Shown here in pieces: positions 1-64,000 of a stretch of 64,000 nt of DNA. Origin of the DNA: an uncultured Oscillospiraceae bacterium (lineage in GTDB: Bacteria; Bacillota; Clostridia; Oscillospirales; Ruminococcaceae); NCBI GenBank assembly GCA_934462925.1, contig CAKSIT010000008.1, forward strand, positions 62,001-126,000, written 5' to 3'. The position numbers and the translations under genes were made by a program. Under the pieces are notes generated by a model that saw nothing but the letters and a program-made list of their open reading frames with translations, searched no databases and was not told where the DNA came from. Position 1 is the stretch's first letter. The number at the start of each line of letters is the position of its first letter.

Positions 1-309
1 GATAAGTTACTGCTGACTCTTAACGAAAAGGAAATAACGCAAAAGGACTTTGCGGTATTGCTCAACATTGCCCCTACTACTCTTAACGGCTATATAAAAA
101 ATAAGCGGCAGCCCGATTTTGCGCTTGTAAAGCAAATTGCATTCCTGCTGAATGTTTCTGTAGATTATCTTCTGGATTATAATAACGGTCAGCTGAATGC
201 CGATATAAAGGAGCTGTCGCTGATTTCTAAAATAAGAAAAATGGACGAAAAGGAAAGAAATATAGTTTACGGACTGGTAAATCTGATTGACAAGAACCGC
301 GAAGAATAG
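1..309 (+). CDS. XRE-family HTH repressor, 5' truncated by window edge
   Basis: The frame is open from base 1, so the true start lies upstream; the TTG at 58 is internal. About 102 residues are visible. The first 60 or so form a Cro/C1-type helix-turn-helix: KEITQKDFAVLLNIAPTTL, a polar recognition helix, then SVDYLLDY, as in XRE repressors of phages and conjugative elements. The charged tail may dimerise. The gene is clearly more AT-rich than the following genes, so it may be the edge of acquired DNA. Its DNA target cannot be told from this window. Confidence 0.8.
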   Translation, partial: DKLLLTLNEKEITQKDFAVLLNIAPTTLNGYIKNKRQPDFALVKQIAFLLNVSVDYLLDYNNGQLNADIKELSLISKIRKMDEKERNIVYGLVNLIDKNREE

Positions 310-373
310 AAAAGCCGATACGATAATTGCGTATCAACAAAACTCGGCTCATGTGCAGGCTATATCAAGGAAA

Positions 374-409
374 ATGCCTATACTTCTGACAAGGCGGAAG
401 TATGGGCAT
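374..409 (+). terminator. 13-bp hairpin after the XRE gene
   Basis: ATGCCTATACTTC at 374-386 pairs with GAAGTATGGGCAT at 397-409 with a single T-G wobble. The hairpin is followed by ATTTGTC rather than a clean T-run, so it is at best a weak terminator for the XRE gene. The rest of 310-508 holds nothing else I recognise. Confidence 0.4.
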
Positions 410-508
410 ATTTGTCATAGCTTAGCGGCAAATGTTCGGCTTCTTTGTTCCGCTTTATTTTTATTGTAAGCCTGCGCCAAAAAAACTGAAAATGTGTCAT
501 GAAAGTAT

Positions 509-537
509 TTGAAATTTCTGCGAAACTGTGCTATAAT
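509..537 (+). promoter_or_regulatory. Promoter of tepA
   Basis: TTGAAA (509-514), a 17-bp spacer and TATAAT (532-537) form a near-consensus sigma-A promoter. The implied leader of about 107 nt contains a perfect hairpin, GCGGCG/CGCCGC at 545-560, and a small one, CCGCA/TGCGG, near 612-626. Their role is unknown. Confidence 0.7.
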
Positions 538-651
538 TAAAAGAGCGGCGTGTACGCCGCCGCATTCTGCATAAATATACCTTTTGTGAAAATAATATAC
601 ACAGAGCCTGACCGCAGCTTTGCGGCAGAATATTCCGAAAGGTGGCAGAAT

Positions 652-1542
652 ATGAGCGAAGAAACTGTAAACGACGCACCGTTCAGCGAGGAGCAGAACC
701 GGCAGATAATAGACATGGGCATAGTGGCGACGCCGAACGCGCCGCACTGCATACATTGCCTGTCGATAATCGGGCAGATAGAGGGACATTACATTCTCCC
801 CGCGCAGAACAAGACGACGAAATACGAGCATATCATTCCCGCGCTTGTGGCGGTAGAGCAGGACAGCACCGTAGAGGGGCTGCTGGTGCTGCTCAACACC
901 GTCGGCGGCGACGTGGAGGCGGGGCTTGCCATATCCGAGCTTATCGCGGGAATGTCGAAGCCCACGGTGTCGATAGTGGTAGGCGGCGGGCATTCCATAG
1001 GCGTGCCGCTTGCGGTGAGTGCCAAGAGAAGCTTTATCGTACCATCTGCGACAATGACCATTCACCCCGTGCGAATGAACGGCATGATGCTGGGCGTTCC
1101 GCAGACAATGAGCTACTTTGAGAAAATGCAGGAGCGCATAACGCGCTTTGTTACGGAAAACAGCAACATGACCGCGCAGCGCTTTAAGGAGCTGATGATG
1201 GAGCGCGACGAGCTTGTAATGGACGTAGGCTCGGTGCTGGAGGGCGCGGCCGCCGTAAAGGAGGGGCTTATCGACAGGCTGGGCGGGCTGTCCGACGCGG
1301 TAGAGTGCCTTTACGAGCTTATAGAGCAGCGCGGCGGCAAAGCGCCGCATTCCGCAGGGAATAAAGCGCCCGCGAAATCCGCGAAGCCCTCGGGCAAAAG
1401 CGCCAAAACCACGGCAACGCCCAAGACGGCTCAGACCGCGCCAACAGAGCCTACGCCGAAAAAGCGCGGCAGAAAGCCGAAAAACACGGTAAACACAATG
1501 AGCGCCGCCGTATCCCGCGTGGCGCAGGACAAACGGCGTTAA
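652..1542 (+). CDS. tepA: ClpP-class serine protease of the TepA (YmfB) family
   Basis: A 296-residue protein of the ClpP/crotonase fold. GGGHSIGVPLAV near residue 122 carries the nucleophilic serine and IHPVR near residue 146 the histidine, as in TepA, a membrane-side relative of ClpP and SppA described in Bacillus as translocation-enhancing. The ATG at 652 is chosen because AAAGGTGG precedes it; a longer open frame back to 550 runs through the leader hairpin. The last 70 residues are a Lys/Pro/Thr-rich tail ending in KKRGRKPK, probably disordered and nucleic-acid-like. Synteny with spoIIIE two genes downstream resembles Bacillus, which supports the call. Substrate unknown. Confidence 0.8.
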   Translation: MSEETVNDAPFSEEQNRQIIDMGIVATPNAPHCIHCLSIIGQIEGHYILPAQNKTTKYEHIIPALVAVEQDSTVEGLLVLLNTVGGDVEAGLAISELIAGMSKPTVSIVVGGGHSIGVPLAVSAKRSFIVPSATMTIHPVRMNGMMLGVPQTMSYFEKMQERITRFVTENSNMTAQRFKELMMERDELVMDVGSVLEGAAAVKEGLIDRLGGLSDAVECLYELIEQRGGKAPHSAGNKAPAKSAKPSGKSAKTTATPKTAQTAPTEPTPKKRGRKPKNTVNTMSAAVSRVAQDKRR

Positions 1543-1585
1543 CACACCCGCCCGCGCAGGGCGGCTACATATAAAGGGGAAACAT

Positions 1586-2458
1586 ATGGACTACATAACG
1601 GTAATAATTCAGGCTGTAATACAGGGGCTTACGGAGTTTCTGCCCGTGTCAAGCTCGGGGCATTTGTCCGTGGTGCAGCACGTCACGGGCGTTGACGGCG
1701 AAGCGGCGCTGCTGCTGTCGCTCGTGCTTCATCTCGGCACGCTGGCGGCGGTGTTCGCGGCGTTCCGGGGGACTATATGGGGCATGATAAAGGAATTCTT
1801 CCTAACGTTCCGCGACATTTTCACGGGTAAGTTCTCGTGGAAAGGCATGAACGGAACGCGCCGCATGATGTTTATGGTGATAATAGCGACGGCGCTGCTT
1901 GTTCCCGTGCTGCCGATAAAGGACTTTTTCACCGCGCGGCAGGGCGACGGGGACATTGTTTTCGAGGGAATAGCGTTTTTGTTTACGGCGGTGCTGCTGT
2001 TTTTGTCGGACAAATGCAGCAACGGCACAAAGACCGCCGAGGACATGAAAGTAAAGGACGCGGTGACTGTCGGGCTGTTTCAATGCGTGGCGCTTTTCCC
2101 GGGGGTTTCGCGCTCGGGTTCAACCACGGCTGCGGGGCTTTTCTGCGGGCTTGACAAGGCGACTGCGGTAAGCTTCGCGTTCATTCTCGGCATACCCGCT
2201 ATTCTTGGCGGCAGCGTTATGGAGATAGGCGGCGCGCTCAGCGAGGGCGTCGAGGCGGACTGGGGGGCGCTTGCGCTCGGGTTCGTGATAGCGGCGGTAG
2301 TGGGCTTCGCTTCGATAAAGCTTGTGGCGTGGCTGCTCAAAAAAGACAGGTTTAAGATATTTGCGTTTTATACCGCGGCGCTTGGCATTGCGTGCATTGC
2401 TGGCGGCTTGTGGGAGCATATCAGCGGGAACACGCTGCGCGCTCTCTTTGGATTCTAA
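1586..2458 (+). CDS. uppP: Undecaprenyl-diphosphate phosphatase (UppP/BacA)
   Basis: A 290-residue polytopic membrane protein that dephosphorylates undecaprenyl diphosphate to recycle the lipid carrier of cell-wall synthesis; extra copies confer bacitracin tolerance in other bacteria. Both family signatures are present: QGLTEFLPVSSSGHL at residues 12-26, with the catalytic Glu, and PGVSRSGSTT near residue 173, with the conserved Arg. Length and roughly eight hydrophobic segments are normal. Start at 1586 follows AAAGGGGA. It lies 43 nt after tepA on the same strand and may share its transcript. Confidence 0.95.
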   Translation: MDYITVIIQAVIQGLTEFLPVSSSGHLSVVQHVTGVDGEAALLLSLVLHLGTLAAVFAAFRGTIWGMIKEFFLTFRDIFTGKFSWKGMNGTRRMMFMVIIATALLVPVLPIKDFFTARQGDGDIVFEGIAFLFTAVLLFLSDKCSNGTKTAEDMKVKDAVTVGLFQCVALFPGVSRSGSTTAAGLFCGLDKATAVSFAFILGIPAILGGSVMEIGGALSEGVEADWGALALGFVIAAVVGFASIKLVAWLLKKDRFKIFAFYTAALGIACIAGGLWEHISGNTLRALFGF

Positions 2459-2460
2459 AA

Positions 2461-2774
2461 TGACCGTCGAAAAACCCCCATACGGGGGTTTCCGACGAAG
2501 CATCTCACGACATTGCGAAGCATTGCTTCGCAAGTCAGCACAATTCGCACGGAGTGCAAATTGTGCCACTGCGCGCAGTCGCGTTGCGTAAGCGCAGCGT
2601 CGCGTTGCGTAAGCGCAGCGTCGCGTTGCGTAAGCGCAGCGTCGCGTTGCGTAAGCGTAGCGTCGCGTTGCGTAAGCGTAGCGTCGCTTGTACACTTGCG
2701 CGGATAGCAGAGTTTTTGCCTCGGCAAAGCTGAGGCAAAAAAGGCATTTCAAAGCCCGCATACGCGGGCAAAAT
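2461..2774 (+). repeat. Mosaic intergenic hairpin repeat, copy A (forward)
   Basis: This fills the gap between uppP and ftsK. Modules in order are: hairpin AACCCCC/GGGGGTT (2473-2490); a pair of hairpins including CACAATTCGCAC/GTGCAAATTGTG (about 2540-2565); ACTGCGCGCA; five 21-bp tandem units (2581-2685); TACACTTGCGCGGATAG; palindrome TTTTTGCCTC...GAGGCAAAAA (2713-2742), T-rich on one side and A-rich on the other; and hairpin GCCCGC/GCGGGC (2754-2769). The same modules recur at 19632, 27551 and 36411. This copy has lost the outer stem seen in the others. No convincing protein is encoded. Confidence 0.85.
2581..2685 (+). repeat. Five tandem 21-bp units inside copy A
   Basis: Units begin at 2581, 2602, 2623, 2644 and 2665, each starting GCGTTGCGTAAGCGCAGC; the last two carry T for C at position 16. 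Each unit holds a small dyad, TGCG-TAAG-CGCA. A single unit occurs in the equivalent place of copy D (near 36664-36684), so the array is an expansion of a normal module. No spacers, so not a CRISPR array. Confidence 0.95.
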
Positions 2775-2807
2775 AACTTTTCGCGAAGCTGAAAGGAAGA
2801 TTACAAC

Positions 2808-5717
2808 ATGGCGGAAAGAAAAAACAGCGGCGCGCGTTCTGCTGCAACGGGGCGCTCCCGCGCGAAAAGCGGCACTACGAAGCCGCGCTCCAAAAAGGCT
2901 GCGGAGCTTGAAGCGCAGCGCATTCGCGATGAAGCGATGAAAAGAAGCCTTAAGCGCAGGCGCGTGGCTTCCGTGGTGCTGTTTGCGGCGGGAATAGTTT
3001 TAACGCTGCTTGCGATAATACCCGGCACGCAGGGGTGGAACGCCCTTTACAGCGTAATGCACGGGCTTTTCGGCGTGGGCGCTTATACGGCAGGGCCGCT
3101 TATGATTTTTTCTGCGGTGGTCATTTCCATGCAGAAAACGCACTCGGTCATTGCGTTTACCGTTGCCAAGTGCGTGCTGTTTCTGCTCATGTTCTGCGCG
3201 GCGCTCGAGATATTCGGCGTTGGCAGGGTGAACGGCGAGAGCTTCGGCGAGCTTTGCGTGAACCTCTACAAGGGCGGCGTGGAGTTTAAGGGCGGCGGCT
3301 TTTTCGCTATAATACTCGGCGTGCCGCTGCTTTTCCTCGGAAAGCTCGGCGCGGGCATTATCATTGTGATAATCGCGCTTGTAAGCGTTTTCCTTATGAC
3401 TAACCTTTCGCTTGCGGATTTATGGGAGCGCATTACGGGTACTGCCGGCAGGGTGAGCGCCGCAGCCGCTCAGCGCCGCCGCGAAACCGCAGAGCGCCGC
3501 GCCGTAACGGACGCGGAGTACTCGCGCATACAGTCCGAGCGCACCGAGGAGCGCCGCAAGGAGCTGGAGCGCCGTAAGATAATAAGGGAGATAGACGAGC
3601 AGCAGCGCAAAAAGGAGCAGCAGGAGCGGCTAAAGCGCACTATGGAAAGCGCGGACGCATCTGCGCGGACGGAAGCGCTCGCTGAAAAACCTGCGCCCGC
3701 AAAGCCCGCTGAAAAGCCCGAGGAGGCGGCTCAGCCGCAGCCAACGCGCCAGCCCGTTCTCGCGGGGAAAGACCCTGCGCCCGCGCAGCCCGCACCCGCT
3801 GAGGAAGCGCCCGCCGAGCAGGAGAGCGCGGACTTCCGCGACGAGCTGAAAAAGTACATGGAAAAGCGCCACCCGATAATGCGCGAGGAGGACAAGGACA
3901 AGCCCGACAGGCTGGAGGACGCCGACGCGGAGCTTGTGCCGATACTCGACGCGCTGAAGCGCTTTAACGAGGAACACTCCGCGCCCGCGCGCGTGTCGAA
4001 GATAGTAGACGCGCCAAAGAGCGGCGTTACAGATTCCGACGCGCTTTCACGCGTGCAGGACATCTCCACCGAGGACGAGGCGGAGCTGCCGTTTGATATC
4101 GACGACATAGTTCCCGAAAAGCCCGAGCATATAATCCCGATAAACCAGATGAAATTCCCGAGCAAGCCCGCGCCCGCCGAACCCGCGCAGCAGCCCGAAC
4201 CCGCGCCCGCGCAGCCCGCGAGAGCGCCCGAGCAGATGCATTTGTCCGACGTGTACACCCTGCCGCCAGTAACGCTGCTGAACCCCGTAAAGCAGCGCGT
4301 TCCGCAGGCGGACATTGAAAAGGAGATACGCGGCAACGCCGACAAGCTTGTAGCGACGCTCAAGAGCTTCGGCGTGTCCACTACATACACGGGCGCTAGC
4401 AGAGGACCGTCCGTAACGCGCTACGACCTGCAGCCCGCACCCGGCGTAAAGATAAGCAAGATAGCGAACCTTGCGGACGACATAGCGCTTAACCTTGCGG
4501 CGTCCGGCGTGAGAATAGCGCCCGTTCCCGACAAGGCGGCGGTGGGCATAGAGATACCCAACGACCACCGCGACACGGTTTATTTCAGAGAGCTTGTGGA
4601 CACCGACGACTTCCGCAAAACGTTCGACAAGAAGCTTGTGAGCGTTCTCGGCAAGGATATAAGCGGCAATACCGTCACTTGTAACGTATCAAAAATGCCC
4701 CATCTTCTCATTGCGGGAACGACTGGTTCGGGCAAGTCGGTGTGCGTAAACTCGATAATCATGAGCATACTCATGAAGTCCACCCCGCAGGATGTGCGGC
4801 TGATAATGGTAGACCCCAAGCAGGTCGAGTTCATGATGTACAACGGCATTCCGCACCTGCTTATACCCGTAGTAACCGACCCGAAAAAGGCGGCGGGCGC
4901 GCTCGCGTGGTCCGTCACCGAGATGGAGAACCGCTACTCGCTTTTCTCCGAGAACAACGTGCGCAACATAGACGGCTACAACGCGCTTGCGGACGAGCCG
5001 GGGAGCGCTCTCGAGCGTATGCCGCACATAGTCATCTTTATAGACGAGCTTGCGGACCTTATGATGGCTTCCCCCAAGGACGTTGAGGACAGCATTGTGC
5101 GCCTTGCGCAAAAGGCGCGCGCGGCGGGAATGCACCTTGTTATCGCCACGCAGAAGCCCACCGTGCAGGTAGTCACGGGTCTTATCAAGGGCAATATCCC
5201 CAGCCGTATAGCGCTCATGGTAGCTTCTCAGATAGACAGCCGCGTTATCCTTGACGCAAGCGGCGCGGAAAAACTGCTCGGCAACGGCGATATGCTGTAC
5301 TGCCCCGTAGGCGCGCAGAAGCCTATACGCTTACAGGGCTGCTACGTGTCCGACGACGAGGTGGAGCGCGTTGTGGAGTTCATCAAGCAGACGTTCGCGG
5401 TAGAGTACGACGAGAACATTATGGCGGAGATAGAGCGCCAGACCGAAATAGCGAACTCCGGCGACAAGAGCGCCCCCGACGAGGAGGACGACGGCGAAAC
5501 GGACGAGAAGCTCGAAGAAGCCATAGAGCTTGTCGTGAGCGCGGGGCAGGCAAGCACGTCTGCGCTGCAGCGCAACCTTAAGCTCGGCTACGGCAGGGCT
5601 GCAAGGCTTATCGACACAATGGAGAAAATGGGCGTTGTAGGGCCTTTCGAGGGCGCAAAACCGCGGCAGGTGCTTATGACGAAGCAGGAATGGTACGAGC
5701 GCAAGCTCAGAAACTAA
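2808..5717 (+). CDS. ftsK: FtsK/SpoIIIE-family DNA translocase
   Basis: A 969-residue septum-anchored ATPase that pumps chromosomal DNA during division or into the forespore. It has four N-terminal membrane segments (about residues 50-195); a long Glu/Ala/Pro-rich linker (about 225-480); the motor with Walker A GTTGSGKSV near residue 635 and Walker B IVIFIDELADLM; and a C-terminal winged-helix gamma domain (about 900-969) that reads KOPS/SRS polarity sequences. The ATG at 2808 follows GAAAGGAAG. Whether it acts as FtsK or SpoIIIE cannot be decided from sequence; proximity to tepA matches the Bacillus spoIIIE neighbourhood. The mosaic repeat fills its upstream region. Confidence 0.95.
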   Translation: MAERKNSGARSAATGRSRAKSGTTKPRSKKAAELEAQRIRDEAMKRSLKRRRVASVVLFAAGIVLTLLAIIPGTQGWNALYSVMHGLFGVGAYTAGPLMIFSAVVISMQKTHSVIAFTVAKCVLFLLMFCAALEIFGVGRVNGESFGELCVNLYKGGVEFKGGGFFAIILGVPLLFLGKLGAGIIIVIIALVSVFLMTNLSLADLWERITGTAGRVSAAAAQRRRETAERRAVTDAEYSRIQSERTEERRKELERRKIIREIDEQQRKKEQQERLKRTMESADASARTEALAEKPAPAKPAEKPEEAAQPQPTRQPVLAGKDPAPAQPAPAEEAPAEQESADFRDELKKYMEKRHPIMREEDKDKPDRLEDADAELVPILDALKRFNEEHSAPARVSKIVDAPKSGVTDSDALSRVQDISTEDEAELPFDIDDIVPEKPEHIIPINQMKFPSKPAPAEPAQQPEPAPAQPARAPEQMHLSDVYTLPPVTLLNPVKQRVPQADIEKEIRGNADKLVATLKSFGVSTTYTGASRGPSVTRYDLQPAPGVKISKIANLADDIALNLAASGVRIAPVPDKAAVGIEIPNDHRDTVYFRELVDTDDFRKTFDKKLVSVLGKDISGNTVTCNVSKMPHLLIAGTTGSGKSVCVNSIIMSILMKSTPQDVRLIMVDPKQVEFMMYNGIPHLLIPVVTDPKKAAGALAWSVTEMENRYSLFSENNVRNIDGYNALADEPGSALERMPHIVIFIDELADLMMASPKDVEDSIVRLAQKARAAGMHLVIATQKPTVQVVTGLIKGNIPSRIALMVASQIDSRVILDASGAEKLLGNGDMLYCPVGAQKPIRLQGCYVSDDEVERVVEFIKQTFAVEYDENIMAEIERQTEIANSGDKSAPDEEDDGETDEKLEEAIELVVSAGQASTSALQRNLKLGYGRAARLIDTMEKMGVVGPFEGAKPRQVLMTKQEWYERKLRN

Positions 5718-5730
5718 GGAGAGAGTAAAT

Positions 5731-7710
5731 ATGCCCTTTTTGCCTGTTTCCCGCAGGGATATGGAAGAACGCGGGATAGAACAGCTTGACTTTATATGCC
5801 TTACGGGCGACGCATACATAGACCACCCCACGTTCGGCATTGCAATAATTTCGCGCATGATTGAAGCGGCGGGCTTTACCGTTGGAATAATAGCCCAGCC
5901 GCTGTGCGACGCGGACTACATGAAGCTGGGCGAGCCGAAATACTGCTTTATGGTAACCGGCGGCAACATAGACAGCATGGTGTCGAACTACACCGTAGCG
6001 CTAAGAAAGCGCAACGACGACGCGTACTCGGCGGGCGGCAAAGGCGGGCGCAGACCCGACCGCGCCGTGATAACCTATTGCAGGGCGCTCAAACGCCTTT
6101 TCCCGCATAAGCAGATTTCCACGGGCGGGCTTGAATCGTCGCTCAGGCGCTTTGCGCATTACGATTACTGGAGCGACAGCGTAATGCCCTCGGTGCTTGT
6201 GGACAGCGGCGCGGATTTGCTGATGTTCGGCATGGGCGAGGTAACGCTCGCGCAAATGCTGGAGCGCTTTCGCGAGGGCAAAACGCTTGACGATATGCAC
6301 GACCTGCGCGGCGTGTGCTATTTGTGCGCGCCGGAGGACACGCCCATAGGCGCGGTTCAGTGCGACAGCTACGAAATAGTGCGCGACAACAAGAAAGCCT
6401 ACGCTAAGGCGTGCCGCAAGCAGTACGACGAGCAGGACGAGGTTTACGGCAGGACGGTAGTGCAGCGTCACGGTAACGTAATGCTCGTGCAGAATCCGCC
6501 GCAGCGCTCGGTTACGCAGGAGGAGTTCGACCGCGCCTACGAGCTGCCATATATGCGCGCCTACCACCCCATGTACGACGCCGTTGGCGGCGTTCCCGCC
6601 ATACAGGAGGTGGAATTCTCCATCACGCACAACCGCGGGTGCTTCGGCTTTTGCAACTTCTGCTCGATAGCGCTGCACCAGGGGCGGCGCGTGCAGACCC
6701 GCAGCGAGGATTCTGTCTACAACGAGGCGGTAATGCTCTCTGAAAAGCCCAACTTCAAGGGCTATATCCATGACGTGGGCGGACCTACCGCGAACTTTCG
6801 CCACCCCTCTTGCGACAAGCAGGAGGAACACGGAATGTGCAGGGGCAGAAAGTGCCTTGCGCCGACTCCCTGCGCCAACATCAACGCGGACCACTCCGAC
6901 TACATACGGCTGCTGCGCCGCCTGCGGTCGATAAAGCGCGTGAAGAAGATATTCATTCGCTCTGGCATTCGCTTTGACTATATGCTGCTGGACAAGAAAA
7001 CGGACTTTCTGGACGAGCTTGTGCAGTACCATGTAAGCGGCCAGCTAAAAGTCGCGCCCGAACACGCGAGCAACAAGGTACTGGACTACATGGGCAAGCC
7101 CCATATCGAGGTTTACGAGGAGTTTGAGCGGCGTTTTTACGCGGCGACGAAAAAGTGCGGCAAGGAGCAGTATCTCGTGCCGTACCTCATGTCGTCGCAC
7201 CCGGGGTGTACGCTTACGGAGGCGGTGGAGCTTGCGCTGTTCTTAAAAAAGCACAACATTCGCCCCGAGCAGGTGCAGGACTTCTACCCGACCCCCGGCA
7301 CTATTTCCACGGCAATGTTCTGGACGGGGCTTGACCCATACACCATGCAGCCCGTGTTCGTGCCGCGCACTACCGAGGAAAAGGCAATGCAGCGCGCGCT
7401 GCTGCAATACTTCCTGCCGAAAAACCGCGAGCTTGTAGAAAAGGCGCTAACGCTTGCAAAGCGCCGCGACCTTATAGGCTGCGGCAGGGACTGCCTGATT
7501 CCGCCCGCAGACAGAAACGCGGCGGGCAAGGGCGCTCCTGCGGGAAAGGGCGCGCCTACGGGACGAAACGCGGCAAAGAACGCCCCCGCAGGGCGAAATG
7601 CAAAGCCCGCGCACGGCGGCAGGACTAACGAAAGGAGACGCGCAGATGGCACGGAAAAGCAGTTCTCCCAAAAGGCGGACGCAAAGCAAAAGCGGGGCAG
7701 GCGCGGGTAA
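5731..7710 (+). CDS. YgiQ-type radical SAM protein (UPF0313)
   Basis: A 659-residue protein of the YgiQ family. A B12-binding-like N-terminal region is followed by a radical SAM domain whose cluster motif CFGFCNFC (C304, C308, C311) sits in HNRGCFGFCNFCSIALHQG. The reaction is not established for the family. The last 75 residues are low-complexity Ala/Gly/Lys/Arg repeats (AAGKGAPAGKGAPTGR) and end beyond the start of the next gene. Start at 5731 follows AAGGAGAG, 13 nt after ftsK. Confidence 0.88.
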   Translation: MPFLPVSRRDMEERGIEQLDFICLTGDAYIDHPTFGIAIISRMIEAAGFTVGIIAQPLCDADYMKLGEPKYCFMVTGGNIDSMVSNYTVALRKRNDDAYSAGGKGGRRPDRAVITYCRALKRLFPHKQISTGGLESSLRRFAHYDYWSDSVMPSVLVDSGADLLMFGMGEVTLAQMLERFREGKTLDDMHDLRGVCYLCAPEDTPIGAVQCDSYEIVRDNKKAYAKACRKQYDEQDEVYGRTVVQRHGNVMLVQNPPQRSVTQEEFDRAYELPYMRAYHPMYDAVGGVPAIQEVEFSITHNRGCFGFCNFCSIALHQGRRVQTRSEDSVYNEAVMLSEKPNFKGYIHDVGGPTANFRHPSCDKQEEHGMCRGRKCLAPTPCANINADHSDYIRLLRRLRSIKRVKKIFIRSGIRFDYMLLDKKTDFLDELVQYHVSGQLKVAPEHASNKVLDYMGKPHIEVYEEFERRFYAATKKCGKEQYLVPYLMSSHPGCTLTEAVELALFLKKHNIRPEQVQDFYPTPGTISTAMFWTGLDPYTMQPVFVPRTTEEKAMQRALLQYFLPKNRELVEKALTLAKRRDLIGCGRDCLIPPADRNAAGKGAPAGKGAPTGRNAAKNAPAGRNAKPAHGGRTNERRRADGTEKQFSQKADAKQKRGRRG

Positions 7711-8656
7711 GGCGGGATTGTTTACGCTGCTGGCGGCGTTTGTGCTGGCGGCGGTAATGATAGCGCTCAACGGCGTTGCGTACAGGGTGAACGCCCTGCC
7801 AACGGTGCGCAGCATACTGCGCTCTCTGGGCGTTGCAAAATACCCGCAGGTGGAAAACGCCGAGGGCGACGTTGCGGTGCATTTTATCGACGTGGGGCAG
7901 GGCGACTGTATCCTCATAGACACGGGAGAAACCGCCGTGCTTATCGACAGCGGCGAAGTCGGCTGCGGCGATGGCGTTGTGGAGTACCTCGACTCGTGCG
8001 GCATACGCAAGCTTGATTACGTTATTGCAACGCACCCGCACTCCGACCACATAGGCGGTATGCCCGAGGTACTTGCGGGGCTTAGCGTGGGACAGGTTGT
8101 GTTCGCGCCGCTGCCCGACAGCAAGATACCCATGTCAAAGGTTTACGAGGATATGCTGGACATTATCGAGGAAAAGGACATACCCGTGTACGACGCGCAG
8201 CCGGGCGAGCGCCTGCGCATAGGGCAGGGGACGTATCTCGACATAATAGCCCCGCTGCATAACGACTACGATAACCTTAACGATTTTTCGGTGGTAACGC
8301 GGCTGATTCACGGGTCTAACACGTTTTTGTTTACGGGCGATATGGAGCGCGCGAGCGAGAACGACGTGCTTAACAGCGGCGCAGTTGTGGCTTCCAACGT
8401 GCTTAAGGTGGCGCACCACGGCTCTACAAGCTCCAGCACGTCCGCGTTCCTTAAGGCGGTGTCGCCGCAGTACGCGGTGATTTCCGTGGGCAGCGGCAAT
8501 TCCTACGGACACCCCAAGGACGAGGTGTTAAAGCGGCTGGAGGACGTTGGCGCGCAGATACTGCGCACGGACGAGCTGGGAACGATTGTGTTTGTGAGCG
8601 ACGGCGGCAGCATAAGCGTTCACACCGCAAAATACGGCGAAATGGAGGCTGCGTGA
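7646..8656 (+). CDS. ComEC-like metallo-beta-lactamase-fold hydrolase, membrane-anchored
   Basis: The ATG at 7646 follows AAAGGAGA and lies inside the 3' end of the preceding gene, giving a 65-nt out-of-frame overlap. The 336-residue product has a basic N-terminus, one membrane segment (about 22-44) and a metallo-beta-lactamase domain opening with DVGQGDCILI and carrying the metal motif HPHSDH near residue 130. It matches the soluble hydrolase domain of ComEC/Rec2, without the competence-channel domain. In family members this domain is a phosphodiesterase/nuclease; the substrate here is unknown. The next gene (DUF3006) is a common partner. Confidence 0.85.
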   Translation: MARKSSSPKRRTQSKSGAGAGKAGLFTLLAAFVLAAVMIALNGVAYRVNALPTVRSILRSLGVAKYPQVENAEGDVAVHFIDVGQGDCILIDTGETAVLIDSGEVGCGDGVVEYLDSCGIRKLDYVIATHPHSDHIGGMPEVLAGLSVGQVVFAPLPDSKIPMSKVYEDMLDIIEEKDIPVYDAQPGERLRIGQGTYLDIIAPLHNDYDNLNDFSVVTRLIHGSNTFLFTGDMERASENDVLNSGAVVASNVLKVAHHGSTSSSTSAFLKAVSPQYAVISVGSGNSYGHPKDEVLKRLEDVGAQILRTDELGTIVFVSDGGSISVHTAKYGEMEAA

Positions 8657-8871
8657 TGTATGTGGACCGCATTGAGGAGGGCATAGCCGTACTTATAGGC
8701 GACAACGGCGAGCGGCTGGAGCTGCCCCTTGAAAGCCTGCCAGAGGGTACGCGCGAGGGCAGCCTGCTGCGGCAGACCCCGAGCGGCTTTGAAAGCGACC
8801 CCGAGGAGGCGGAGCGCCGCAGACAGATTGCGGAGCGCACGCGGCGGCTGATACGAAAACGCCGCGACTGA
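8656..8871 (+). CDS. DUF3006 small protein
   Basis: 71 residues; the ATG shares its A with the preceding TGA, so the two genes are translationally coupled (a GTG at 8653 would add one residue). The sequence YVDRIEEGIAVLIGDNGE starts a small beta-barrel-like domain, ending in a highly charged RRRQIAERTRRLIRKR helix. DUF3006 genes often follow ComEC-like hydrolases, which suggests joint work, but the function is unknown. Confidence 0.75.
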   Translation: MYVDRIEEGIAVLIGDNGERLELPLESLPEGTREGSLLRQTPSGFESDPEEAERRRQIAERTRRLIRKRRD

Positions 8872-8884
8872 GCATTATACAGAT

Positions 8885-8919
8885 ATTGCCTGTGCAGCTG
8901 CTGTGCAGGCAATTTTTTT
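8885..8919 (+). terminator. Rho-independent terminator
   Basis: ATTGCCTG (8885-8892) pairs with CAGGCAAT (8906-8913) and is followed by seven T. It closes the tepA-to-DUF3006 block. Confidence 0.85.
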
Positions 8920-8941
8920 GAAAAAATTTGCACCCGCCCAC

Positions 8942-9023
8942 TTGCATTGACAGACGTTCTGTGTTACAATAAAAAGGTGGATTTTGTCGTAATGTGAACG
9001 GTTTTGCTGTAAATATACAGCAA
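8942..9023 (+). promoter_or_regulatory. Promoter and dyad upstream of the ECF sigma gene
   Basis: TTGCAT (8942-8947), 17 bp, TACAAT (8965-8970). About 27 nt past the expected start is a perfect 8-bp dyad, TTGCTGTA/TACAGCAA with a 4-nt gap (9004-9023), just before the ribosome site AAGGGG. It could be an operator or a leader hairpin limiting translation. Confidence 0.55.
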
Positions 9024-9058
9024 ATTATGTGTGAAATGAACAAAAAGGGGTTGACGAG

Positions 9059-9601
9059 ATGATAGCAGCTGCACTTGCTATACTTGAAAATGACGAGCAG
9101 CGCAGGTTAATGTCAGACTTTTACAAGGAAACTAAGAAGGATTTGTTCCGCTTTGCGAAGTCAAAGCTTGACTCGATAGAGAACGCTGAGGACGCAGTAC
9201 AAGAGACTTTTTTGCGAATTGCAAAATATCCGAAAAAATTTTTTGAAATTGATGCTCACAAAAGAGCACCTTACGCGGTTATTATTATTAGAAACGTTAT
9301 TGCAGATATCGCGGCTTCGACTTCGCGCCAAAATCACAGCGAGCTTACCGAGGACATTGCCGACACGGGTTTGTCAATGGAAGAAAAGGTCGAGGGGAAG
9401 ATATCCTGCGAGGAATTAGCTTCGTTTATCGAAAAGCTGTCGCCTGCGAAAAGAGACGCTTTAATGCTCCGTATAGTGTATGAAATGACCAACGAGCAGA
9501 TTGCCGACGTACTCGGCATATCGCTGGACGCGGTGCGCAAGCGCATTTCGGACGGCCTTAAGGCGATAAACGACTTTTTGGAAGAAAGGAAAGACGAATG
9601 A
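9059..9601 (+). CDS. ECF-type RNA polymerase sigma factor
   Basis: 180 residues. Region 2 spans about 20-85 (AEDAVQETFLRIAKYPKKFF) and region 4 about 125-175 (LRIVYEMTNEQIADVLGIS followed by LDAVRKRISDGL, the -35-recognising helix-turn-helix). Only regions 2 and 4 are present, the hallmark of extracytoplasmic-function sigma factors. Start ATG 9059 follows AAAAAGGGG. It overlaps the next gene by 4 nt (ATGA), the usual layout with an anti-sigma factor. The inducing signal is unknown. Confidence 0.88.
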   Translation: MIAAALAILENDEQRRLMSDFYKETKKDLFRFAKSKLDSIENAEDAVQETFLRIAKYPKKFFEIDAHKRAPYAVIIIRNVIADIAASTSRQNHSELTEDIADTGLSMEEKVEGKISCEELASFIEKLSPAKRDALMLRIVYEMTNEQIADVLGISLDAVRKRISDGLKAINDFLEERKDE

Positions 9602-10305
9602 CTACCTCTACCATGAAAGCGGCGTTTGAAAAGGTTTGCCTTAAGGAATACCGCGTGCCGAAAACATATCTCCCGCATTTTTTCTCCCTTTCGCACAAGC
9701 GCAGAATGAGGGAAATAATCGACAGCTGCGATAATTCGGGGCGCACAACGGCGGCGTTTTCTTTCCGCATGGTAAAAATTGCGGTGCTGGTAGTTATATT
9801 AAGCGCAGCCACGATATTGGGCGGCGGCGCTGCGATAAGGCGCGAGGGCTTTATTGTTGAGCGCACGAACGTTGCCAACATATACATGGCGGCTGACGCG
9901 GCAGACGCGCCTGAATACCTTGAAGATTATTACACCATTACATATATACCCGAGGGGTTTTCTTTTAGTAGTGAAGATTCTACTATAGACGAAACTTCAA
10001 ATTATAGAAATTACTGTACTGATTATGAAGATGAAATTTTGGACAGAACGCTTGAGTTTAGCTTTGACCAAGTGTTAAAAGACGATTGCAGAGTTTATAT
10101 TGATAACGAGCATTCCATACACACCAAGATTAGTGTAAACGGTCACCCTGGAGTATATGTGGATTGTACTGTTGGTGATGACGATGGAAAGCCATGGGGC
10201 GTTTTAATATGGGATAATGGCGATTATATTTTGTCTATACATGGCGATTTAGACAAAAACGAGCTAATGAAAATAGCTAAAAGTACCAAAATCGAAGAAA
10301 ATTAA
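9598..10305 (+). CDS. DUF4367-type membrane protein, putative anti-sigma factor
   Basis: 235 residues: an N-terminal cytoplasmic part of about 55 residues, one membrane helix (about 58-80, VKIAVLVVILSAATILGGGA), then an extracellular domain starting YYTITYIPEGFSF, the usual opening of DUF4367. The ATGA overlap with the sigma gene and the topology suggest it holds the sigma factor at the membrane; no canonical zinc anti-sigma motif is visible. The 3' half (from about 9960) is strikingly AT-rich compared with the 5' half, as if the sensor domain had a different origin. Confidence 0.65.
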   Translation: MTTSTMKAAFEKVCLKEYRVPKTYLPHFFSLSHKRRMREIIDSCDNSGRTTAAFSFRMVKIAVLVVILSAATILGGGAAIRREGFIVERTNVANIYMAADAADAPEYLEDYYTITYIPEGFSFSSEDSTIDETSNYRNYCTDYEDEILDRTLEFSFDQVLKDDCRVYIDNEHSIHTKISVNGHPGVYVDCTVGDDDGKPWGVLIWDNGDYILSIHGDLDKNELMKIAKSTKIEEN

Positions 10306-10410
10306 AATTTTTTTGAAAAATATGCTCACAAAATCGGGGGTAGGGCGGTTAATGTTTATAGAGGGGTTAAAAAGCTCCGATAAAAACAGAAAAAGAAAGA
10401 GGCTAATAAA

Positions 10411-10839
10411 ATGAAGCTTTCAAGATTCGTATCGATTCTTGCAGCGGCAGTTATGCTTACATCTGCTGCTACCACCACCGCTTCCGCAAAGGTTATCGAT
10501 ACTCCCGACATTGTTTCTCCGCAGTATGTTATTCCAGATTCTGTAACGTCTTCGCTTTCAATAAGCGGCAGTACTGCAACCTGCACAACTAAAATAAGCG
10601 GTAAGAATGTTGTCAGCATTGAGGTTGAACAGGTTTTTGAGATTTATGTTTCTCCCGATGTTTGGAGAGAGGTGGACAGTTGGTCCAAAAGTGTTAACAA
10701 ATCAAGCCTTACTATGACAAACTACTCCTACGATATCGGCACAGGCAAGTTCAGAGTCAGAGCCGAGGTTACCATTACAGATAAGGACGGTAACACAGAA
10801 GATATAACTGTGACAAGTGCAGAAAAAATTCGCACTTGA
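10411..10839 (+). CDS. Small secreted protein of unknown function
   Basis: 142 residues; ATG 10411 follows AAAGAGG. Clear signal peptide (MKLSRFVSILAAAVMLTSA, predicted cut after ASA near residue 26). The mature part is Ser/Thr-rich with alternating polar and hydrophobic residues (SLSISGSTATCTTKISG, DSWSKSV), suggesting a beta-sandwich and resembling small secreted proteins common in Firmicutes. It follows the sigma/DUF4367 pair by 105 nt and may be in its regulon. Function unknown. Confidence 0.7.
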   Translation: MKLSRFVSILAAAVMLTSAATTTASAKVIDTPDIVSPQYVIPDSVTSSLSISGSTATCTTKISGKNVVSIEVEQVFEIYVSPDVWREVDSWSKSVNKSSLTMTNYSYDIGTGKFRVRAEVTITDKDGNTEDITVTSAEKIRT

Positions 10840-11074
10840 TTACATAGTGCGCGGCAGCGGCGCGCAGGCACATACCCAGCTGCGGACTTGTTGAGTCGCC
10901 CTACATGATGTCTGTGCTTCTAAAGGGTGTCCAAAATCTTTACGATGTGCTAAAATTGGGTGACTCAGCTTGTCCAACCATCCTTTACACTGCGGCTTGC
11001 TCGTCGTGGCGCTATGCCACGGCGGGCAAGTCTGCATTTACGCGCAAATTTGCTCCGACTGCTTTTGCGCGCAG
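10840..11074. other. Intergenic stretch between convergent genes
   Basis: The region holds a local dyad CGTGGC/GCCACG (about 11010-11025). Short open frames exist but have no ribosome site and unnatural composition. No RNA gene was recognised. Confidence 0.4.
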
Positions 11075-11108
11075 AAAAATCCCGCCAAAGCATTGCTAAG
11101 GCGGGATT
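11075..11108 (-). terminator. Terminator of the MacB-like operon
   Basis: On the minus strand, AATCCCGCC and GGCGGGATT pair around a 16-nt loop and are followed by a T-run (plus-strand AAAAA at 11075-11079). It lies 16 nt beyond the permease stop. Confidence 0.8.
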
Positions 11109-11124
11109 GCCGTTTATTGCGTTG

Positions 11125-13875
11125 TTATTCTGCGTTCTTAAGAGCCTCGCTCTTGGATACCTTAGCGACCTTTCTCAGCTGAAGCGCCGCCACTACCGCG
11201 TAGCACGCTATACCCGTAACTATCATCACAACGTATGTCATCGGGTTCATGATGTAGGGGAAGTAGCCCGTCATCATAGTGTAAAGGTAGGATTTGAATA
11301 TCGCGCGCATTGCAAAGTCTATGAACGGCACGGCAAGCGCCAGTCCCACAAGCACCGCAATGGTGGTGGAAGCTATGTACAGCCCCGCAATCTCGCCGTT
11401 TCTGAAGCCCAGAATCTTAGTCATCGCAATGGACTGGAAGTTGCGCTCGATAACCTGCTTGCAAAGCACGTACACAACGATTATAAAGAACAGCGCGCCG
11501 AACCACTTGAACACGTCCATAATGCCGCCCATGGAAATCATGAGCTGGTTTGAAAGCTTGGTGTAGTCGTCCGCGGTCATTACGGTTGCAACGTCGTCCG
11601 CGGGCAGCTCTGTAAGCTCCGCGTTCGAGAAGTAGCCCGTAAAGTAGCCCTCGTTCTTGTCAAAGGTTTTGTTAAAGTCGTCAAGGCGCATAAAAATCGC
11701 CATAGAGGCCTGATAGTCGTACACGCCGCCTATCTCAACGGTATAGGAAACGTCGCGCTTGTACGGCTCGTCAAGCGTGAGCGCGTCGCCCGCCTTAAGC
11801 CCGAACTTCTCGCTTATTCCCGTGGAAATGAGCGCCTTGCCCTCGGGGATATCCGCCGTAACATAGCGGCTGCCGTCCTCGACGCCGTATACTGCAAGGC
11901 TGTCCGTAAGGTAGCCCTCCTTGGTGTAGTCGAACGAAGCGAGCGCGAATTTCTCCGCCTGCGGGTCTGTAACCTCGTGCGCCTCCTCGCAGTCGTAGAG
12001 AATGTACTGGTACTCGCTTATCATGTCGCGCACTATAATGTCCTTGTACTCGTTGAGCATACGCGGCAGCATATCGCCGAAGCTTATAAGCACCGCGCCG
12101 AACAGAATGCCTATTATCATTACGATATAGCCGGGCAGGTTCGTGAAGAATATTCTAAGGCTGAAGCGCGTTCTGAACGGTATTTTGGTGTTAAGGCGCA
12201 TAGCCTTTTTGTTCTTGTTTTTCTTAAGGTCGTGCCGCAGGAACTTAAGGGGGCTGAGCCTTAGCTTGGAAGTAAGCACAACGGTGTTTATTATCAGCAT
12301 AAGCACGATAGGAACGATAGTTGAAAGCACGAACGCGGAAGCGTCCCACACAATGCTTATTTTGGTGAGCGAGTAGCTTGCGAGATAAAGGTTAACGCAA
12401 AAGTCCTTCATTGCGGTGTAGCCTATTATGTTGCCCACAACGCCCGCGAAAAGCGTTACAAGCAGCGGCAGTATCATGTAGTGGCGCATAAGCTCGCCCT
12501 TGGTGTAGCCCGAAGCCCTGAGCGTGCCGATAACGCCCGCCTCGGACGCGATGGTGTTGGAGATGGTGACTGCGAAAATGAACGCTATAAGCGCTATCAT
12601 CATGTAGCACATAACCATAGTTCCCGCTTCGTCGCCGCCTATATCGTCGATTGAGAACGTTATAGCCTGATTGAGGTAGCGCGGCACGTAGTTGTCAACG
12701 GAGATTATGTCGGTCCGGTCTATTTCGTCCTCGAACGCCTCGTCCTCGGGCATTACAAACTCCGTGCCGTTCAGCTCAGCCTCCGCGGCGTCCTCCACAA
12801 TGCCGAAAAGGAAGTCGTCGAGCTGCGTTGTAAGCTCCTCGCGGCGGGGCTTGGGTATGGAGTCGAGGTACTCGTCCTTAAACTGCTGCTCGGTGGGCAT
12901 TTCGGGTTCTTTGCCCTCGAGCGCCGCGGCAACGCTGCTTTCAATAAGCCCGAACGTAAAGCCGTCCGCGTTTACGGAAAGCGCGCTCTTTTCGGGCTTC
13001 TGCCCCGTAGTCATGTAAAGCGCGGCGTATTCCTCTGCGCCCTTTGTTACATTCTCGGTGATTTCGTTGATTTTTGCTTCAAACGCCGCCTTGTAAAGCT
13101 CGCCGTATTCCTCGCCCGCCTTTTCAAGCTTGCTTGTAAGCTCGTCTACCTGCGCGTTTACTATATCCTCGTCGTAGGCGGTAAGCTCGTCCTTTACGGC
13201 GTCAAGCAGCTTTTCGGAGCGCTCCGCAGCCTCTGCGTCGTCTGCGTAAGCGGTGTTGTAGCGCCACGCGTAGTTGTACTTAAGGTTCTTGCTTTCAACG
13301 CCGTCAAAGCCGCCGTCGGTCATTACGGCAATCGAAAAGTGTACTGAATCAAACATCGAGTCGGTGTTGTTCTCAAACAGCGTGCTGTAATCGGGCAGCG
13401 CCACAGTACCCGTAATGGTAAGCGGCTTGCCGTTGAGCGTAAGCACGTCGCCTATGGCAATGCCGTTATTTTGGGCGAAAAGCCTGTCCACAGCTATTTC
13501 GCCGTCGGCTGCGGGCAGCTCGCCGTCCAGCAGGCAGGGCTTGTTAATTTCGTCCGTCTGCTTAAAAACGCGGACTGTCGCGCCGTTTTCGGCGGCGTCC
13601 TCGTCAAAGTACATATTGTCGTAGAACGTAAGCGCCGCCTGCTCCTCAATGGCGGTTCTCAGTTCCTTGGGCAGCGCCTTATCAAAGGTAATGTGTCCGT
13701 CCTCCACGTCGTAAAGCTCGAAGCTTTCGTAGTAGGCGGCTTTCAGGCTCTCGTTTCCTACCCTCATGCCCGAGCAGATGGAGATAAGCAGCACCATCAT
13801 CACAAATATTGCGATGTACTTTGCGGCGTCCTTTGCAAGCTCCCGCGGCAGGCGTTTGATAAGCGGATTTTTCAT
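11125..13875 (-). CDS. ABC transporter permease, FtsX/MacB type with large extracellular domain
   Basis: 916 residues from the ATG at 13875, which is preceded by GGAGGTG; an upstream start would add eight residues without a ribosome site. One membrane helix near the N-terminus (YIAIFVMMVLLISICSG), a long extracellular region of about 330 residues containing coiled-coil-like Glu/Lys stretches, then FtsX-like bundles (TMVMCYMMIALIAFIFAVT and three more segments) and a second FtsX block at the C-terminus (GALFFIIVVYVLCKQVIERN). This doubled FtsX layout is that of large permeases for peptides or lipoproteins. It works with the ATPase encoded just upstream. Substrate unknown. Confidence 0.85.
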   Translation of the reverse strand: MKNPLIKRLPRELAKDAAKYIAIFVMMVLLISICSGMRVGNESLKAAYYESFELYDVEDGHITFDKALPKELRTAIEEQAALTFYDNMYFDEDAAENGATVRVFKQTDEINKPCLLDGELPAADGEIAVDRLFAQNNGIAIGDVLTLNGKPLTITGTVALPDYSTLFENNTDSMFDSVHFSIAVMTDGGFDGVESKNLKYNYAWRYNTAYADDAEAAERSEKLLDAVKDELTAYDEDIVNAQVDELTSKLEKAGEEYGELYKAAFEAKINEITENVTKGAEEYAALYMTTGQKPEKSALSVNADGFTFGLIESSVAAALEGKEPEMPTEQQFKDEYLDSIPKPRREELTTQLDDFLFGIVEDAAEAELNGTEFVMPEDEAFEDEIDRTDIISVDNYVPRYLNQAITFSIDDIGGDEAGTMVMCYMMIALIAFIFAVTISNTIASEAGVIGTLRASGYTKGELMRHYMILPLLVTLFAGVVGNIIGYTAMKDFCVNLYLASYSLTKISIVWDASAFVLSTIVPIVLMLIINTVVLTSKLRLSPLKFLRHDLKKNKNKKAMRLNTKIPFRTRFSLRIFFTNLPGYIVMIIGILFGAVLISFGDMLPRMLNEYKDIIVRDMISEYQYILYDCEEAHEVTDPQAEKFALASFDYTKEGYLTDSLAVYGVEDGSRYVTADIPEGKALISTGISEKFGLKAGDALTLDEPYKRDVSYTVEIGGVYDYQASMAIFMRLDDFNKTFDKNEGYFTGYFSNAELTELPADDVATVMTADDYTKLSNQLMISMGGIMDVFKWFGALFFIIVVYVLCKQVIERNFQSIAMTKILGFRNGEIAGLYIASTTIAVLVGLALAVPFIDFAMRAIFKSYLYTMMTGYFPYIMNPMTYVVMIVTGIACYAVVAALQLRKVAKVSKSEALKNAE

Positions 13876-13888
13876 TGTGACACCTCCG

Positions 13889-14587
13889 TTACCATTCAAG
13901 CTCGTCGGCGGTCAGCTTGTGTTCGTTGTGTATCTCTCTCCTTACCATGCCGTCGCGAAGCTTTACCACCTTGTCCGCCATGTCCTTTATAGCCTCGTTG
14001 TGCGTTACCATAATAATGGTGGTGTTGTACTTCCGGTTTACTGTTTCGATAAGCCGCAGTATCTCCTTTGAGGTGTTGTAGTCGAGCGCGCCCGTAGGCT
14101 CGTCGCAAAGCAGTATGTCGGGGTTCTTTACAATTGCCCTGCCTATGGAGCAGCGCTGCTGCTGTCCGCCCGAAAGCTGCGAGGGGAGCTTGTGACGATG
14201 TTCGTACAGCCCCAGCGTTTTCAGAATATCGTCAACGTCAAGCGGGCTGTCGCTGAGATACGCGCCCGTTTCAACGTTCTCCTTTATGTTAAGGTTGGGT
14301 ATAAGGTTATACATCTGGAATATGTAGCCGAGGTGCTTTCTTCTGTATTCGGTGAGCGCCTTTTCGCGCATATTCTCAATTTTCTCGCCGTTGATGGAGA
14401 TGTAGCCCGAGTCGGCGTCGTCTATGCCGCCGATAATGTTTAGCAGGGTGGACTTGCCGCTGCCCGACGGGCCAAGCAGCACGCAGAACTCTCCCTTTTC
14501 AATGCCGAAGCTTATACCTTTCAGCACGTCTACGCGGCTCTCTCCGCTTCCGTAGCTTTTTTTGATGTCCTTTATCTCGATGAACAT
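13889..14587 (-). CDS. ABC transporter ATP-binding protein, MacB/LolD type
   Basis: 232 residues, complete nucleotide-binding domain: Walker A GPSGSGKST near residue 39, Q-loop FQMYNL, signature LSGGQQQR, Walker B DILLCDEPTGALD, switch His in VTHN. The sequence type is that of the MacB/LolD/SalX group pairing with FtsX-like permeases. ATG 14587 follows AAAGGAAG, and 13 nt separate its stop from the permease start. The upstream promoter carries an operator-like repeat, so expression is probably inducible. Confidence 0.92.
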   Translation of the reverse strand: MFIEIKDIKKSYGSGESRVDVLKGISFGIEKGEFCVLLGPSGSGKSTLLNIIGGIDDADSGYISINGEKIENMREKALTEYRRKHLGYIFQMYNLIPNLNIKENVETGAYLSDSPLDVDDILKTLGLYEHRHKLPSQLSGGQQQRCSIGRAIVKNPDILLCDEPTGALDYNTSKEILRLIETVNRKYNTTIIMVTHNEAIKDMADKVVKLRDGMVRREIHNEHKLTADELEW

Positions 14588-14622
14588 GGTCAGGCTTCCT
14601 TTCTTTGTCCGATTTTAATGAT

Positions 14623-14671
14623 TGAACAACTGTTCATATGTTCATTATAACACAAGCCGCAATTTTGTCAA
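14623..14671 (-). promoter_or_regulatory. Promoter with overlapping TGAACA/TGTTCA operator
   Basis: Minus strand: TTGACA (14671-14666), 16 bp, TATAAT (14649-14644). Directly over and downstream of the -10 lie TGAACA (14623-14628), TGTTCA (14631-14636) and a third half-site TGTTCA (14639-14644). An inverted repeat covering the start site is the usual design for a TetR- or MarR-type repressor. No repressor gene is adjacent, so the regulator is unknown. Confidence 0.7.
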
Positions 14672-14728
14672 TAGTTTTTTTGCCCTGCACGCCCGCTTTA
14701 GCGTGGTTTTTGTATATCCTCACAATGA

Positions 14729-14744
14729 GTTAGACTAAGCTAAC
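14729..14744. promoter_or_regulatory. GTTAG-N6-CTAAC palindrome, downstream copy
   Basis: GTTAG at 14729 and CTAAC ending at 14744 flank six bases. The same geometry recurs at 15687-15702 on the other side of the lipoprotein gene. This copy lies about 58 bp upstream of the ABC promoter's -35. The spacing and arm sequence recall metalloregulator (DtxR/MntR-type) operators, by inference only. Confidence 0.45.
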
Positions 14745-14825
14745 GCGCGGCTTTGGGCATTTTGACAAAACGCAGCATAATAGCAGGAATTAGCGCCCGC
14801 AGAAACGGGCGCTCGCAGGTGCTTA

Positions 14826-15668
14826 TCAGGTAAGGTTCTCGGTGCAGAAAAGCTTAATGCTGTTTTCTGCCACCTCGTCGCCGCAGTCCTTGATTATGCC
14901 GGAACCCATCCGGTAGGCGTACTTGCCCTCGGTGTAGTTCAAAAGCGCCGACACATCCTCGCCGTATCTGAACTCAATATGGCAGTTAGAAGCGGGCGTA
15001 TCGGTGCGCAGCAGGAAGTATGTGAACTCGCCGCTGTTCTCATCGTCGGTCTTGTACTCGTAGAAGCCCATGTCGCCGTCATACCCGCAGAAGCTGTACT
15101 CGTGCGAGAAAACCGCCTCGCCGCTCTCGTCAAAGCCCGAAATCACGCCGTCGGCAAAGGTGATTTCGGCCACGTCCTCGGTAAAGCCGCAGTAGAACTG
15201 CGCGGACTCGGGAGCGTCAGCGTAAGCTGCTGCGGCTTCCTCGCCGTAAACAGTACCCGCGCAAACGCTGCGCAGCATTTCTGAAGCGGCAGCGGCAGCC
15301 TCCTCGTCGCCGAGAACGGAAAGGCAGGTGTCGTCCCATACGCTCCTGTACTTATCCTGCAAAATCACGCCAAACAGCGGAACGTACGTGCCGTTTACGT
15401 CGCTCATAAGCTTTTCGGCTGCCGCTTCGGCGGTCTGCTCAGGGGTCTGCTCGGTCTGCGCGGTTTCGGGCTTGGCGTCCGCAGTCTGCGCTTCGCTTGT
15501 AACGGAAACGGCGGATTCGGCGCTTTCTGCGCTTACGCTCTCGGAGGTCGCGGAGGACTCGGGCGCGGAGGAAGAGTCGGCAACGGAGCTTTCCTTGCCT
15601 GCGCAGCCTGTAAGCGCTGCGGATATCGCGAGTATCGCGGCAATTGCACTGATTGATTTGATTTTCAT
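14826..15668 (-). CDS. Lipoprotein with a possible ZinT-like C-terminal domain
   Basis: 280 residues; signal peptide with lipobox LTGC (Cys near 22), a Ser/Glu/Ala-rich spacer to about residue 85, then a globular domain. The run YKTDDENSGEFTYFLLRTDT followed by NCHIEFRYGED resembles the calycin-like ZinT/AdcA zinc-binding domain in its order of beta strands, but I cannot confirm metal ligands. ATG 15668 is preceded by AAGGAAGGA, and a GTTAG-N6-CTAAC palindrome sits between that and the -10-like TATAAA. A surface metal-binding role would fit a metal-type operator; both parts are inference. Confidence 0.55.
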   Translation of the reverse strand: MKIKSISAIAAILAISAALTGCAGKESSVADSSSAPESSATSESVSAESAESAVSVTSEAQTADAKPETAQTEQTPEQTAEAAAEKLMSDVNGTYVPLFGVILQDKYRSVWDDTCLSVLGDEEAAAAASEMLRSVCAGTVYGEEAAAAYADAPESAQFYCGFTEDVAEITFADGVISGFDESGEAVFSHEYSFCGYDGDMGFYEYKTDDENSGEFTYFLLRTDTPASNCHIEFRYGEDVSALLNYTEGKYAYRMGSGIIKDCGDEVAENSIKLFCTENLT

Positions 15669-15686
15669 GGTGTGTTCCTTCCTTTG

Positions 15687-15702
15687 GTTAGTTGTAGCTA
15701 AC
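15687..15702. promoter_or_regulatory. GTTAG-N6-CTAAC palindrome in the lipoprotein leader
   Basis: Arms extend to GGTTAG/CTAACC (15686-15703). It lies 18 nt upstream of the lipoprotein start and just downstream of TATAAA (minus strand, 15716-15711), an ideal place for a repressor. No good -35 was found. Confidence 0.5.
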
Positions 15703-15916
15703 CTTTGCTTTTTATAAACGCCGCAGCATTAGCGCGGCGCTGTTTTGTATATCGGCGGTTCGCCCGCAATGGGAAGTATACCACGCCCGCGGCGTTTTGT
15801 CAATGCGTTTTCGGGCAAGTTTGTGCAGACTAACCACAACCCTGCTTTATTGTGGGAACTTTTTGGGGAATATGCCGCCGCTTTATGCGCCCCAAAAATC
15901 GTGCAGATTTATCCAC

Positions 15917-15945
15917 TTGTTAAATACTAATATTTATGCTATAAT
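15917..15945 (+). promoter_or_regulatory. Promoter of the transglutaminase-like gene
   Basis: TTGTTA (15917-15922), 17 bp, TATAAT (15940-15945). The intergenic stretch 15703-15916 shows only a GC-rich partial dyad near 15720-15740. Confidence 0.75.
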
Positions 15946-15986
15946 TAAACCATAACCCCTGAAACGATTTTATGGAGGTAACGGAA

Positions 15987-17582
15987 ATGAAGAAACTGAT
16001 AAAATACTTCTCGGCGCTTGCTATTGCGGCGGCGGTGTTCTTCGCGCAGCCCGCGGTGACGGATGGCGCGCAGTATTCTGCCTCGGCAGCTGCTGCGACG
16101 GTTGCCGCGCCAAAGGCTTCGCTTAAGTCCGGTACGTATGAAACCGACTCGCTCAAAAGCGTGAAGCTTACGTGTTCTGCAAAAAAGGCGAAAATCTACT
16201 ACAGCGTAAACGGCGGCAAGTACCGCGTATATTCAAAGCCGCTGCCGATAACCAAAAACACAACGCTTAAGTTCTACGCAAAGCTTGGGGGCGCGAAAAG
16301 CAAGACCGTTACCTGCAAATACAAGCTTAAGCCAACGCTTACCGCCGCGGTGTCGGGCGAATGCCCCGTAACGGTGGAGCTTTCCGCGCCTGCCGCGGAC
16401 GTGCAGGTGTATTACACCACCGACGGCACAAAGCCTACCAAGGCTTCCGCAAAATATACCGAGCCGCTTTGCATAACGCGCAGCTGCACTATACGGGCTG
16501 CGGCGTTCAAAAACGGGTGGAACACGGCGTACATAACACAAAAGGTGACGTTCTCGCCGCAGTACTCGCCGTCCTACCTTAACGATTATACCGCAAAGTA
16601 TTACTACCGCCAGCTTGACGGAACAAAGCGCACGGCGTACGAGCGCATATACAAGGCGGCAGAAAACTTTGAAAGCTACGTATGGCTCACCGACCTGTAC
16701 CTGACGTATGACGAGGTGTACAACATCTCGCAGATGGTGGGCTTTGAGAACCCGCAGCTGTTCTGGCTTGACGGCAGAAGCAGCGATGCGGACGGCTACT
16801 GGCAGGGGGATACGGTGCTTATTTCGGGGTTCTACCTTAAGTACCTGAGAACGCGCGCGGAAGCTGCGGAAATAGCCCCGAAGCTTGAAAGCAAGGCAAA
16901 GGATATAGTGGCGCAGGCGCAGAAAGAGGGTTCGGCGTTTTTCTGCGTAAAGTACCTGCACGACTATGTAATAGACCACACCGTATACAATGACGCCGCA
17001 TGGAACAGAGGCGACGGCGCGGTCGGCAACCACGCCGACGAGGCTCTGCTGGATGGTTCGGCGGTGTGCGCGGGGTATACGCGCGCGATGAGCTACCTGC
17101 TGCAAACGGCGGGCGTTACCGAGGTGGGCATAGTTGGCGATACCTCGCAGGGGCAGCATATGTGGAACAAGGTAAAGATAGGCGGCGGCTGGTACAACGT
17201 AGATTCGACATGGGACGACTCCGACGACCGCTACGCGTGGTTTTGCCTTACCGACAGCGACTTTACCGACCACACGCCGCGCAGCAGTCTTCCGCTGAGC
17301 GCCGCCGCAGCCGTTTCAACGGAGTTTACCTACTGTAACGCGATGGGCATTACCGTTTACAGCACCGTTGACGAGGCCGCCGAGGAGAGCATGAAGCTGC
17401 TTGCGCAGGGCTACAACAAGGGGCGGCGCGAGTTTACGTTCTACTTTAAGCGCGGGCTTGACGCGGGCATTGCAAACCGCCTTACAAAGGACTTCTACAC
17501 GCTTGTAAACGCCAACGGCGCGTATCCCGCGTTTGAGAGCTGGACGTTCTATTACGACCACTTCTGCATCAGAGTGTCTTAA
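15987..17582 (+). CDS. Secreted transglutaminase-like protein with chitobiase/Fn3-type modules
   Basis: 531 residues. ATG 15987 is chosen over 15972 because GGAGG at 15974-15978 would lie inside the longer version. Signal peptide of about 30 residues, then two beta-sandwich modules, the second with the signature YYTTDGTKPTKASAKYTEPL of CHB_HEX_C-type domains. The C-terminal half holds a transglutaminase-like core with the triad in order: Cys in AVCAGYTRAM, His in GQHMWNKV, Asp in YNVDSTWDD. Such proteins act at the cell surface, perhaps as proteases or crosslinkers; the reaction here is unknown. The modules resemble those of the CAP protein at 35408-36337. Confidence 0.82.
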   Translation: MKKLIKYFSALAIAAAVFFAQPAVTDGAQYSASAAAATVAAPKASLKSGTYETDSLKSVKLTCSAKKAKIYYSVNGGKYRVYSKPLPITKNTTLKFYAKLGGAKSKTVTCKYKLKPTLTAAVSGECPVTVELSAPAADVQVYYTTDGTKPTKASAKYTEPLCITRSCTIRAAAFKNGWNTAYITQKVTFSPQYSPSYLNDYTAKYYYRQLDGTKRTAYERIYKAAENFESYVWLTDLYLTYDEVYNISQMVGFENPQLFWLDGRSSDADGYWQGDTVLISGFYLKYLRTRAEAAEIAPKLESKAKDIVAQAQKEGSAFFCVKYLHDYVIDHTVYNDAAWNRGDGAVGNHADEALLDGSAVCAGYTRAMSYLLQTAGVTEVGIVGDTSQGQHMWNKVKIGGGWYNVDSTWDDSDDRYAWFCLTDSDFTDHTPRSSLPLSAAAAVSTEFTYCNAMGITVYSTVDEAAEESMKLLAQGYNKGRREFTFYFKRGLDAGIANRLTKDFYTLVNANGAYPAFESWTFYYDHFCIRVS

Positions 17583-17699
17583 AATAACGCTTTACTGCCG
17601 CTTCGCCGAAAAAAGCCCTGCCCGTGTGGTGAAAATGCACAAAAACTGCGCCCGAAATCGGCTTGTTACGATTAAATCCACGTTTTTTTGCGCGCACTC

Positions 17700-17728
17700 T
17701 TGTAAGACGTAAAAAAAAGGTGTATAAT
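17700..17728 (+). promoter_or_regulatory. Promoter of typA
   Basis: TTGTAA (17700-17705), 17 bp, TATAAT (17723-17728). The leader is about 60 nt and shows no structure. Confidence 0.75.
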
Positions 17729-17793
17729 AACGTTTGGCAATAAATAAGCCTTACGTAACTTGTACAAAATCGAACAAAAGGAAGTTGAAGTAT

Positions 17794-19617
17794 TTGAAAA
17801 GAGAAGACCTCAGAAACATAGCCATCATCGCGCACGTTGACCACGGCAAGACCACTCTCGTAGACGAGATGCTAAAGCAGGGCGGCGCGTTCCGCGAGAA
17901 TCAGGTGGTAAGCGACCGCGTTATGGACAGCAACGACCTCGAGCGCGAGCGCGGCATAACCATTCTCGCAAAGAACACCGCTTGTATGTACAACGGCGTG
18001 AAGATAAACATTGTAGATACCCCCGGCCACGCGGACTTTTCGGGCGAGGTTGAGCGTATACTCAAAATGGTAAACGGCGTTCTGCTGCTTGTCGATTCGT
18101 TCGAGGGCACGATGCCGCAGACCCGCTTCGTGCTGCAAAAGGCGCTTGAACTCGGCCACAAGGTAATCGTTGTTGTAAACAAGACCGACCGCCCCGACGC
18201 GCGCAACCACGAGGTAGTGGACGAGGTGCTGGAGCTTCTGCTCGACCTTGACGCTACCGAGGAGCAGCTTGACAGCCCCGTTGTGTTCTGCTCGGGCAGG
18301 CTGGGGCTTTCGTCCTACGACCCCGACAACATGGGTACGGACTTCAAGCCCCTGTTCGAGAAGATTATCGAGCATATCCCCGCTCCCGAGGGCGACCCCG
18401 ACGGCGAGCTTCAGATGCTCGTGTCCTCCATCGACTACAACGACTATGTAGGCAGGATAGGCATAGGCAGGATAGAGCGCGGAAAGATACACGTTAATCA
18501 GGAGGTAATGGTGTGCGACCACCACAACCGCACCGCGCCGTTCAAGGCGAAGGTTGTGTCGCTTTACCAGTTCGAGGGGCTTAACAGAGTCCCCGTAGAG
18601 GAGGCTATGGTAGGCGATATAGTGTGCTTCTCGGGTATCGAGGGCATTACAATAGGGCAGACGCTCTGCTCCGTAAACTGCCCCGAGCCGCTTCCTTTCG
18701 TAAAGATAACCGAGCCTACCGTTGAAATGACGTTCTCGGTAAATACATCTCCGTTCGCAGGGCGCGAGGGCAAGTTTGTAACGTCGCGCCAGATACGCGA
18801 GCGCCTTATGAAAGAAACGCTAAAGGACGTGTCGCTGCGCGTGAGCGACGGCGAAACGCTCGACTCCTTTAACGTTGCGGGCAGGGGCGAAATGCACCTG
18901 TCGATACTCATAGAAACCATGCGCCGCGAGGGCTACGAGCTTTCCGTAAGCACGCCGCGCGTACTCCTTAAGGAGATAGACGGCGTTAAGTGCGAGCCTG
19001 TGGAGCGCCTTGTAGTGGACGTTCCCGCAGAAGCCGTAGGCTCTGTAATGCAGAGCATGGGTCAGCGCAAGGGCGAAATGCTCTCCATGCACCCCATAGG
19101 AACGCGCACCCGCCTTGAGTTCCTCGTTCCCGCAAGAGGCCTGTTCGGCTACCGCGGCGAGTTTATGACGGACACCAAGGGCGAGGGTATCATGAACTCC
19201 GTATTCGACAGCTACAAGCCGTATTTCGGCGATATCCCGAGAAGAACGGCAGGCTCGCTTGTCGCGTGGGAAACAGGTCCGTCCATTACCTACGGCCTGT
19301 TCAACGCGCAGGAGCGCGGCACGCTCTTTATCGGCGCGGGCGTTCCCGTGTACGAGGGCATGATAGTGGGCGTATCCCCAAAGGCCGGCGATATCGTAAT
19401 AAACGTGTGCAAGAAAAAGCACCTGACAAATACCCGCGCGAGCGGCTCTGACGACGCGCTGCATCTTATTCCGCCCAAGCAGATGAGCCTTGAGGAGTGC
19501 CTTGACTTCATTCAGGACGACGAGCTTGTCGAGGTTACGCCAAAGAGCATTCGCATGAGAAAGATAATCCTCGAAAGAGATTTGCGCCTTAAGGCTGAGG
19601 CAAAACAGAAAAGATAA
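17794..19617 (+). CDS. typA: Translational GTPase TypA/BipA
   Basis: 607 residues from TTG 17794, which sits 9 nt after AAAAGGAAG; the frame is open further upstream but without a ribosome site, and family length fits this start. G1 AHVDHGKTT, G2 RERGITI, G3 DTPGHAD and G4 NKTD are all present, followed by EF-G-like domains II, III and V and the TypA-specific C-terminal domain (RGLFGYRGEFMTDTKGEG). TypA binds the ribosome at the EF-G site and supports 50S assembly and stress growth. It stands alone between a promoter and a mosaic repeat. Confidence 0.96.
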   Translation: MKREDLRNIAIIAHVDHGKTTLVDEMLKQGGAFRENQVVSDRVMDSNDLERERGITILAKNTACMYNGVKINIVDTPGHADFSGEVERILKMVNGVLLLVDSFEGTMPQTRFVLQKALELGHKVIVVVNKTDRPDARNHEVVDEVLELLLDLDATEEQLDSPVVFCSGRLGLSSYDPDNMGTDFKPLFEKIIEHIPAPEGDPDGELQMLVSSIDYNDYVGRIGIGRIERGKIHVNQEVMVCDHHNRTAPFKAKVVSLYQFEGLNRVPVEEAMVGDIVCFSGIEGITIGQTLCSVNCPEPLPFVKITEPTVEMTFSVNTSPFAGREGKFVTSRQIRERLMKETLKDVSLRVSDGETLDSFNVAGRGEMHLSILIETMRREGYELSVSTPRVLLKEIDGVKCEPVERLVVDVPAEAVGSVMQSMGQRKGEMLSMHPIGTRTRLEFLVPARGLFGYRGEFMTDTKGEGIMNSVFDSYKPYFGDIPRRTAGSLVAWETGPSITYGLFNAQERGTLFIGAGVPVYEGMIVGVSPKAGDIVINVCKKKHLTNTRASGSDDALHLIPPKQMSLEECLDFIQDDELVEVTPKSIRMRKIILERDLRLKAEAKQKR

Positions 19618-19631
19618 CCAGCTTGTTAAGG

Positions 19632-19805
19632 GTTATTTTGAAATAACTTTTTTGCCTCGGGCTAAAGGTGACTGCGTCGACCTGGCCGAGGCAAAAAACA
19701 CATCTATCTCAGCAAGTGTGCGAATTGTCGGCAAGCCGACAATTCGTGCGCGCAGCTGAGATGCTTCGGCGGAAAACCCCCGTATGGGGGTTTGCGACGA
19801 TTCGT
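19632..19805 (-). repeat. Mosaic intergenic hairpin repeat, copy B (reverse)
   Basis: Reverse orientation relative to copy A. It contains a long palindrome-flanked module (TTTTTTGCCTCGG...CCGAGGCAAAAAA with a 22-nt insert), an outer 8-bp stem ATCTCAGC (19706-19713) with GCTGAGAT (19755-19762), an inner 12-bp stem CGAATTGTCGGC (19721-19732) with GCCGACAATTCG (19735-19746), and the CCCCC/GGGGG hairpin near 19775-19793. It lies between typA and the MATE gene. Confidence 0.85.
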
Positions 19806-19888
19806 ATAGGTCGGCAGTGCCGCACGAAGTCGAAGCGGCTTTGTGCGGCATTGTGTGTAGTACATAAAAAGAAACGGGGCGTTTCAAA

Positions 19889-21307
19889 ATGGTAAAGGAT
19901 ATGACAAAGGGCGCTGTCGCGCCGATACTGCTTAAGTATTCGCTGCCGCTGCTGATAAGCGTAGTTTTCCAGCAGCTCTATACGATAGCGGACAGCATGA
20001 TAGCGGGTAATTTCATCAACAAGGACGCGCTTGCGGCGATAGGCGCTTCCTACCCGATAACAATGATATTCCTCGCTATAGGCACGGGCATGAACATAGG
20101 CTGCTCTGTAGTCATTTCAACGCTTTTCGGCGCTAAGGACTACAAGAACATGAAAACGGCGGTATTCACCTCGCTTATATCAACGTTTGTGCTTGCGATT
20201 GTGCTTACCGTTGTGGGATTTTTCACGAGCGGGCTGTTCCTGCGGCTTCTCGGCACGGACGCTTCGGTTTTCAAGGACGGTCAGGACTACCTTAACATCT
20301 ACGTTTTCGGACTGGTATTCCTGTTTATCTACAACATCTGCACGGGCATATTCTCCGCGCTCGGCGACAGCAACACGCCGCTCTATTTCCTTATCGGCTC
20401 GTCGCTCGGCAACGTCGGGCTTGACCTGCTGTTCGTCGTAACGTTTCAGATGGGAGTCCCCGGTACGGCGTGGGCTACGTTCATCTGTCAGGGAATATGC
20501 GCGGTGCTTGCGTTTGTGGTGCTTATCCGCAGGATAGCTAAGATGAAAAGCCCGAAGTTCGCCTACTTTGAGTGGAAAATGCTCGGGAAGATATCCACGC
20601 TTTCCATACCGAGCATACTCCAGCAGAGCTTTGTTTCCGTTGGCAACCTCTTTATTCAGAAGCTTGTAAACTCCTGCGGCGTTGACGTTATGGCGGGGTA
20701 TTCCTCTGCGATAAAGCTCAACACCTTTGCGATAACAAGCTTCTCCACCGTGTGCAACTCGCTGTCGAACTTCACCGCGCAGAATACGGGCGCGGGCGAG
20801 CATAAGCGCGTGCGCAGCGGCTTTCGCGTGGGCGTGCTGCTTGCGGTAGGGCTTGCGGCGGTGTTCTCGCTTGTGTACTTCCTGCTTTCGTCGCAGCTTA
20901 TATACCTGTTTATGGACAGCGGCGAGGCGAATAACGCCGCGGCGGCGCAGGCGGGGCAGAACTTCCTTACGATTGTCGCTCCGTTCTATCTCGCGGTTGC
21001 CGTCAAGCTTTCCGCAGACGGCGTGCTGCGCGGCGCGGGACGTATCAAGCAGTTTATGATAACAACGTTCAGCGACCTTATACTGAGAGTTGTGTTCGCG
21101 TTCATACTCTGCCCGCTGTTCGGCGCTACGGGCATATGGCTGTCGTGGCCCGGCGGGTGGACTATTGCAATGATTATATCCGTAATATTCTACATAAGCT
21201 ATGTTATAAAGACCTCGCGCCTGCCCGTTCCCGCCGTCGAAACGCCGCAGGAAGAAGCCGAGGAGGAAACGGCGGACGCCATCTCCATTGAAGAAAACGA
21301 GGAATGA
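19889..21307 (+). CDS. MATE-family multidrug/cation antiporter
   Basis: 472 residues with about twelve hydrophobic segments in two homologous halves (ILLKYSLPLLISVVFQQLY at the start of the first; MLGKISTLSIPSILQQSF of the second), the DinF/NorM-like MATE pattern. Members export drugs or metabolites using a sodium or proton gradient. The charged tail (EEAEEETADAISIEENEE) is cytoplasmic. The ATG at 19889 has only a weak ribosome site, and ATG 19901 is possible. No local regulator, so the substrate is unknown. Confidence 0.9.
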   Translation: MVKDMTKGAVAPILLKYSLPLLISVVFQQLYTIADSMIAGNFINKDALAAIGASYPITMIFLAIGTGMNIGCSVVISTLFGAKDYKNMKTAVFTSLISTFVLAIVLTVVGFFTSGLFLRLLGTDASVFKDGQDYLNIYVFGLVFLFIYNICTGIFSALGDSNTPLYFLIGSSLGNVGLDLLFVVTFQMGVPGTAWATFICQGICAVLAFVVLIRRIAKMKSPKFAYFEWKMLGKISTLSIPSILQQSFVSVGNLFIQKLVNSCGVDVMAGYSSAIKLNTFAITSFSTVCNSLSNFTAQNTGAGEHKRVRSGFRVGVLLAVGLAAVFSLVYFLLSSQLIYLFMDSGEANNAAAAQAGQNFLTIVAPFYLAVAVKLSADGVLRGAGRIKQFMITTFSDLILRVVFAFILCPLFGATGIWLSWPGGWTIAMIISVIFYISYVIKTSRLPVPAVETPQEEAEEETADAISIEENEE

Positions 21308-21331
21308 CGCGCCATTACGACAGGAGGAGCA

Positions 21332-22306
21332 ATGACCGAGCTTACCATAACCAAAAACGACGCAGGCCAGCGCGTTGACCGCTTCCTGTCGAAAGCGTTC
21401 CCGAACCTTACGCCGCCGCTTGTGTGCAAGCTTATGAGAAAAAAGCGCATAAAGCTAAACGGCGCAAAGGCAGAGCCGTCCGCGAAGCTTGCCGAGGGCG
21501 ACGTGCTGCGCTTTTACCTGTCCGACGAGCTGCTTTCAAGGGACAAGCCGCAGCGCGAGAACGATTTCCGCAGCGTTCCGCCCGACATTGACGCAGTGTA
21601 CGAGGACGAGAACATTCTGCTTGTGAACAAGCCCGCAGGCATGGTAGTCCACGAGGACAGCGACAACACCGCGGACACGCTTATAAATCGCATACTGTGC
21701 TACCTGTGGAAAAAGGGCGAGTACCGCCCCGAGGAGGAGAACAGCTTTGTGCCGGCGCTTTGCAACCGCATAGACCGCAACACCTGCGGCATAGTGATTG
21801 CAGCAAAGAACGCCGAGGCGCTGCGTGTGATGAATCAGAAAGTGCGCGACAGGGAGCTTGTAAAGCTCTACCTATGCGTTGTGTGCGGCACGCCGTCGCC
21901 GCGCGCGGGCGAGCTTGTTTCCTATATAAAAAAGCTGCCCGACGAGAACCGCGTTCTCGTAAGCGACGTGCGCGCGCCCGACTACCTCACCGCCCGCACC
22001 AAGTACCGCGTGCTTGAAAGCAGGGGGGAACTGTCCCTTGTGGAGGCCGACCTGCTGACGGGGCGGACGCATCAGATACGCGCGCAGTTCGCCCATGTAG
22101 GCAGCCCGCTGCTGGGCGACGGCAAGTACGGGTCTAACCGCGTTAACAGGCAGTACGGGTGCAGGTATCAGGCGCTGTGTTCGTACAGGCTCACGTTCCG
22201 TTTCACAACGCCCGCGGGGTGTCTTGAGTATCTCAACGGCAAAAGCTGCGAGGTTTCCAACGTGGGGGAGCTGTGGTTCGTGCGGGTGTTCCGCGGGGAA
22301 GCGTAA
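21332..22306 (+). CDS. RluC/RluD-family 23S rRNA pseudouridine synthase
   Basis: 324 residues. N-terminal S4 RNA-binding domain (about 12-75, QRVDRFLSKAFP through IKLNGAKAEPS) and a pseudouridine synthase domain with the catalytic Asp in ALCNRIDRNTCGIVI and the LLTGRTHQIRAQFAHVGSPL motif. Which uridine it modifies cannot be read from sequence. Start 21332 follows AGGAGGAG, 24 nt after the MATE gene, so the two are probably co-transcribed. Confidence 0.9.
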   Translation: MTELTITKNDAGQRVDRFLSKAFPNLTPPLVCKLMRKKRIKLNGAKAEPSAKLAEGDVLRFYLSDELLSRDKPQRENDFRSVPPDIDAVYEDENILLVNKPAGMVVHEDSDNTADTLINRILCYLWKKGEYRPEEENSFVPALCNRIDRNTCGIVIAAKNAEALRVMNQKVRDRELVKLYLCVVCGTPSPRAGELVSYIKKLPDENRVLVSDVRAPDYLTARTKYRVLESRGELSLVEADLLTGRTHQIRAQFAHVGSPLLGDGKYGSNRVNRQYGCRYQALCSYRLTFRFTTPAGCLEYLNGKSCEVSNVGELWFVRVFRGEA

Positions 22307-22437
22307 ATCAGCATATAGCGTGTTCTTTACGTCATTTTCATATATAAGGTATGTGAAAAAACGCTCGGCTATACAAAGTGTACAAAAATTCGGCTTGAGA
22401 TTTTACTATTTTTTATGCTATTTTTTTAACAAACATC

Positions 22438-22466
22438 TTGATTAAAGTTCGGATTTTTAGTATAAT
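22438..22466 (+). promoter_or_regulatory. Promoter of gapA
   Basis: TTGATT (22438-22443), 17 bp, TATAAT (22461-22466), within a conspicuously AT-rich stretch (22380-22470) that may act as an UP element. The leader is about 70 nt and ends in AGGAGG. Confidence 0.8.
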
Positions 22467-22542
22467 ATTAGTTGATAGAAAATATCATGCGCGGAGGATA
22501 ACACCAAAGCGCAAAACAAAAACAATCAGGAGGAATATTCCA

Positions 22543-23577
22543 ATGGCAGTTAAAGTTGCAATCAATGGCTTCGGCCGTATTGGACGCCTTGCGTTCAGAC
22601 AGATGTTCGGCGCTGAGGGCTACGAGGTAGTAGCTATCAACGACCTGACCAAGCCCTCTATGCTTGCTCAGCTTCTTAAGTACGATACCGCTCAGGGCGG
22701 CTACTGCGGCAGAATCGGCGAAGGTCTTCACACCGTATCCGCTGACGATGAGGCTAACACCATCACAGTTGACGGCAAGACCCTTAAGATTTACGCAGAG
22801 AAGGACGCTAACACTTGCCCGTGGGGCGAGCTGGGCGTAGACGTTGTTCTCGAGTGCACCGGCTTCTACTGCTCCAAGGAGAAGTCCATGGCTCACATCA
22901 ACGCAGGCGCTAAGAAGGTTGTTATCTCCGCTCCCGCAGGCAACGACCTTAAGACCATCGTATTCTCCGTAAACGAGAAGACCCTTACCAAGGATGACCA
23001 GATTATTTCTGCTGCTTCCTGCACCACCAACTGCCTCGCTCCTATGGCTAAGGCGCTCAACGACTATGCTCCTATCCAGAGCGGTATCATGAGCACCATT
23101 CACGCTTACACCGGCGACCAGATGATTCTTGACGGTCCTCACAGAAAGGGCGACCTCAGACGTGCAAGAGCAGGCGCTGCTAACATCGTTCCTAACTCCA
23201 CGGGTGCTGCAAAGGCTATCGGCCTTGTTATCCCCGAGCTGAACGGCAAGCTCATCGGTTCTGCACAGCGCGTTCCTGTTCCCACCGGTTCTACCACTAT
23301 CCTTACCGCTGTTGTTAAGGGCGCTGACGTAACCAAGGAAGGCATCAACGCTGCAATGAAGGCTGCTGCTTCCGAGTCTTACGGCTACAACGAGGACCAG
23401 ATTGTTTCTTCCGATGTTATCGGTATGAGATATGGTTCTCTGTTCGACGCAACCCAGACAATGGTTGCTAAGGTTGCCGACGACCTCTACGAGGTACAGG
23501 TTGTTTCTTGGTACGACAACGAGAACTCCTACACCTCTCAGATGGTAAGAACCATCAAGTACTTCGCTGAGCTGTAA
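22543..23577 (+). CDS. gap: Glyceraldehyde-3-phosphate dehydrogenase, type I
   Basis: 344 residues. NAD-binding start [19 protein letters not shown], catalytic Cys in [15 protein letters not shown] near residue 160 and the C-terminal [14 protein letters not shown] are canonical; NDLT near residue 32 fits an NAD-preferring glycolytic enzyme. ATG 22543 follows AGGAGG with good spacing. Codon use differs from its neighbours (many GCT, GTT, TCC and AAG, few GCG), the mark of very high expression. Single-gene unit with its own promoter and terminator. Confidence 0.97.
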
Positions 23578-23610
23578 TTTTTAAGTACAGCACATACAAT
23601 AGTACATGCG

Positions 23611-23642
23611 GCCGCGCTCCTTTTTAGGGGCGCGGCTTTTTT
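23611..23642 (+). terminator. Terminator of gapA
   Basis: GCCGCGCTCC (23611-23620) pairs with GGGGCGCGGC with one T-G pair and is followed by six T. Confidence 0.9.
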
Positions 23643-23698
23643 GCGCGCTGATTCCTCATGCGCCGTCTTTTTTCACTATCAGAACTGCCAATTCTCCA

Positions 23699-23763
23699 TT
23701 GACAAGCCCTTGTAATTTTGTTATAATTGATGTGTAAGGGCGGCATGGATTACATTCCATGCC
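23699..23763 (+). promoter_or_regulatory. Consensus promoter and leader hairpin of the LOTUS operon
   Basis: TTGACA (23699-23704), 17 bp, TATAAT (23722-23727): a perfect sigma-A promoter. Starting at about +8 is a hairpin, GGCATGGA/TCCATGCC with a 6-nt loop (23742-23763), which may stabilise the 5' end of the message or bind a protein. Confidence 0.8.
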
Positions 23764-23815
23764 TGCCATAAGGACGTACAGCGGCGCATACCCGCTGTGA
23801 AAGGAGGCACGACAT

Positions 23816-24886
23816 ATGCCGTCACCTGCACCAACGGAAGAACGCGTACAGAGCGCAGGCGGTGTTCCGCCAGAGGCTGCCGCAGAGTCCCCCGAGGACA
23901 GCATTCTGCGCGAGGAACGCGAGCTTCTCGGCGCGGACGCTTCGCCCGATATACCCGCGCCCGACCTTGCCGCGCAGGAGGAAGCGCCGATACCGCCGCC
24001 GCTTCTCGACCCGCAGGATAAGGGGATAGACGCGCGCGACAGGGAGTTCCTAGCGGCGCTTGGCGCTGTGCTGGAGAAAACGCGTCCGCAGCCTGCGCCG
24101 CCCCCGCCCGCTCCCACGGAAAGCGCAGCGGAAAAGCTTGCCGTGGGCGTTGTGAAAAAGGGCGTGGGCGTGATATCTCTTGCGCTTATACTCATTTTTA
24201 TGGGCGTTGTGCTTATATGCACGCTTTTTTCGGATGAACCCGACTACCTTCTGCCCATGAAGCTCTCGCCCGTGGCTGCGGTGCTTATAGGGTTGGAGCT
24301 TCTAGCGCATTATCTGGCTTCGGGGAAGCACTTTCGCGTACATATCCCGAGTATCGTTATTTCCGCGCTGATTGTTGTAGGGTGCTGCGCTATGGCGTGC
24401 GTACTCAACAGCTCCTACAGCGAAAGCAAGACCGATTACAACAACCGCTCCGTTGCCGCTGAGATATACGACAGCAGCTACAAGGAGCTGCGCCATGTCG
24501 CGGACATTGCGAGCCTTGAGGTGGAAGTTGACCTGAACCCCGACGGCACGGGCAGGAAAAAGGGGATAGAGGCGCTCGCGGCGGGCGACTATGTTTCGAT
24601 AAGCTGCGAGTTTGCGGGGACGTGTTCAACGCCGAGGGAGTTTGCCGCGATGTGCAAGAGCATTATAGACGGCTACCGCTTTCTTGACATACCCGTGACG
24701 GAGTACCATTTCAAAAACGAGGGCAAGCTGCACAGGTTCTCGCTCGATATTGAGGGAAAGTTTGAGCAGGACTACTCGGAGAGCCGCCTTACGGAGCTTG
24801 TCGACCATATTTATGTAGAGGACTATGATTATATACCCGACCTTGAGGATTTCACAGGGACGGAGGAAACATTTCAAACGGAGTGA
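23816..24886 (+). CDS. Two-helix membrane protein of unknown function, first gene of the LOTUS operon
   Basis: 356 residues; ATG 23816 follows AAGGAGG. A long acidic, Pro/Ala-rich cytoplasmic N-terminus (about 1-115) is followed by membrane segments near 120-142 (GVISLALILIFMGVVLICTLF), near 150-165 and near 178-200 (IPSIVISALIVVGCCAMACVL), then an extracellular or lumenal domain of about 150 residues with ISCEFAGTCSTPREFAAMC. No family recognised. Only 6 nt separate it from the LOTUS gene, so the operon links a membrane protein to a predicted RNA-binding protein. Confidence 0.65.
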   Translation: MPSPAPTEERVQSAGGVPPEAAAESPEDSILREERELLGADASPDIPAPDLAAQEEAPIPPPLLDPQDKGIDARDREFLAALGAVLEKTRPQPAPPPPAPTESAAEKLAVGVVKKGVGVISLALILIFMGVVLICTLFSDEPDYLLPMKLSPVAAVLIGLELLAHYLASGKHFRVHIPSIVISALIVVGCCAMACVLNSSYSESKTDYNNRSVAAEIYDSSYKELRHVADIASLEVEVDLNPDGTGRKKGIEALAAGDYVSISCEFAGTCSTPREFAAMCKSIIDGYRFLDIPVTEYHFKNEGKLHRFSLDIEGKFEQDYSESRLTELVDHIYVEDYDYIPDLEDFTGTEETFQTE

Positions 24887-24892
24887 GGATAA

Positions 24893-27091
24893 ATGCTGAA
24901 TAAAGAAAAAAAGTACGAGATATACGCCTGCGTAAAAAAGCAGTTTCCCGACGAGGGGCTGTATCTTGTTTCAAGAGTATCGGAGTGGCTTCAGACCAAC
25001 GGCTGTTCGCCCGCGGATTTGGGTTACGGCTCTTTCAGGGAGTTTGCGGGGGAGCTTCCCGAAATATTCAATTTTCAGAGCGATAATAACGACCTGTTTA
25101 TTTGCGTTAAGTACTGGGACGAGGGGGAAAGGATAATGACCGCAACAGCGCAGGAACACCCTGCCGACAGCTTTTTCGGAACGAACAATGTAATACTCAA
25201 CGACGACATAATAGAGATGTCGCAGCAGTCGCTTTACGCGCTTACAAAGATACTCGGCAACGGCCTTACCGTGCAGGAGATGAAGCAGCAGATATACGGC
25301 GCGTTTTCTGCGGCAAAGGAGAACCACACGCTTTCGTTCCTTGCGGAGAAATACGTGTTTCCGATTGACTACTGCCGCGACGGCGCGCTTGTCAACGGCC
25401 TTGTATCAAAGAACATTTCCCCGCGCGGCAAGAGCCTGTACTTCGCTTTTGAGAAAACGCAGATATACCGCAGCGGCAATTCCCCCGAGGTGGAGGATTA
25501 TTCCGCGCAGCGCCCGACCATAAGCGACGAGGTGCGCGACAGAATATACGCGCTTATAAGCGGCAGCTTCCCTGCGGAAACGCCGCTGCACATGGCGGCG
25601 GTAAGCAAGCTTCTTACCGACCACGGCATAGACAAGGCGAACTACGGCTTTTTCAAGATGAAGGAGCTGCTGGGGCAGATGGACTTTTTGGAGCTAAGCG
25701 ACGTTGTACTGGGCGGCGTGCCGCAGGTGATGATAACGCTGCACCGCAGACCCGCCGACGCCGCGCCCGTGCAGAAGCCCGCAGTTTCAGAGCAGCGCGG
25801 GCAGACGCTTAGCGATTTCTGCAACCTGCCGCAAAAGCCGCTTACCATTTTGCAAAAGTATGTTGAGCAGACCGACGGCGAGTTCTATGACCTGAACGCG
25901 CTGCGCGATATGCTCTGCGAGGACTACGAAACGGCGCTTGCGGGCGGTACGGTGTTCACGAACGAGGGCAAAAAGAGCTTCCCCACGCGCTGGAAGAAGT
26001 CCGACGGCACGCCCGTTGAGATAACGCTGCGCCCGAGCGCTTACGAGGGCAGGCCGTGGTTTTTGTACTTTGTGGACTACACCGCGCGCGACAGGGCTGC
26101 GCGCGTTACAGACCCCGGCAGGCAGCTTGAGAATTTCGCGTTTCTCGGCAGCTGGGCGAGCTTTTTGTCGGAGCTTGCGGAAAAGGCGGTAGACGAGGAG
26201 TGGGACTTTCAGAACAACCCGCGCAGGAGCTGCCACATTCTTATACAGTACATCAAGTACACGTTCTGCCGCCTTATGCGGGAGAACAAGGTGTGCATTT
26301 CCGAGGACAGGCAGTTCGCTTCGTTCAACACGGGGCTTGTTGACAAACACTACGACGACATTTACGCGTGCTTTATCCCCAACGAGGAGGGCAGCGGCAC
26401 GCCGTGGAAGTTCACGGGGTTCTGCACGGCGGCTTCACGCGGGCTTGGCAAGCAGGTGGTTAATTACTTTAACCCGCTGCCGCAGCCGCCGCGCTACTTT
26501 ACGCGAACGGAGGACCTGTTCTACGACCTTGACAAGCAGCTTCACCCCGACTTTGACCACATAATAATAGACAACATAAGCCGCCTGCCGAGGCAGTTCC
26601 TTTTTGACCAGTTCTACGACACGCCCGAGGCGCGCGAGCTGCTCTCGTCGCTTTCACAGGTGAGAGACCGCGACGGGCGGCGTGAGATATATGAGCGGCT
26701 TAAGGATATTGTAAGCGACAACAGCAGGCTGTTTATCCGCATACAAAACCGCATTAAGGAGTCCATAGAGCTTGCAAGAAAGCGCGTGCGCTGGAATTAC
26801 AAGACGGCTATTCCGTCGTATTTCCCCAAGCGCGACACCATGTCGCTTATGCTGCCGCTGTGCCTTTACGACGGCGAAAAGCCCGACGTTGCGCTTGTAG
26901 TCGAGCGCACGCAGTCGGGCAACTATCAGGGGCAGACGATACTTACCATACCGCAGGCGTATATAGACGCGCGGCTTATGTGCCGCCTTTCAAGCGACTG
27001 GCTCAATCCCTCGCAGATTTCGCTCAACTCCGACGTATACGACGAGCAGGAGCTGTCCGCGGCGGACGACGACCTTGCGGAAATAGACTGA
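24893..27091 (+). CDS. Double LOTUS (OST-HTH) protein with DUF3825 domain
   Basis: 732 residues; ATG 24893 follows GAGTGAGG. Residues about 6-72 (LYLVSRVSEWLQTNG, then LGYGSFREFAGELPEIF) and 211-285 (LHMAAVSKLLTDHGID, then YGFFKMKELLGQM) each fit the LOTUS/OST-HTH winged helix, which binds RNA, including G-quadruplexes, in studied proteins. Residues about 412-725 match DUF3825: FLGSWASFLSELAEKA, FNTGLVDKHYDDIYACF, PWKFTGFC, PDFDHIIIDNISRLP. Between the LOTUS copies lies a region of about 100 residues that I do not recognise, with a beta-rich middle. The DUF3825 function is unknown; association with OST-HTH suggests RNA metabolism. No NYN nuclease, the usual bacterial LOTUS partner, is fused or adjacent. 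Both assignments are from memory of the families. Confidence 0.7.
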   Translation: MLNKEKKYEIYACVKKQFPDEGLYLVSRVSEWLQTNGCSPADLGYGSFREFAGELPEIFNFQSDNNDLFICVKYWDEGERIMTATAQEHPADSFFGTNNVILNDDIIEMSQQSLYALTKILGNGLTVQEMKQQIYGAFSAAKENHTLSFLAEKYVFPIDYCRDGALVNGLVSKNISPRGKSLYFAFEKTQIYRSGNSPEVEDYSAQRPTISDEVRDRIYALISGSFPAETPLHMAAVSKLLTDHGIDKANYGFFKMKELLGQMDFLELSDVVLGGVPQVMITLHRRPADAAPVQKPAVSEQRGQTLSDFCNLPQKPLTILQKYVEQTDGEFYDLNALRDMLCEDYETALAGGTVFTNEGKKSFPTRWKKSDGTPVEITLRPSAYEGRPWFLYFVDYTARDRAARVTDPGRQLENFAFLGSWASFLSELAEKAVDEEWDFQNNPRRSCHILIQYIKYTFCRLMRENKVCISEDRQFASFNTGLVDKHYDDIYACFIPNEEGSGTPWKFTGFCTAASRGLGKQVVNYFNPLPQPPRYFTRTEDLFYDLDKQLHPDFDHIIIDNISRLPRQFLFDQFYDTPEARELLSSLSQVRDRDGRREIYERLKDIVSDNSRLFIRIQNRIKESIELARKRVRWNYKTAIPSYFPKRDTMSLMLPLCLYDGEKPDVALVVERTQSGNYQGQTILTIPQAYIDARLMCRLSSDWLNPSQISLNSDVYDEQELSAADDDLAEID

Positions 27092-27100
27092 GGAGGACGT

Positions 27101-27505
27101 ATGAACGTTTCGGAGTTCAAGAACGACGAGTTCTTTTCGCTTAGAAGCAAGACGACCGTGTGGGGCAGGGAGGCCGTGCTTTACGTAGAGTTTGACGGAG
27201 AGCACGACTATTACGAAACGCTCGCGGGATATATCGACATTATAAGCGGGCGCGCCGCATGGCTCAATGAAAACAAGGCTGCCGTTATCGCGCGGCTTTT
27301 AGCGGAGGATATCCCCGCGCGCACAGGGGTAAGCGCAGAGGAGCTGCCGCAGCGCGCCTACGTGTCCGAGCTTACCGTTTACTGCGACGACGGCGTTGAC
27401 AACGTGTGGACGAACGCCTTTGTGGAGTTCGGCGAGGGCGCGCCCGCCGTGCAGATAGCGGTGTCGCCGCAGGGCGAGGTTGAGTGCAGCGGCGTATGCG
27501 GCTGA
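27101..27505 (+). CDS. Small acidic protein, third gene of the LOTUS operon
   Basis: 134 residues; ATG 27101 follows GAGGAGG, 9 nt after the LOTUS gene. It has no signal or membrane segment. The pattern YETLAGYIDIISGRAAWLNE, then a strand-rich half ending AVQIAVSPQGEVECSGVCG, resembles DUF2262/DUF2004-like small domains that often occur as immunity or accessory proteins, but the match is loose. It ends just before a strong hairpin. Function unknown. Confidence 0.6.
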   Translation: MNVSEFKNDEFFSLRSKTTVWGREAVLYVEFDGEHDYYETLAGYIDIISGRAAWLNENKAAVIARLLAEDIPARTGVSAEELPQRAYVSELTVYCDDGVDNVWTNAFVEFGEGAPAVQIAVSPQGEVECSGVCG

Positions 27506-27520
27506 AAAATATGAATGTAA

Positions 27521-27547
27521 TTTCCCGCCGATTTTGTCGGCGGGAAT
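27521..27547 (+). terminator. Terminator hairpin of the LOTUS operon, left copy of a 27-bp direct repeat
   Basis: Arms TTCCCGCCGA and TCGGCGGGAA form a 10-bp stem. The same 27 bp occur, with no mismatch, at 27727-27753 beyond the mosaic repeat; the left copy lacks the T-run and the right copy has TTTT, so the functional terminator may now be the right copy. Confidence 0.75.
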
Positions 27548-27550
27548 GAG

Positions 27551-27717
27551 ACCGTCGAAAAACCCCCATACGGGGGTTTTCCGCCGAAACATCCGCACTG
27601 CGCGCACGGTTTGACGGCTTGCCGCCAAACCGCACACTTGTGCGGATAGAAGTGTTTTTTGCCTCGGGAAGCCCGAGGCAAAAAAGTTATTTCAAAGCCC
27701 GCATACGCGGGCAAAAT
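27551..27717 (+). repeat. Mosaic intergenic hairpin repeat, copy C (forward), the cleanest copy
   Basis: Modules: CCCCC/GGGGG hairpin (near 27563-27580); outer stem ATCCGCAC (27591-27598) with GTGCGGAT (27640-27647) enclosing TGCGCGCA, an inner 12-bp stem CGGTTTGACGGC (27607-27618) with GCCGCCAAACCG (27621-27632; one mismatch) and CACACTT; palindrome TTTTTTGCCTCGG/CCGAGGCAAAAAA (27655-27684); hairpin GCCCGC/GCGGGC (near 27697-27712). Direct repeats of 27 bp flank it. Confidence 0.88.
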
Positions 27718-27726
27718 TGCAAGCTA

Positions 27727-27753
27727 TTTCCCGCCGATTTTGTCGGCGGGAAT
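27727..27753 (+). repeat. Right copy of the 27-bp direct repeat flanking copy C
   Basis: Identical to 27521-27547 and followed by TTTTC, so it can serve as terminator for the LOTUS operon. The repeats bracket exactly the mosaic element plus a few bases. Confidence 0.9.
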
Positions 27754-27854
27754 TTTCTGTCCGCATAGTATGAAACATGAATTTAGCCTTGTGTCGATTT
27801 TTGGTACAATATGCAGAAAAAATGTTACAAATGATTACAGTTTCAAATACGCTA

Positions 27855-27883
27855 TTGCTTTTTCGGCAGATGTGGTGTAAAAT
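27855..27883 (+). promoter_or_regulatory. Probable promoter of the SGNH lipoprotein gene
   Basis: TTGCTT (27855-27860), 17 bp, TAAAAT (27878-27883), about 75 nt before the start codon. Confidence 0.5.
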
Positions 27884-27958
27884 ATCTATGTGGCGCTGAA
27901 AAGCACACTAAAACTAAGATTCGCCTGAATGGGCTTGACATATATTAAGAGGAACATA

Positions 27959-28867
27959 ATGAGAAAACATACATATATCGCGGCGCTTCTTGCCGCTTCG
28001 CTGCTGCTTTGCTCGTGCGCGAGCGACGAAAACGTAAACGGCGACAACTCCTTTGCGCAGGGGCTTATTCACTATGCGGGAGGGGAGAGCGCCGTTGCCG
28101 AAACGCAGGACGTTCAGTCCGAGGCGGCGCAGGCAACTACCGCGCAGCCCGCGCCCGAAACGGAAAGCGCGCAGCCCGCAGAAAGCGCGGCAGCAGAGAG
28201 CGCCGAGAGCGCGCAGCCCGCAGAAAGCGCCGAAGCCGAGGAGCTTGGCACGTTCTATTCCGAACAGTTTGCGGCGTACAAGCTGACGGATGAGGAGCGC
28301 GCGTTTATCGACCGCTCCGTGTTTGTAGGCGACAGCATTTGCAGGGGCTTTTCCGAATACAAGGTGGTAAGCAGAAAGTGCGTTTACGCGCGCGGCTCGC
28401 TTGCGGCGCGCAGCTTCTTCGACTACGCCATGTACATGGGCGACGAGGAGGTAGACTTCGCAACGGTGCTTGAACGCCGCAAGCCGCAGTTCGTGTTCCT
28501 TTCAATGGGCATGAACGACATCAACCTCACCGACGAGGAGACCTACTGCGAGAACTACCGCGCGGTGATAGACGCGGCGCTTAAGGAGAGCGGCGCGCAG
28601 GTATACGTATGCGCTATAACGCCCATAAACAGCACGTTTTCCTCGAATTACCACATAGACTGCTACAACCTTAAGCTTCAGGCGTTTATCGAGGAAACCT
28701 ACCCCGAGCGCGTGCATTTTGTGGACTTCGCAAAGCACCTAAAGGACGCCGACGGCAACCTTAAGGAGTGCTTCAACGGCGGCGACGGCATTCACCTTGC
28801 GCCTTACGCGTACTATGTGGCGCTCTGGGAGATGAACAGAACGCTTGCGGCGGACGGTTTTATTTAA
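27959..28867 (+). CDS. SGNH/GDSL-type hydrolase lipoprotein
   Basis: 302 residues from ATG 27959, preceded by AAGAGGAA; an upstream ATG at 27929 lacks a site. Lipobox in LLLCSCAS (Cys near 20), then about 80 residues of Ala/Glu/Ser/Pro repeats (AESAQPAES), a flexible wall-spanning linker. The hydrolase domain has block I VFVGDSICRG with the catalytic Ser, GMNDIN with the Asn of the oxyanion hole, and GDGIHL with the His. Surface SGNH enzymes usually remove or transfer acetyl groups on glycans; the substrate is unknown. Confidence 0.85.
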   Translation: MRKHTYIAALLAASLLLCSCASDENVNGDNSFAQGLIHYAGGESAVAETQDVQSEAAQATTAQPAPETESAQPAESAAAESAESAQPAESAEAEELGTFYSEQFAAYKLTDEERAFIDRSVFVGDSICRGFSEYKVVSRKCVYARGSLAARSFFDYAMYMGDEEVDFATVLERRKPQFVFLSMGMNDINLTDEETYCENYRAVIDAALKESGAQVYVCAITPINSTFSSNYHIDCYNLKLQAFIEETYPERVHFVDFAKHLKDADGNLKECFNGGDGIHLAPYAYYVALWEMNRTLAADGFI

Positions 28868-28953
28868 ACCGCTGCGGCGGGAAAAACCGCTGCGGCGGGA
28901 AAACCGCTGCGGCGGGAAAACCGCTGCGGCGGGAAAAACCGCTGCGGCGGGAA
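28866..28953 (+). repeat. Five tandem 17-18-bp repeats
   Basis: Five units of CCGCTGCGGCGGGAAAA with one-base variation in the A-run start inside the stop region of the SGNH gene. Partly related GCGGGA words continue to about 28985. Direct repeats without spacers; each has a CCGC/GCGG dyad. Possibly slippage-prone or a protein-binding array. Confidence 0.9.
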
Positions 28954-29050
28954 CACATCTAGGCGGGATAGTCCGTTTTGGCGGGGGATTGCCGCCCCTG
29001 CATGGTAATCGCACGGTATTTCCGCGGAAATAAACTTACGGAGAACATTG

Positions 29051-30916
29051 ATGTCTGTATACAAGAACAACGAAATGATGGCAAGGCTCGACGAGTTCCT
29101 GCCCGACATACAGCGCCCCGCGCGCTATATCGGCGGCGAGGTTGGCGCGTGCATGAAGGACAAGTCGCAGGTGGACGTGCGCTTTGCTTTCTGCTTCCCC
29201 GATACCTATGAAATAGGAATGTCGCACCTTGGCATGAAGATACTCTACGGGCTGAAAAACCGCGTGCCGAATTACTGGTGCGAGCGCGTTTTTATGCCCC
29301 TGCCCGATATGACCGAGCAGATGCGGGCGCGCGGCATACCGCTCTACGCGCTCGAGAGCCTTGACCCTATAAAGGAGTTCGACTTTATCGGCTTTACCAT
29401 ACAGTACGAGATGTGCTACACCACCATTCTCGAAATGCTGGACCTTGCGGGCGTACCCGTGCTGTCGCGCGAGAGGACGGCGCTCACGCCGCTTGTAGTG
29501 GCGGGCGGCCCGTGCGTGTGCAACCCCGAGCCGCTTGCGGATTTTATCGACCTGTTCATCATCGGCGAGGGCGAGGAGGTAAACCTTGAGCTTATGGCGC
29601 TTATGGAGCGCTGCAAGCGCGAAAACGCCTCAAAGGCGGACTTCCTTAAGCGCGCCGCGCAGATAGAGGGAATATACGTTCCCTCGCTTTACGACGTAAC
29701 GTACAACGCCGACGGCACGGTAAAGGCGATAACGCCGCGCGACGGCGCGCCCGCGCAGGTAAAAAAGCGCATAATAGAGGACTTCGACAAGGTGTACGCG
29801 CCCGACAATTTCGTTGTGCCGTTCACGGGGATAGTCCACGACCGCGCCGTGGTAGAGGTGCTGCGCGGCTGCATTCGCGGCTGCCGCTTCTGTCAGGCGG
29901 GGTATATTTACAGGCCGTTCCGCGAAAAGGGCAAGGATACCATTCTTGCGCAGACAAGGGCGCTTTGTGAAAACACGGGCTACGACGAGGTGTCGCTCTC
30001 GTCGCTCTCCACGGGCGACTACAGCGACATAGAGGGGCTGCTGGACGAGCTTACCGACTACACTAACGCCGAGGGAATAAACCTTTCGCTGCCGTCGCTG
30101 CGCGTAGACCGCTTCAGCGACGAAATGCTCAAAAAAATAAGCGGCGTGCGCAGGAGCGGGCTTACGTTCGCGCCCGAGGCAGGCTCGCAAAGGCTCAGGG
30201 ACGTTATAAACAAGAACGTTACCGAAAAGAACGTTATGGACAGCGTGAAGATAGCGTTCGAGGGCGGGTATACCGCGATAAAGCTCTATTTCATGCTGGG
30301 GCTTCCCACCGAAACGGAAAAGGACGTGGAGGGGATATTCGACCTTGCAAAGGCGGTTATAGAGCAGTTTTACGCAACGCCTAACCATGCGAAGGGCAAG
30401 CCCTCGGTGTCGGTGTCGCTTTCAACGTTTATACCAAAGCCGTTCACCGCGTTCGAGTTTGAGCCGCAGGCGGACGAGGACACGATACGTTCCCGCCAGA
30501 AGCACCTTATGGACTACGCGGACGACCGCAAGATAACGATATCCCGCTCGAAGTACGACACCTCTCTTGCAGAGGCGGTGCTTGCGCGCGGCGACAGACG
30601 CGTTGGGCGCGCGATATACGCGGCATGGAAAAAGGGCTGCTTTCTCGACGGGTGGGAGGAGTACTTCGACTTTGCAAAGTGGAAGCAGGCGTTCGAGGAG
30701 TGCGGGCTTGACATGAGCTTTTACGCGAACCGCCGCCGCCCCTACGACGAAGTAGCGCCGTGGAGTCACATAAATATGCTGGTAAGCCGCGAGTTCCTTA
30801 TCGAGGAGAACAAGCGCGCGCACGCGGGCGTATGCACGCCAAACTGCCGCGAGAAATGCTCGAATTGCGGCGTTATACGAAACGTAGGCGCAGGGCCTTG
30901 CGCGAAGATACGCTGA
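29051..30916 (+). CDS. B12-binding/radical SAM protein of the TIGR03960 family
   Basis: 621 residues. N-terminal cobalamin-binding-like domain (about 50-190), radical SAM core with CxxxCxxC in VLRGCIRGCRFCQAG near residue 280, and a C-terminal Cys-rich end (CTPNCREKCSNCGV) that could bind a second cluster. TIGR03960 proteins almost always precede a DUF2344 partner, as here; the partners are thought to modify RNA or a ribosomal component, unproven. ATG 29051 follows ACGGAGA. In many relatives RNase G and the L21-L27 genes come next; here they do not. Confidence 0.88.
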   Translation: MSVYKNNEMMARLDEFLPDIQRPARYIGGEVGACMKDKSQVDVRFAFCFPDTYEIGMSHLGMKILYGLKNRVPNYWCERVFMPLPDMTEQMRARGIPLYALESLDPIKEFDFIGFTIQYEMCYTTILEMLDLAGVPVLSRERTALTPLVVAGGPCVCNPEPLADFIDLFIIGEGEEVNLELMALMERCKRENASKADFLKRAAQIEGIYVPSLYDVTYNADGTVKAITPRDGAPAQVKKRIIEDFDKVYAPDNFVVPFTGIVHDRAVVEVLRGCIRGCRFCQAGYIYRPFREKGKDTILAQTRALCENTGYDEVSLSSLSTGDYSDIEGLLDELTDYTNAEGINLSLPSLRVDRFSDEMLKKISGVRRSGLTFAPEAGSQRLRDVINKNVTEKNVMDSVKIAFEGGYTAIKLYFMLGLPTETEKDVEGIFDLAKAVIEQFYATPNHAKGKPSVSVSLSTFIPKPFTAFEFEPQADEDTIRSRQKHLMDYADDRKITISRSKYDTSLAEAVLARGDRRVGRAIYAAWKKGCFLDGWEEYFDFAKWKQAFEECGLDMSFYANRRRPYDEVAPWSHINMLVSREFLIEENKRAHAGVCTPNCREKCSNCGVIRNVGAGPCAKIR

Positions 30917-30929
30917 GAGGGGGAGAGCT

Positions 30930-31562
30930 ATGCCGCAGGTAAACACAAGGGTGTTCTATTCCAAGCTTGACAGGGCGAAATACATTTCCGCGCTCGACCT
31001 TAACAACTGCGTGATACGCGCGATACGGCGCAGCCGTCTGCCCGTGTGGAAAACGCAGGGTTTCAACCCGCACACATATGTGGCGTTTATGCTGCCGCTG
31101 TCGCTGGGGCAGGAGGGCGAGCATGAGGCTATGGACTTCCGCCTGCTCGGGGATATACCGCCCGAGGAGGTAATAGAGCGCCTTAACGCGTCGCTGCCGC
31201 CCGACATAAGGGCAAAGGAAGTGGCCGTGCCGCAGTACAAGTATCAGGACATCACCGCCGCGCGCTACCGCGTCGAGGGCGCGCCCGAGCGGGAGCGCTT
31301 CGCGGAGTTTATGGCAAGCCCCGAGATACTGACCGAGAAAAAGACGAAAAAGGGCGTAATAACCGTAGACATAAAGCCGCTTGTGGAGCTGTGGGAGTAC
31401 GACGGCGCGAACCTGTTCCTGAAGCTGCCTGCGGGCAGCGAGTTCAGCGTGAACCCCGCGCTGCTTCTCGGCGCGTTTTCCGCGCAGACGGGAACGGCGC
31501 TCGCACGGCCGCGTATAGTCCGCACGAACACGTATATTGCCGACGGAACGGAGTTCCGCTGA
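30930..31562 (+). CDS. DUF2344 (TIGR03936) protein, partner of the radical SAM gene
   Basis: 210 residues; starts 13 nt after the radical SAM gene behind GGGGGAG. TRVFYSKLDRAKYISALDL and GFNPHTYVAFMLPLSLG are typical of the family, which occurs as a separate gene or fused to the TIGR03960 protein. Role unknown; co-transcription is likely. Confidence 0.85.
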   Translation: MPQVNTRVFYSKLDRAKYISALDLNNCVIRAIRRSRLPVWKTQGFNPHTYVAFMLPLSLGQEGEHEAMDFRLLGDIPPEEVIERLNASLPPDIRAKEVAVPQYKYQDITAARYRVEGAPERERFAEFMASPEILTEKKTKKGVITVDIKPLVELWEYDGANLFLKLPAGSEFSVNPALLLGAFSAQTGTALARPRIVRTNTYIADGTEFR

Positions 31563-31613
31563 CAAAAAGGCGAAAAATGACGAAAAGAGCCGTCCGAAAG
31601 TTGACGACCCCTA

Positions 31614-31642
31614 TTGCAATTTCCCGCGCAAGGTTGTATAAT
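31614..31642 (+). promoter_or_regulatory. Promoter of the membrane SGNH operon
   Basis: TTGCAA (31614-31619), 17 bp, TATAAT (31637-31642). Confidence 0.75.
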
Positions 31643-31704
31643 TAACAAAGGCGTATCGCACGCCCGCAATCTTCGCGGCACTTTGATATGACGGAGGTGC
31701 GCGT

Positions 31705-32658
31705 ATGGCTAAACCAAAGCTCCCGCGCTATATTGTAATACTTAATATAATTATGGTGGTGCTTATCCTTGTGATATGCGCGCTGGCGTTCTCGCTCGCG
31801 TATTCCGCGCTTAAGCCCGAGGAAAGCGTACCCGAACCCACCGTGCAGACCGAGGAAACCGAGCAGACCGCCGAAACGGTGGAGCAGGTGACCACCGCGG
31901 CGACTACCACCACGCGAATGTCGGTATCCATGACCAAGCGCACGACAGAGCCTGTCGAAACGCTGCCGCCCGAAACCAAGCCGCAGGAAACACAGGACGA
32001 AACATCCGCGCCCACCGAGCAGGCGGGTGAAAGCTCAGAAACGTCCGCCGCGCAGACGAGCGAGGTTTCAACGCGCTTTGACAAGAGCTTCTTTGAGAAC
32101 GACCTGTTTATAGGCGACAGCATTTCCACGGGGCTTTACCTTTACGGCAAGCTTGACGGAAAGAATGTTGCCGCAAGCGTAGGCTACACGCCCTACAAGG
32201 CGTATTCCACGGCGGTGGAGCTTTACGACGGCACGACGCGCACCGCGCTTGAATACGCGGAATCCATGCAGCCAAAGCGCATTTTCATAATGCTGGGTTC
32301 TAACGGCATGGCTTCCACAGGCGACATGACCGCAATGCAGGATACCTACAGCACGCTGCTGGACAAGCTTGCGGCGGCGTGTCCCGCAAGCGATATCTAC
32401 TGCCTGTCGGTATCCCCCGTAACGGCGGACAGCACGGCTGCGGCTTCGGGCGGAATCACCAACGATACAATAAAGAGCTTTAACGCATATATTGAAAAGC
32501 TCTGCGGGGAAAAGAAGCTTCGCTACTTCGATATTTATTCGCTGCTTGTAGATGAAAACGGATATTTCAGCAGCGAGTACGCCGAGGTGGACGGGCTGCA
32601 TTTCCTCGGAAAGACCTACGATGTCATGCTCGGCTACATAGAAAGCGAGCTGTCATAA
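31705..32658 (+). CDS. Membrane-anchored SGNH-type hydrolase
   Basis: 317 residues; ATG 31705 follows GGAGGTG. One N-terminal membrane helix (about 9-33, IVILNIIMVVLILVICALA), a Thr/Glu/Pro-rich stalk to about residue 120, then an SGNH domain: FIGDSISTG with the catalytic Ser, MLGSNGM and DGLHFLG with the His. The two following small genes (DUF4358 and a membrane protein) lie on the same transcript; SGNH plus DUF4358 sets in Clostridia often go with glycan O-acetylation, but no MBOAT acetyltransferase is present here. Confidence 0.82.
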   Translation: MAKPKLPRYIVILNIIMVVLILVICALAFSLAYSALKPEESVPEPTVQTEETEQTAETVEQVTTAATTTTRMSVSMTKRTTEPVETLPPETKPQETQDETSAPTEQAGESSETSAAQTSEVSTRFDKSFFENDLFIGDSISTGLYLYGKLDGKNVAASVGYTPYKAYSTAVELYDGTTRTALEYAESMQPKRIFIMLGSNGMASTGDMTAMQDTYSTLLDKLAAACPASDIYCLSVSPVTADSTAAASGGITNDTIKSFNAYIEKLCGEKKLRYFDIYSLLVDENGYFSSEYAEVDGLHFLGKTYDVMLGYIESELS

Positions 32659-32682
32659 ACGCTTTAGAGAAAGGACACTATT

Positions 32683-33174
32683 ATGAAGAAGATAGCTATT
32701 GCAGCCGCTGCGCTGCTCTGCTGTGCGGCTCTTGCAGGCTGCGGCGGCAATAAGGATTCGGGAAGCACGGCTGACGTAAGCAGCACGGCGAGCGCTGCGC
32801 TCACCCCTGCGGAGAAAACGCAGAAGGTGCTTGACGAGGTAACCCACCCCGAGCTTGTCGAGGTAACATCGGACAGGCTGTCGGCGTACTACGGCTTTGA
32901 GAGCGACAAGGTAACGGAGTTTTCCGCGTATATATGCGGCTCGGGCGCAATGCCCGACGAGCTTGGCGTATTTGTTGCAGCAAACGAGGACGCCGCAGCG
33001 GAGATAGAAACCGCGCTCAACGACCGCATTGCAAAGCAGAAAGATACCTTTACCGACTACACCCCCGCAGAGATGTACAAGTTTGACGACTGCTTTGTAA
33101 CAAAGAGCGGCACAACGGTGTGCTACGCGGTATGCGCAGACAACGCTTCCGCGCAGGAGATACTGCAGGGCTGA
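32683..33174 (+). CDS. DUF4358 lipoprotein
   Basis: 163 residues; ATG 32683 follows AAAGGAC. Lipobox LAGC (Cys near 20), short linker, then a DUF4358 domain (LSAYYGFESDKVTEFSAYIC, then GVFVAANEDAAAEIETALNDR). Function unknown. It sits 24 nt after the SGNH gene. Confidence 0.8.
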   Translation: MKKIAIAAAALLCCAALAGCGGNKDSGSTADVSSTASAALTPAEKTQKVLDEVTHPELVEVTSDRLSAYYGFESDKVTEFSAYICGSGAMPDELGVFVAANEDAAAEIETALNDRIAKQKDTFTDYTPAEMYKFDDCFVTKSGTTVCYAVCADNASAQEILQG

Positions 33175-33192
33175 TAAAACGGAGGAACGTAT

Positions 33193-33567
33193 ATGCTTAT
33201 TGAGTGCGCTGTAATTGCGGGCATAATGCTCGCGATGTCCGTTATATTCTTTATGAAGAAGCGCGTAAGCTGGGCGCTCGCAACGCTGCCGCTGACAATA
33301 GTGCCGTTGGCGGAGCTGCTGCTGGCGTGGCTGTTCGTGCGGGTGTTCAGGTTTCAGATAAGCGTGTACTGGGGTATGTTCGGGCTGGTGTGCGCGGTGG
33401 CGGTGTCCTGCGTGTGGATAGGCATTGCAGCGGGAACGCTCGAACATAAGGGTTCAAAGGCGACCTACATCGGCGTTGCCAACGCGTTCAATATAGCGCT
33501 TGCGGCGATACTCATAAACGATATGCTGTCAACGCTTGAGGAATATGGCGCAATGCTCGGGCAATAA
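33193..33567 (+). CDS. Small four-helix membrane protein
   Basis: 124 residues; ATG 33193 follows GGAGG, 18 nt after the lipoprotein gene. About four hydrophobic segments (near 2-19, 28-47, 57-80 and 94-109). No family recognised. Probably the last gene of the SGNH/DUF4358 operon, as a strong terminator follows. Confidence 0.65.
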   Translation: MLIECAVIAGIMLAMSVIFFMKKRVSWALATLPLTIVPLAELLLAWLFVRVFRFQISVYWGMFGLVCAVAVSCVWIGIAAGTLEHKGSKATYIGVANAFNIALAAILINDMLSTLEEYGAMLGQ

Positions 33568-33583
33568 AATAATACAAAGCGAA

Positions 33584-33615
33584 CCCCCGCACGTTACAAC
33601 GTGCGGGGGATTTTT
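33584..33615. terminator. Bidirectional terminator between convergent genes
   Basis: CCCCCGCACGTT (33584-33595) pairs with AACGTGCGGGGG, followed by ATTTTT on the plus strand; it separates the SGNH operon from hydF. Confidence 0.9.
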
Positions 33616-33623
33616 GTTGTGAC

Positions 33624-34826
33624 TTACGACCTTGCGCGCTCCTCGAGCGCCGCAATGCAGTCAACGCTGCGCGAGAGAATGCCGTTTATATGCGCGATAA
33701 GCGTGCCGTAGTTGGTGAACGGCACACCCTGCTCAAGCGTGCTGCGCATACGGTGCAGCACTTCTCTTTCGCCGAGCATACACCCGCCGCAGTGAACCAC
33801 CGCCGCGTAGCCCGCCAAATCCTCGGGGAACTCCCTGCCCGAGCAGAACTCGTAGCGCAGCTCCTTTCCCGTAAAGCCGTTTATCCAGCGCGGCAGCTTT
33901 ACAGAGCCTATGTCGCTGCATTGGCGGTGGTGCGTGCAGCCCTCGGCTATAAGCACCCTGTCGCCGTCCTTAAGCGCTTCAAGCGCGCGCGTTCCCTTTA
34001 CCGCGGTATCGAGAAAGCCCTTGTAGCGCGCCATGAGTATCGAAAAGGACGTGAGCGGAATCTCCTGCGGCACTGCCTGCGACACAAACGCGAACGCCTG
34101 ACTGTCGGTAACAACCACGGCGGGCGCTTTGGCAAGCGAGCGCAGGGTCTGCTCAAGCTCCGTTTCGCGACAGACCATGTTTACAGCGCCCGCGTCAAGC
34201 ACGTCGCGTATCGTCTGCACCTGCGGAAGTATCATGCGCCCCCTTGGCGCGGCCTCGTCAATGGGCGTTACAAGCACGGCGATATCGCCCGCGCGCAGCA
34301 GGTCGCCTATAATGCGCCGCCCGCCGCCCTCGGGCGCGAGGTGCGCAAGCTTCTCCTTAAGCGCGTTTATGTTTGTGCCGTCCTTTGCGCTGACGGAGAT
34401 GGAATCGGCGGTTTCTGGCAGGGGAGAAGCGCACAGGTCGCTTTTGCTGTAGACGATTATGTATGGCAGCTCCTTCTCCTTGAAAAGGCGCAGCAGCTCC
34501 CTGTCGCAGTCGTTAAGCCCCTGCGAGCCGTCCGCTACAAGCACGGCTATGTCCGCGCGGTTGAGCGTTTCGCGCGTTTTTTTCACGCGCTTTTCGCCAA
34601 GCTCGCCGCTGTCGTCAAAGCCGGGCGTGTCTATTATCACGACAGGTCCGAGCGGCAGCAGCTCCATTGCCTTGCTTACGGGGTCTGTGGTAGTGCCGAG
34701 CGCCTCTGACACCACGGACAGCTCCTGCCCCGTTACGGCGTTCACAAGGCTTGACTTGCCCGCGTTGCGGCAGCCGAAAAACGCGATATTAACGCGGTTT
34801 GCCGAGGGTGTTGAGTTCAAGTCCAT
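33624..34826 (-). CDS. hydF: [FeFe]-hydrogenase maturation GTPase HydF
   Basis: 400 residues. GTPase domain with G1 FFGCRNAGKSS near residue 17, G3 DTPGFDDSG and G4 YSKSDL; C-terminal cluster-binding domain with EGCTHHRQC near residue 300 and HCGGCML near 350, the C-x-H ... H-C-x-x-C pattern of HydF. HydF is the scaffold that delivers the diiron subcluster to apo-hydrogenase; HydE and HydG are not in this window. ATG 34826 follows AGGAGGTT. Its presence agrees with the hydrogenase genes at 41.9-46.2 kb. Confidence 0.95.
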   Translation of the reverse strand: MDLNSTPSANRVNIAFFGCRNAGKSSLVNAVTGQELSVVSEALGTTTDPVSKAMELLPLGPVVIIDTPGFDDSGELGEKRVKKTRETLNRADIAVLVADGSQGLNDCDRELLRLFKEKELPYIIVYSKSDLCASPLPETADSISVSAKDGTNINALKEKLAHLAPEGGGRRIIGDLLRAGDIAVLVTPIDEAAPRGRMILPQVQTIRDVLDAGAVNMVCRETELEQTLRSLAKAPAVVVTDSQAFAFVSQAVPQEIPLTSFSILMARYKGFLDTAVKGTRALEALKDGDRVLIAEGCTHHRQCSDIGSVKLPRWINGFTGKELRYEFCSGREFPEDLAGYAAVVHCGGCMLGEREVLHRMRSTLEQGVPFTNYGTLIAHINGILSRSVDCIAALEERARS

Positions 34827-34921
34827 AATAACCTCCTGTTTTAAGGCGCAGGTTTTTCTCTCTGCCTGCGGCTTTATCGTTGGAATAATTATCCTGCCCC
34901 TTTATATCCCGCTGCTTCTCT

Positions 34922-35392
34922 TTAATCTGTTTTTTCTACGGCAAGAATCGGGTAGCCGTCCATATACGGCTTTACCATATCGGGGTGAAGCCGCGCGGTG
35001 CTGAACAGCAAATCCGCGAACCCGTTCTCGTTCAGAAACTGCACGAGCGTTTCGAGTGGGAGCGCGAAAACCGCGCTGCACACGGGCGACACCGTAATAA
35101 CGCGCCTGCCCGCAAGGTCGTTCACCCTGAACGGCCACACGCGGCAGTCGAACGGCTTTTCGTCGCCAAGCGCGCAGCCGTTCTCGCCCGCCATAGGACA
35201 CATCACGATTTTATCGCCGTCGAACGCCATGTCGAAAACGTACTCGCTCCCGCGCGGTACAAGCTTCGCGCCGCCGAGCTTGTCCTTTAGCTCGGGGAAT
35301 ATCAGCGGTATCTCCCACTTGTCGCCCTCTGTAAAGCCGCAGCAAATGCGGCATTTCGCGCAGGTATCGCGCGAGAGAATCTTTTTAAGCAT
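34922..35392 (-). CDS. YkgJ-family cysteine-cluster protein
   Basis: 156 residues; ATG 35392 follows GAGGTGAG, 15 nt after the CAP gene. Cysteines in CAKCRICCGF (near 12-19), MCPMAGENGC, DCRVWPF and VSPVC fit the YkgJ/UPF0153 family, predicted to bind zinc or an iron-sulfur cluster. Role unknown. It sits between the CAP-domain gene and hydF on the same strand. Confidence 0.8.
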   Translation of the reverse strand: MLKKILSRDTCAKCRICCGFTEGDKWEIPLIFPELKDKLGGAKLVPRGSEYVFDMAFDGDKIVMCPMAGENGCALGDEKPFDCRVWPFRVNDLAGRRVITVSPVCSAVFALPLETLVQFLNENGFADLLFSTARLHPDMVKPYMDGYPILAVEKTD

Positions 35393-35407
35393 ACGCTCAC
35401 CTCTGTG

Positions 35408-36337
35408 TTAATCTCCGATAAACAGCTGCGTCCAGTAGCCGCAGTAGCCGTTGTGATAGTAACCTATGCCTATGTATTTCATCTCCGGGTCGAGAATGTT
35501 CTTTCGGTGGGCGTAGTCCGCAAGCCACGAGTCGAGCGCCTGCCGCGCGGTCATGTGGTAGTAGCAGATGTTTTCCGCGCGTGAGCTGCGCTTAAGCCCC
35601 GCCTCAGTCAGAAGCGCTTCCCACTTTGTGCCGTCCGCGCGCCAATGCGAGAAGTACGACGAGCATTCCACCGCGCGCCGCTGCGCTATCGCGGAAAGCT
35701 CGGGCAGCTCGGTAAGCGGGGAAAGCCCGTATTTCGCGCGCTCCTCGTTCACAAGCTCGAAAAGCTCCTGCCGCTCGGCTTCGTCGTAAACGTCGGCGCT
35801 TATCACATATTTACGCGTGATAACAGCGCTTTTTGCAAGTCCCTTTTTAACGGCGAAAAACCGCAGGGTCGCGCTTTCGCCTATGGCAATGGGCTTTGTG
35901 TATTTTGCGGATTTTTTGGTGGGCTTAGAGCCGTCCGTGGTGTAGTATATCGTGCAGCCCTTTTCGCAGGTGAGTCTTACGCTCTGCGCGCTGCCGTACG
36001 TTCCCGAAGCGAGAGAAGCCGAGGGAGCGGGCGTTCTTATTTTTATATCGAGAACCTCCACGTCGGAGAGCGCGCCGTCCTCCATAGCCGCCGCGCGTAT
36101 TTCCGTGCTGCATTCCACAACAATGGGAACGCCGTCGTACACGGGGCTTTCGGCTGTGGGGTCTGTGCCGTCGGTGGTGAAATGCACCTCGCCGCCCTCA
36201 ATGCGCACCAGCTGCGTGGTGGAGTACGTACCACTGTCGTGCGAGAACAGCCCCTGCGCCCCCGCCTGCACGCCTCCAAACGCGCCGAGCGCCACTATCG
36301 CCCCGAATGCGAGCGCAGAAATAAGCCCATGCTTCAA
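35408..36337 (-). CDS. Secreted CAP (SCP/PR-1) domain protein with chitobiase/Fn3-type modules
   Basis: 309 residues from TTG 36337, preceded by AAAGGACG; an ATG at 36400 and longer versions run back through the mosaic repeat and lack a ribosome site. Signal peptide LISALAFGAIVALGAFGG, then two beta modules with HFTTDGTDPTAESPVYDG and IYYTTDGSKPTKKSAKYTKP, then a CAP domain (LFELVNEERAKYGLSPLTEL, SSYFSHWRADG, AENICYYH, DYAHRKNIL). Bacterial CAP proteins such as YkwD are surface proteins of unclear activity. The modules are closely like those in the transglutaminase-like protein at 15987-17582. Confidence 0.85.
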   Translation of the reverse strand: MKHGLISALAFGAIVALGAFGGVQAGAQGLFSHDSGTYSTTQLVRIEGGEVHFTTDGTDPTAESPVYDGVPIVVECSTEIRAAAMEDGALSDVEVLDIKIRTPAPSASLASGTYGSAQSVRLTCEKGCTIYYTTDGSKPTKKSAKYTKPIAIGESATLRFFAVKKGLAKSAVITRKYVISADVYDEAERQELFELVNEERAKYGLSPLTELPELSAIAQRRAVECSSYFSHWRADGTKWEALLTEAGLKRSSRAENICYYHMTARQALDSWLADYAHRKNILDPEMKYIGIGYYHNGYCGYWTQLFIGD

Positions 36338-36410
36338 AATATCAACGTCCTTTGTGCTTCGGCACGGCAAAATGTGCCTTTTTTCGGCTGAACAAGCCAT
36401 CTTTAAAAGC

Positions 36411-36743
36411 TCTTTTTTGACTCGGGTTAAAGGCGACTGCGTCGGCCTGGCTGAGGCAAAAAACACTTCTATCCGCACAAGTGTACGGTTTGACGGTGTG
36501 CCGTCAAGCCGTGCGCGCAGCGCGGATGCATCGGCGGAAAACCCCCGTATGGGGGTTTCAGCTTGTCGAAAAAATCGAATTTGCCCGCGAAGCGGGCTTT
36601 TGAAATCCGTTTTTTGCCTCAGCTCTGCCGAGGCAAAAAACATTTCTATCCCAGCAAGTGTGTACGCGACGCTGCGCTTACGCAACCGTGCGCGCAGCTG
36701 GGATGTTCGTCGGAAAAGTCCCAACGGGACTTTTTCGACGGTC
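36411..36743 (-). repeat. Mosaic intergenic hairpin repeat, copies D1 and D2 in tandem (reverse)
   Basis: D1 (36411-36556): outer stem ATCCGCAC (36471-36478) with GCGCGGAT (36520-36527; one G-T pair), inner stem near 36484-36510, hairpin CCCCC/GGGGG near 36542-36556. D2 (36577-36743): hairpin GCCCGC/GCGGGC, palindrome TTTTTTGCCTC/GAGGCAAAAAA (36610-36640), outer stem ATCCCAGC (36648-36655) with GCTGGGAT (36697-36704), one unit of the 21-bp repeat, and a first-module hairpin changed on both arms to GTCCC/GGGAC. It occupies most of the gap between the CAP and MarR genes; 36744-36897 holds nothing recognised. Confidence 0.87.
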
Positions 36744-36897
36744 TTAAGCGTAAAAATGCGCCCGTTCCTATATATTATACACCAAAGGCGAAAATATGTC
36801 AAGACGGTTACAAAGGTTACAAAACGGTTACAAGGCGCGTTTGTTTTCGGCGAAAAATAAATTATAAAATTTTCACAAATTATTCACGAAAAATGCC

Positions 36898-36947
36898 TTG
36901 ACAAAATAATAAAATAGGGTATAATTAAATAGTAGATTGAGAATCTA
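36898..36947 (+). promoter_or_regulatory. Promoter and MarR-type operator
   Basis: TTGACA (36898-36903), 16 bp, TATAAT (36920-36925). At the expected start site lies a perfect 15-bp inverted repeat, TAGATT-GAG-AATCTA (36933-36947). Its position suggests the following MarR protein represses its own operon by binding here. Confidence 0.78.
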
Positions 36948-36993
36948 ATCGTTGCGTAAAACGATTGCACTCGGTAACAGAAAGGAAACAGAT

Positions 36994-37461
36994 ATGAGAA
37001 ACACAAACACAAACAACAACACCTTTGCGTTCGACGGCGACAAGACCATCAGAAGCGTAAACGACGCAAGCTGCTATTTCGGTCAGTACATTGCGCGCGA
37101 GCTTGAGAAGATAGGTATGCGCGCGTCCTACCGCCACCTGATGAAGCCGCTTATGGAAAACGAGAGCCTTACCCAGCTCGAGCTTGTAAAGCTCACAGGC
37201 CTTAAAGCGCCCACTATTTCCATCACGCTTCGCAATATGGAGCGCGACGGTATCGTTCGCCGCGAAAAGAACGATAACGACCGCCGCGAAACGCACGTTT
37301 ACATTACCGACCTTGGCAGACAGATGCACGAGAAGCTTCTGCTTGCGCTCAAGGAAGCAGAGCGCATTATGGTCAAGGGTCTTACCGACAAGGAGCTTGA
37401 CGCAGCGAGAAGGGCTACGGACAAGATGTGTGCAAATCTCCTTGCGGAGCTTGAGGGCTGA
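36994..37461 (+). CDS. MarR-family transcriptional regulator
   Basis: 155 residues from ATG 36994, behind AAAGGAAA. Asn/Thr-rich N-terminal arm, then a winged helix-turn-helix: LTQLELVKLTGLKAPTISIT (helix-turn-helix), wing DNDRRETHVYITDLG, and a C-terminal dimer helix. MarR proteins release DNA upon binding aromatic or drug-like ligands. The gene leads an operon with two ABC half-transporters, so its ligand is probably their substrate. The operator proposed above lies 46 nt upstream. Confidence 0.92.
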   Translation: MRNTNTNNNTFAFDGDKTIRSVNDASCYFGQYIARELEKIGMRASYRHLMKPLMENESLTQLELVKLTGLKAPTISITLRNMERDGIVRREKNDNDRRETHVYITDLGRQMHEKLLLALKEAERIMVKGLTDKELDAARRATDKMCANLLAELEG

Positions 37462-37466
37462 TACCT

Positions 37467-39200
37467 TTGAAAAAGGTACTTTCCTACCTTAAAAAATACT
37501 GGTTTATTGCATTGCTGTCGCCCTTGTTCATGATTCTTGAGGTGTCCATGGACCTTGTTCAGCCCGAGCTGATGTCAAGAATCGTGGACGAGGGCGTTCT
37601 TTCTCAGAATCTCGACGTGATTTTCAGCGTGGGCCTTAAAATGCTTATAACGCTGTTTATCGGCTGCTTTGGCGGCATTATGTCGGGCGTTTTCGGGACG
37701 ATGGCTTCGCAGCGCTTCTCCTGCGACCTTCGCAAGGACGCCTTCAGCCGTGTGATGAACATGAGCTTTCAGCAGACGGACAGGTTTACCGCAGGCTCGC
37801 TTGTAACGCGCCTTACAAACGACGTTACCGCCTGCCAGGACTTTGTGGCAATGGCGCTGCGAATGATGGTGCGCACGCTCATGCAGTTTATAGGCGGCAT
37901 TTATATGGTGCTGCGGATAAACGTAACGTTCGGGTATATCCTGCTGTTTACGCTGCCCGTGCAGATAGTAATAATCGTGCTTGTGCTGAAAAAAGGCTCG
38001 CCGCTGTTCGAGGTGGTGCAGGGCAAGCTTGACCGCGTAAACTCGGTTGTGCAGGAGAACGTAACGGGCGCGCGCGTAGTCAAGGCGTACACGCGCGAGG
38101 AGTACGAGATAAACCGCTTTTCAAAGGCGAACGACGAGCTTTGCTTTACAAACCTTCGTGTGCAGCGGCTTGTGGCGCTGCTTATTCCCGTGCTGTCCGT
38201 GCTGATGAACGCGGCTGTTATTGCCGTTATCTACATCGGCGGCTGGCAGGTAGCGGCGGCACAGTTCGAGGTCGGCAAGATAATGTCCTCGATAACCTAC
38301 ATAACGCAGATACTCATGTCCATGATGATGATAGGCATGATGTTCCAGATGGTAACGCGCGCGGGGGCTTCCGCAAAGCGTATAGCGCAGGTGCTTGAGT
38401 GCGAGCCTGCCATAAAGGACGGCGGCTTTGACGGCGCGGCAGGGGAAACGGGTACGGTAGAGTTCAAGAACGTGTCGTTCCGCTACCCGGGCGTGCAGTC
38501 GGGCAATGTGCTTGAAAATATCTCGTTTAGCGTAAACAAGGGCGAAACCGTGGCGATACTCGGCTCGACGGGCTGCGGCAAGACCTCTCTCGTGAGCCTT
38601 ATCACGCGCTTTTACGACGCTACCGAGGGCGAGGTGCTTGTTGACGGTGTAGATGTAAAGCGCTACAATCTGCCCGCGCTGCGCAGGAAAATAGGCTTTG
38701 TGCTGCAAAAGGCGGAGCTTTTCAGCGAAACCATAGAGCAGAACATACGCTGGGGCGACCCCAACGCCACCGACGAGGACGTGCGCCGCGCGGCTAAGAC
38801 GGCGCAGGCGGCGGAGTTCATCGAGGGCTTTACGGACGGCTACAAGGACATGATAACCGAAAAGGGCGCGTCGCTTTCGGGCGGGCAGAAGCAGCGCCTG
38901 TCCATTGCGCGCGCCATTGCAAAGCGCCCCGAGATACTTATTTTTGACGACAGTATGTCCGCGCTCGACCTGTCTACCGACGCAAAGCTGCAAAAGGCGC
39001 TGCGCGAGGAGCTTCGCGGAACGACCGTTATAATGATAGCGCAGCGCGTGGCATCGGTAATGAACGCGGACAGGATAGCCGTCCTTGACGGCGGGCATAT
39101 AGCGGCGTTCGACACGCACGAGAATCTTCTTAAGACCTGCGAGGTTTACCGCGATATTTACAGCTCGCAGATGAGAGAGGGGGACGAGCGCGTTGGCTGA
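37467..39200 (+). CDS. ABC exporter half-transporter with degenerate catalytic site
   Basis: 577 residues from TTG 37467; the ribosome site GAGGG lies in the end of the MarR gene, whose stop is 5 nt before. Six membrane segments (about 15-300) and a nucleotide-binding domain: Walker A LGSTGCGKTS, signature LSGGQKQRLS, Walker B EILIFDDSMSALD. The residue after Walker B is Asp where catalytic Glu is expected, as in the weak site of heterodimeric exporters such as BmrC/LmrC. It is expected to pair with the next gene's product for drug or lipid export. Confidence 0.92.
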   Translation: MKKVLSYLKKYWFIALLSPLFMILEVSMDLVQPELMSRIVDEGVLSQNLDVIFSVGLKMLITLFIGCFGGIMSGVFGTMASQRFSCDLRKDAFSRVMNMSFQQTDRFTAGSLVTRLTNDVTACQDFVAMALRMMVRTLMQFIGGIYMVLRINVTFGYILLFTLPVQIVIIVLVLKKGSPLFEVVQGKLDRVNSVVQENVTGARVVKAYTREEYEINRFSKANDELCFTNLRVQRLVALLIPVLSVLMNAAVIAVIYIGGWQVAAAQFEVGKIMSSITYITQILMSMMMIGMMFQMVTRAGASAKRIAQVLECEPAIKDGGFDGAAGETGTVEFKNVSFRYPGVQSGNVLENISFSVNKGETVAILGSTGCGKTSLVSLITRFYDATEGEVLVDGVDVKRYNLPALRRKIGFVLQKAELFSETIEQNIRWGDPNATDEDVRRAAKTAQAAEFIEGFTDGYKDMITEKGASLSGGQKQRLSIARAIAKRPEILIFDDSMSALDLSTDAKLQKALREELRGTTVIMIAQRVASVMNADRIAVLDGGHIAAFDTHENLLKTCEVYRDIYSSQMREGDERVG

Positions 39201-41052
39201 GGAAAAATCAAGACCTGTTGTTAATATGCGCCCCGGCAGGCGCGGTCCGGGCGGTCCGGGCGGTCCGCACGGAATGGGAATGCCGCACGAAAAGCCCAAG
39301 GACGTTAAGGGTACGATAAAGCGCATATTCATTTACATAGGCAAGAACCGCGCGCTGCTGTTTGCAATGCTTGCGTTCATGCTGGCGGCAGCGGTGCTTA
39401 ACGTTATAGCGCCGTCGCTGCAGGCGCTGGCAATAGACGCGGTGACGGTAACGGAAGCTCACCCCGAGGCGAGCCTCGCCGAGCTTGTAAAGTGGCTCGC
39501 GGTGCTGGGCTGCGTGTATCTCGCGGCGGCGGTAATGACCTATTTCCAGACGCTTTTTGCCGCAAAGCTTTCGCAGTACACGGTAAGGGTAATGCGTAAC
39601 GACCTTTTCGCAAAGATATCCCACCTGCCCATAAAATTTATTGATACCCACAAGCACGGCGACATAATGTCCCGCATGACTAACGACGCGGAGAACATCT
39701 CGAACTCCGTTTCGCAGTCGCTGGGGTCGCTTGTGTCGGGCGTTATCACGCTTATAGGCTGCCTGTCTATGATGCTGTGGTACTCGCCGCTGCTGACGCT
39801 TATAAGCATGGTTTCGCTTGTGCTGACGCTTGTGGTAACGCGCTTCCTTTCAAAGGCAATGCGCAGGTACTACCCGCAGCAGCAGGTAAAGCTCGGCGAG
39901 CTTAACGCGCAGATAGAGGAGGCTGTTACGGGCAGCAAGACCGTCAAGGCGTTCACGCGGGAGGGCGTTATCTGTAACGACTTCAACCGCACGAGCGACG
40001 AGCTTTGCTCTGTCGGCACAAAGGCGCAGATACTCGGCGGCATAATGGGTCCGTGCATGAACACCATAGGCAACATAGGCTTTCTGATAATCGCGGCGTG
40101 CGGCGGCTGGCTTGCTATAGAGCAGGTTATAACCATAGGCACGATTCAGGCGTTCATCACCTATTCAAAGCAGTTTACGCGCCCCATAAACGAGATAGCG
40201 AACCAGTTCGCGCAGATACAGACCGCGCTTGCGGGCGCGGAGCGCGTATTTGAGATAATGGACGCGCAGCCCGAGGACGAGGGCGGCAGCGAGCCGTTTG
40301 AGATATCCGAGGTTAAGGGCGACATCAATTTCAAGGACATAGACTTCTCCTACGTCAAGGGCGAGCAGGTGCTGAAGCACTTCGACCTGTGGGTAAAGAG
40401 CGGGCAGAAGATAGCGATAGTAGGCGCGACGGGCAGCGGCAAAACCACCGTTGTAAACCTGCTCACGCGGTTCTACGACATAGACGGCGGCGAGATAACG
40501 CTTGACGGCAGGAACATCACCGCCATACCCCGCGCAAAGCTTCGCGGCAGCATAGGCATAGTGCTTCAGGACACCGTGATATTCAACGACACCATAGCGC
40601 AGAACATACGCTACGGCAGGCTTGACGCCACGGACGAGGAGGTGCGCGAGGCCGCAAGGCTTGCGCGCGTTGCCGACTTTGCGGAGAAGCTGTCCGCGGG
40701 CTACGACACAATGCTCACCGAGGGCGGCAGCAACCTATCGCAGGGGCAGCGGCAGCTTATTTCGATAGCGCGCGCAGTTCTCGCCGACCCGAAGATACTG
40801 ATACTGGACGAGGCGACGTCAAGCATAGACACGCGCACCGAAATGCACATTCAGGACGCGATGATAAACCTCATGAAGGGCAGAACCAGCCTTATAATAG
40901 CGCACCGCCTGTCCACCATACGCGACGCGGACAAGATAGTGGTAATAAGCGGCGGCAGGGTAGCAGAAGCGGGCAATCACGAGGAGCTTCTGGCAGCCAA
41001 GGGCTGCTACTATGACCTGTATATGAGCCAGTTCGCAGGCATAGCCACATAA
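39193..41052 (+). CDS. ABC exporter half-transporter, canonical partner
   Basis: 619 residues from TTG 39193, overlapping the first half-transporter by 8 nt, which implies coupled translation and equal amounts. Gly/Pro/Arg-rich N-terminus (RPGRRGPGGPGGPHGMGM), six membrane segments, and a complete nucleotide-binding domain: Walker A GATGSGKTT, signature LSQGQRQLIS, Walker B KILILDEATSSID with the catalytic Glu. Together with 37467-39200 it forms a BmrCD/LmrCD-like asymmetric heterodimer. Confidence 0.93.
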   Translation: MAEEKSRPVVNMRPGRRGPGGPGGPHGMGMPHEKPKDVKGTIKRIFIYIGKNRALLFAMLAFMLAAAVLNVIAPSLQALAIDAVTVTEAHPEASLAELVKWLAVLGCVYLAAAVMTYFQTLFAAKLSQYTVRVMRNDLFAKISHLPIKFIDTHKHGDIMSRMTNDAENISNSVSQSLGSLVSGVITLIGCLSMMLWYSPLLTLISMVSLVLTLVVTRFLSKAMRRYYPQQQVKLGELNAQIEEAVTGSKTVKAFTREGVICNDFNRTSDELCSVGTKAQILGGIMGPCMNTIGNIGFLIIAACGGWLAIEQVITIGTIQAFITYSKQFTRPINEIANQFAQIQTALAGAERVFEIMDAQPEDEGGSEPFEISEVKGDINFKDIDFSYVKGEQVLKHFDLWVKSGQKIAIVGATGSGKTTVVNLLTRFYDIDGGEITLDGRNITAIPRAKLRGSIGIVLQDTVIFNDTIAQNIRYGRLDATDEEVREAARLARVADFAEKLSAGYDTMLTEGGSNLSQGQRQLISIARAVLADPKILILDEATSSIDTRTEMHIQDAMINLMKGRTSLIIAHRLSTIRDADKIVVISGGRVAEAGNHEELLAAKGCYYDLYMSQFAGIAT

Positions 41053-41158
41053 AATTCGGGCGGTAATAGCGCATCTACTGCGTTGCGGGGTTATCGGCAG
41101 GCACAAAGCCTTGCCGATAACCCCGCGCCTTATAGCTGCACTATTCTCGCCCGAATTT
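41052..41158. repeat. Three-tier nested inverted repeat
   Basis: Directly after the exporter stop, AAATTCGGGCG (41052-41062) pairs with CGCCCGAATTT (41148-41158), AATAGCGCA (from 41065) pairs 8 of 9 with TGCACTATT (41137-41145), and the core GCGGGGTTATCGGCA (from 41085) pairs with TGCCGATAACCCCGC (ending 41126). The apex loop is short. There is no adjacent T-run until about 41168. It could be an unusually large terminator or a small palindromic element. Confidence 0.7.
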
Positions 41159-41270
41159 GTGCGCCTGCTTTTTTGCTTTATATAACGGTGTTAGCATAGT
41201 TGATGTGTGGCTGTTTATTATTTGCAAACGCTTCTCTAAAAAACATCAGGCGGGTGAGAAAGGTGCAGCA

Positions 41271-41747
41271 ATGCGCGCGGCGGCTGCGCTGCTGGCTCTT
41301 GCAATGTGCGCAATGCTTGCAGCCTGCTCCGGCAAAAAGCTAGGCATGAAGCAGGTGTTAGGTCAACCGCTGTCTACAGCGGTAACTCAGCTCAGTACGA
41401 TTACGGGGAAGTCCCTGACCTATTATTCGCAGGGGGAATTAAGCAAGAACGGCAAGGCCTATTCTCCGTCGAACGGCAGTCTGATTGAGTTTTTGTCGGG
41501 TGAGTTCACCGCCGTTGATATTGTTGAAACAAACGGCGCGGCAGAATCCGTGACATTCTGCGCCGTCTATAATTCTCCCCTTGAATATGCAGAAGTACTA
41601 AGCACGCTTAAGGAGTATTACGGCGATGATTTTGACAAATCCGACAACTTTGGAATGTACGACGAATGGAGCTGGAGCGACACTCCCGATGGCAGGGTGC
41701 AGTTTTTTAAGTATGATTCGATGTTTGAGCTAAAGTTTTCGGCATAA
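41271..41747 (+). CDS. Small lipoprotein of unknown function
   Basis: 158 residues from ATG 41271, preceded by AAAGGTG; a longer frame from 41157 runs into the inverted repeat. Lipobox LAACSG (Cys near 18). The mature part (KQVLGQPLSTAVTQLSTITG, then EYAEVLSTLKEYYGDDF) is a small alpha/beta domain that I do not recognise. Composition is a little more AT-rich than the neighbours. Confidence 0.7.
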   Translation: MRAAAALLALAMCAMLAACSGKKLGMKQVLGQPLSTAVTQLSTITGKSLTYYSQGELSKNGKAYSPSNGSLIEFLSGEFTAVDIVETNGAAESVTFCAVYNSPLEYAEVLSTLKEYYGDDFDKSDNFGMYDEWSWSDTPDGRVQFFKYDSMFELKFSA

Positions 41748-41790
41748 GAAAGGGGCAGGCAAGGCGTATCTTGCGGCAGCGATAGGCACA

Positions 41791-41856
41791 ATGGCGCTTG
41801 GCGTGCTTGTTTATGTCGTTTCTTTTGTTGTTATAAGCGATGTTTATATGCGGTAG
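41791..41856 (+). CDS. Possible 21-residue hydrophobic peptide or gene remnant
   Basis: ATG 41791 opens MALGVLVYVVSFVVISDVYM, one membrane helix, ending at TAG 41854. The frame is open upstream to about 41731 without a start codon and with Lys before the hydrophobic part, so it may be the tail of a decayed gene. There is no clear ribosome site. Low confidence. Confidence 0.25.
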   Translation: MALGVLVYVVSFVVISDVYMR

Positions 41857-41877
41857 GTGCGTTTTAGCATAACGCCA

Positions 41878-41910
41878 AAATCCCGCAGGGTGTTAAGCCC
41901 TGCGGGATTT
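41878..41910. terminator. Bidirectional terminator after the hydrogenase operon
   Basis: AAATCCCGCAGGG (41878-41890) pairs with CCCTGCGGGATTT (41898-41910), with T-rich ends on both strands, between convergent genes. Confidence 0.88.
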
Positions 41911-41933
41911 CTATATACGCGCTGATTGCCCGA

Positions 41934-43376
41934 TTAAATGTGAAGTATGCCGATAGCGTCGCTTATCGTCTTTTCAAGCGCCTCTCTGCCGTACTTGTCA
42001 ACCTCTGCCTTGTTCTTCTCGCCGTGGGTAAGGCAGCCTGCGCCGCCGATACAGCCGCCGATACACGCCATGCCCTCGATAAAGTTCGCGTCGAGAACGT
42101 TCTTTTTCTTCTTAAGAAGCGCCATTTTGCACTCCTCGATGCCATCGCAGGAAACCGCCTTAAGCTCGAAGTTCTCAAGCCCCTGCTCCTTAAGCGCCTG
42201 CTTTACAGCGTCAGCAAGGCCGCCGCTGCGCGCGAATATACGTCCGTAGTAGCTTGCGTTGTCCAGCACATCCTCGCCAAGCTCGCGGATATCTATGTCC
42301 TTGCTGTCAAACAGCGCCTGCAGCTCCTCAAAGGTGATAACGCTGTCAACGTAGCGGTGTACTCCCTCTTTCTGGAACTCCATTTTCTTAGCCGTACACG
42401 GCCCTATGAATACCACCTTGCTGTCGGGGTCGGAGGACTTGATGTACTTTGCTATTGCCGCCATAGGGGATGGGTTGTGCGAGATGTGCGGCTCTATGTC
42501 GGGGAAGTTCTTCTTTATGTAGTCCACGAACGCGGGACAGCAGCTGCTTGTGAGGTAGTCGCCGCTTTCTGCAAGCTCCTTGCTTTCAGCAAACGCAACT
42601 ATGTCCGCGCCGAGCGCCGCCTCTACCACCGTAAAGAAGCCAAGCTCCTTAATGCCCGATATTACCTGCCCAAGCTTTGCGTAGGAGAACTGGCTGCCGA
42701 TAGCGGGCGCTACAACGGCGTAAACCTTGTATTTCTCGTTGCCGCAGCTCTTTTGCAGCATATCTATTACGTTTATTATAAAGCTCTTGTCGGTTATCGC
42801 GCCGAACGGGCATTGATAAACGCACGCGCCGCAGGAAATGCACTTTTCGTTGTCTATGGTAGCCGCCTTGTCCTCGTTCATGGAGATGGCGTTTACCTTG
42901 CACGCGCTCATGCACGGGCGCTTGTAGTTCATGATAGCGGTGTAGGGGCAGACCTTAGCGCACATACCGCACTCAACGCACTTTGTCTTATCGATTACCG
43001 CTTTCTGGTGGTGGTCGAAAGAAATCGCGCCGCGCTTGCACGCGTCCTGACAGCGGTGCGCAAGGCAGCCGCGGCAGGCGTTGGTTACTTCATAGCCGCC
43101 CATGGGGCATTCGTCGCACGCCGTTTCGATTACCTCGATAACGTTGGGGTTGGACTTGTCGCCGCCCATAGCTATCTTCACGCGCTCGCCGAGTATCGCG
43201 CGCTCCTTGTAAACGCAGCAGCGCATGGTAGGCTCTTTGCCCGGAACGATTATCTTCGGTATATCAAGAACGTTCTCGAGCAGCGTGCCGTTCCACGCCT
43301 GCCTCGCAACCTCGCGCAGCACCTTGTACTTAAGGTACTGCACCTTAGTGTCGAATTTGTAAAGTTTGGTCTGCAT
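41934..43376 (-). CDS. hydA2: Group B monomeric [FeFe]-hydrogenase
   Basis: 480 residues; ATG 43376 follows AAAGGAGAAG. N-terminal Cys-rich segments (87-113) and two 4Fe-4S ferredoxin motifs (C133-C143, C179-C189) precede the H-cluster domain. H-cluster loops are L1 TSSCCPAF (276-283), L2 GPCTAKKMEF (325-334) and L3 EGMACIGGCIGGAG (434-447). The TSSCCP and GPC variants mark group B rather than group A enzymes. Expected role: reversible proton reduction with ferredoxin, non-bifurcating. Related to HydA2 of Ruminococcus albus, which is likewise near hydS. Needs HydF (present) plus HydE and HydG. Confidence 0.9.
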   Translation of the reverse strand: MQTKLYKFDTKVQYLKYKVLREVARQAWNGTLLENVLDIPKIIVPGKEPTMRCCVYKERAILGERVKIAMGGDKSNPNVIEVIETACDECPMGGYEVTNACRGCLAHRCQDACKRGAISFDHHQKAVIDKTKCVECGMCAKVCPYTAIMNYKRPCMSACKVNAISMNEDKAATIDNEKCISCGACVYQCPFGAITDKSFIINVIDMLQKSCGNEKYKVYAVVAPAIGSQFSYAKLGQVISGIKELGFFTVVEAALGADIVAFAESKELAESGDYLTSSCCPAFVDYIKKNFPDIEPHISHNPSPMAAIAKYIKSSDPDSKVVFIGPCTAKKMEFQKEGVHRYVDSVITFEELQALFDSKDIDIRELGEDVLDNASYYGRIFARSGGLADAVKQALKEQGLENFELKAVSCDGIEECKMALLKKKKNVLDANFIEGMACIGGCIGGAGCLTHGEKNKAEVDKYGREALEKTISDAIGILHI

Positions 43377-43401
43377 AGCTTCTCCTTTGCCTTGTAGAGT
43401 A

Positions 43402-44574
43402 TCAGAAATAGCTTACCTTAACGTTCTTGCCCATTTGTCTGAGACTCTCGCTCAGCTCGTTTACGAGCTGCATTTTGATATTGAAGTTTATCGGCAGGTT
43501 GGGGTTCTGGTGCGCGGGGTTTATTGCCTTGCCGACGTAGAAGTTTATGTCCGTGGCTTCCTCGAACAGCATTCGCGCGATAAGCGCCGCGCCGTCCTGC
43601 TTGTAGTTCCACTGCTTGTAGCTTTCGTTGTCCTTAAGGTAGTCCTTGGCGTACTCGTTTACGCGGTTTATTGTGATAACGCCCTCCGTTACGAGGTCTA
43701 TGCCCTCTATGGTAGCCGTGGGCGGTATCTCGGGGTCGAAGTAGTTGAGATTGGGTATAATGGGCTTTTTGAGGTACGCCGACACGATAGAGGACGTTGT
43801 ACCGCCGCAGACAATGCGCTTGCCCTCCTTTGAGAGAAAGAGCGACACCATCTTGTCGCAGTCGTTGCGGTCCGATGGCGGACCTATCATAAGGTTCATG
43901 GGCTGGCGGCGTCTTATACGCACGGTGCAGGCTGTGGTGTCGTCGCCGGGCTTGCCGCCGTAGAGCTTTAAGCACTGCTCCGTAAGCACCGTGGAGAGCG
44001 TTTTCGCGGTAAAGCCCACGTCCGTGAGCGTTTCCATGAACTCTGCGATATCCTTGCGCTCCCAGCCGAAGTTGAGCGACATTCCCACGCCCGCGTGAAT
44101 ACACCCGTCGCTCATGGCGATGAATATGTCGTTTTCCTGAAGCTTGATTCGCGCGCGGTTGATTATCTTGCCGTCTACGTTCATCTCGCTCATGGGCATT
44201 TCCATGTATTTGCCGTTGCGGTACATTATAACTGCGGGGTTGTCGTAGCAGATTATCTCCGCCTCTTCATTGTGGATAAGGTGGATTATTGTAAAGGTGG
44301 AGTACGCTACGTTTCGCACCTTACATATGGGCAGGGTAGCGGCAATGGTTTTTACGCATTCCTCTATCGAAATGCCCTCGGAGGTCATGGTAGCGATTAT
44401 CTTTGAGGTGAGCGTTGAGAGAATGCTCGCCTTAACGCCGCTGCCAAGCCCGTCCGCAAGCACGACTACCGAGGAATTGTCGCCCATGTTGATTATGTCG
44501 ATATGGTCGCCGCACAGCTGCTCGCCGTACTTTATAAGGCTTTTCCAGCCGATGTCGGCACAAAGGTTATTCAT
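43402..44574 (-). CDS. SpoIIE-like PP2C serine/threonine phosphatase
   Basis: 390 residues; overlaps hydS by 8 nt, with AAAGGAG upstream of ATG 44574. PP2C/SpoIIE core in residues 1-220: GDHIDIINMGDNSSVVVLADG and GLGSGVKAS hold metal-binding Asp/Gly, AMSDGCIHAG and GKPGDDTTACTVRI the others. The extra C-terminal 160 residues (MNLMIGPPSDRNDCDKMVSL onward) are of unknown type. PP2C genes are established neighbours of group C hydrogenases and are thought to pass on the hydrogen signal by dephosphorylation. It lies between hydS and the group B enzyme. Confidence 0.88.
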   Translation of the reverse strand: MNNLCADIGWKSLIKYGEQLCGDHIDIINMGDNSSVVVLADGLGSGVKASILSTLTSKIIATMTSEGISIEECVKTIAATLPICKVRNVAYSTFTIIHLIHNEEAEIICYDNPAVIMYRNGKYMEMPMSEMNVDGKIINRARIKLQENDIFIAMSDGCIHAGVGMSLNFGWERKDIAEFMETLTDVGFTAKTLSTVLTEQCLKLYGGKPGDDTTACTVRIRRRQPMNLMIGPPSDRNDCDKMVSLFLSKEGKRIVCGGTTSSIVSAYLKKPIIPNLNYFDPEIPPTATIEGIDLVTEGVITINRVNEYAKDYLKDNESYKQWNYKQDGAALIARMLFEEATDINFYVGKAINPAHQNPNLPINFNIKMQLVNELSESLRQMGKNVKVSYF

Positions 44575-46243
44575 CAGCTATCGACTCCTTTAATTTCATG
44601 AGAGCCACCTTCGTTTCCGCGGCGGTCTCACCGAGAAGCGAGGCTATTTCCTGTACTATGCGCATCTGGTTTTCAACCACCTTGTCTGCGATGTCCGCGG
44701 TGGTGTGGGACACGCTCTCCTTACGCTCGCGCGCCTTTTCCTCTGCGGATACGTCGCGCAGCAGGCATATGAGAATGTGGTATTCTGCGTCGAAAATTAT
44801 GGTTTCCTCAACGTACTTGTCGTACTCCACGAGGTACTTCTTCTCGTTGCGGATAGACCTGTTGGTCTTGATTACCTCCATAAAGTCCGCAGGGTCGAGG
44901 ATACGTATAACCTGCTCGCCCATTACGTCCGAGGCGTGCGGGATATTCATAAGCCGCAGCGCAGCCTTGTTTATCTGCTGCACCTCAAGGTTCTCATTAA
45001 GCACGATAATGGCGTTGGGCGTGTTGTTGATGATGTTGTCCGAGAAGCTCTCCGCCTTTTCCTTAAGGTAGGGCAGGCACATGGAAATCTCCGCCTTGCC
45101 GCGGAAGATAGCGACTGCCTTTTCGCGGCAGGTGTTGTAGCCGCAGCTGCCGCAGTTAAGCTCCTGGTCCTTTCGGGTCTTGCCCATAAGGCGCAGTATC
45201 CTTGCGATATCCTCCTCGGTGGGGACGGCAGCGTGCGTGTCAAGGAACGTCATATTCTTGTGCAGGGCTGACTTTTCGGGCTGCGCCACGTCAAAGTCAT
45301 CCTTGCCCGCGTATTTGTTTATTGCGAGCGCGGCGTTGAGCGGTGCGCGCTTGTACTTCTCCATAACAGGGCCGCCCGCGCAGCTGCCTATGCACGCGGA
45401 CATCTCGATAAAGCAGTTTTCAAGCTTGCCTTCGGATATCTCCTCGAGTACAGCTTTGCAGTTTTCCACGCCGTCAAACGCGAGATATGTATATCCGGGC
45501 ATACGCTCCGCCATTGTGCGCAGTATTCCGCCCGTTGTGGGGAACAGACGCGCGCGGCTCTTTTCGCTGCTTATGATGTTCTTGTCTATGGTCACGTTTT
45601 CCGCTGCCAGCCAGTTTGTAAGCTCCTCAAAGGTAAGCACCGCGTCGGTGTATTCGGTGTAGCGGGAGGCTTCCTCCTTCTTAGCGACGCACGGCCCGAT
45701 GAAAACGGTTTTTGCCCCGGGGTAGCGCTTCTTTATGTCTGCGCAGTGCGCCTGCATGGGGGAAAGCACGTCTGCGAGATACGGCAGCGCCTCGGGGTAG
45801 TATTTCTGTATAAGCAGGTTGATGGAGTTGCAGCACGAGGAGATAAGGACGCTGCGCTTTTCCTCGCGCAGAATACGCTCGTACTCGTTCTTTACGATAG
45901 TAGCGCCTACCGCCGTTTCCTCCGCCCCTGCGAAGCCGAGCTTCTGCAGCGCCGCTTCAAGCGACTCTATGCCCGCGCCGTCGTAGTTTGCGACGAACGA
46001 GGGCGCGATGCTCGCGTAAACTCTTTCGCCGGAGGATATGAGGTACTTTACCTTTTCAGTGCTGTCGGTTATCTCCTTTGCGTTCTGGGGACATACGACA
46101 AAGCATTGTCCGCACAGAATGCACTCGTCGCCGACGATGTTGGCCTGATTGCCCGAAAAGCGGATTGACTTGACGGGACAGTGCCTTATACATTTATAAC
46201 AGTTCTTGCAGTTCGATTTTTTCAGTTTCAGGAACTCTGTCAT
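44567..46243 (-). CDS. hydS: Sensory group C [FeFe]-hydrogenase with PAS domain (HydS)
   Basis: 558 residues; ATG 46243 follows AAGGAG. Two ferredoxin motifs (C12-C22, C41-C51), an H-cluster domain with loops ISSCCNS (135-140), GPCVAKKE (183-190) and SACIGSCAGG (282-291), a further 4Fe-4S motif NCGSCGYNTC with Cys 389, and a PAS domain (about 400-505) with a C-terminal helical stretch. This is the group C layout, proposed to sense hydrogen rather than produce it. No kinase or cyclase output domain is fused, so signalling must go through partners; the overlapping PP2C gene is the obvious one. Confidence 0.9.
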   Translation of the reverse strand: MTEFLKLKKSNCKNCYKCIRHCPVKSIRFSGNQANIVGDECILCGQCFVVCPQNAKEITDSTEKVKYLISSGERVYASIAPSFVANYDGAGIESLEAALQKLGFAGAEETAVGATIVKNEYERILREEKRSVLISSCCNSINLLIQKYYPEALPYLADVLSPMQAHCADIKKRYPGAKTVFIGPCVAKKEEASRYTEYTDAVLTFEELTNWLAAENVTIDKNIISSEKSRARLFPTTGGILRTMAERMPGYTYLAFDGVENCKAVLEEISEGKLENCFIEMSACIGSCAGGPVMEKYKRAPLNAALAINKYAGKDDFDVAQPEKSALHKNMTFLDTHAAVPTEEDIARILRLMGKTRKDQELNCGSCGYNTCREKAVAIFRGKAEISMCLPYLKEKAESFSDNIINNTPNAIIVLNENLEVQQINKAALRLMNIPHASDVMGEQVIRILDPADFMEVIKTNRSIRNEKKYLVEYDKYVEETIIFDAEYHILICLLRDVSAEEKARERKESVSHTTADIADKVVENQMRIVQEIASLLGETAAETKVALMKLKESIADE

Positions 46244-46488
46244 AGCTTTTCTCCTTAAAGCTCCGCAAAATAAGTCGTTTTTTCATTGCCGCGCAAAGCC
46301 ACAATATGGGCTAATTGCGGAAATTTGCCTTTATTCAAAGCAAAAGCGGCAAAACCACGTTTCTGCCGCCTGATAGAAGATGTAAGTGGGTTTCCGCAAA
46401 AGCGGTCAGCCGATGGGGAAGCGCTCCCCGCCGGATTCCCCGCCGCGCGAACGGCGGGAAAAGCGGATATATATTTTAAGGGAAGGTG
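46244..46488. other. 245-bp hairpin-rich gap before hydS
   Basis: On the minus strand this separates the ferredoxin gene from hydS. Dyads: CCCGCCG/CGGCGGG (46439-46458), GGGGA/TCCCC with outer CCG/CGG (46410-46434), and GCGGCA/TGCCGC (about 46350-46372). No T-run follows them and no clear promoter was found, nor a riboswitch consensus. It may hold a processing site or a separate hydS promoter. Confidence 0.4.
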
Positions 46489-46731
46489 TCATGCCTTAGC
46501 GAGGATTTCAGACTTGAAGAAATCCTCAACCGTTTCGGGAGAAACGGAGAAGTTCGTGCCGTCAACGGTCACGCAAACGCCGTTCTGGCAGTTACCCATA
46601 CAGAATGTTCCGCCGAGCTCTACCTTATCCTTGAGCGTGTTTTCAGCTATGAGGGACTGGAGGCTCTCAACGACCTGGCGTGAGCCCTTAAGATGGCAGG
46701 AGCTTCCGATACAAACAGTAACTTTCATCAT
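46489..46731 (-). CDS. Thioredoxin-like [2Fe-2S] ferredoxin (NuoE C-terminal type)
   Basis: 80 residues; ATG 46731 follows GAGGT. Fold and cysteines match the NuoE/HydC-type ferredoxin domain: VCIGSSCHLKG with C7 and C12, and FCMGNCQNGVC with C44 and C48. It likely ferries or senses electrons within the hydrogenase set. 16 nt follow the kinase gene, suggesting co-transcription. Comparable small ferredoxin genes accompany hydS clusters. Confidence 0.85.
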   Translation of the reverse strand: MMKVTVCIGSSCHLKGSRQVVESLQSLIAENTLKDKVELGGTFCMGNCQNGVCVTVDGTNFSVSPETVEDFFKSEILAKA

Positions 46732-46747
46732 GTCATTTTACCTCGTA

Positions 46748-47494
46748 TTATTCGTATTCAACAACGTTTACCCAAGACAGCAGGAACTCGCGCTCCTCCT
46801 TCTTGCCCTTTACAGACTGGGAAGCTGCAACGATAGGAAGCCATTTCTGTATATACTGCTTTGCCGTATCGCTCTTTCTGCTGAACATATCGAGGTACTT
46901 CTCAGCGCCGTCGATATCGCCGTTCAGCCAGAACAGCAGGTAGGTTCTGGCAACGTCCGCAGAAGCGTTGCCCTGCGTAACGTGCGACCAGTCGAGAATA
47001 TAGGGAGTGCCGTCGTCGGTTATGATAATGTTGGAGGGGTTGAAGTCGCCGTGGCATACCTTGTTGTGCTTGGGCATACCCTCAAGGCGGGTGTGAAGCT
47101 CATAGCGCGTTGTAGCGTCGAGTTCAGCCTCGGAAATCTTGCGGTTCATCTTGTCCTTAAGCTTGGTGAGAAGCGGGCAGTGCGCGTTGTGAACCTGCAT
47201 CTGAAGGTCAACGAACATCTCGAGATACTCGTCCTTCTTTTCGGGGTGTTCCTGCATGAGCTGTGCAAGCGTCTTGCCTGCGATGAACTCGGATACGATA
47301 GCCCACTTGCCGTCGATGGTCTTAACCTCGATGACCTTGGGAACGTTGATACCGATGTTCTCAACGCGTGCCTGATTGAGCGCCTCGTTGAGTACGTCGG
47401 GCTTTGCGAAGTCAGCGTCGAAAACCTTTACGGCGGTGTCGCCTTCGCGGTAGATGGTCTTTCGCGTCCTTACAGCGATGATTCTGTCAGACAT
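46748..47494 (-). CDS. Aminoglycoside-phosphotransferase-fold small kinase (TIGR02172-like)
   Basis: 248 residues. Kinase signatures: VKVFDAD with a Lys near 23, VSEFIAGKTL as hinge, catalytic loop CHGDFNPSNIII (H148, D150, N155), and LDWSH with metal-binding D168. The group (TIGR02172, abundant in ruminococci) contains unproven small-molecule or protein kinases. Start 47494 follows AGGAGG. Standing at the head of the ferredoxin-hydS-PP2C-hydrogenase block, it could be the kinase opposing the PP2C phosphatase; that is inference. Codon use resembles that of well-expressed genes. Confidence 0.82.
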   Translation of the reverse strand: MSDRIIAVRTRKTIYREGDTAVKVFDADFAKPDVLNEALNQARVENIGINVPKVIEVKTIDGKWAIVSEFIAGKTLAQLMQEHPEKKDEYLEMFVDLQMQVHNAHCPLLTKLKDKMNRKISEAELDATTRYELHTRLEGMPKHNKVCHGDFNPSNIIITDDGTPYILDWSHVTQGNASADVARTYLLFWLNGDIDGAEKYLDMFSRKSDTAKQYIQKWLPIVAASQSVKGKKEEREFLLSWVNVVEYE

Positions 47495-47514
47495 AGCAAA
47501 TCCTCCTAAAAGAG

Positions 47515-47551
47515 ATTATATCAAGCCCCGCGGAGCTGCTTTCAGCTCCGC
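47515..47551 (-). promoter_or_regulatory. adhE-end hairpin and -10 element before the kinase
   Basis: GCGGAGCTG/CAGCTCCGC (47530-47551) is a strong stem behind adhE; TATAAT (minus, 47520-47515) lies right after it, 21 nt upstream of the kinase start. No -35 is convincing, so some read-through from adhE is likely. Confidence 0.5.
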
Positions 47552-47580
47552 AGAGCCTTTTAGTACAGTATTGTATGGGA

Positions 47581-50211
47581 TTAAACGAGCTTCTTGGTTC
47601 TGCCGTAGTATGCGTTGAGGTACATTTCCTTGATTTCTGCAAAGAGCGGGAATCTCGGGTTAGCGCCTGTGCACTGGTCGTCGAACGCCTGCTCAACCAT
47701 TGCGTCAAGTCTGTTGAGGAAGTCCTTCTCGTCGATACCGTAATCTCTGATGGTCTTCTTTATGCCGATTCTGTCCTTAAGGTCGTCAATCTTTGTGATA
47801 AGAGCTTCTACCTTTTCTGCGTCGGTCTTACCCTTGCAGCCGAGGAACGACGCAACCTCTGCGTAACGCGCCATGGTGTGGGGGTGAGTGTACTGCGAGA
47901 ACGTACCCATCTTAGCGGGAGCTTCCGCAGAGTTGAAGCGGATAACCTCGTCGATAAGCAGCGCGTTTGCGATACCGTGGGGCAGGTGGTGGAATGCGCC
48001 GAGCTTGTGCGCCATGGAGTGGCATACGCCGAGGAACGCGTTAGCGAACGCCATACCGGCCATTGTAGCTGCGTTTGCCATGTTCTCACGTGCAACGGGG
48101 TCGCCGGGAACATCGGGAGCTGCGCTGTCGTAAGCTGCGGGCAGGTTGTCGAAGATAAGCTGCAGGGACTTGAGCGCAAGACCGTCGGTGTACGGGGTAG
48201 CCATAACGGAAGCGTAAGCCTCGAGGTTATGGGTAACAGCGTCTATACCCGAAGCGGAGGTAAGACCTCTCGGGCCGCTCATCATCATGTCAGCGTCAAC
48301 TATAGCCATCTTAGGCATAAGCTCGTAGTCTGCGAGCGGGTACTTAACGCCGGTTTCCTGGTCGGTGATAACTGCGAACGGGGTAACCTCAGAACCCGTA
48401 CCTGCGGAGGTAGGAACTGCGATGAAGTATGCCTTGTCGCCCATGTGCGGGAATGTATAAACTCTCTTGCGGATATCTATAAAGCGCATAGCCATATCCT
48501 GGAAGTCTGCCTCGGGGTGTTCGTAAAGAACCCACATAATCTTACCTGCGTCCATTGCAGAACCGCCGCCGACTGCGATGATAACGTCCGGCTCGAACTT
48601 TCTCATAGCCTCTGCGCCCCTCTGAGCGGAAGCGAGCGAGGGGTCGGGTTCAACGTCAGAGAATGTGGTATGAACGATACCCATTTCGTCAAGCTTGTCG
48701 GTGATAGTCTTTGTAAAGCCGCTCTTGAACAGGAAGGAGTCGGTAACGATGAACGCTCTTTTCTTGCCCATTACCTGCTTAAGCTCCTGGAGAGCAACAG
48801 GCAGACAGCCCTTCTTGATATATACCTTTTCAGGTGCGCGGAACCACAGCATATTCTCTCTCCTCTCGGCAACGGTCTTGATATTCAGCAGGTGCTTAAC
48901 TCCGATATTCTCGGATACGGAGTTGCCGCCCCACGAGCCGCAGCCCAGCGTGAGGGAGGGAGCGAACTTGAAGTTGTAGAGGTCGCCGATACCGCCGAGG
49001 GAGGAAGGAGTGTTGACGATAAGACGGCAGGCCTTCATTCTTTCAGCCCACTTGTTGAGCTTCTCTCTTTCGGTGTTGTTGTTTATCCACAGAACGGACG
49101 TATGACCCAGACCGCCGTTGTTCTTGAGCAGCGTGTCAGCCATATCGAGCGCCTGGTCGAAGTTCTCGGACTTGTACATACCGAGGATAGTGGTGAGCTT
49201 CTCGTGACCGAATGCTTCTTCAGGCTCAAGGGAGGTAGCCTCGCCGATGATTACCTTAACGGACTCGGGAATCTCGAAGCCTGCCATCTTTGCAATCTGG
49301 TAAGGACGCTGACCAACGATTTTAGCGTTGAGCGCGCCGTTGATGAGCATTACTCGTCTGATGAGGTCTGCCTGCTTCTTGTCAAGGAACATACAGCCTC
49401 TCTTTTCAAACTCCTTCTTAACGTCGTTGTAGATGGTCTTGTCAACGATAAGAGTCTGCTCAGTAGCGCAAATCATACCGTTATCAAAGGTCTTGGAGTG
49501 AATGATGGAGTTTACTGCGTTTACTATGTCCGCGGTGGAATCAATGATAGCCGAAGCGTTGCCCGCACCTACGCCGATAGCGGGAGTACCCGAGGAGTAA
49601 GCGGACTTAACCATTGCAGGACCGCCGGTAGCGAGTATGATGTCAACTTCCTTCATAAGGAGGTTGGTAAGGTCGAGGGAGGGAGCGTCTACCCAGCTGA
49701 TGATGCCGTCGGGAGCGCCTGCCTTGACTGCTGCCTCATAAACTATCTTTGCAGCCTCAACGGTGCACTTCTTTGCACGGGGGTGGGGGCTGATGATAAT
49801 GCCGTTTCTGGTCTTGAGGGAGATGAGGCACTTGAATATAGCGGTGGAGGTGGGGTTCGTCGTGGGGATAACCGCGCCGACAACGCCGATAGGCTCTGCA
49901 ATCTTGGTTACGCCGTAAGCCTTGTCTTCTTCGATAACACCGCAGGTCTTGGTGTTCTTGTACGCGTTGTAGATGTGTTCTGCGGCGTAGTTGTTCTTGA
50001 TAACCTTATCTTCTACTATACCGTAGCCCGTTTCTTCAACTGCCATCTTAGCGAGCGGGATTCTCTGCTTGTTTGCTGCGGAAGCCGCTGCGAAGAAAAT
50101 AGCGTCAACCTGCTCCTGCGTGAAAGTAGAGAACTTTTCCTGAGCTTCTCTGACCTTCTTGAGGGCTTTTTCAAAGCTCTCTACGCTGTCTACGATTTCA
50201 TGGAATGCCAT
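47581..50211 (-). CDS. adhE: Bifunctional acetaldehyde-CoA/alcohol dehydrogenase AdhE
   Basis: 876 residues from ATG 50211, with GGAG 9 nt upstream; longer frames cross the promoter. The N-terminal aldehyde dehydrogenase half has TFDNGMICATEQ with the catalytic Cys near residue 240; the C-terminal half is an iron alcohol dehydrogenase with GGGSAMDAGK, and metal-binding His in AFLGVCHSMAHKLGAFHHLPH. It converts acetyl-CoA to ethanol using two NADH and forms spirosomes in known cases. A Rex-type operator overlaps its promoter. Position next to the hydrogenase genes fits alternative electron disposal. Confidence 0.97.
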   Translation of the reverse strand: MAFHEIVDSVESFEKALKKVREAQEKFSTFTQEQVDAIFFAAASAANKQRIPLAKMAVEETGYGIVEDKVIKNNYAAEHIYNAYKNTKTCGVIEEDKAYGVTKIAEPIGVVGAVIPTTNPTSTAIFKCLISLKTRNGIIISPHPRAKKCTVEAAKIVYEAAVKAGAPDGIISWVDAPSLDLTNLLMKEVDIILATGGPAMVKSAYSSGTPAIGVGAGNASAIIDSTADIVNAVNSIIHSKTFDNGMICATEQTLIVDKTIYNDVKKEFEKRGCMFLDKKQADLIRRVMLINGALNAKIVGQRPYQIAKMAGFEIPESVKVIIGEATSLEPEEAFGHEKLTTILGMYKSENFDQALDMADTLLKNNGGLGHTSVLWINNNTEREKLNKWAERMKACRLIVNTPSSLGGIGDLYNFKFAPSLTLGCGSWGGNSVSENIGVKHLLNIKTVAERRENMLWFRAPEKVYIKKGCLPVALQELKQVMGKKRAFIVTDSFLFKSGFTKTITDKLDEMGIVHTTFSDVEPDPSLASAQRGAEAMRKFEPDVIIAVGGGSAMDAGKIMWVLYEHPEADFQDMAMRFIDIRKRVYTFPHMGDKAYFIAVPTSAGTGSEVTPFAVITDQETGVKYPLADYELMPKMAIVDADMMMSGPRGLTSASGIDAVTHNLEAYASVMATPYTDGLALKSLQLIFDNLPAAYDSAAPDVPGDPVARENMANAATMAGMAFANAFLGVCHSMAHKLGAFHHLPHGIANALLIDEVIRFNSAEAPAKMGTFSQYTHPHTMARYAEVASFLGCKGKTDAEKVEALITKIDDLKDRIGIKKTIRDYGIDEKDFLNRLDAMVEQAFDDQCTGANPRFPLFAEIKEMYLNAYYGRTKKLV

Positions 50212-50309
50212 AGTCATCTTCTCCTTAAAAATATATATTGAACGGTGTATCCGTTCTTTTACCGGTTTCCTTTGGGAGCGGCAGGGTATTCTTACTGTCT
50301 CCGCTTCCC

Positions 50310-50345
50310 TTGTTAATATTTTAACACATTCTTGCTTAGTTGTAA
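50310..50345 (-). promoter_or_regulatory. adhE promoter with Rex operator
   Basis: Minus strand: TTACAA (50345-50340), 16 bp, TAAAAT (50323-50318). Over the -10 sits TTGTTAATATTTTAACAC (50310-50327), matching the Rex consensus TTGTTAA-N4-TTAACAA at all but the last base. Rex represses fermentation genes at low NADH/NAD; control of adhE by Rex is established in Clostridia. Confidence 0.85.
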
Positions 50346-50352
50346 AATGTAT

Positions 50353-50369
50353 TATCGGCATACCCGATA
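50353..50369. promoter_or_regulatory. LysR-type (T-N11-A) box upstream of adhE
   Basis: TATCGG and CCGATA flank 5 bases; inside is ATC-N9-GAT, the LysR-family T-N11-A form. It lies 7 bp upstream of the adhE -35, centred near -50, a place for an activator. The neighbouring lysR gene could encode it. Confidence 0.55.
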
Positions 50370-50411
50370 TTGATAAAACGCATAGCGCAAAGCCGAAAAA
50401 AATACGGCGCG

Positions 50412-51350
50412 TTAGTACACCCTTTCGGCGAAACACTCGCGCTTTGCTGCGGTAACGTCGGTTATGAACTGCTTGTCAAGGTCTGTGAGCCTGTAGTCCT
50501 TGCGGTAGATAAGCACGTCCTTGTATACCTTTGTGTTTGCGCTGCACCTTTTAACTACAAGTCCGTAGCTGTCCAGCAGCGACTGCGGCACGGGGGACAC
50601 CCACATAAACGTGCGCGGGTCGCTTTGCAGCAGCTCGAACTGCGAGGCGCGCTCGAAAACGTAAATGTGCTTGTCCACGTACTCCGAAAGCTCCGCCTTT
50701 TTCACGTCGATAAGCGGAAGTGTAGGGACGTAGGGGTCTGCGTGGGTTATTTCGATGTAGTCGCGCAGCTCCTCAAGCGTTACGTCGTCCTTTTGTGCAA
50801 GGGGGCTTTCCATTGGCACGAGCAGCAGGTAGCTGAACTCCGCCACGGTCTCGCTGTCGAGCTTTTTCTCGGTAAACATCTCCTTAAAATACTTTTCAAA
50901 GCTTGACAGATACCGCACTATCCCGAGGTCGAAATCCCCGCGCAGCACGTTGTTTATCGTGCGCATGGAGTTCGTTTCTTTGTAGAATATCTCCGCGGGA
51001 CTGTCGAGCGAAATGCTTTTGGAAAAGCGCGCCATAGCCCGCGAAAAGTAGCTTGCGCGCGGAACGCACACCGAAAACGACTGCTTTTTGTTCTTGCCGT
51101 TCTGGTATATCTCCTCTACCTCCTCGACCTGCGCCACTATCCTGCGTGCGCGCTGCAAAAACTCGTCGCCGTCGGGCGTTGTGGTAATGCCCTTTGTGGT
51201 GCGCTTGAAAATGGTTATGCCGAGCGATTCTTCAAGCTCCTTTATTGCGCGGGACAGGTTGGGCTGCCCCATGTAAAGGTTTTCCGCCGCCTTGCTTATG
51301 GAGTGTGTTTTCGCCACCTCAACGGCGTATTTCAGGTGAAGAATGTTCAA
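50412..51350 (-). CDS. LysR-family transcriptional regulator
   Basis: 312 residues from TTG 51350, behind AAGGAGGG. N-terminal helix-turn-helix HSISKAAENLYMGQPNLSR (about 16-34) and a periplasmic-binding-like effector domain (about 92-300). LysR regulators typically act on adjacent genes; both ilvBN upstream and adhE downstream are on the same strand, and an LTTR box lies in front of adhE. The ligand is unknown. Confidence 0.9.
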   Translation of the reverse strand: MNILHLKYAVEVAKTHSISKAAENLYMGQPNLSRAIKELEESLGITIFKRTTKGITTTPDGDEFLQRARRIVAQVEEVEEIYQNGKNKKQSFSVCVPRASYFSRAMARFSKSISLDSPAEIFYKETNSMRTINNVLRGDFDLGIVRYLSSFEKYFKEMFTEKKLDSETVAEFSYLLLVPMESPLAQKDDVTLEELRDYIEITHADPYVPTLPLIDVKKAELSEYVDKHIYVFERASQFELLQSDPRTFMWVSPVPQSLLDSYGLVVKRCSANTKVYKDVLIYRKDYRLTDLDKQFITDVTAAKRECFAERVY

Positions 51351-51378
51351 ATATCCGCCCTCCTTTTTCGGCGTTTTG

Positions 51379-51408
51379 CAGACCGCCGCGCGTTTTACGG
51401 CGGTCTGT
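51379..51408 (-). terminator. Hairpin after ilvN
   Basis: CAGACCGCCG (51379-51388) pairs with CGGCGGTCTG (51399-51408). On the minus strand it follows ilvN by 31 nt, with only a weak T content, so partial read-through into the lysR gene is possible. Confidence 0.65.
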
Positions 51409-51438
51409 AATGCCGTTTGTTATTTTTATGTCAGCCGC

Positions 51439-51909
51439 TCAGTCCCTCTCAAGCGCGGAAATACCGCTTCTCACCATTTTGATTATGCCGAACGGCTTCA
51501 AAAGGTCGATAAAGCTGTCTATCTTGCGCGGCTCGCCCGTAAGCTCGAGCATTATGCTGTCCGCAGATACGTCCACGGGCTTTGCGCGGTAGAGATTCGC
51601 TATCTCGGTTATGCGCAGTCTGTCGTCTGAGGACCTGCCCGCGCGCACGAGTACGTGTTCGCGGCATACGGCGTCGTCAAGTATGGTAACGTCTATAACG
51701 TCGTAGAGCTTCATGAGCTGGTTCTTTATCTGCTCGAGGACTCTCAGGTCGCACGCGACTACTATTGTAAGGCGCGATACGTCGGGTACTTCGGTTTCGG
51801 CGGCGTTAAGGCTCTTTATGCTGAAGCAGCGCCTGCTGAAAAGGCTGGAAACGCGCAGAAGCACACCGTTATTATTTGCAACTTTCACGGATAATACATA
51901 TTCCTGCAT
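51439..51909 (-). CDS. ilvN: Acetolactate synthase regulatory (small) subunit
   Basis: 156 residues. N-terminal ACT domain (VLSVKVANNNGVLLRVSSLF, about 4-75) binds valine for feedback inhibition; the C-terminal domain completes the family length. ATG 51909 is one base after the ilvB stop, with GGAGGG inside the ilvB end. Partner of IlvB in branched-chain amino acid synthesis. Confidence 0.95.
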   Translation of the reverse strand: MQEYVLSVKVANNNGVLLRVSSLFSRRCFSIKSLNAAETEVPDVSRLTIVVACDLRVLEQIKNQLMKLYDVIDVTILDDAVCREHVLVRAGRSSDDRLRITEIANLYRAKPVDVSADSIMLELTGEPRKIDSFIDLLKPFGIIKMVRSGISALERD

Positions 51910-51910
51910 A

Positions 51911-53599
51911 TCAGCCCTCCGTATCCATTGTCGTAAGCTGGTGCGAGAACGGCTTGCCCGCGGGTATCATGGGCAGCACGTTTATATCCCTGTCTATCCG
52001 CGCTTCAATAAGCACGGGCGCGGTGCGGGATATTTCAAGCGCCTGCGTAAGCACGGGCGCGATATCCTCGCTGCGCTCTATAACCAGCGTTTTTATGCCA
52101 AAGCTCTCTCCGAGCTTCCGGTAGTCGATATGGCGCATATCAAGCGTCGTCTGCGAGAAGTGGCGGTTGTAGAAAAGCCGCTGCCACTGCCTTACCATGC
52201 CGAGAACGTTGTTGTTTATAACAAGCTCGATTATCGGAATGTTATGCGCGGAGGCGGTGATAAGCTCGTTGAGGTTCATGGCGAAGCTGCCGTCGCCCGC
52301 GATGTTAATCACAGTCTTGTCTGGACAGCCCGTTTTTGCACCGAGCGCCGCGCCAAGCCCGTAGCCCATAGTGCCAAGTCCGCCCGAGGTGAGGAACGTG
52401 CGCGGCTTTCTGAACTTGTAGAACTGCGCCGCCCACATCTGATTCTGCCCGACTTCCGTTGTAATAACCGCGTTGCCGTCGGTCAGCCTGTCAAGCGTTT
52501 CAATAAGCGCCTGCGGCGTCACGGGGAAGTCCTTTGTGCCTATCTGCTGCGGCTCGCTGGGGCGGGTGTCCGCTATTTCGCGCAGCCACTGCGCGCAGGA
52601 CTTCTGCTCTATCATGGTGCAAAGCTGCGCCAGCGCCTGCTTTACGTCGCCCGTAACGGTAGCGTCCACTTCAACGTTCTTGTTGAACTCCGCAGGGTCA
52701 ATGTCTATGTGGATTATCTTAGCGTCCTTGCCGAAAAGCTTCGGGTCGCCGATAACTCTGTCGGAAAAGCGCGTGCCTATGCCTATGAAAAGGTCGCACC
52801 CGCCGAGCGCGGCGGCAGCCTTTACCGTGCCGTGCATTCCAAGCATACCTATGTAGCGGCTGTCTGTCTGGTCGAACGCTCCCTGTCCCATAAGCGAGCA
52901 GGAAACGGGCGCGTCGCACAAATCGACAAGGCGCTTAAGCTCGTCCGAGGCGTCCGCCGCGATAACGCCGCCGCCCGCGTATATGTAGGGGCGCTTTGAC
53001 TGCGCTATAAGCTCCGCCGCGCGTGAAAGCTCCGCGCTGTCGAGCGCAGGGGGCGCGTCGGGGACGACTGCGGGCTTAGGCGTGTGCTCGCACTTCGCCG
53101 CGGTTATGTCCTTGGGGATATCAACAAGCACCGGACCTTTTCTTCCGCTGCCCGCTATCTTAAACGCAAGGCGCAGGGTGTCCGCAAGCTCGGTAACGTC
53201 CTTTACAATAAAGTTGTGCTTTGTAACGGGCATGGTAATACCCGTGATGTCTACCTCCTGAAAGCTGTCAAGCCCCAGCAGGTCGCACGACACGTTGCCC
53301 GTAATGGCAACGAGGGGGATAGAATCCATGTAAGCCGTGGCAATACCCGTGGTGAGGTTGGTAGCGCCCGGGCCGCTTGTCGCTATGACAACGCCCGTTC
53401 TGCCCGTGGCGCGGGCGTAACCGTCGGCCGCGTGGCACGCGCCCTGCTCGTGCGAGGTTATGACATGGTGGATTCTGTCGCTGTATTTATACAAGCTGTC
53501 GTAGATGTTAAGCACAGCGCCGCCCGGGTAGCCGAAAACGGTATCCGCGCCCTGCTCAAGCAGACATTCTACGATGATATCAGAACCGGTAAGCTGCAT
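51911..53599 (-). CDS. ilvB: Acetolactate synthase catalytic (large) subunit
   Basis: 562 residues from ATG 53599 after AAGGGAACAG; the frame stays open upstream through the promoter and must not be extended. Thiamine-diphosphate enzyme: GADTVFGYPGGAVLNIYDSL and HEQGACHAADGYARATG with the catalytic Glu, FAD-binding middle domain, and GDGSFAMN...NNNVLGMV near the C-terminus for ThDP-Mg. It condenses two pyruvates (or pyruvate and 2-ketobutyrate) as the first common step to valine, leucine and isoleucine. Confidence 0.96.
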   Translation of the reverse strand: MQLTGSDIIVECLLEQGADTVFGYPGGAVLNIYDSLYKYSDRIHHVITSHEQGACHAADGYARATGRTGVVIATSGPGATNLTTGIATAYMDSIPLVAITGNVSCDLLGLDSFQEVDITGITMPVTKHNFIVKDVTELADTLRLAFKIAGSGRKGPVLVDIPKDITAAKCEHTPKPAVVPDAPPALDSAELSRAAELIAQSKRPYIYAGGGVIAADASDELKRLVDLCDAPVSCSLMGQGAFDQTDSRYIGMLGMHGTVKAAAALGGCDLFIGIGTRFSDRVIGDPKLFGKDAKIIHIDIDPAEFNKNVEVDATVTGDVKQALAQLCTMIEQKSCAQWLREIADTRPSEPQQIGTKDFPVTPQALIETLDRLTDGNAVITTEVGQNQMWAAQFYKFRKPRTFLTSGGLGTMGYGLGAALGAKTGCPDKTVINIAGDGSFAMNLNELITASAHNIPIIELVINNNVLGMVRQWQRLFYNRHFSQTTLDMRHIDYRKLGESFGIKTLVIERSEDIAPVLTQALEISRTAPVLIEARIDRDINVLPMIPAGKPFSHQLTTMDTEG

Positions 53600-53653
53600 T
53601 ATCTCTGTTCCCTTTCTTATTTTTTTGTAAGAGCAAATCGTACTCCGATTATT

Positions 53654-53683
53654 ATTGTAACATATCCGCGCAGAGTTTGTCAA
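53654..53683 (-). promoter_or_regulatory. Promoter of ilvBN
   Basis: Minus strand: TTGACA (53683-53678), 18 bp, TACAAT (53659-53654). The leader is under 50 nt, too short for a T-box or attenuator, so control is more likely by a protein or by feedback alone. Confidence 0.75.
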
Positions 53684-53772
53684 CGACATTATGCGCAAAA
53701 AAATCACATAATACAGGCGCTTTTTTGAACAAACGGACATTTTGCCACAATATATGCCCCCTGTCGCCGCAG

Positions 53773-53801
53773 TTGACATAAGCGGCGGTTTGTGGTATAC
53801 T
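53773..53801 (+). promoter_or_regulatory. Promoter of the flavodoxin-like gene pair
   Basis: TTGACA (53773-53778), 17 bp, TATACT (53796-53801); divergent from the ilvBN promoter about 90 bp away. Confidence 0.8.
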
Positions 53802-53830
53802 ATAAAAAAAGACGTTTCGGAGGGACTGCC

Positions 53831-54475
53831 ATGGACGAGCGCAGCACGACCGAGCGCGCTAAGACCTATATAGACGCGCTTGCAAGGGGAATAGACCCGC
53901 TCACGGGGCATACCCTGCCCGAGGGCGACATTGTTAACAATGTGCGCATTTCGCGGTGCTTGTTTTACGTGTCGGGTATTCTCGCGCGGGTGCTTGAGCA
54001 GGGCTTTCCGCAGGCGGGGGAATCTGCTCCTGCAGAGAGCGCTCCCCTCGCAGAGGAAACTCCCCTCGCAGAGGAAACTCCCCTCGCAGGGGACGCTCCC
54101 CGCAGGCGGGCGAAAAAGGCGGCGTTTTTCCTTACGGACAGCCAGCGCAGCACGCTTGCAGCGTGCGAGGACAGCTTGTTTGCGCGGGATATCGCCGCGC
54201 AGCTCAGCCGCTTTGCGGACGAGAACAAAACGCGCGGCTTTGCGGCGGCGTGGATATCCGCATGGCTTACGGCGGAGGGCTTTATGGAGCAGACCGAGCA
54301 GGGAAAGCGCGCAACGGAACTCGGCGCGGAGCTTGGCATAGAAACCCTGCAGCGCGAACACGCCGACGGCACGCCGTATCTTGTGAACAAGTACAACACG
54401 CAGGCGCAGCAGTTTATTCTTGACAACTTTGACGTTATAGTGGCGTTTAAGGCAAAGAGAAAGGAACAGTCATGA
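53831..54475 (+). CDS. Hypothetical protein with LAEETP tandem repeats
   Basis: 214 residues from ATG 53831, behind GGAGGGAC. N-terminal 55 residues (DALARGIDPLTGHTLPEGD, VNNVRISRCLFYVSGILARV) and a C-terminal domain with TPYLVNKYNTQAQQFILDNF look globular; between them an 18-bp DNA repeat (about 54040-54095) encodes LAEETP two to three times. The middle FLTDSQRSTLAACEDSLFAR could be a helical domain. No family recognised. It overlaps the next gene by 4 nt (ATGA). Confidence 0.65.
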   Translation: MDERSTTERAKTYIDALARGIDPLTGHTLPEGDIVNNVRISRCLFYVSGILARVLEQGFPQAGESAPAESAPLAEETPLAEETPLAGDAPRRRAKKAAFFLTDSQRSTLAACEDSLFARDIAAQLSRFADENKTRGFAAAWISAWLTAEGFMEQTEQGKRATELGAELGIETLQREHADGTPYLVNKYNTQAQQFILDNFDVIVAFKAKRKEQS

Positions 54476-54954
54476 TACCTATAATATACGAAAGCCGGAC
54501 GGACCACGCCCGCAGGTACGCGGAACTTCTCGCAAAGCGGCTTGGGGGAGAGGCCATGAGCCTTAAGCAGGCGAAAAAAGCCGTCGGAAGGGGCAGCGGC
54601 GTTGTGTTTATCGGCTGGGTGTTCGCAAACCGGATAATCGGCTATTCCGCAGCGCGGCGGCGCTGGGACGTTAAGGCAGTGTGCGCGGTGGGAATGTTCC
54701 CCGAGTGCGAGGCGAACACAGCCGCCCTCACCGAAAAGAACAAGCCTGACTGCCCACTGTTCTATCTTCGCGGGGGAATCGACCCCTCGCGGCTCACGGG
54801 GCTGCGCAGAAAGCTTATCTCGCTTGTGCGCGAGGACCTGATTCGCGAGGGCAAGCCCGAAAACAGGGCGCTCGCCGAGCTTCTCGCAACGGGCGCGGAC
54901 TTTGTGAGCGAGGAGGCGCTGTCGCAGCTTGCGGCGTTCTGCCTTGCGCTTTAA
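54472..54954 (+). CDS. Flavodoxin-like domain protein
   Basis: 160 residues, overlapping the previous gene by ATGA. The start IIYESRTDHARRYAELLAKRL matches the FMN phosphate loop region of flavodoxins (usually G-T/S-x-T-G-x-T), though here it reads ESRTDHA, and VVFIGWVFANRIIGY fits the second FMN loop. It may bind FMN or be a relative that has lost it. Redox role likely; partner unknown. Confidence 0.65.
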   Translation: MIPIIYESRTDHARRYAELLAKRLGGEAMSLKQAKKAVGRGSGVVFIGWVFANRIIGYSAARRRWDVKAVCAVGMFPECEANTAALTEKNKPDCPLFYLRGGIDPSRLTGLRRKLISLVREDLIREGKPENRALAELLATGADFVSEEALSQLAAFCLAL

Positions 54955-54960
54955 GCAAAT

Positions 54961-54992
54961 ATCGGGGGCTGAATTTTCAGCCCCCGATTTTT
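54961..54992. terminator. Terminator between convergent genes
   Basis: ATCGGGGGCTGAA (54961-54973) pairs with TTCAGCCCCCGAT (54976-54988), then TTTTT. The hairpin overlaps the last codons of the minus-strand GTPase gene. Confidence 0.9.
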
Positions 54993-57532
54993 AATTTGTC
55001 GATAAGCTTTCGTATCTGCCGCTCCACGTCCTCTACCTCCGCAAGGAACTCCGCCGCGGAAACGCGCATTGCGCCGCCGCCTAGGATTATCACCTGCTCC
55101 AGCCCGTCGGACGTTGCAACGCGAACGCGCGAATCGCGCGCAAGCTCGTGTACCGCCTTTTCGATGTACATATCAGCGGTTTCCGCTTCTTTGGTGTACA
55201 CAACGCTTATGCCGCCTGTCTGCTCCACCTCGCGGTGCGCGCCCTTTACCCTGTATGCGTCGAACACGAGTATAACGCGGCAGCGCCTGAAGCCCTGATA
55301 GTTGCACAGGATATCCGTAAGGCGTGCGCGCGCCGCGTCAAGGCTGTGCTTTGCAAGCTGCGAAAGCTCCTCCCACGCGAAAATGATGTTGTAGCCGTCA
55401 ACAAGCAGGTATTCAGGCCCTTTTGGCGGCAGCGGGAGCTTGCGCGGCTTCGGCTCTGTGCGGTGTTCGGTGCGCATGGCGGTGTATTCGCGGCGCTGTA
55501 TTTTGCCGTAGGTGCGCTCGAATATCTCCATAAGCTCCTTGTCGGTGGCTTCGCGCTTTGGGGGCGGCGGTACGTCCGCAGGGGAGCGCTCCGCGCGTTC
55601 CGCACCGAAGCGAATGCCGCTGTCCGCGTGCATACGCGCGGGGGCTTCGTTCCACTTTACAAGCACGCCCGCCCCGTGCGAGCAGAACACGCTGTCCGCG
55701 GGGTTGTCCGTGTCCGCCTCAAAGCGGTAGCCCGTGCGCGCTATTACCTCCTCGGCGTTGTGGCAGGGGAAATATCCCGCAGGAACGCAGGACAGCCGCC
55801 CGCGCCCCTTTGTGTACGCCGCCTGCACCGCCTGATAGCCCCTGAGTTCGCTTACGGGGGCTGTTCCGCTGATAACGGCGCTTTCAGAGCCGTTTCGCGG
55901 CGGGTTAAACTCCGCGCCCATGCGCTGCAAATCCGTCATGGCGCGCCCCACGCACTCGAGCGGCAGCTCCAGCGCAAACGAATAGAACGGCTCGAGCAGC
56001 ACGGACTGCGCGCTTGCAAGCCCCTGTCTTACCGCGCGGTAGGTCGCCTGACGGAAGTCGCCGCCCTCCGTGTGCTTTACGTGCGCGCGCCCCGCGACTA
56101 CGGTTATCGTCATGTCGGTTATGGGCGAGCCTGTAAGCACGCCGAGGTGCTGCTTTTCCGCAAGGTGGGTGAGAATTAGCCGCTGCCAGTTTATATCGAG
56201 GTCGTCCTTGCGGCAGTCGCAGCGGAAGTGAAGCCCGCTGCCGCGCTCCGCAGGCTCAAGCAGCAGGTGGACTTCCGCATAGTGGCGCAGCGGCTCGTAA
56301 TGCCCCATGCCGAGGACGGGCGCGGCAATTGTTTCCTTGTAGGCTATGCTGCCCTCGTCAAAGCCCACATCCAGCCCAAAGCGCTTTTCGATAAGGCTGC
56401 GCAGTATTTCAAGCTGTATTTCGCCCATAATGCTTACGTGTATCTCGCGCAGCTGCTCCGACCACGTAATGCGCAGCATCGGGTCTTCCTCCTCGAGCCT
56501 GCGCAGCTTTGAGAGCGCGTCGTTCACGTCCGCGCCCTGCGGGAGAATGAGCCTGTAGGCCATAACGGGTTCAAGCAGCGGCGGCGCGGACTGCTCCTGC
56601 GCGCCAAGACCCTGCCCCGCATACGTGCGCGTAAGCCCTGTTACGGCGCACAGCGTGCCTGCGGGCGCTTCTTCAACGGTTGTGAACTTTGCGCCCGAAT
56701 ACACGCGTATCTGCCCTGCCTTTTCGTCGGGCGCGGAGCTGTCGGGGGCGCTTCTCACGCGCAGCGCGCCGCCGCATATCTTCATATGCGTGAGCCGCGC
56801 GCCGTTCTCGTCGGGCGTTATCTTGTACACCCGCGCGCCGAACTCCTGCGGGCGCGGCGGCTCGTCCGCAAACTCCCCGAGCAGCCCCAGCAGCTCGTCT
56901 ATGCCCTTTAGCTTAAGCGCCGACCCGAACGCCGCAGGGAACACCCTGCACGCGGATATCGCCGCGCGCACCGCCTCGCGCGGAACGTCGCCGCTTTCAA
57001 GGAACGCGTTCATGCAGCGCTCGTCGCACTCGGCGGTCTGCTCGGCTATCTGCTCCCACGGCTGCGAAAAGTCAATACACCCGCCGCCGAGCCTGCGCCG
57101 CAGCGCTTCGATAAGCTCACCGCGCTGAAAGGGGGAGATGTCCATTTTGTTGACGAAAATAAACGTAGGCACGCTGTAGCGCCTGAGCAGCCGCCATAGC
57201 GTTTCGGTGTGGCTTTGTACGCCGTCCGTGCCGCTTATTACAAGCACCGCGCAGTCTATAACGGACAGCGCGCGCTCCGCCTCGGCTGAAAAATCCACGT
57301 GTCCCGGGGTGTCGAGCAGGGTATATTCGCCCTCGGGCAGGTGCATTACCGCCTGCTTTGAGAATATGGTTATCCCCCTGCGGCGCTCCAGCGGGTCTGT
57401 GTCGAGAAAGGCGTCGCCGTGGTCTACGCGCCCCTGCTTTCGTATATCGCCCGCGCGCAGCAGCAGCGCCTCGGCAAGCGTGGTTTTGCCGGAGTCTACG
57501 TGAGCCGTAAGCCCTACCACAAGCCTTTTCAT
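54977..57532 (-). CDS. TetM/EF-G-like ribosomal GTPase fused to a Rae1/YacP-type NYN endoribonuclease
   Basis: 851 residues from ATG 57532, behind AAGGGGG. Residues 1 to about 640 form a translational GTPase of the ribosome-protection group: G1 AHVDSGKTT (10-18), RRRGITI (about 50-56), G3 DTPGH (74-78), G4 NKMD (128-131), then EF-G-like domains II-V. Residues 706-840 are a YacP/Rae1 NYN nuclease: LLVDGYNIIFAW, LVFDAYRVKG, YTKEAETADMYIEK, VATSDGLEQ, GGGAMRVSAAEFLAEV; the Asp residues that line the active site in this family are all kept. In Bacillus, Rae1 is a separate protein that enters the ribosomal A site and cuts mRNA. A 60-residue Pro-rich linker joins the parts. It should not be read as proof of tetracycline resistance. 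Confidence 0.9.
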   Translation of the reverse strand: MKRLVVGLTAHVDSGKTTLAEALLLRAGDIRKQGRVDHGDAFLDTDPLERRRGITIFSKQAVMHLPEGEYTLLDTPGHVDFSAEAERALSVIDCAVLVISGTDGVQSHTETLWRLLRRYSVPTFIFVNKMDISPFQRGELIEALRRRLGGGCIDFSQPWEQIAEQTAECDERCMNAFLESGDVPREAVRAAISACRVFPAAFGSALKLKGIDELLGLLGEFADEPPRPQEFGARVYKITPDENGARLTHMKICGGALRVRSAPDSSAPDEKAGQIRVYSGAKFTTVEEAPAGTLCAVTGLTRTYAGQGLGAQEQSAPPLLEPVMAYRLILPQGADVNDALSKLRRLEEEDPMLRITWSEQLREIHVSIMGEIQLEILRSLIEKRFGLDVGFDEGSIAYKETIAAPVLGMGHYEPLRHYAEVHLLLEPAERGSGLHFRCDCRKDDLDINWQRLILTHLAEKQHLGVLTGSPITDMTITVVAGRAHVKHTEGGDFRQATYRAVRQGLASAQSVLLEPFYSFALELPLECVGRAMTDLQRMGAEFNPPRNGSESAVISGTAPVSELRGYQAVQAAYTKGRGRLSCVPAGYFPCHNAEEVIARTGYRFEADTDNPADSVFCSHGAGVLVKWNEAPARMHADSGIRFGAERAERSPADVPPPPKREATDKELMEIFERTYGKIQRREYTAMRTEHRTEPKPRKLPLPPKGPEYLLVDGYNIIFAWEELSQLAKHSLDAARARLTDILCNYQGFRRCRVILVFDAYRVKGAHREVEQTGGISVVYTKEAETADMYIEKAVHELARDSRVRVATSDGLEQVIILGGGAMRVSAAEFLAEVEDVERQIRKLIDKLKIGG

Positions 57533-57590
57533 GCCGCGCCCCCTTTCCACAGAAATACCGCTGCGGGAGTGTTCCGCGCAGCGGCGAATG

Positions 57591-57971
57591 CTATTCCTTG
57601 TTGATAATGACCGAAGCCGTAGCGTAGGTTTTGCAATGCGCCACGGATACGTTGAACACGAAGCCCTCGCGTTCCTCCAGCAGCTTTGCGTTGCCCGTGG
57701 TTATGATGAACGGCGAGCCGAGCCTGTCGCGCAGGACTGTTATGTCGCGGGCGTTAACCACGCGAAAGCCCGTGCCGATGGCCTTTGCAAAGGCTATTTT
57801 GGCGCAGAAGTTTTCCGCGATAAGCTGCGGAGACATTCTGTGCTTTGCAATGTAGCGTATCTCGTCGGGCGAGAAGTAGTATACGAGAAAGCGGCTGTTG
57901 CGGCTTAGTTTTTTTATGCGGCTCATCTCTATAATAGCCGTTCCCGTGCGGATAAAAATGTTACTTGGCAT
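57591..57971 (-). CDS. AcpS-like phosphopantetheinyl transferase with missing metal ligands
   Basis: 126 residues; overlaps the upstream gene by 11 nt. Overall AcpS: start NIFIRTGTAIIEMSRI aligns with the usual G-x-D-I-V-E motif, FCAKIAFAKAIGTGF with F-A-x-K-E-A-x-x-K-A-x-G-T-G, then ARDITVLRDRLGSP and VSVAHCKTYATASVII. AcpS moves 4'-phosphopantetheine from CoA to acyl carrier protein. But the conserved Asp is Ala (GCT) and the conserved Glu is Ile (ATA), so both magnesium ligands are lost. It may be inactive, use another geometry, or regulate. A true AcpS would be expected elsewhere. Confidence 0.8.
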   Translation of the reverse strand: MPSNIFIRTGTAIIEMSRIKKLSRNSRFLVYYFSPDEIRYIAKHRMSPQLIAENFCAKIAFAKAIGTGFRVVNARDITVLRDRLGSPFIITTGNAKLLEEREGFVFNVSVAHCKTYATASVIINKE

Positions 57972-58479
57972 CGGTCTTTATGTTTATGCGGAGCTTGTAG
58001 GGCAGCTCCTGCATAATTGCCTCCCTGATTTTTTTGTTCGGGTTGAATATGAGGTACACCGTACCGTAGTCGCCGTGTTCGGTTACAAGGCAGAACGCGT
58101 CCTCCTCGAGTCCCGTTGAAGCGTGTACGGTAACGTCCGCGCTCACGCTGTCCTCGGGCGGGTACGGCGCGAACGCCGTCGCAGAGGAGAGGTCCACGGT
58201 TATCATTCTCTTGCGCTTGCGCCTGCCGATTATCTTGTCCACGTCCATCTCGTTGTTGGTTACGATATACTCGTACTCAACGTTGGTCTGCCCCATGAGC
58301 CACACCCCGCCGAAAAGCACCAGCACCGCGGGTATCACCAGCGAAAAGAACGAGAGCGTGATTGCAAGGTACATAAGTATCGTGGCGACAAGAATAGCGC
58401 CCACGCTTATGCCTATAGATTTTATTATGTCGGCGGACGTTTTCTTCCTGACGACCAGCTGCTCGGCTATGTTATCCAT
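57961..58479 (-). CDS. Two-helix membrane protein of unknown function
   Basis: 172 residues from ATG 58479, behind AAGGAGAT. N-terminal cytoplasmic stretch, two adjacent membrane helices (about 19-60: IGISVGAILVATILMYLAIT and FSLVIPAVLVLFGGVWLM), then a cytoplasmic domain with EYEYIVTNNEMDVDKIIGRR and KRMITVDLSSA, as in small PH-like proteins of Firmicutes (DUF6106-like by memory). Probably co-transcribed with the acpS-like gene. Confidence 0.65.
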   Translation of the reverse strand: MDNIAEQLVVRKKTSADIIKSIGISVGAILVATILMYLAITLSFFSLVIPAVLVLFGGVWLMGQTNVEYEYIVTNNEMDVDKIIGRRKRKRMITVDLSSATAFAPYPPEDSVSADVTVHASTGLEEDAFCLVTEHGDYGTVYLIFNPNKKIREAIMQELPYKLRINIKTDAK

Positions 58480-58511
58480 CGTTATCTCCTTGTGCAAAAT
58501 ATATTAAACTG

Positions 58512-58540
58512 ATTATATCAGAAAGTGACGAAAAAATCAA
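58512..58540 (-). promoter_or_regulatory. Promoter of the membrane protein/acpS/GTPase block
   Basis: Minus strand: TTGATT (58540-58535), 17 bp, TATAAT (58517-58512). The three minus-strand genes down to 54977 have gaps of at most 58 nt and may be one transcript. Confidence 0.75.
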
Positions 58541-58644
58541 GGGGTTTTTGTAGGATTCCACTAAAAAAATACGCTGTAATTTTTTGCATAATGGCGAAAA
58601 TGTCAAAGCAATATGAAAAAGTAATGATAATTTGAAATACCTTG

Positions 58645-58673
58645 TTGCAATTGCACGGGAAATTTGCTATAAT
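58645..58673 (+). promoter_or_regulatory. Promoter of proBA
   Basis: TTGCAA (58645-58650), 17 bp, TATAAT (58668-58673). A small leader hairpin, GGGCG/CGCCC, lies at 58707-58719. Confidence 0.78.
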
Positions 58674-58749
58674 AAAATGTGTACGCATACGCCGTACCTG
58701 TGTTACGGGCGGAACGCCCGCATTTATGACAAAAAAGGGGTTCGGACAG

Positions 58750-59538
58750 TTGAACAGTTTTTCGGATAAAAAGAGGATAGTTATAAAGGTGGGAAGCTCT
58801 ACGCTCGCATACCACACGGGTCACCTTAATATAAGGAAATGTCAGGAGCTTATCGAGGTAATGTCTGACATAAAGAACTCGGGGCGCGAAATAGTTTTCG
58901 TGACCTCGGGCGCGCAGGGTGTGGGCGCTGCAAGGGCGGGACTCGTAAAAAAGCCCGACGACTTCCCCGGCAAGCAGGCGTGCGCCGCTATCGGGCAGAG
59001 CGAGCTTATGACCTTTTACAGCGAGCAGTTTGGCAGGTACAACCACAAGGTGGCGCAGCTCCTGCTCACGCGCGACGTTATTTCTAACCCCGAGCGCAAG
59101 ACGAACGTTGTAAACACGTTCAACAAGCTGTTTGAGATGGGCGTTATACCGATAATCAACGCGAACGACGCGGTTTCCATAAAGCAGCTCGATTTCGACG
59201 AGAACGACACGCTCTCCGCTATAGTGGCCTCGCTTTGCGGCGCGGATTTGCTCGTAATGCTCACCGACGTTGACGGTCTGTACGACGGCGACCCGCACGA
59301 CCCGTCGTCGCGCCTTATACCCGTGGTAGAGCGCATAACGCCCGACATCATCTCCGTGGCGCAGGGCGCGGGCAGCAGCCTTGGCACGGGCGGAATGCTC
59401 ACAAAGGTAGAGGCCGCGCAGATAGCGACCGACGCGGGCATAGACGCGCTTATAATCGGCAACGACAGACCCTCGCTGCTTTACGACATATTCGAGGGCG
59501 AGCCGCGCTGCACGTGGTTCAAGGCGCAGGAATACTGA
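58750..59538 (+). CDS. proB: Glutamate 5-kinase
   Basis: 262 residues from TTG 58750, which is 9 nt after AAAAGGGG; the ATG at 58726 would put that site inside the gene. KRIVIKVGSSTLAYHTG, VTSGAQGVGAARAGL, NANDAVSIKQLDFDENDTLSA and GTGGMLTKVEAAQIA are the amino acid kinase signatures of ProB. The C-terminal PUA domain found in many ProB proteins is absent. It phosphorylates glutamate in the first step to proline and is normally inhibited by proline. Confidence 0.94.
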   Translation: MNSFSDKKRIVIKVGSSTLAYHTGHLNIRKCQELIEVMSDIKNSGREIVFVTSGAQGVGAARAGLVKKPDDFPGKQACAAIGQSELMTFYSEQFGRYNHKVAQLLLTRDVISNPERKTNVVNTFNKLFEMGVIPIINANDAVSIKQLDFDENDTLSAIVASLCGADLLVMLTDVDGLYDGDPHDPSSRLIPVVERITPDIISVAQGAGSSLGTGGMLTKVEAAQIATDAGIDALIIGNDRPSLLYDIFEGEPRCTWFKAQEY

Positions 59539-59556
59539 TTTTAAGGAGGCAGTCCT

Positions 59557-60801
59557 ATGGAATACATTGAGGAGCTTGGCGCGGCGGCAAAGGCGGCAGA
59601 GCCTGCGCTTGCGTGCATGGGCGCGGGCGAAAAGAACGCCGTGCTGCTTGAAATAGCAGACCGCCTGGAGCGGCAGAAAGCCGAGCTTATTGCGGCGAAC
59701 GCCGCCGACATTGCCGCAGCGGAAAGCGGCGGAATGTCGCAGGCGATGATAGACCGCCTGACGCTTACCGAGGCGCGCATTGACGGCATGGCGGAGGGCG
59801 TGCGGCAGGTGGCGGCGCTTGCAGACCCCGTGGGCGGCGTTATCGGCGGCGGGGAGCTGCCAAACGGCTTAAGCGTTATAAAAAAGCGCGTGCCTATGGG
59901 CGTTATAGCGATAATTTTTGAGAGCCGCCCTAACGTTACCGTGGACGCGGCTGCGCTGTGCTTCAAGGCGGGCAACGCCGTGATACTGCGCGGCGGCAGC
60001 GACGCTATAAACTCCAACAAAGCGCTTGTGCGGCTTATGCAGGGCGCGCTTGCGGCAAAGGGCGCAAACGAGCGGTGCGTTCAGCTTGTGGAGGACACCT
60101 CGCGCGAAACCGCGGCGGCGCTCATGAAGCTTAACAGATACGTTGACCTGCTTATTCCGCGCGGCGGCGGCGGGCTTATCCGCACCGTAGTCAACAACGC
60201 TACCGTCCCCGTGATACAGACGGGCGAGGGCAACTGCCACGTTTTTGTGGACGAAAGCGCGGACATAGACATGGCGGTGCGCATAGTCAACAACGCAAAG
60301 ACCCAGCGCCCGAGCGTGTGCAACGCTATCGAGGGCATTCTCGTGCATGAAAAGGCAGCGCCCGCATTCTTTGCGCGGCTTGACGAGCTGTGGCAGGGAA
60401 AGGTTAAAATAGTTGGCGACGAGGCTACAGCGCGGTTTATCGCGGTAGAAAAGACCGCAGACGAGCAGGACTATTCGACAGAGTGGCTTGACCTTAAACT
60501 TTCGTCAAAGGTGGTTTCCGGCATTGACGAGGCTATAGAGCATATCTCGCGCTACGGCACAAAACACAGCGAGTGCATAGTTACCGAGAGCATGGAGAAC
60601 GCGCAGAAGTTCCAGCGGCTTGTGGACGCGGCTGCGGTTTATGTAAACGCAAGCACGCGGTTCACGGACGGCTTCGAGTTCGGGCTTGGCGCGGAGATAG
60701 GCATTTCCACGCAGAAGCTGCACGCGCGCGGGCCTATGGGGCTTGAAGCGCTCACAACATACAAGTACCTTATAAACGGCAGCGGGCAGGTGCGCGGCTG
60801 A
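59557..60801 (+). CDS. proA: Gamma-glutamyl phosphate reductase
   Basis: 414 residues; ATG 59557 follows AAGGAGG, 18 nt after proB. Aldehyde-dehydrogenase fold: GVIAIIFESRPNVTVDA, LIPRGGGGLIRTV, and KTQRPSVCNAIEGILVHE with the catalytic Cys. It reduces glutamyl phosphate with NADPH to the semialdehyde. proB and proA form one operon; proC is not in the window. Confidence 0.97.
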   Translation: MEYIEELGAAAKAAEPALACMGAGEKNAVLLEIADRLERQKAELIAANAADIAAAESGGMSQAMIDRLTLTEARIDGMAEGVRQVAALADPVGGVIGGGELPNGLSVIKKRVPMGVIAIIFESRPNVTVDAAALCFKAGNAVILRGGSDAINSNKALVRLMQGALAAKGANERCVQLVEDTSRETAAALMKLNRYVDLLIPRGGGGLIRTVVNNATVPVIQTGEGNCHVFVDESADIDMAVRIVNNAKTQRPSVCNAIEGILVHEKAAPAFFARLDELWQGKVKIVGDEATARFIAVEKTADEQDYSTEWLDLKLSSKVVSGIDEAIEHISRYGTKHSECIVTESMENAQKFQRLVDAAAVYVNASTRFTDGFEFGLGAEIGISTQKLHARGPMGLEALTTYKYLINGSGQVRG

Positions 60802-60832
60802 CGTATCTCACGCGGCGAAAGGAAGCAGATAA

Positions 60833-61648
60833 ATGGCAAGGAAAAAACGCAGCCGCTCCGCAGCGGCGGAAAAAAGCGGCGGCACAGTAATAAACGAGCT
60901 TTTCGGCAAGCTTGAGGACGAACCCGACATTGAAAGCGACATAGCGCAGCTCGGCTCTGACGGCGAGGACGAAGCGCCCGCTATTGATGAAAAGCCGAGC
61001 AAGAGCAGGTTTTTCTTCGTGTTCGCGATTTTCGTCATAATCATGGCGATTATCGGGTGCGTATCGACCGTAAGATTCGTGTGCAACGCGGCGGGCAGGC
61101 TTATGGACAACACGTCGCTGCGAAACGAGTTCGCGCAGTTCATATTCCCCGTTGTAGTAAACGATACCGCGCCGTTTGAGAGCGTGGGCGAGCTTCCCGA
61201 GGCGGCGAAAATCAACTGCGCCATGTGGAATATCCTTTTAAATAAGGACACCTCCCAGTACGGCACGGACTCGCTTACTATCCCCGAGTACGACGTTATG
61301 GCGTCGTGCAAGGAGCTTTTCGGCTCTACCGTAACGGTGCAGCACCAGACCGCAGGCTCGGTCGAGGCGCGCTTTACCTACGATGAGAACAACCACGTCT
61401 ACACAACCACAAAGAATATACGCTATCTCACCTATGCGCCCACTATCGTTGAAATGACCGAGAGCAACGGCACATACACGCTTATCGTGGGTTATCTGCC
61501 GCCTACGCTCGCTTCGGTTGCGGGCTTAAGCGGGGTAGAAGCCGAACCCGACAAGTACATGGAGTACACGATAGAGCGCTGGGACGGCAAGAACACGCTT
61601 CTTTCCGTGAGATTCTCGGACTACACATCAAAGTTGTCCGTAAGCTGA
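60833..61648 (+). CDS. Single-pass membrane protein of unknown function
   Basis: 271 residues; ATG 60833 follows AAAGGAAG, 31 nt after proA. Basic and acidic cytoplasmic N-terminus (1-60), one helix (about 60-82, FFFVFAIFVIIMAIIGCVS), then an extracellular domain with a beta-rich part (VQHQTAGSVEARFTYDENNH). No family recognised. It may be the last gene of the proBA transcript. Confidence 0.65.
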   Translation: MARKKRSRSAAAEKSGGTVINELFGKLEDEPDIESDIAQLGSDGEDEAPAIDEKPSKSRFFFVFAIFVIIMAIIGCVSTVRFVCNAAGRLMDNTSLRNEFAQFIFPVVVNDTAPFESVGELPEAAKINCAMWNILLNKDTSQYGTDSLTIPEYDVMASCKELFGSTVTVQHQTAGSVEARFTYDENNHVYTTTKNIRYLTYAPTIVEMTESNGTYTLIVGYLPPTLASVAGLSGVEAEPDKYMEYTIERWDGKNTLLSVRFSDYTSKLSVS

Positions 61649-61662
61649 TACCACATTACCAC

Positions 61663-61691
61663 TTGCAAAATCTCAAAAAATATGTTATACT
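61663..61691 (+). promoter_or_regulatory. Promoter of the PrsA/SurA-like gene
   Basis: TTGCAA (61663-61668), 17 bp, TATACT (61686-61691). Confidence 0.75.
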
Positions 61692-61725
61692 GAAAAAAGT
61701 GCGAAAAAGCACAGGAGGAATATAA

Positions 61726-62937
61726 ATGAACAACACATGGAAAAAGACAGCCGCTGCCGTTATGGCGCTTGTATGCACAGCCGCTCTTGCGGGCTGCGCC
61801 GATACCGGAACGATTATGACCGTGGGCGGCGTTGAGATACGCAACGGCGTTTACCTGCAAAAGGAGCTTTCCGCCTGCTCTGAGGCGCGCACAAAGGCTT
61901 CCACGCAGAAGGAGGAGGCTGGCGACACCTCTGAGATAACCGACCTTTTCGCGGAGAAGGTGGACGGGAAGTCCGCAGCGGAGTGGGTAAAGGAGCAGAC
62001 CATGCTCAACGTGAGAAAGTACGCAGCCGTTGAGAACCTTGCGGAAAAGTACGGCATCACTCTTACTGACGAGGAGCTGGCCGCTATAAACGCGGACGTT
62101 GCAAGTATGTGGAACGAAAGCAACTACTACGCGCAGTACATCTATGGCACGGACACGATAGGCGAATACTACGATTCCATAGGCATAGGCAGGGAGTCGC
62201 TCAAGCAGTCCTATATCAACGACGACCTTTCCGACAAGCTGTTTTTGCATTACTACGATACCGACGGCGAGACCCCCGTATCCGACGAGGAGTTCGACGC
62301 GTTCCTTAAGGAGAACTATGCGGCTGTAAAGCTCATTGAGCTTCAGTACGACGACTACGCGGGCATAGCGCTCGATGACGAGGCGGACATTCAGGCGGTA
62401 AAGGACAAGGCGCAGGCATACGCCGACAGGCTCAACAGCGGCGAGAGCTTTGCGCAGATAAAGTACGAGAACGACCTTGAAAACGCGCAGAACGAAGCTA
62501 AGGTAGACGCTATCGACAGCTACGGCGAGCTTACCGCGGAGAGCGGCGAGGCTCTGCCCGATTACGACAAGTACATTGAGGACGCCATGAACGCGGCGAC
62601 CGCTGAAAAGGCGGAGAGCGATGACGCGCTCATAACCGTTATAAACAAGGACAGCTCGAGTTTTGATACCGAAACCACCGACTACATCTGGTCCGCGGCG
62701 GACGACTCCTCGGCGTCGGTTTTTGAAAAGACCGACAGCATTTGCGTTGTTGTTAGAAGCGACGTTACCGCAGCCGCGCAGTGGAAGTCCGACAACCGCA
62801 CGAGCGTTCTTAAGAAGATGAAAACCGACGAGTACGACGAGCTTATCGCGGCGGAGGGCGCAGGTTATGCCGTTGAGTCCAACGACTACCTTGTAAACAC
62901 AAAGTACGCGCCCGATAAGATAAAAGGCGTAAACTGA
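61726..62937 (+). CDS. SurA/PrsA-like chaperone lipoprotein
   Basis: 403 residues; ATG 61726 follows AGGAGG. Lipobox LAGCAD (Cys near 24), then a SurA_N-like helical domain beginning IMTVGGVEIRNGVYLQKEL and continuing with YGITLTDEELAAINADVASM. The region where parvulin PPIase motifs would sit (about 190-260) is not clearly PPIase-like, so it may be a chaperone only. Located outside the membrane, probably assisting folding of exported proteins. Confidence 0.72.
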   Translation: MNNTWKKTAAAVMALVCTAALAGCADTGTIMTVGGVEIRNGVYLQKELSACSEARTKASTQKEEAGDTSEITDLFAEKVDGKSAAEWVKEQTMLNVRKYAAVENLAEKYGITLTDEELAAINADVASMWNESNYYAQYIYGTDTIGEYYDSIGIGRESLKQSYINDDLSDKLFLHYYDTDGETPVSDEEFDAFLKENYAAVKLIELQYDDYAGIALDDEADIQAVKDKAQAYADRLNSGESFAQIKYENDLENAQNEAKVDAIDSYGELTAESGEALPDYDKYIEDAMNAATAEKAESDDALITVINKDSSSFDTETTDYIWSAADDSSASVFEKTDSICVVVRSDVTAAAQWKSDNRTSVLKKMKTDEYDELIAAEGAGYAVESNDYLVNTKYAPDKIKGVN

Positions 62938-62950
62938 TAAAAAATACGAA

Positions 62951-62975
62951 TCGGGGCTGCTATCAACAGCCCCGA
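62951..62975 (+). terminator. Hairpin after the PrsA-like gene
   Basis: TCGGGGCTG (62951-62959) pairs with CAGCCCCGA (62967-62975); the tail AGCTTTGG is poor in T, so termination may be partial into the ABC-F gene. Confidence 0.6.
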
Positions 62976-62991
62976 AGCTTTGGTGAACAAT

Positions 62992-64000
62992 ATGCTTTTA
63001 CTGAGTTTAAGTGATATCTCCATGTCCTTTGCGGACAGGGAGCTTTTTTCGGGCGTTACCCTTGAGGTGTACGACGATGACAGGATAGGCTTTGTCGGGG
63101 TGAACGGCTGCGGCAAGACCACGCTGTTCCGCCTGCTTCGCGGGGAGCATACGCCCGACAGCGGGAGCATTCACACGGCGGGAAGCTGCCGCATAGGCTA
63201 CATGGAGCAGTTTGCGTGCAAGGGTTCGTCCGCAACGCTTTACGACGAGGCGCTCACGGTTTTCTCTGCGCTTGAGGACATGGAGCTTGAGCTTGAGGAG
63301 CTTCACGACCGCATTGACGGCGGCGACCACAGCCCGCAGACCATTGAGCGGCAGGCGCAGCTTACGGAGCGCTTTGAGCGCGAGGGCGGGCTTACCTATA
63401 AGAGCCGCACGGCTTCCGCGCTTACGGGCTTAGGCTTTACCGAGCGCGACCTTAAGCTTGGCGTTGACGTGCTGAGCGGCGGGCAGCGCTCAAAGCTCCA
63501 GCTTGCAAAGCTGCTGCTGTCCGACGCGAACCTGCTGCTGCTCGACGAGCCTACAAACCACCTTGACATAAAGTCCGTGGAGTGGCTTGAAAAGTTTTTG
63601 AGCGAGTACCGCGGCGCGTTTATCGTAATTTCGCACGACCGCTATTTCCTTGACAAGGTGACTAACCGCACCATTGAGCTTGAAAACCGCCATATAGACG
63701 ACTACAAGGGCAGCTACACGCGCTTCCTGCAGCTTAAGGAGGAGGAGCAGCAGCGCCGCCGCAAGGTCTACGAGGCGGCGATGAAGGAGATAGGCAGGAT
63801 AGAGGGCATAATCGACCAGCAGAAGCGCTGGAATCAGGCGCACAACTACGTTACGATAGCCCACAAGCAAAAGTCTATCGACCGCATTCAGGCGGACCTT
63901 GTAAAGCCCGAGGACGCGCCCGAATCGCTGCATTTCAGCTTTAAGGCTGCGCAGGGGTGCGGCAACGACGTGTTCACGGCGACGGGCATTTCGCTCGGGT
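62992..64000 (+). CDS. ABC-F family ATPase, 3' truncated by window edge
   Basis: 336 codons are visible. First nucleotide-binding domain: Walker A GVNGCGKTT near residue 37, signature LSGGQRSKLQLAKLL, Walker B LLLLDEPTNHLD, and ISHDRYFLD. A linker (the P-site tRNA interaction motif region) follows from about residue 215 with RRRKVYEAAMKEIGRIEGII. No membrane segments. ABC-F proteins bind the ribosomal E site and relieve stalled translation or antibiotic block; which subgroup is not decidable from half the gene. Start at ATG 62992 with only a weak ribosome site. Confidence 0.9.
   Translation, partial: MLLLSLSDISMSFADRELFSGVTLEVYDDDRIGFVGVNGCGKTTLFRLLRGEHTPDSGSIHTAGSCRIGYMEQFACKGSSATLYDEALTVFSALEDMELELEELHDRIDGGDHSPQTIERQAQLTERFEREGGLTYKSRTASALTGLGFTERDLKLGVDVLSGGQRSKLQLAKLLLSDANLLLLDEPTNHLDIKSVEWLEKFLSEYRGAFIVISHDRYFLDKVTNRTIELENRHIDDYKGSYTRFLQLKEEEQQRRRKVYEAAMKEIGRIEGIIDQQKRWNQAHNYVTIAHKQKSIDRIQADLVKPEDAPESLHFSFKAAQGCGNDVFTATGISLG

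Follow-up and report, generated by a model that had tools for sequence, protein, structure and literature searches.

The window, the 64,000-nucleotide stretch of DNA that was analysed, carries a gene on its minus strand that joins two protein types in one frame. The gene starts with an ATG at 57532 and stops at 54977, and an in-frame GTG at 57550 would, as an alternative start, add 6 amino acids. Its features are as follows:

54977..57532, minus strand: whole gene (851 amino acids), an EF2-type translational GTPase and a YacP/Rae1 NYN nuclease in one frame
57539..57546, minus strand: likely ribosome-binding site AAAGGGGG 5' of the ATG, read by eye
56876..57523, minus strand: G domain (GTP_EFTU, residues 4-219; Pfam, E 6e-46)
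56615..56842, minus strand: EF-G domain II (EF-G_D2, residues 231-306; Pfam, 24.6 bits, slightly under the 27-bit cut-off)
56363..56569, minus strand: EF-G domain III (EFG_III, residues 322-390; Pfam)
56006..56353, minus strand: EF-G domain IV (EFG_IV, residues 394-509; Pfam)
56279..56311, minus strand: loop I of the domain IV tip, GxGH[YF]EPLxHY (residues 408-418; alignment)
56045..56089, minus strand: loop III of the domain IV tip, HxKHTxGGDFR (within residues 482-496; alignment)
55757..56002, minus strand: EF-G domain V (EFG_C, residues 511-592; Pfam)
55628..55774, minus strand: C-terminal module of the GTPase (residues 587-635; alignment)
55412..55627, minus strand: linker (residues 636-707), for the most part modelled with low confidence
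54995..55411, minus strand: NYN_YacP (Rae1-type) nuclease (residues 708-846; Pfam, alignment)

The EF-G-type GTPase as delimited by Pfam spans residues 4-592. Its domains II-V follow each other in the EF-G order according to Pfam, the structure model and a fold search, with domain II slightly under the Pfam cut-off. The EF-G fold is backed by the structure model and the fold searches; the matches listed in the latter are EF-G-like chains and bear on the GTPase part alone. The nuclease part is matched by NYN_YacP (PF05991) over residues 709-846 with an E-value of 2.5e-50 and 171 bits against a cut-off of 24.6. It also aligns at about 1e-28 with residues 3-142 of the solved YacP chains 5MQ8 and 5MQ9, which we take to be Bacillus subtilis Rae1/YacP, and the acidic residues are kept. 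The sequence-only reading had described a translational GTPase fused to a Rae1-type NYN nuclease and had named a domain search as a check; that search returned both the EF-G domains and NYN_YacP.

The two parts are matched together in 120 of 120 database relatives among the matches listed (7999 scored) and in 80 of 80 genome-contig loci among the matches listed (591 confirmed), and the fusion is therefore no chance or assembly join. By record name, 51 of the 80 loci listed belong to Oscillospiraceae. For the residue-level comparison we used an alignment of 120 fused proteins, some of them near copies, composed of the window protein, 77 of the 80 loci (L016, L045 and L080 are absent, as no ORF was recovered), 40 proteins from further genomes and two plasmid records. 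The G1-G4 motifs and the catalytic histidine of an EF2-type translational GTPase are present: K16, T17, D74, G77, H78, N128, K129 and D131 are invariant in the 120 fused proteins and in 21 of 21 unfused members of the GTPase family, and T55 is kept in 120/120 fused proteins. The acidic residues of the NYN core are conserved as well (D712, D758, D787 and E791 in 120/120, D809 in 119/120). The intact motifs described in the sequence-only reading are supported.

The unfused GTPase relatives (about 41-50% identity) terminate just past the C-terminal module, and a linker helix at residues 664-675 is present in the fused proteins only. Within the module, C590 and C617 occur in all 141 fused and unfused rows and H635 in 140 of them, which could correspond to a metal site. 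The domain IV tip is also strongly conserved. GxGH[YF]EPL of loop I is invariant in the 120 fused and 21 unfused rows. In loop III, every specified residue from the K onwards (KHTxGGDFR) is kept in 120/120 fused proteins and the first H in 119/120, and two of these positions vary in one of the 21 unfused rows.

The distribution of free and fused nucleases was determined in a census of 293 genomes sampled from Clostridia, the class to which G006 (Ruminococcus flavefaciens, source of locus L019) belongs. NYN_YacP was counted above the Pfam cut-off, and free and fused forms were assigned by open-frame length. The domain was found in 193 genomes and is missing from the other 100. The 193 genomes comprise 90 with the free form only, 96 with the fused form only, six with a fused-type gene that is interrupted or split between contigs, and one (G265) with both. 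The GTPase was detected at an E-value of 1e-60 or better in all 103 fused-type genomes, and both matches fall in the same frame in 26 of 26 intact fused-type genomes checked. In G153 and G154 the GTPase and NYN parts lie on separate contigs; in G052, G149 and G184 the frame of the fused-type gene is interrupted, by sequencing error or decay. A 342-amino-acid frame with no GTPase match (G267) was counted as free.

A separate Rae1 is missing from 102 of the 103 fused-type genomes, and from 12 of 12 in a smaller set with G012 included; this is the count that the sequence-only reading had proposed, and its outcome supports that reading. The second NYN match in G012 lies in a frame of 360 amino acids, and its contig has 1366 of 2237 25-mers in common with the genome's own fused locus. 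In G121, G171 and G200 the second match is a fragment under the cut-off. On the GTPase side, a further match to the family, partial and at the edge of a contig, occurs in G070, and G204, G245 and G233 have an additional separate Tet-like match (30-33%). The unfused GTPase was found in 15 of the 90 free-Rae1 genomes versus 7 of the 100 genomes without NYN_YacP; these counts leave out the Tet-like matches (32-38%) in G130, G020, G206, G175, G228 and G288. A tie of the GTPase to Rae1 in trans is not clear from these numbers, and its occurrence in genomes without NYN_YacP indicates that the GTPase has a separate function and is not strictly linked to Rae1.

The free gene has a characteristic chromosomal position. 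Among 28 free rae1 loci, rlmB was found upstream in 24, sigH downstream in 25 and both in 22, using a sequence motif that was relaxed after inspection of the neighbours (the stricter version gives rlmB in 19/28 and sigH in 23/28). These 28, on which the tail analysis below also rests, are mostly the best-scoring of 91 free genes (90 plus that of G265, which was viewed apart; L154 was not recovered). A sigH-like gene is present in 37 of 40 fused-form genomes; 30 of these loci were fetched and 28 were readable. No NYN match occurs at any of the 28. In 12 of them rlmB lies directly upstream of sigH with no NYN between, separated by 59-335 bases in 11 loci and by 570 bases in one, and in the remaining 16 other genes lie upstream of sigH and the old order is not visible. 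RlmB and SigH score above the NCBI cut-offs in all five scanned of the 12 vacated loci, and SigH of the 12 is 76-81% identical to the query. These loci may be close kin and hence record few losses; the old rlmB-sigH order was not seen in the window's own nearest relatives, and a start from the rlmB loci of fused-form genomes yields sigH downstream in only 2 of 30. The genome with both forms, G265, has rlmB, rae1 and sigH in a row (rlmB and sigH confirmed by NCBIfam) and looks like an intermediate between the free and fused states. A small gene next to its rlmB was named RNase III-like by eye and has no NCBIfam match at 1e-10.

In the window the upstream neighbours of the fused gene are an AcpS-like gene and a DUF6106 gene, and the rlmB-rae1-sigH order is absent. 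Two adjoining ORFs on the plus strand, 54472-54954 (flavodoxin-like by eye) and 53792-54475, are convergent with the fused gene and have no Pfam match at 0.001. No conserved neighbourhood of the fusion was found in 76 usable loci (81 given), in which the commonest neighbour families reach 10 loci. One of these, tied with two other families, is a TrmO-type tRNA-methyltransferase gene that lies first or second 3' of the fusion (for example, L013:10535-11188, the only locus in which its identity is by Pfam). A role as a defence system was rejected, the sole match being a weak one to the GTPase LeoA (E 0.0015).

Free and fused nucleases also differ at their C-terminal ends. A tail motif, [LFIM]-[EDNQ]-x-hydrophobic-R, lies some 155 residues past the first catalytic Asp in all 28 free Rae1 proteins. 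The motif occurs at least 145 residues past this Asp in none of the 120 fused proteins, the window protein included; 78 of them stop short of residue 155, and four match this loose pattern elsewhere in the last 28 residues. The pattern was drawn after the tails had been seen, and it is a feature found here rather than an accepted Rae1 criterion. If the chain numbering of the 5MQ8/5MQ9 alignment follows the gene, residue 166 of Rae1 falls in the tail motif. The substitution R166P was isolated in B. subtilis Rae1 and, in the part of the report available to us, is interpreted by its authors as loss of function (PMC6613710); it may only unfold the helix. The tail may thus serve the docking or folding of free Rae1, a role that the GTPase would have taken over in the fusion.

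As to the origin of the fusion, the fused GTPases cluster at an SH-aLRT of 99, with one unfused plasmid gene of Ligilactobacillus inside the cluster. The cluster of fused NYN domains includes a single free row, L114, and a tree in which the fused ones are held together has a better likelihood than the free search and is not rejected (p-AU 0.93). One fusion and one later loss gives the best fit to these trees, short of proof. The unfused Ligilactobacillus gene (L209:3001-4920, L. salivarius plasmid NZ_CP047413.1) is about 48% identical, adjoins rpsN (S14) and is labelled TetM/TetW/TetO/TetS resistance; from its place inside the fused clade, the nuclease may have been lost here, and can be dropped. 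The free Rae1 gene of L114 (G201) has neither rlmB nor sigH beside it, its NYN domain falls among the fused ones with weak support, and its genome encodes an unfused GTPase; it could be a split fusion or a pre-fusion state. Nearly full-length fused relatives (56% and 47%) occur in two unannotated faecal 'Bacteriophage sp.' records, MT835563.1 and MT835514.1, which may be bacterial contigs.

Taken together, these observations are best explained if the fusion has replaced Rae1 in Clostridia, its GTPase bringing the nuclease to the ribosome; we assign this reading a probability of roughly 0.58. The replacement of free Rae1 by the fusion is itself well supported. Points against the reading as a whole include the 100 of the 293 genomes with no NYN_YacP at all, the unfused GTPases, the nuclease-free Ligilactobacillus gene, the 16 sigH loci without the old order and the lack of conserved neighbours. 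Ribosome binding, A-site cleavage, GTP coupling and the order of events are inferred. An EF-G/EF2-family GTPase would have gained the Rae1 NYN nuclease, probably once, with the free rae1 gene lost afterwards. In its GTP form the GTPase would bind ribosomes with a free A site, its distinct domain IV tip reaching into the decoding region. Once GTP is hydrolysed, domain IV would withdraw, and the nuclease, tethered by the flexible linker of about 70 residues, would then enter the A site and cut the mRNA. The docking role, if any, of the lost Rae1 tail would have passed to the GTPase. EF-G-type factors place domain IV into the A site. TetM does so too (PMC7456112, as far as the consulted part of that paper goes), and the parts of two further reports available to us describe Rae1 of B. 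subtilis as an A-site mRNA endonuclease (PMC12320835, PMC6613710). Since domain IV and a docked Rae1 need the same A site, the two parts would have to act in turn, or the nuclease would act elsewhere. The stronger proposal, a GTP-driven mRNA-cutting factor in which the EF2-type GTPase family selects the ribosomes and hands the mRNA to its on-board nuclease, is one we put forward tentatively, at slightly less than even odds.

Other readings of the same protein have to be weighed against the replacement of Rae1. The chain might hold two uncoupled functions, one of an EF-G-like factor that acts independently and one of a Rae1 with which it has only expression or level in common. Such an arrangement would suit the low-confidence linker and the seven genomes that have the unfused GTPase and no nuclease; we regard it as unlikely, given that the loss of the tail motif in 120/120 fusions and the fusion-only linker helix suggest mutual adaptation of the parts. 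A ribosome-assembly or rRNA/tRNA-processing factor, in which the GTPase would check or remodel nascent subunits and the NYN domain would trim RNA, draws on the position of free rae1 beside the rRNA methylase gene rlmB and on an earlier proposal, cited in PMC4342817 (in the part seen), that NYN_YacP acts in rRNA/tRNA maturation. The description of Rae1 as an A-site mRNA nuclease in the two sources named above, together with the 100 genomes that do without NYN_YacP, makes this role rather improbable.

A further reading, suggested by Atkinson 2015 and implied by the labels of several entries, is a tetracycline ribosomal protection protein that has acquired an RNase; it appears very improbable. 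Identity of the GTPase is 26% with TetM, 25% with TetO, 27% with TetW and 29% with the single EF-G included. On the general NCBIfam tet model (tet_protect, cut-off 775) the score is 351 bits, and on the TetM/W/O/S model (cut-off 1100) it is 218 bits, whereas a TetM control passes both (877 and 1339). In a quick tree the fused and unfused GTPases form one clade (SH-aLRT 100) and do not cluster with the known Tet proteins, seven Tet-type rows standing apart at 94, which is below the tool's mark of 95; the single EF-G outgroup lies on a long branch. Loops I and III of the domain IV tip are absent from the TetM, TetO, TetW and EF-G rows compared, and at the loop III position TetM has YSPVSTPADFR and EF-G has YHDVDSSELAF, so that the Ser-Pro-Val of the Tet loop is replaced by HxKHT in the fusion. 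Pro509 in this loop of TetM overlaps the drug (PMC7456112), but a S508A/P509A/V510A triple mutant of TetM retains activity (PMC4750697), both according to the consulted parts of these papers, and the loop III difference alone therefore does not exclude resistance. The occurrence of one fusion per genome, in exchange for the free nuclease, also argues against resistance, as does the scarcity of plasmid copies, with only 2 of 1268 matching plasmid records covering 80% of the fusion. Model scores, tree, identity and loop III led us to reject TetM membership and to assign the GTPase, by sequence comparison, to a clade of its own in the EF-G/EF2 family. The term 'TetM/EF-G-like' of the sequence-only reading thus stands for the fold and fails for kinship with TetM. 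Its expectation that relatives are labelled as tetracycline resistance holds for some entries; others read 'translation factor GTPase family protein'.

The fusion architecture has been known since 2015: in the part available to us, Atkinson 2015 (PMC4342817) reports the gain of a YacP-like NYN domain by Tet proteins in ten species of Clostridiales, and suggests RNase-based resistance. In a literature search with the primary Rae1 papers outside its scope, we found no earlier report of such a census, of the site left empty by rae1, of the missing tail or of the separation from TetM, and no study of the fusion protein's function. Should the replacement reading hold, a physical link to a translation factor would exist for about half (103/193) of the Rae1-type nucleases among the sampled Clostridia, and would provide a direct handle on the open question of how a ribosome-dependent RNase finds the ribosomes to cut. 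Some tetracycline-resistance calls in gut genomes would also prove false, and the finding would point to an unstudied family of translational GTPases that exists without the nuclease as well. If the GTP-driven cutter is true, the fusion would be a bacterial counterpart, within a single protein, of ribosome-coupled RNA decay, and an ordinary cell factor in about one-third (103/293) of the Clostridia genomes sampled, partly under a resistance label.

Among known systems, Rae1/YacP of B. subtilis is the closest to the nuclease part. It is likewise found once per genome, the two forms being almost mutually exclusive, and the fusion keeps its NYN core with the acidic residues; the fusion differs by the attached GTPase, by the loss of the C-terminal tail motif of the free form and by its location outside the rlmB-rae1-sigH order. 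TetM, TetO and TetW share the five-domain EF-G-like GTPase architecture with the fusion, which differs from them in identity (25-27%), in its separate clade, domain IV tip and C-terminal end, and in its tet scores far below the cut-offs. From EF-G/EF2 it is set apart by 29% identity (to one EF-G), its own tip loops and the added C-terminal module and nuclease. Finally, Hbs1/Ski7 of eukaryotes is likewise related to translational GTPases and connects RNA decay with stalled ribosomes; it is EF1A-type and its nuclease is a separate complex, whereas the fusion is EF2-type and carries the nuclease in the same chain.
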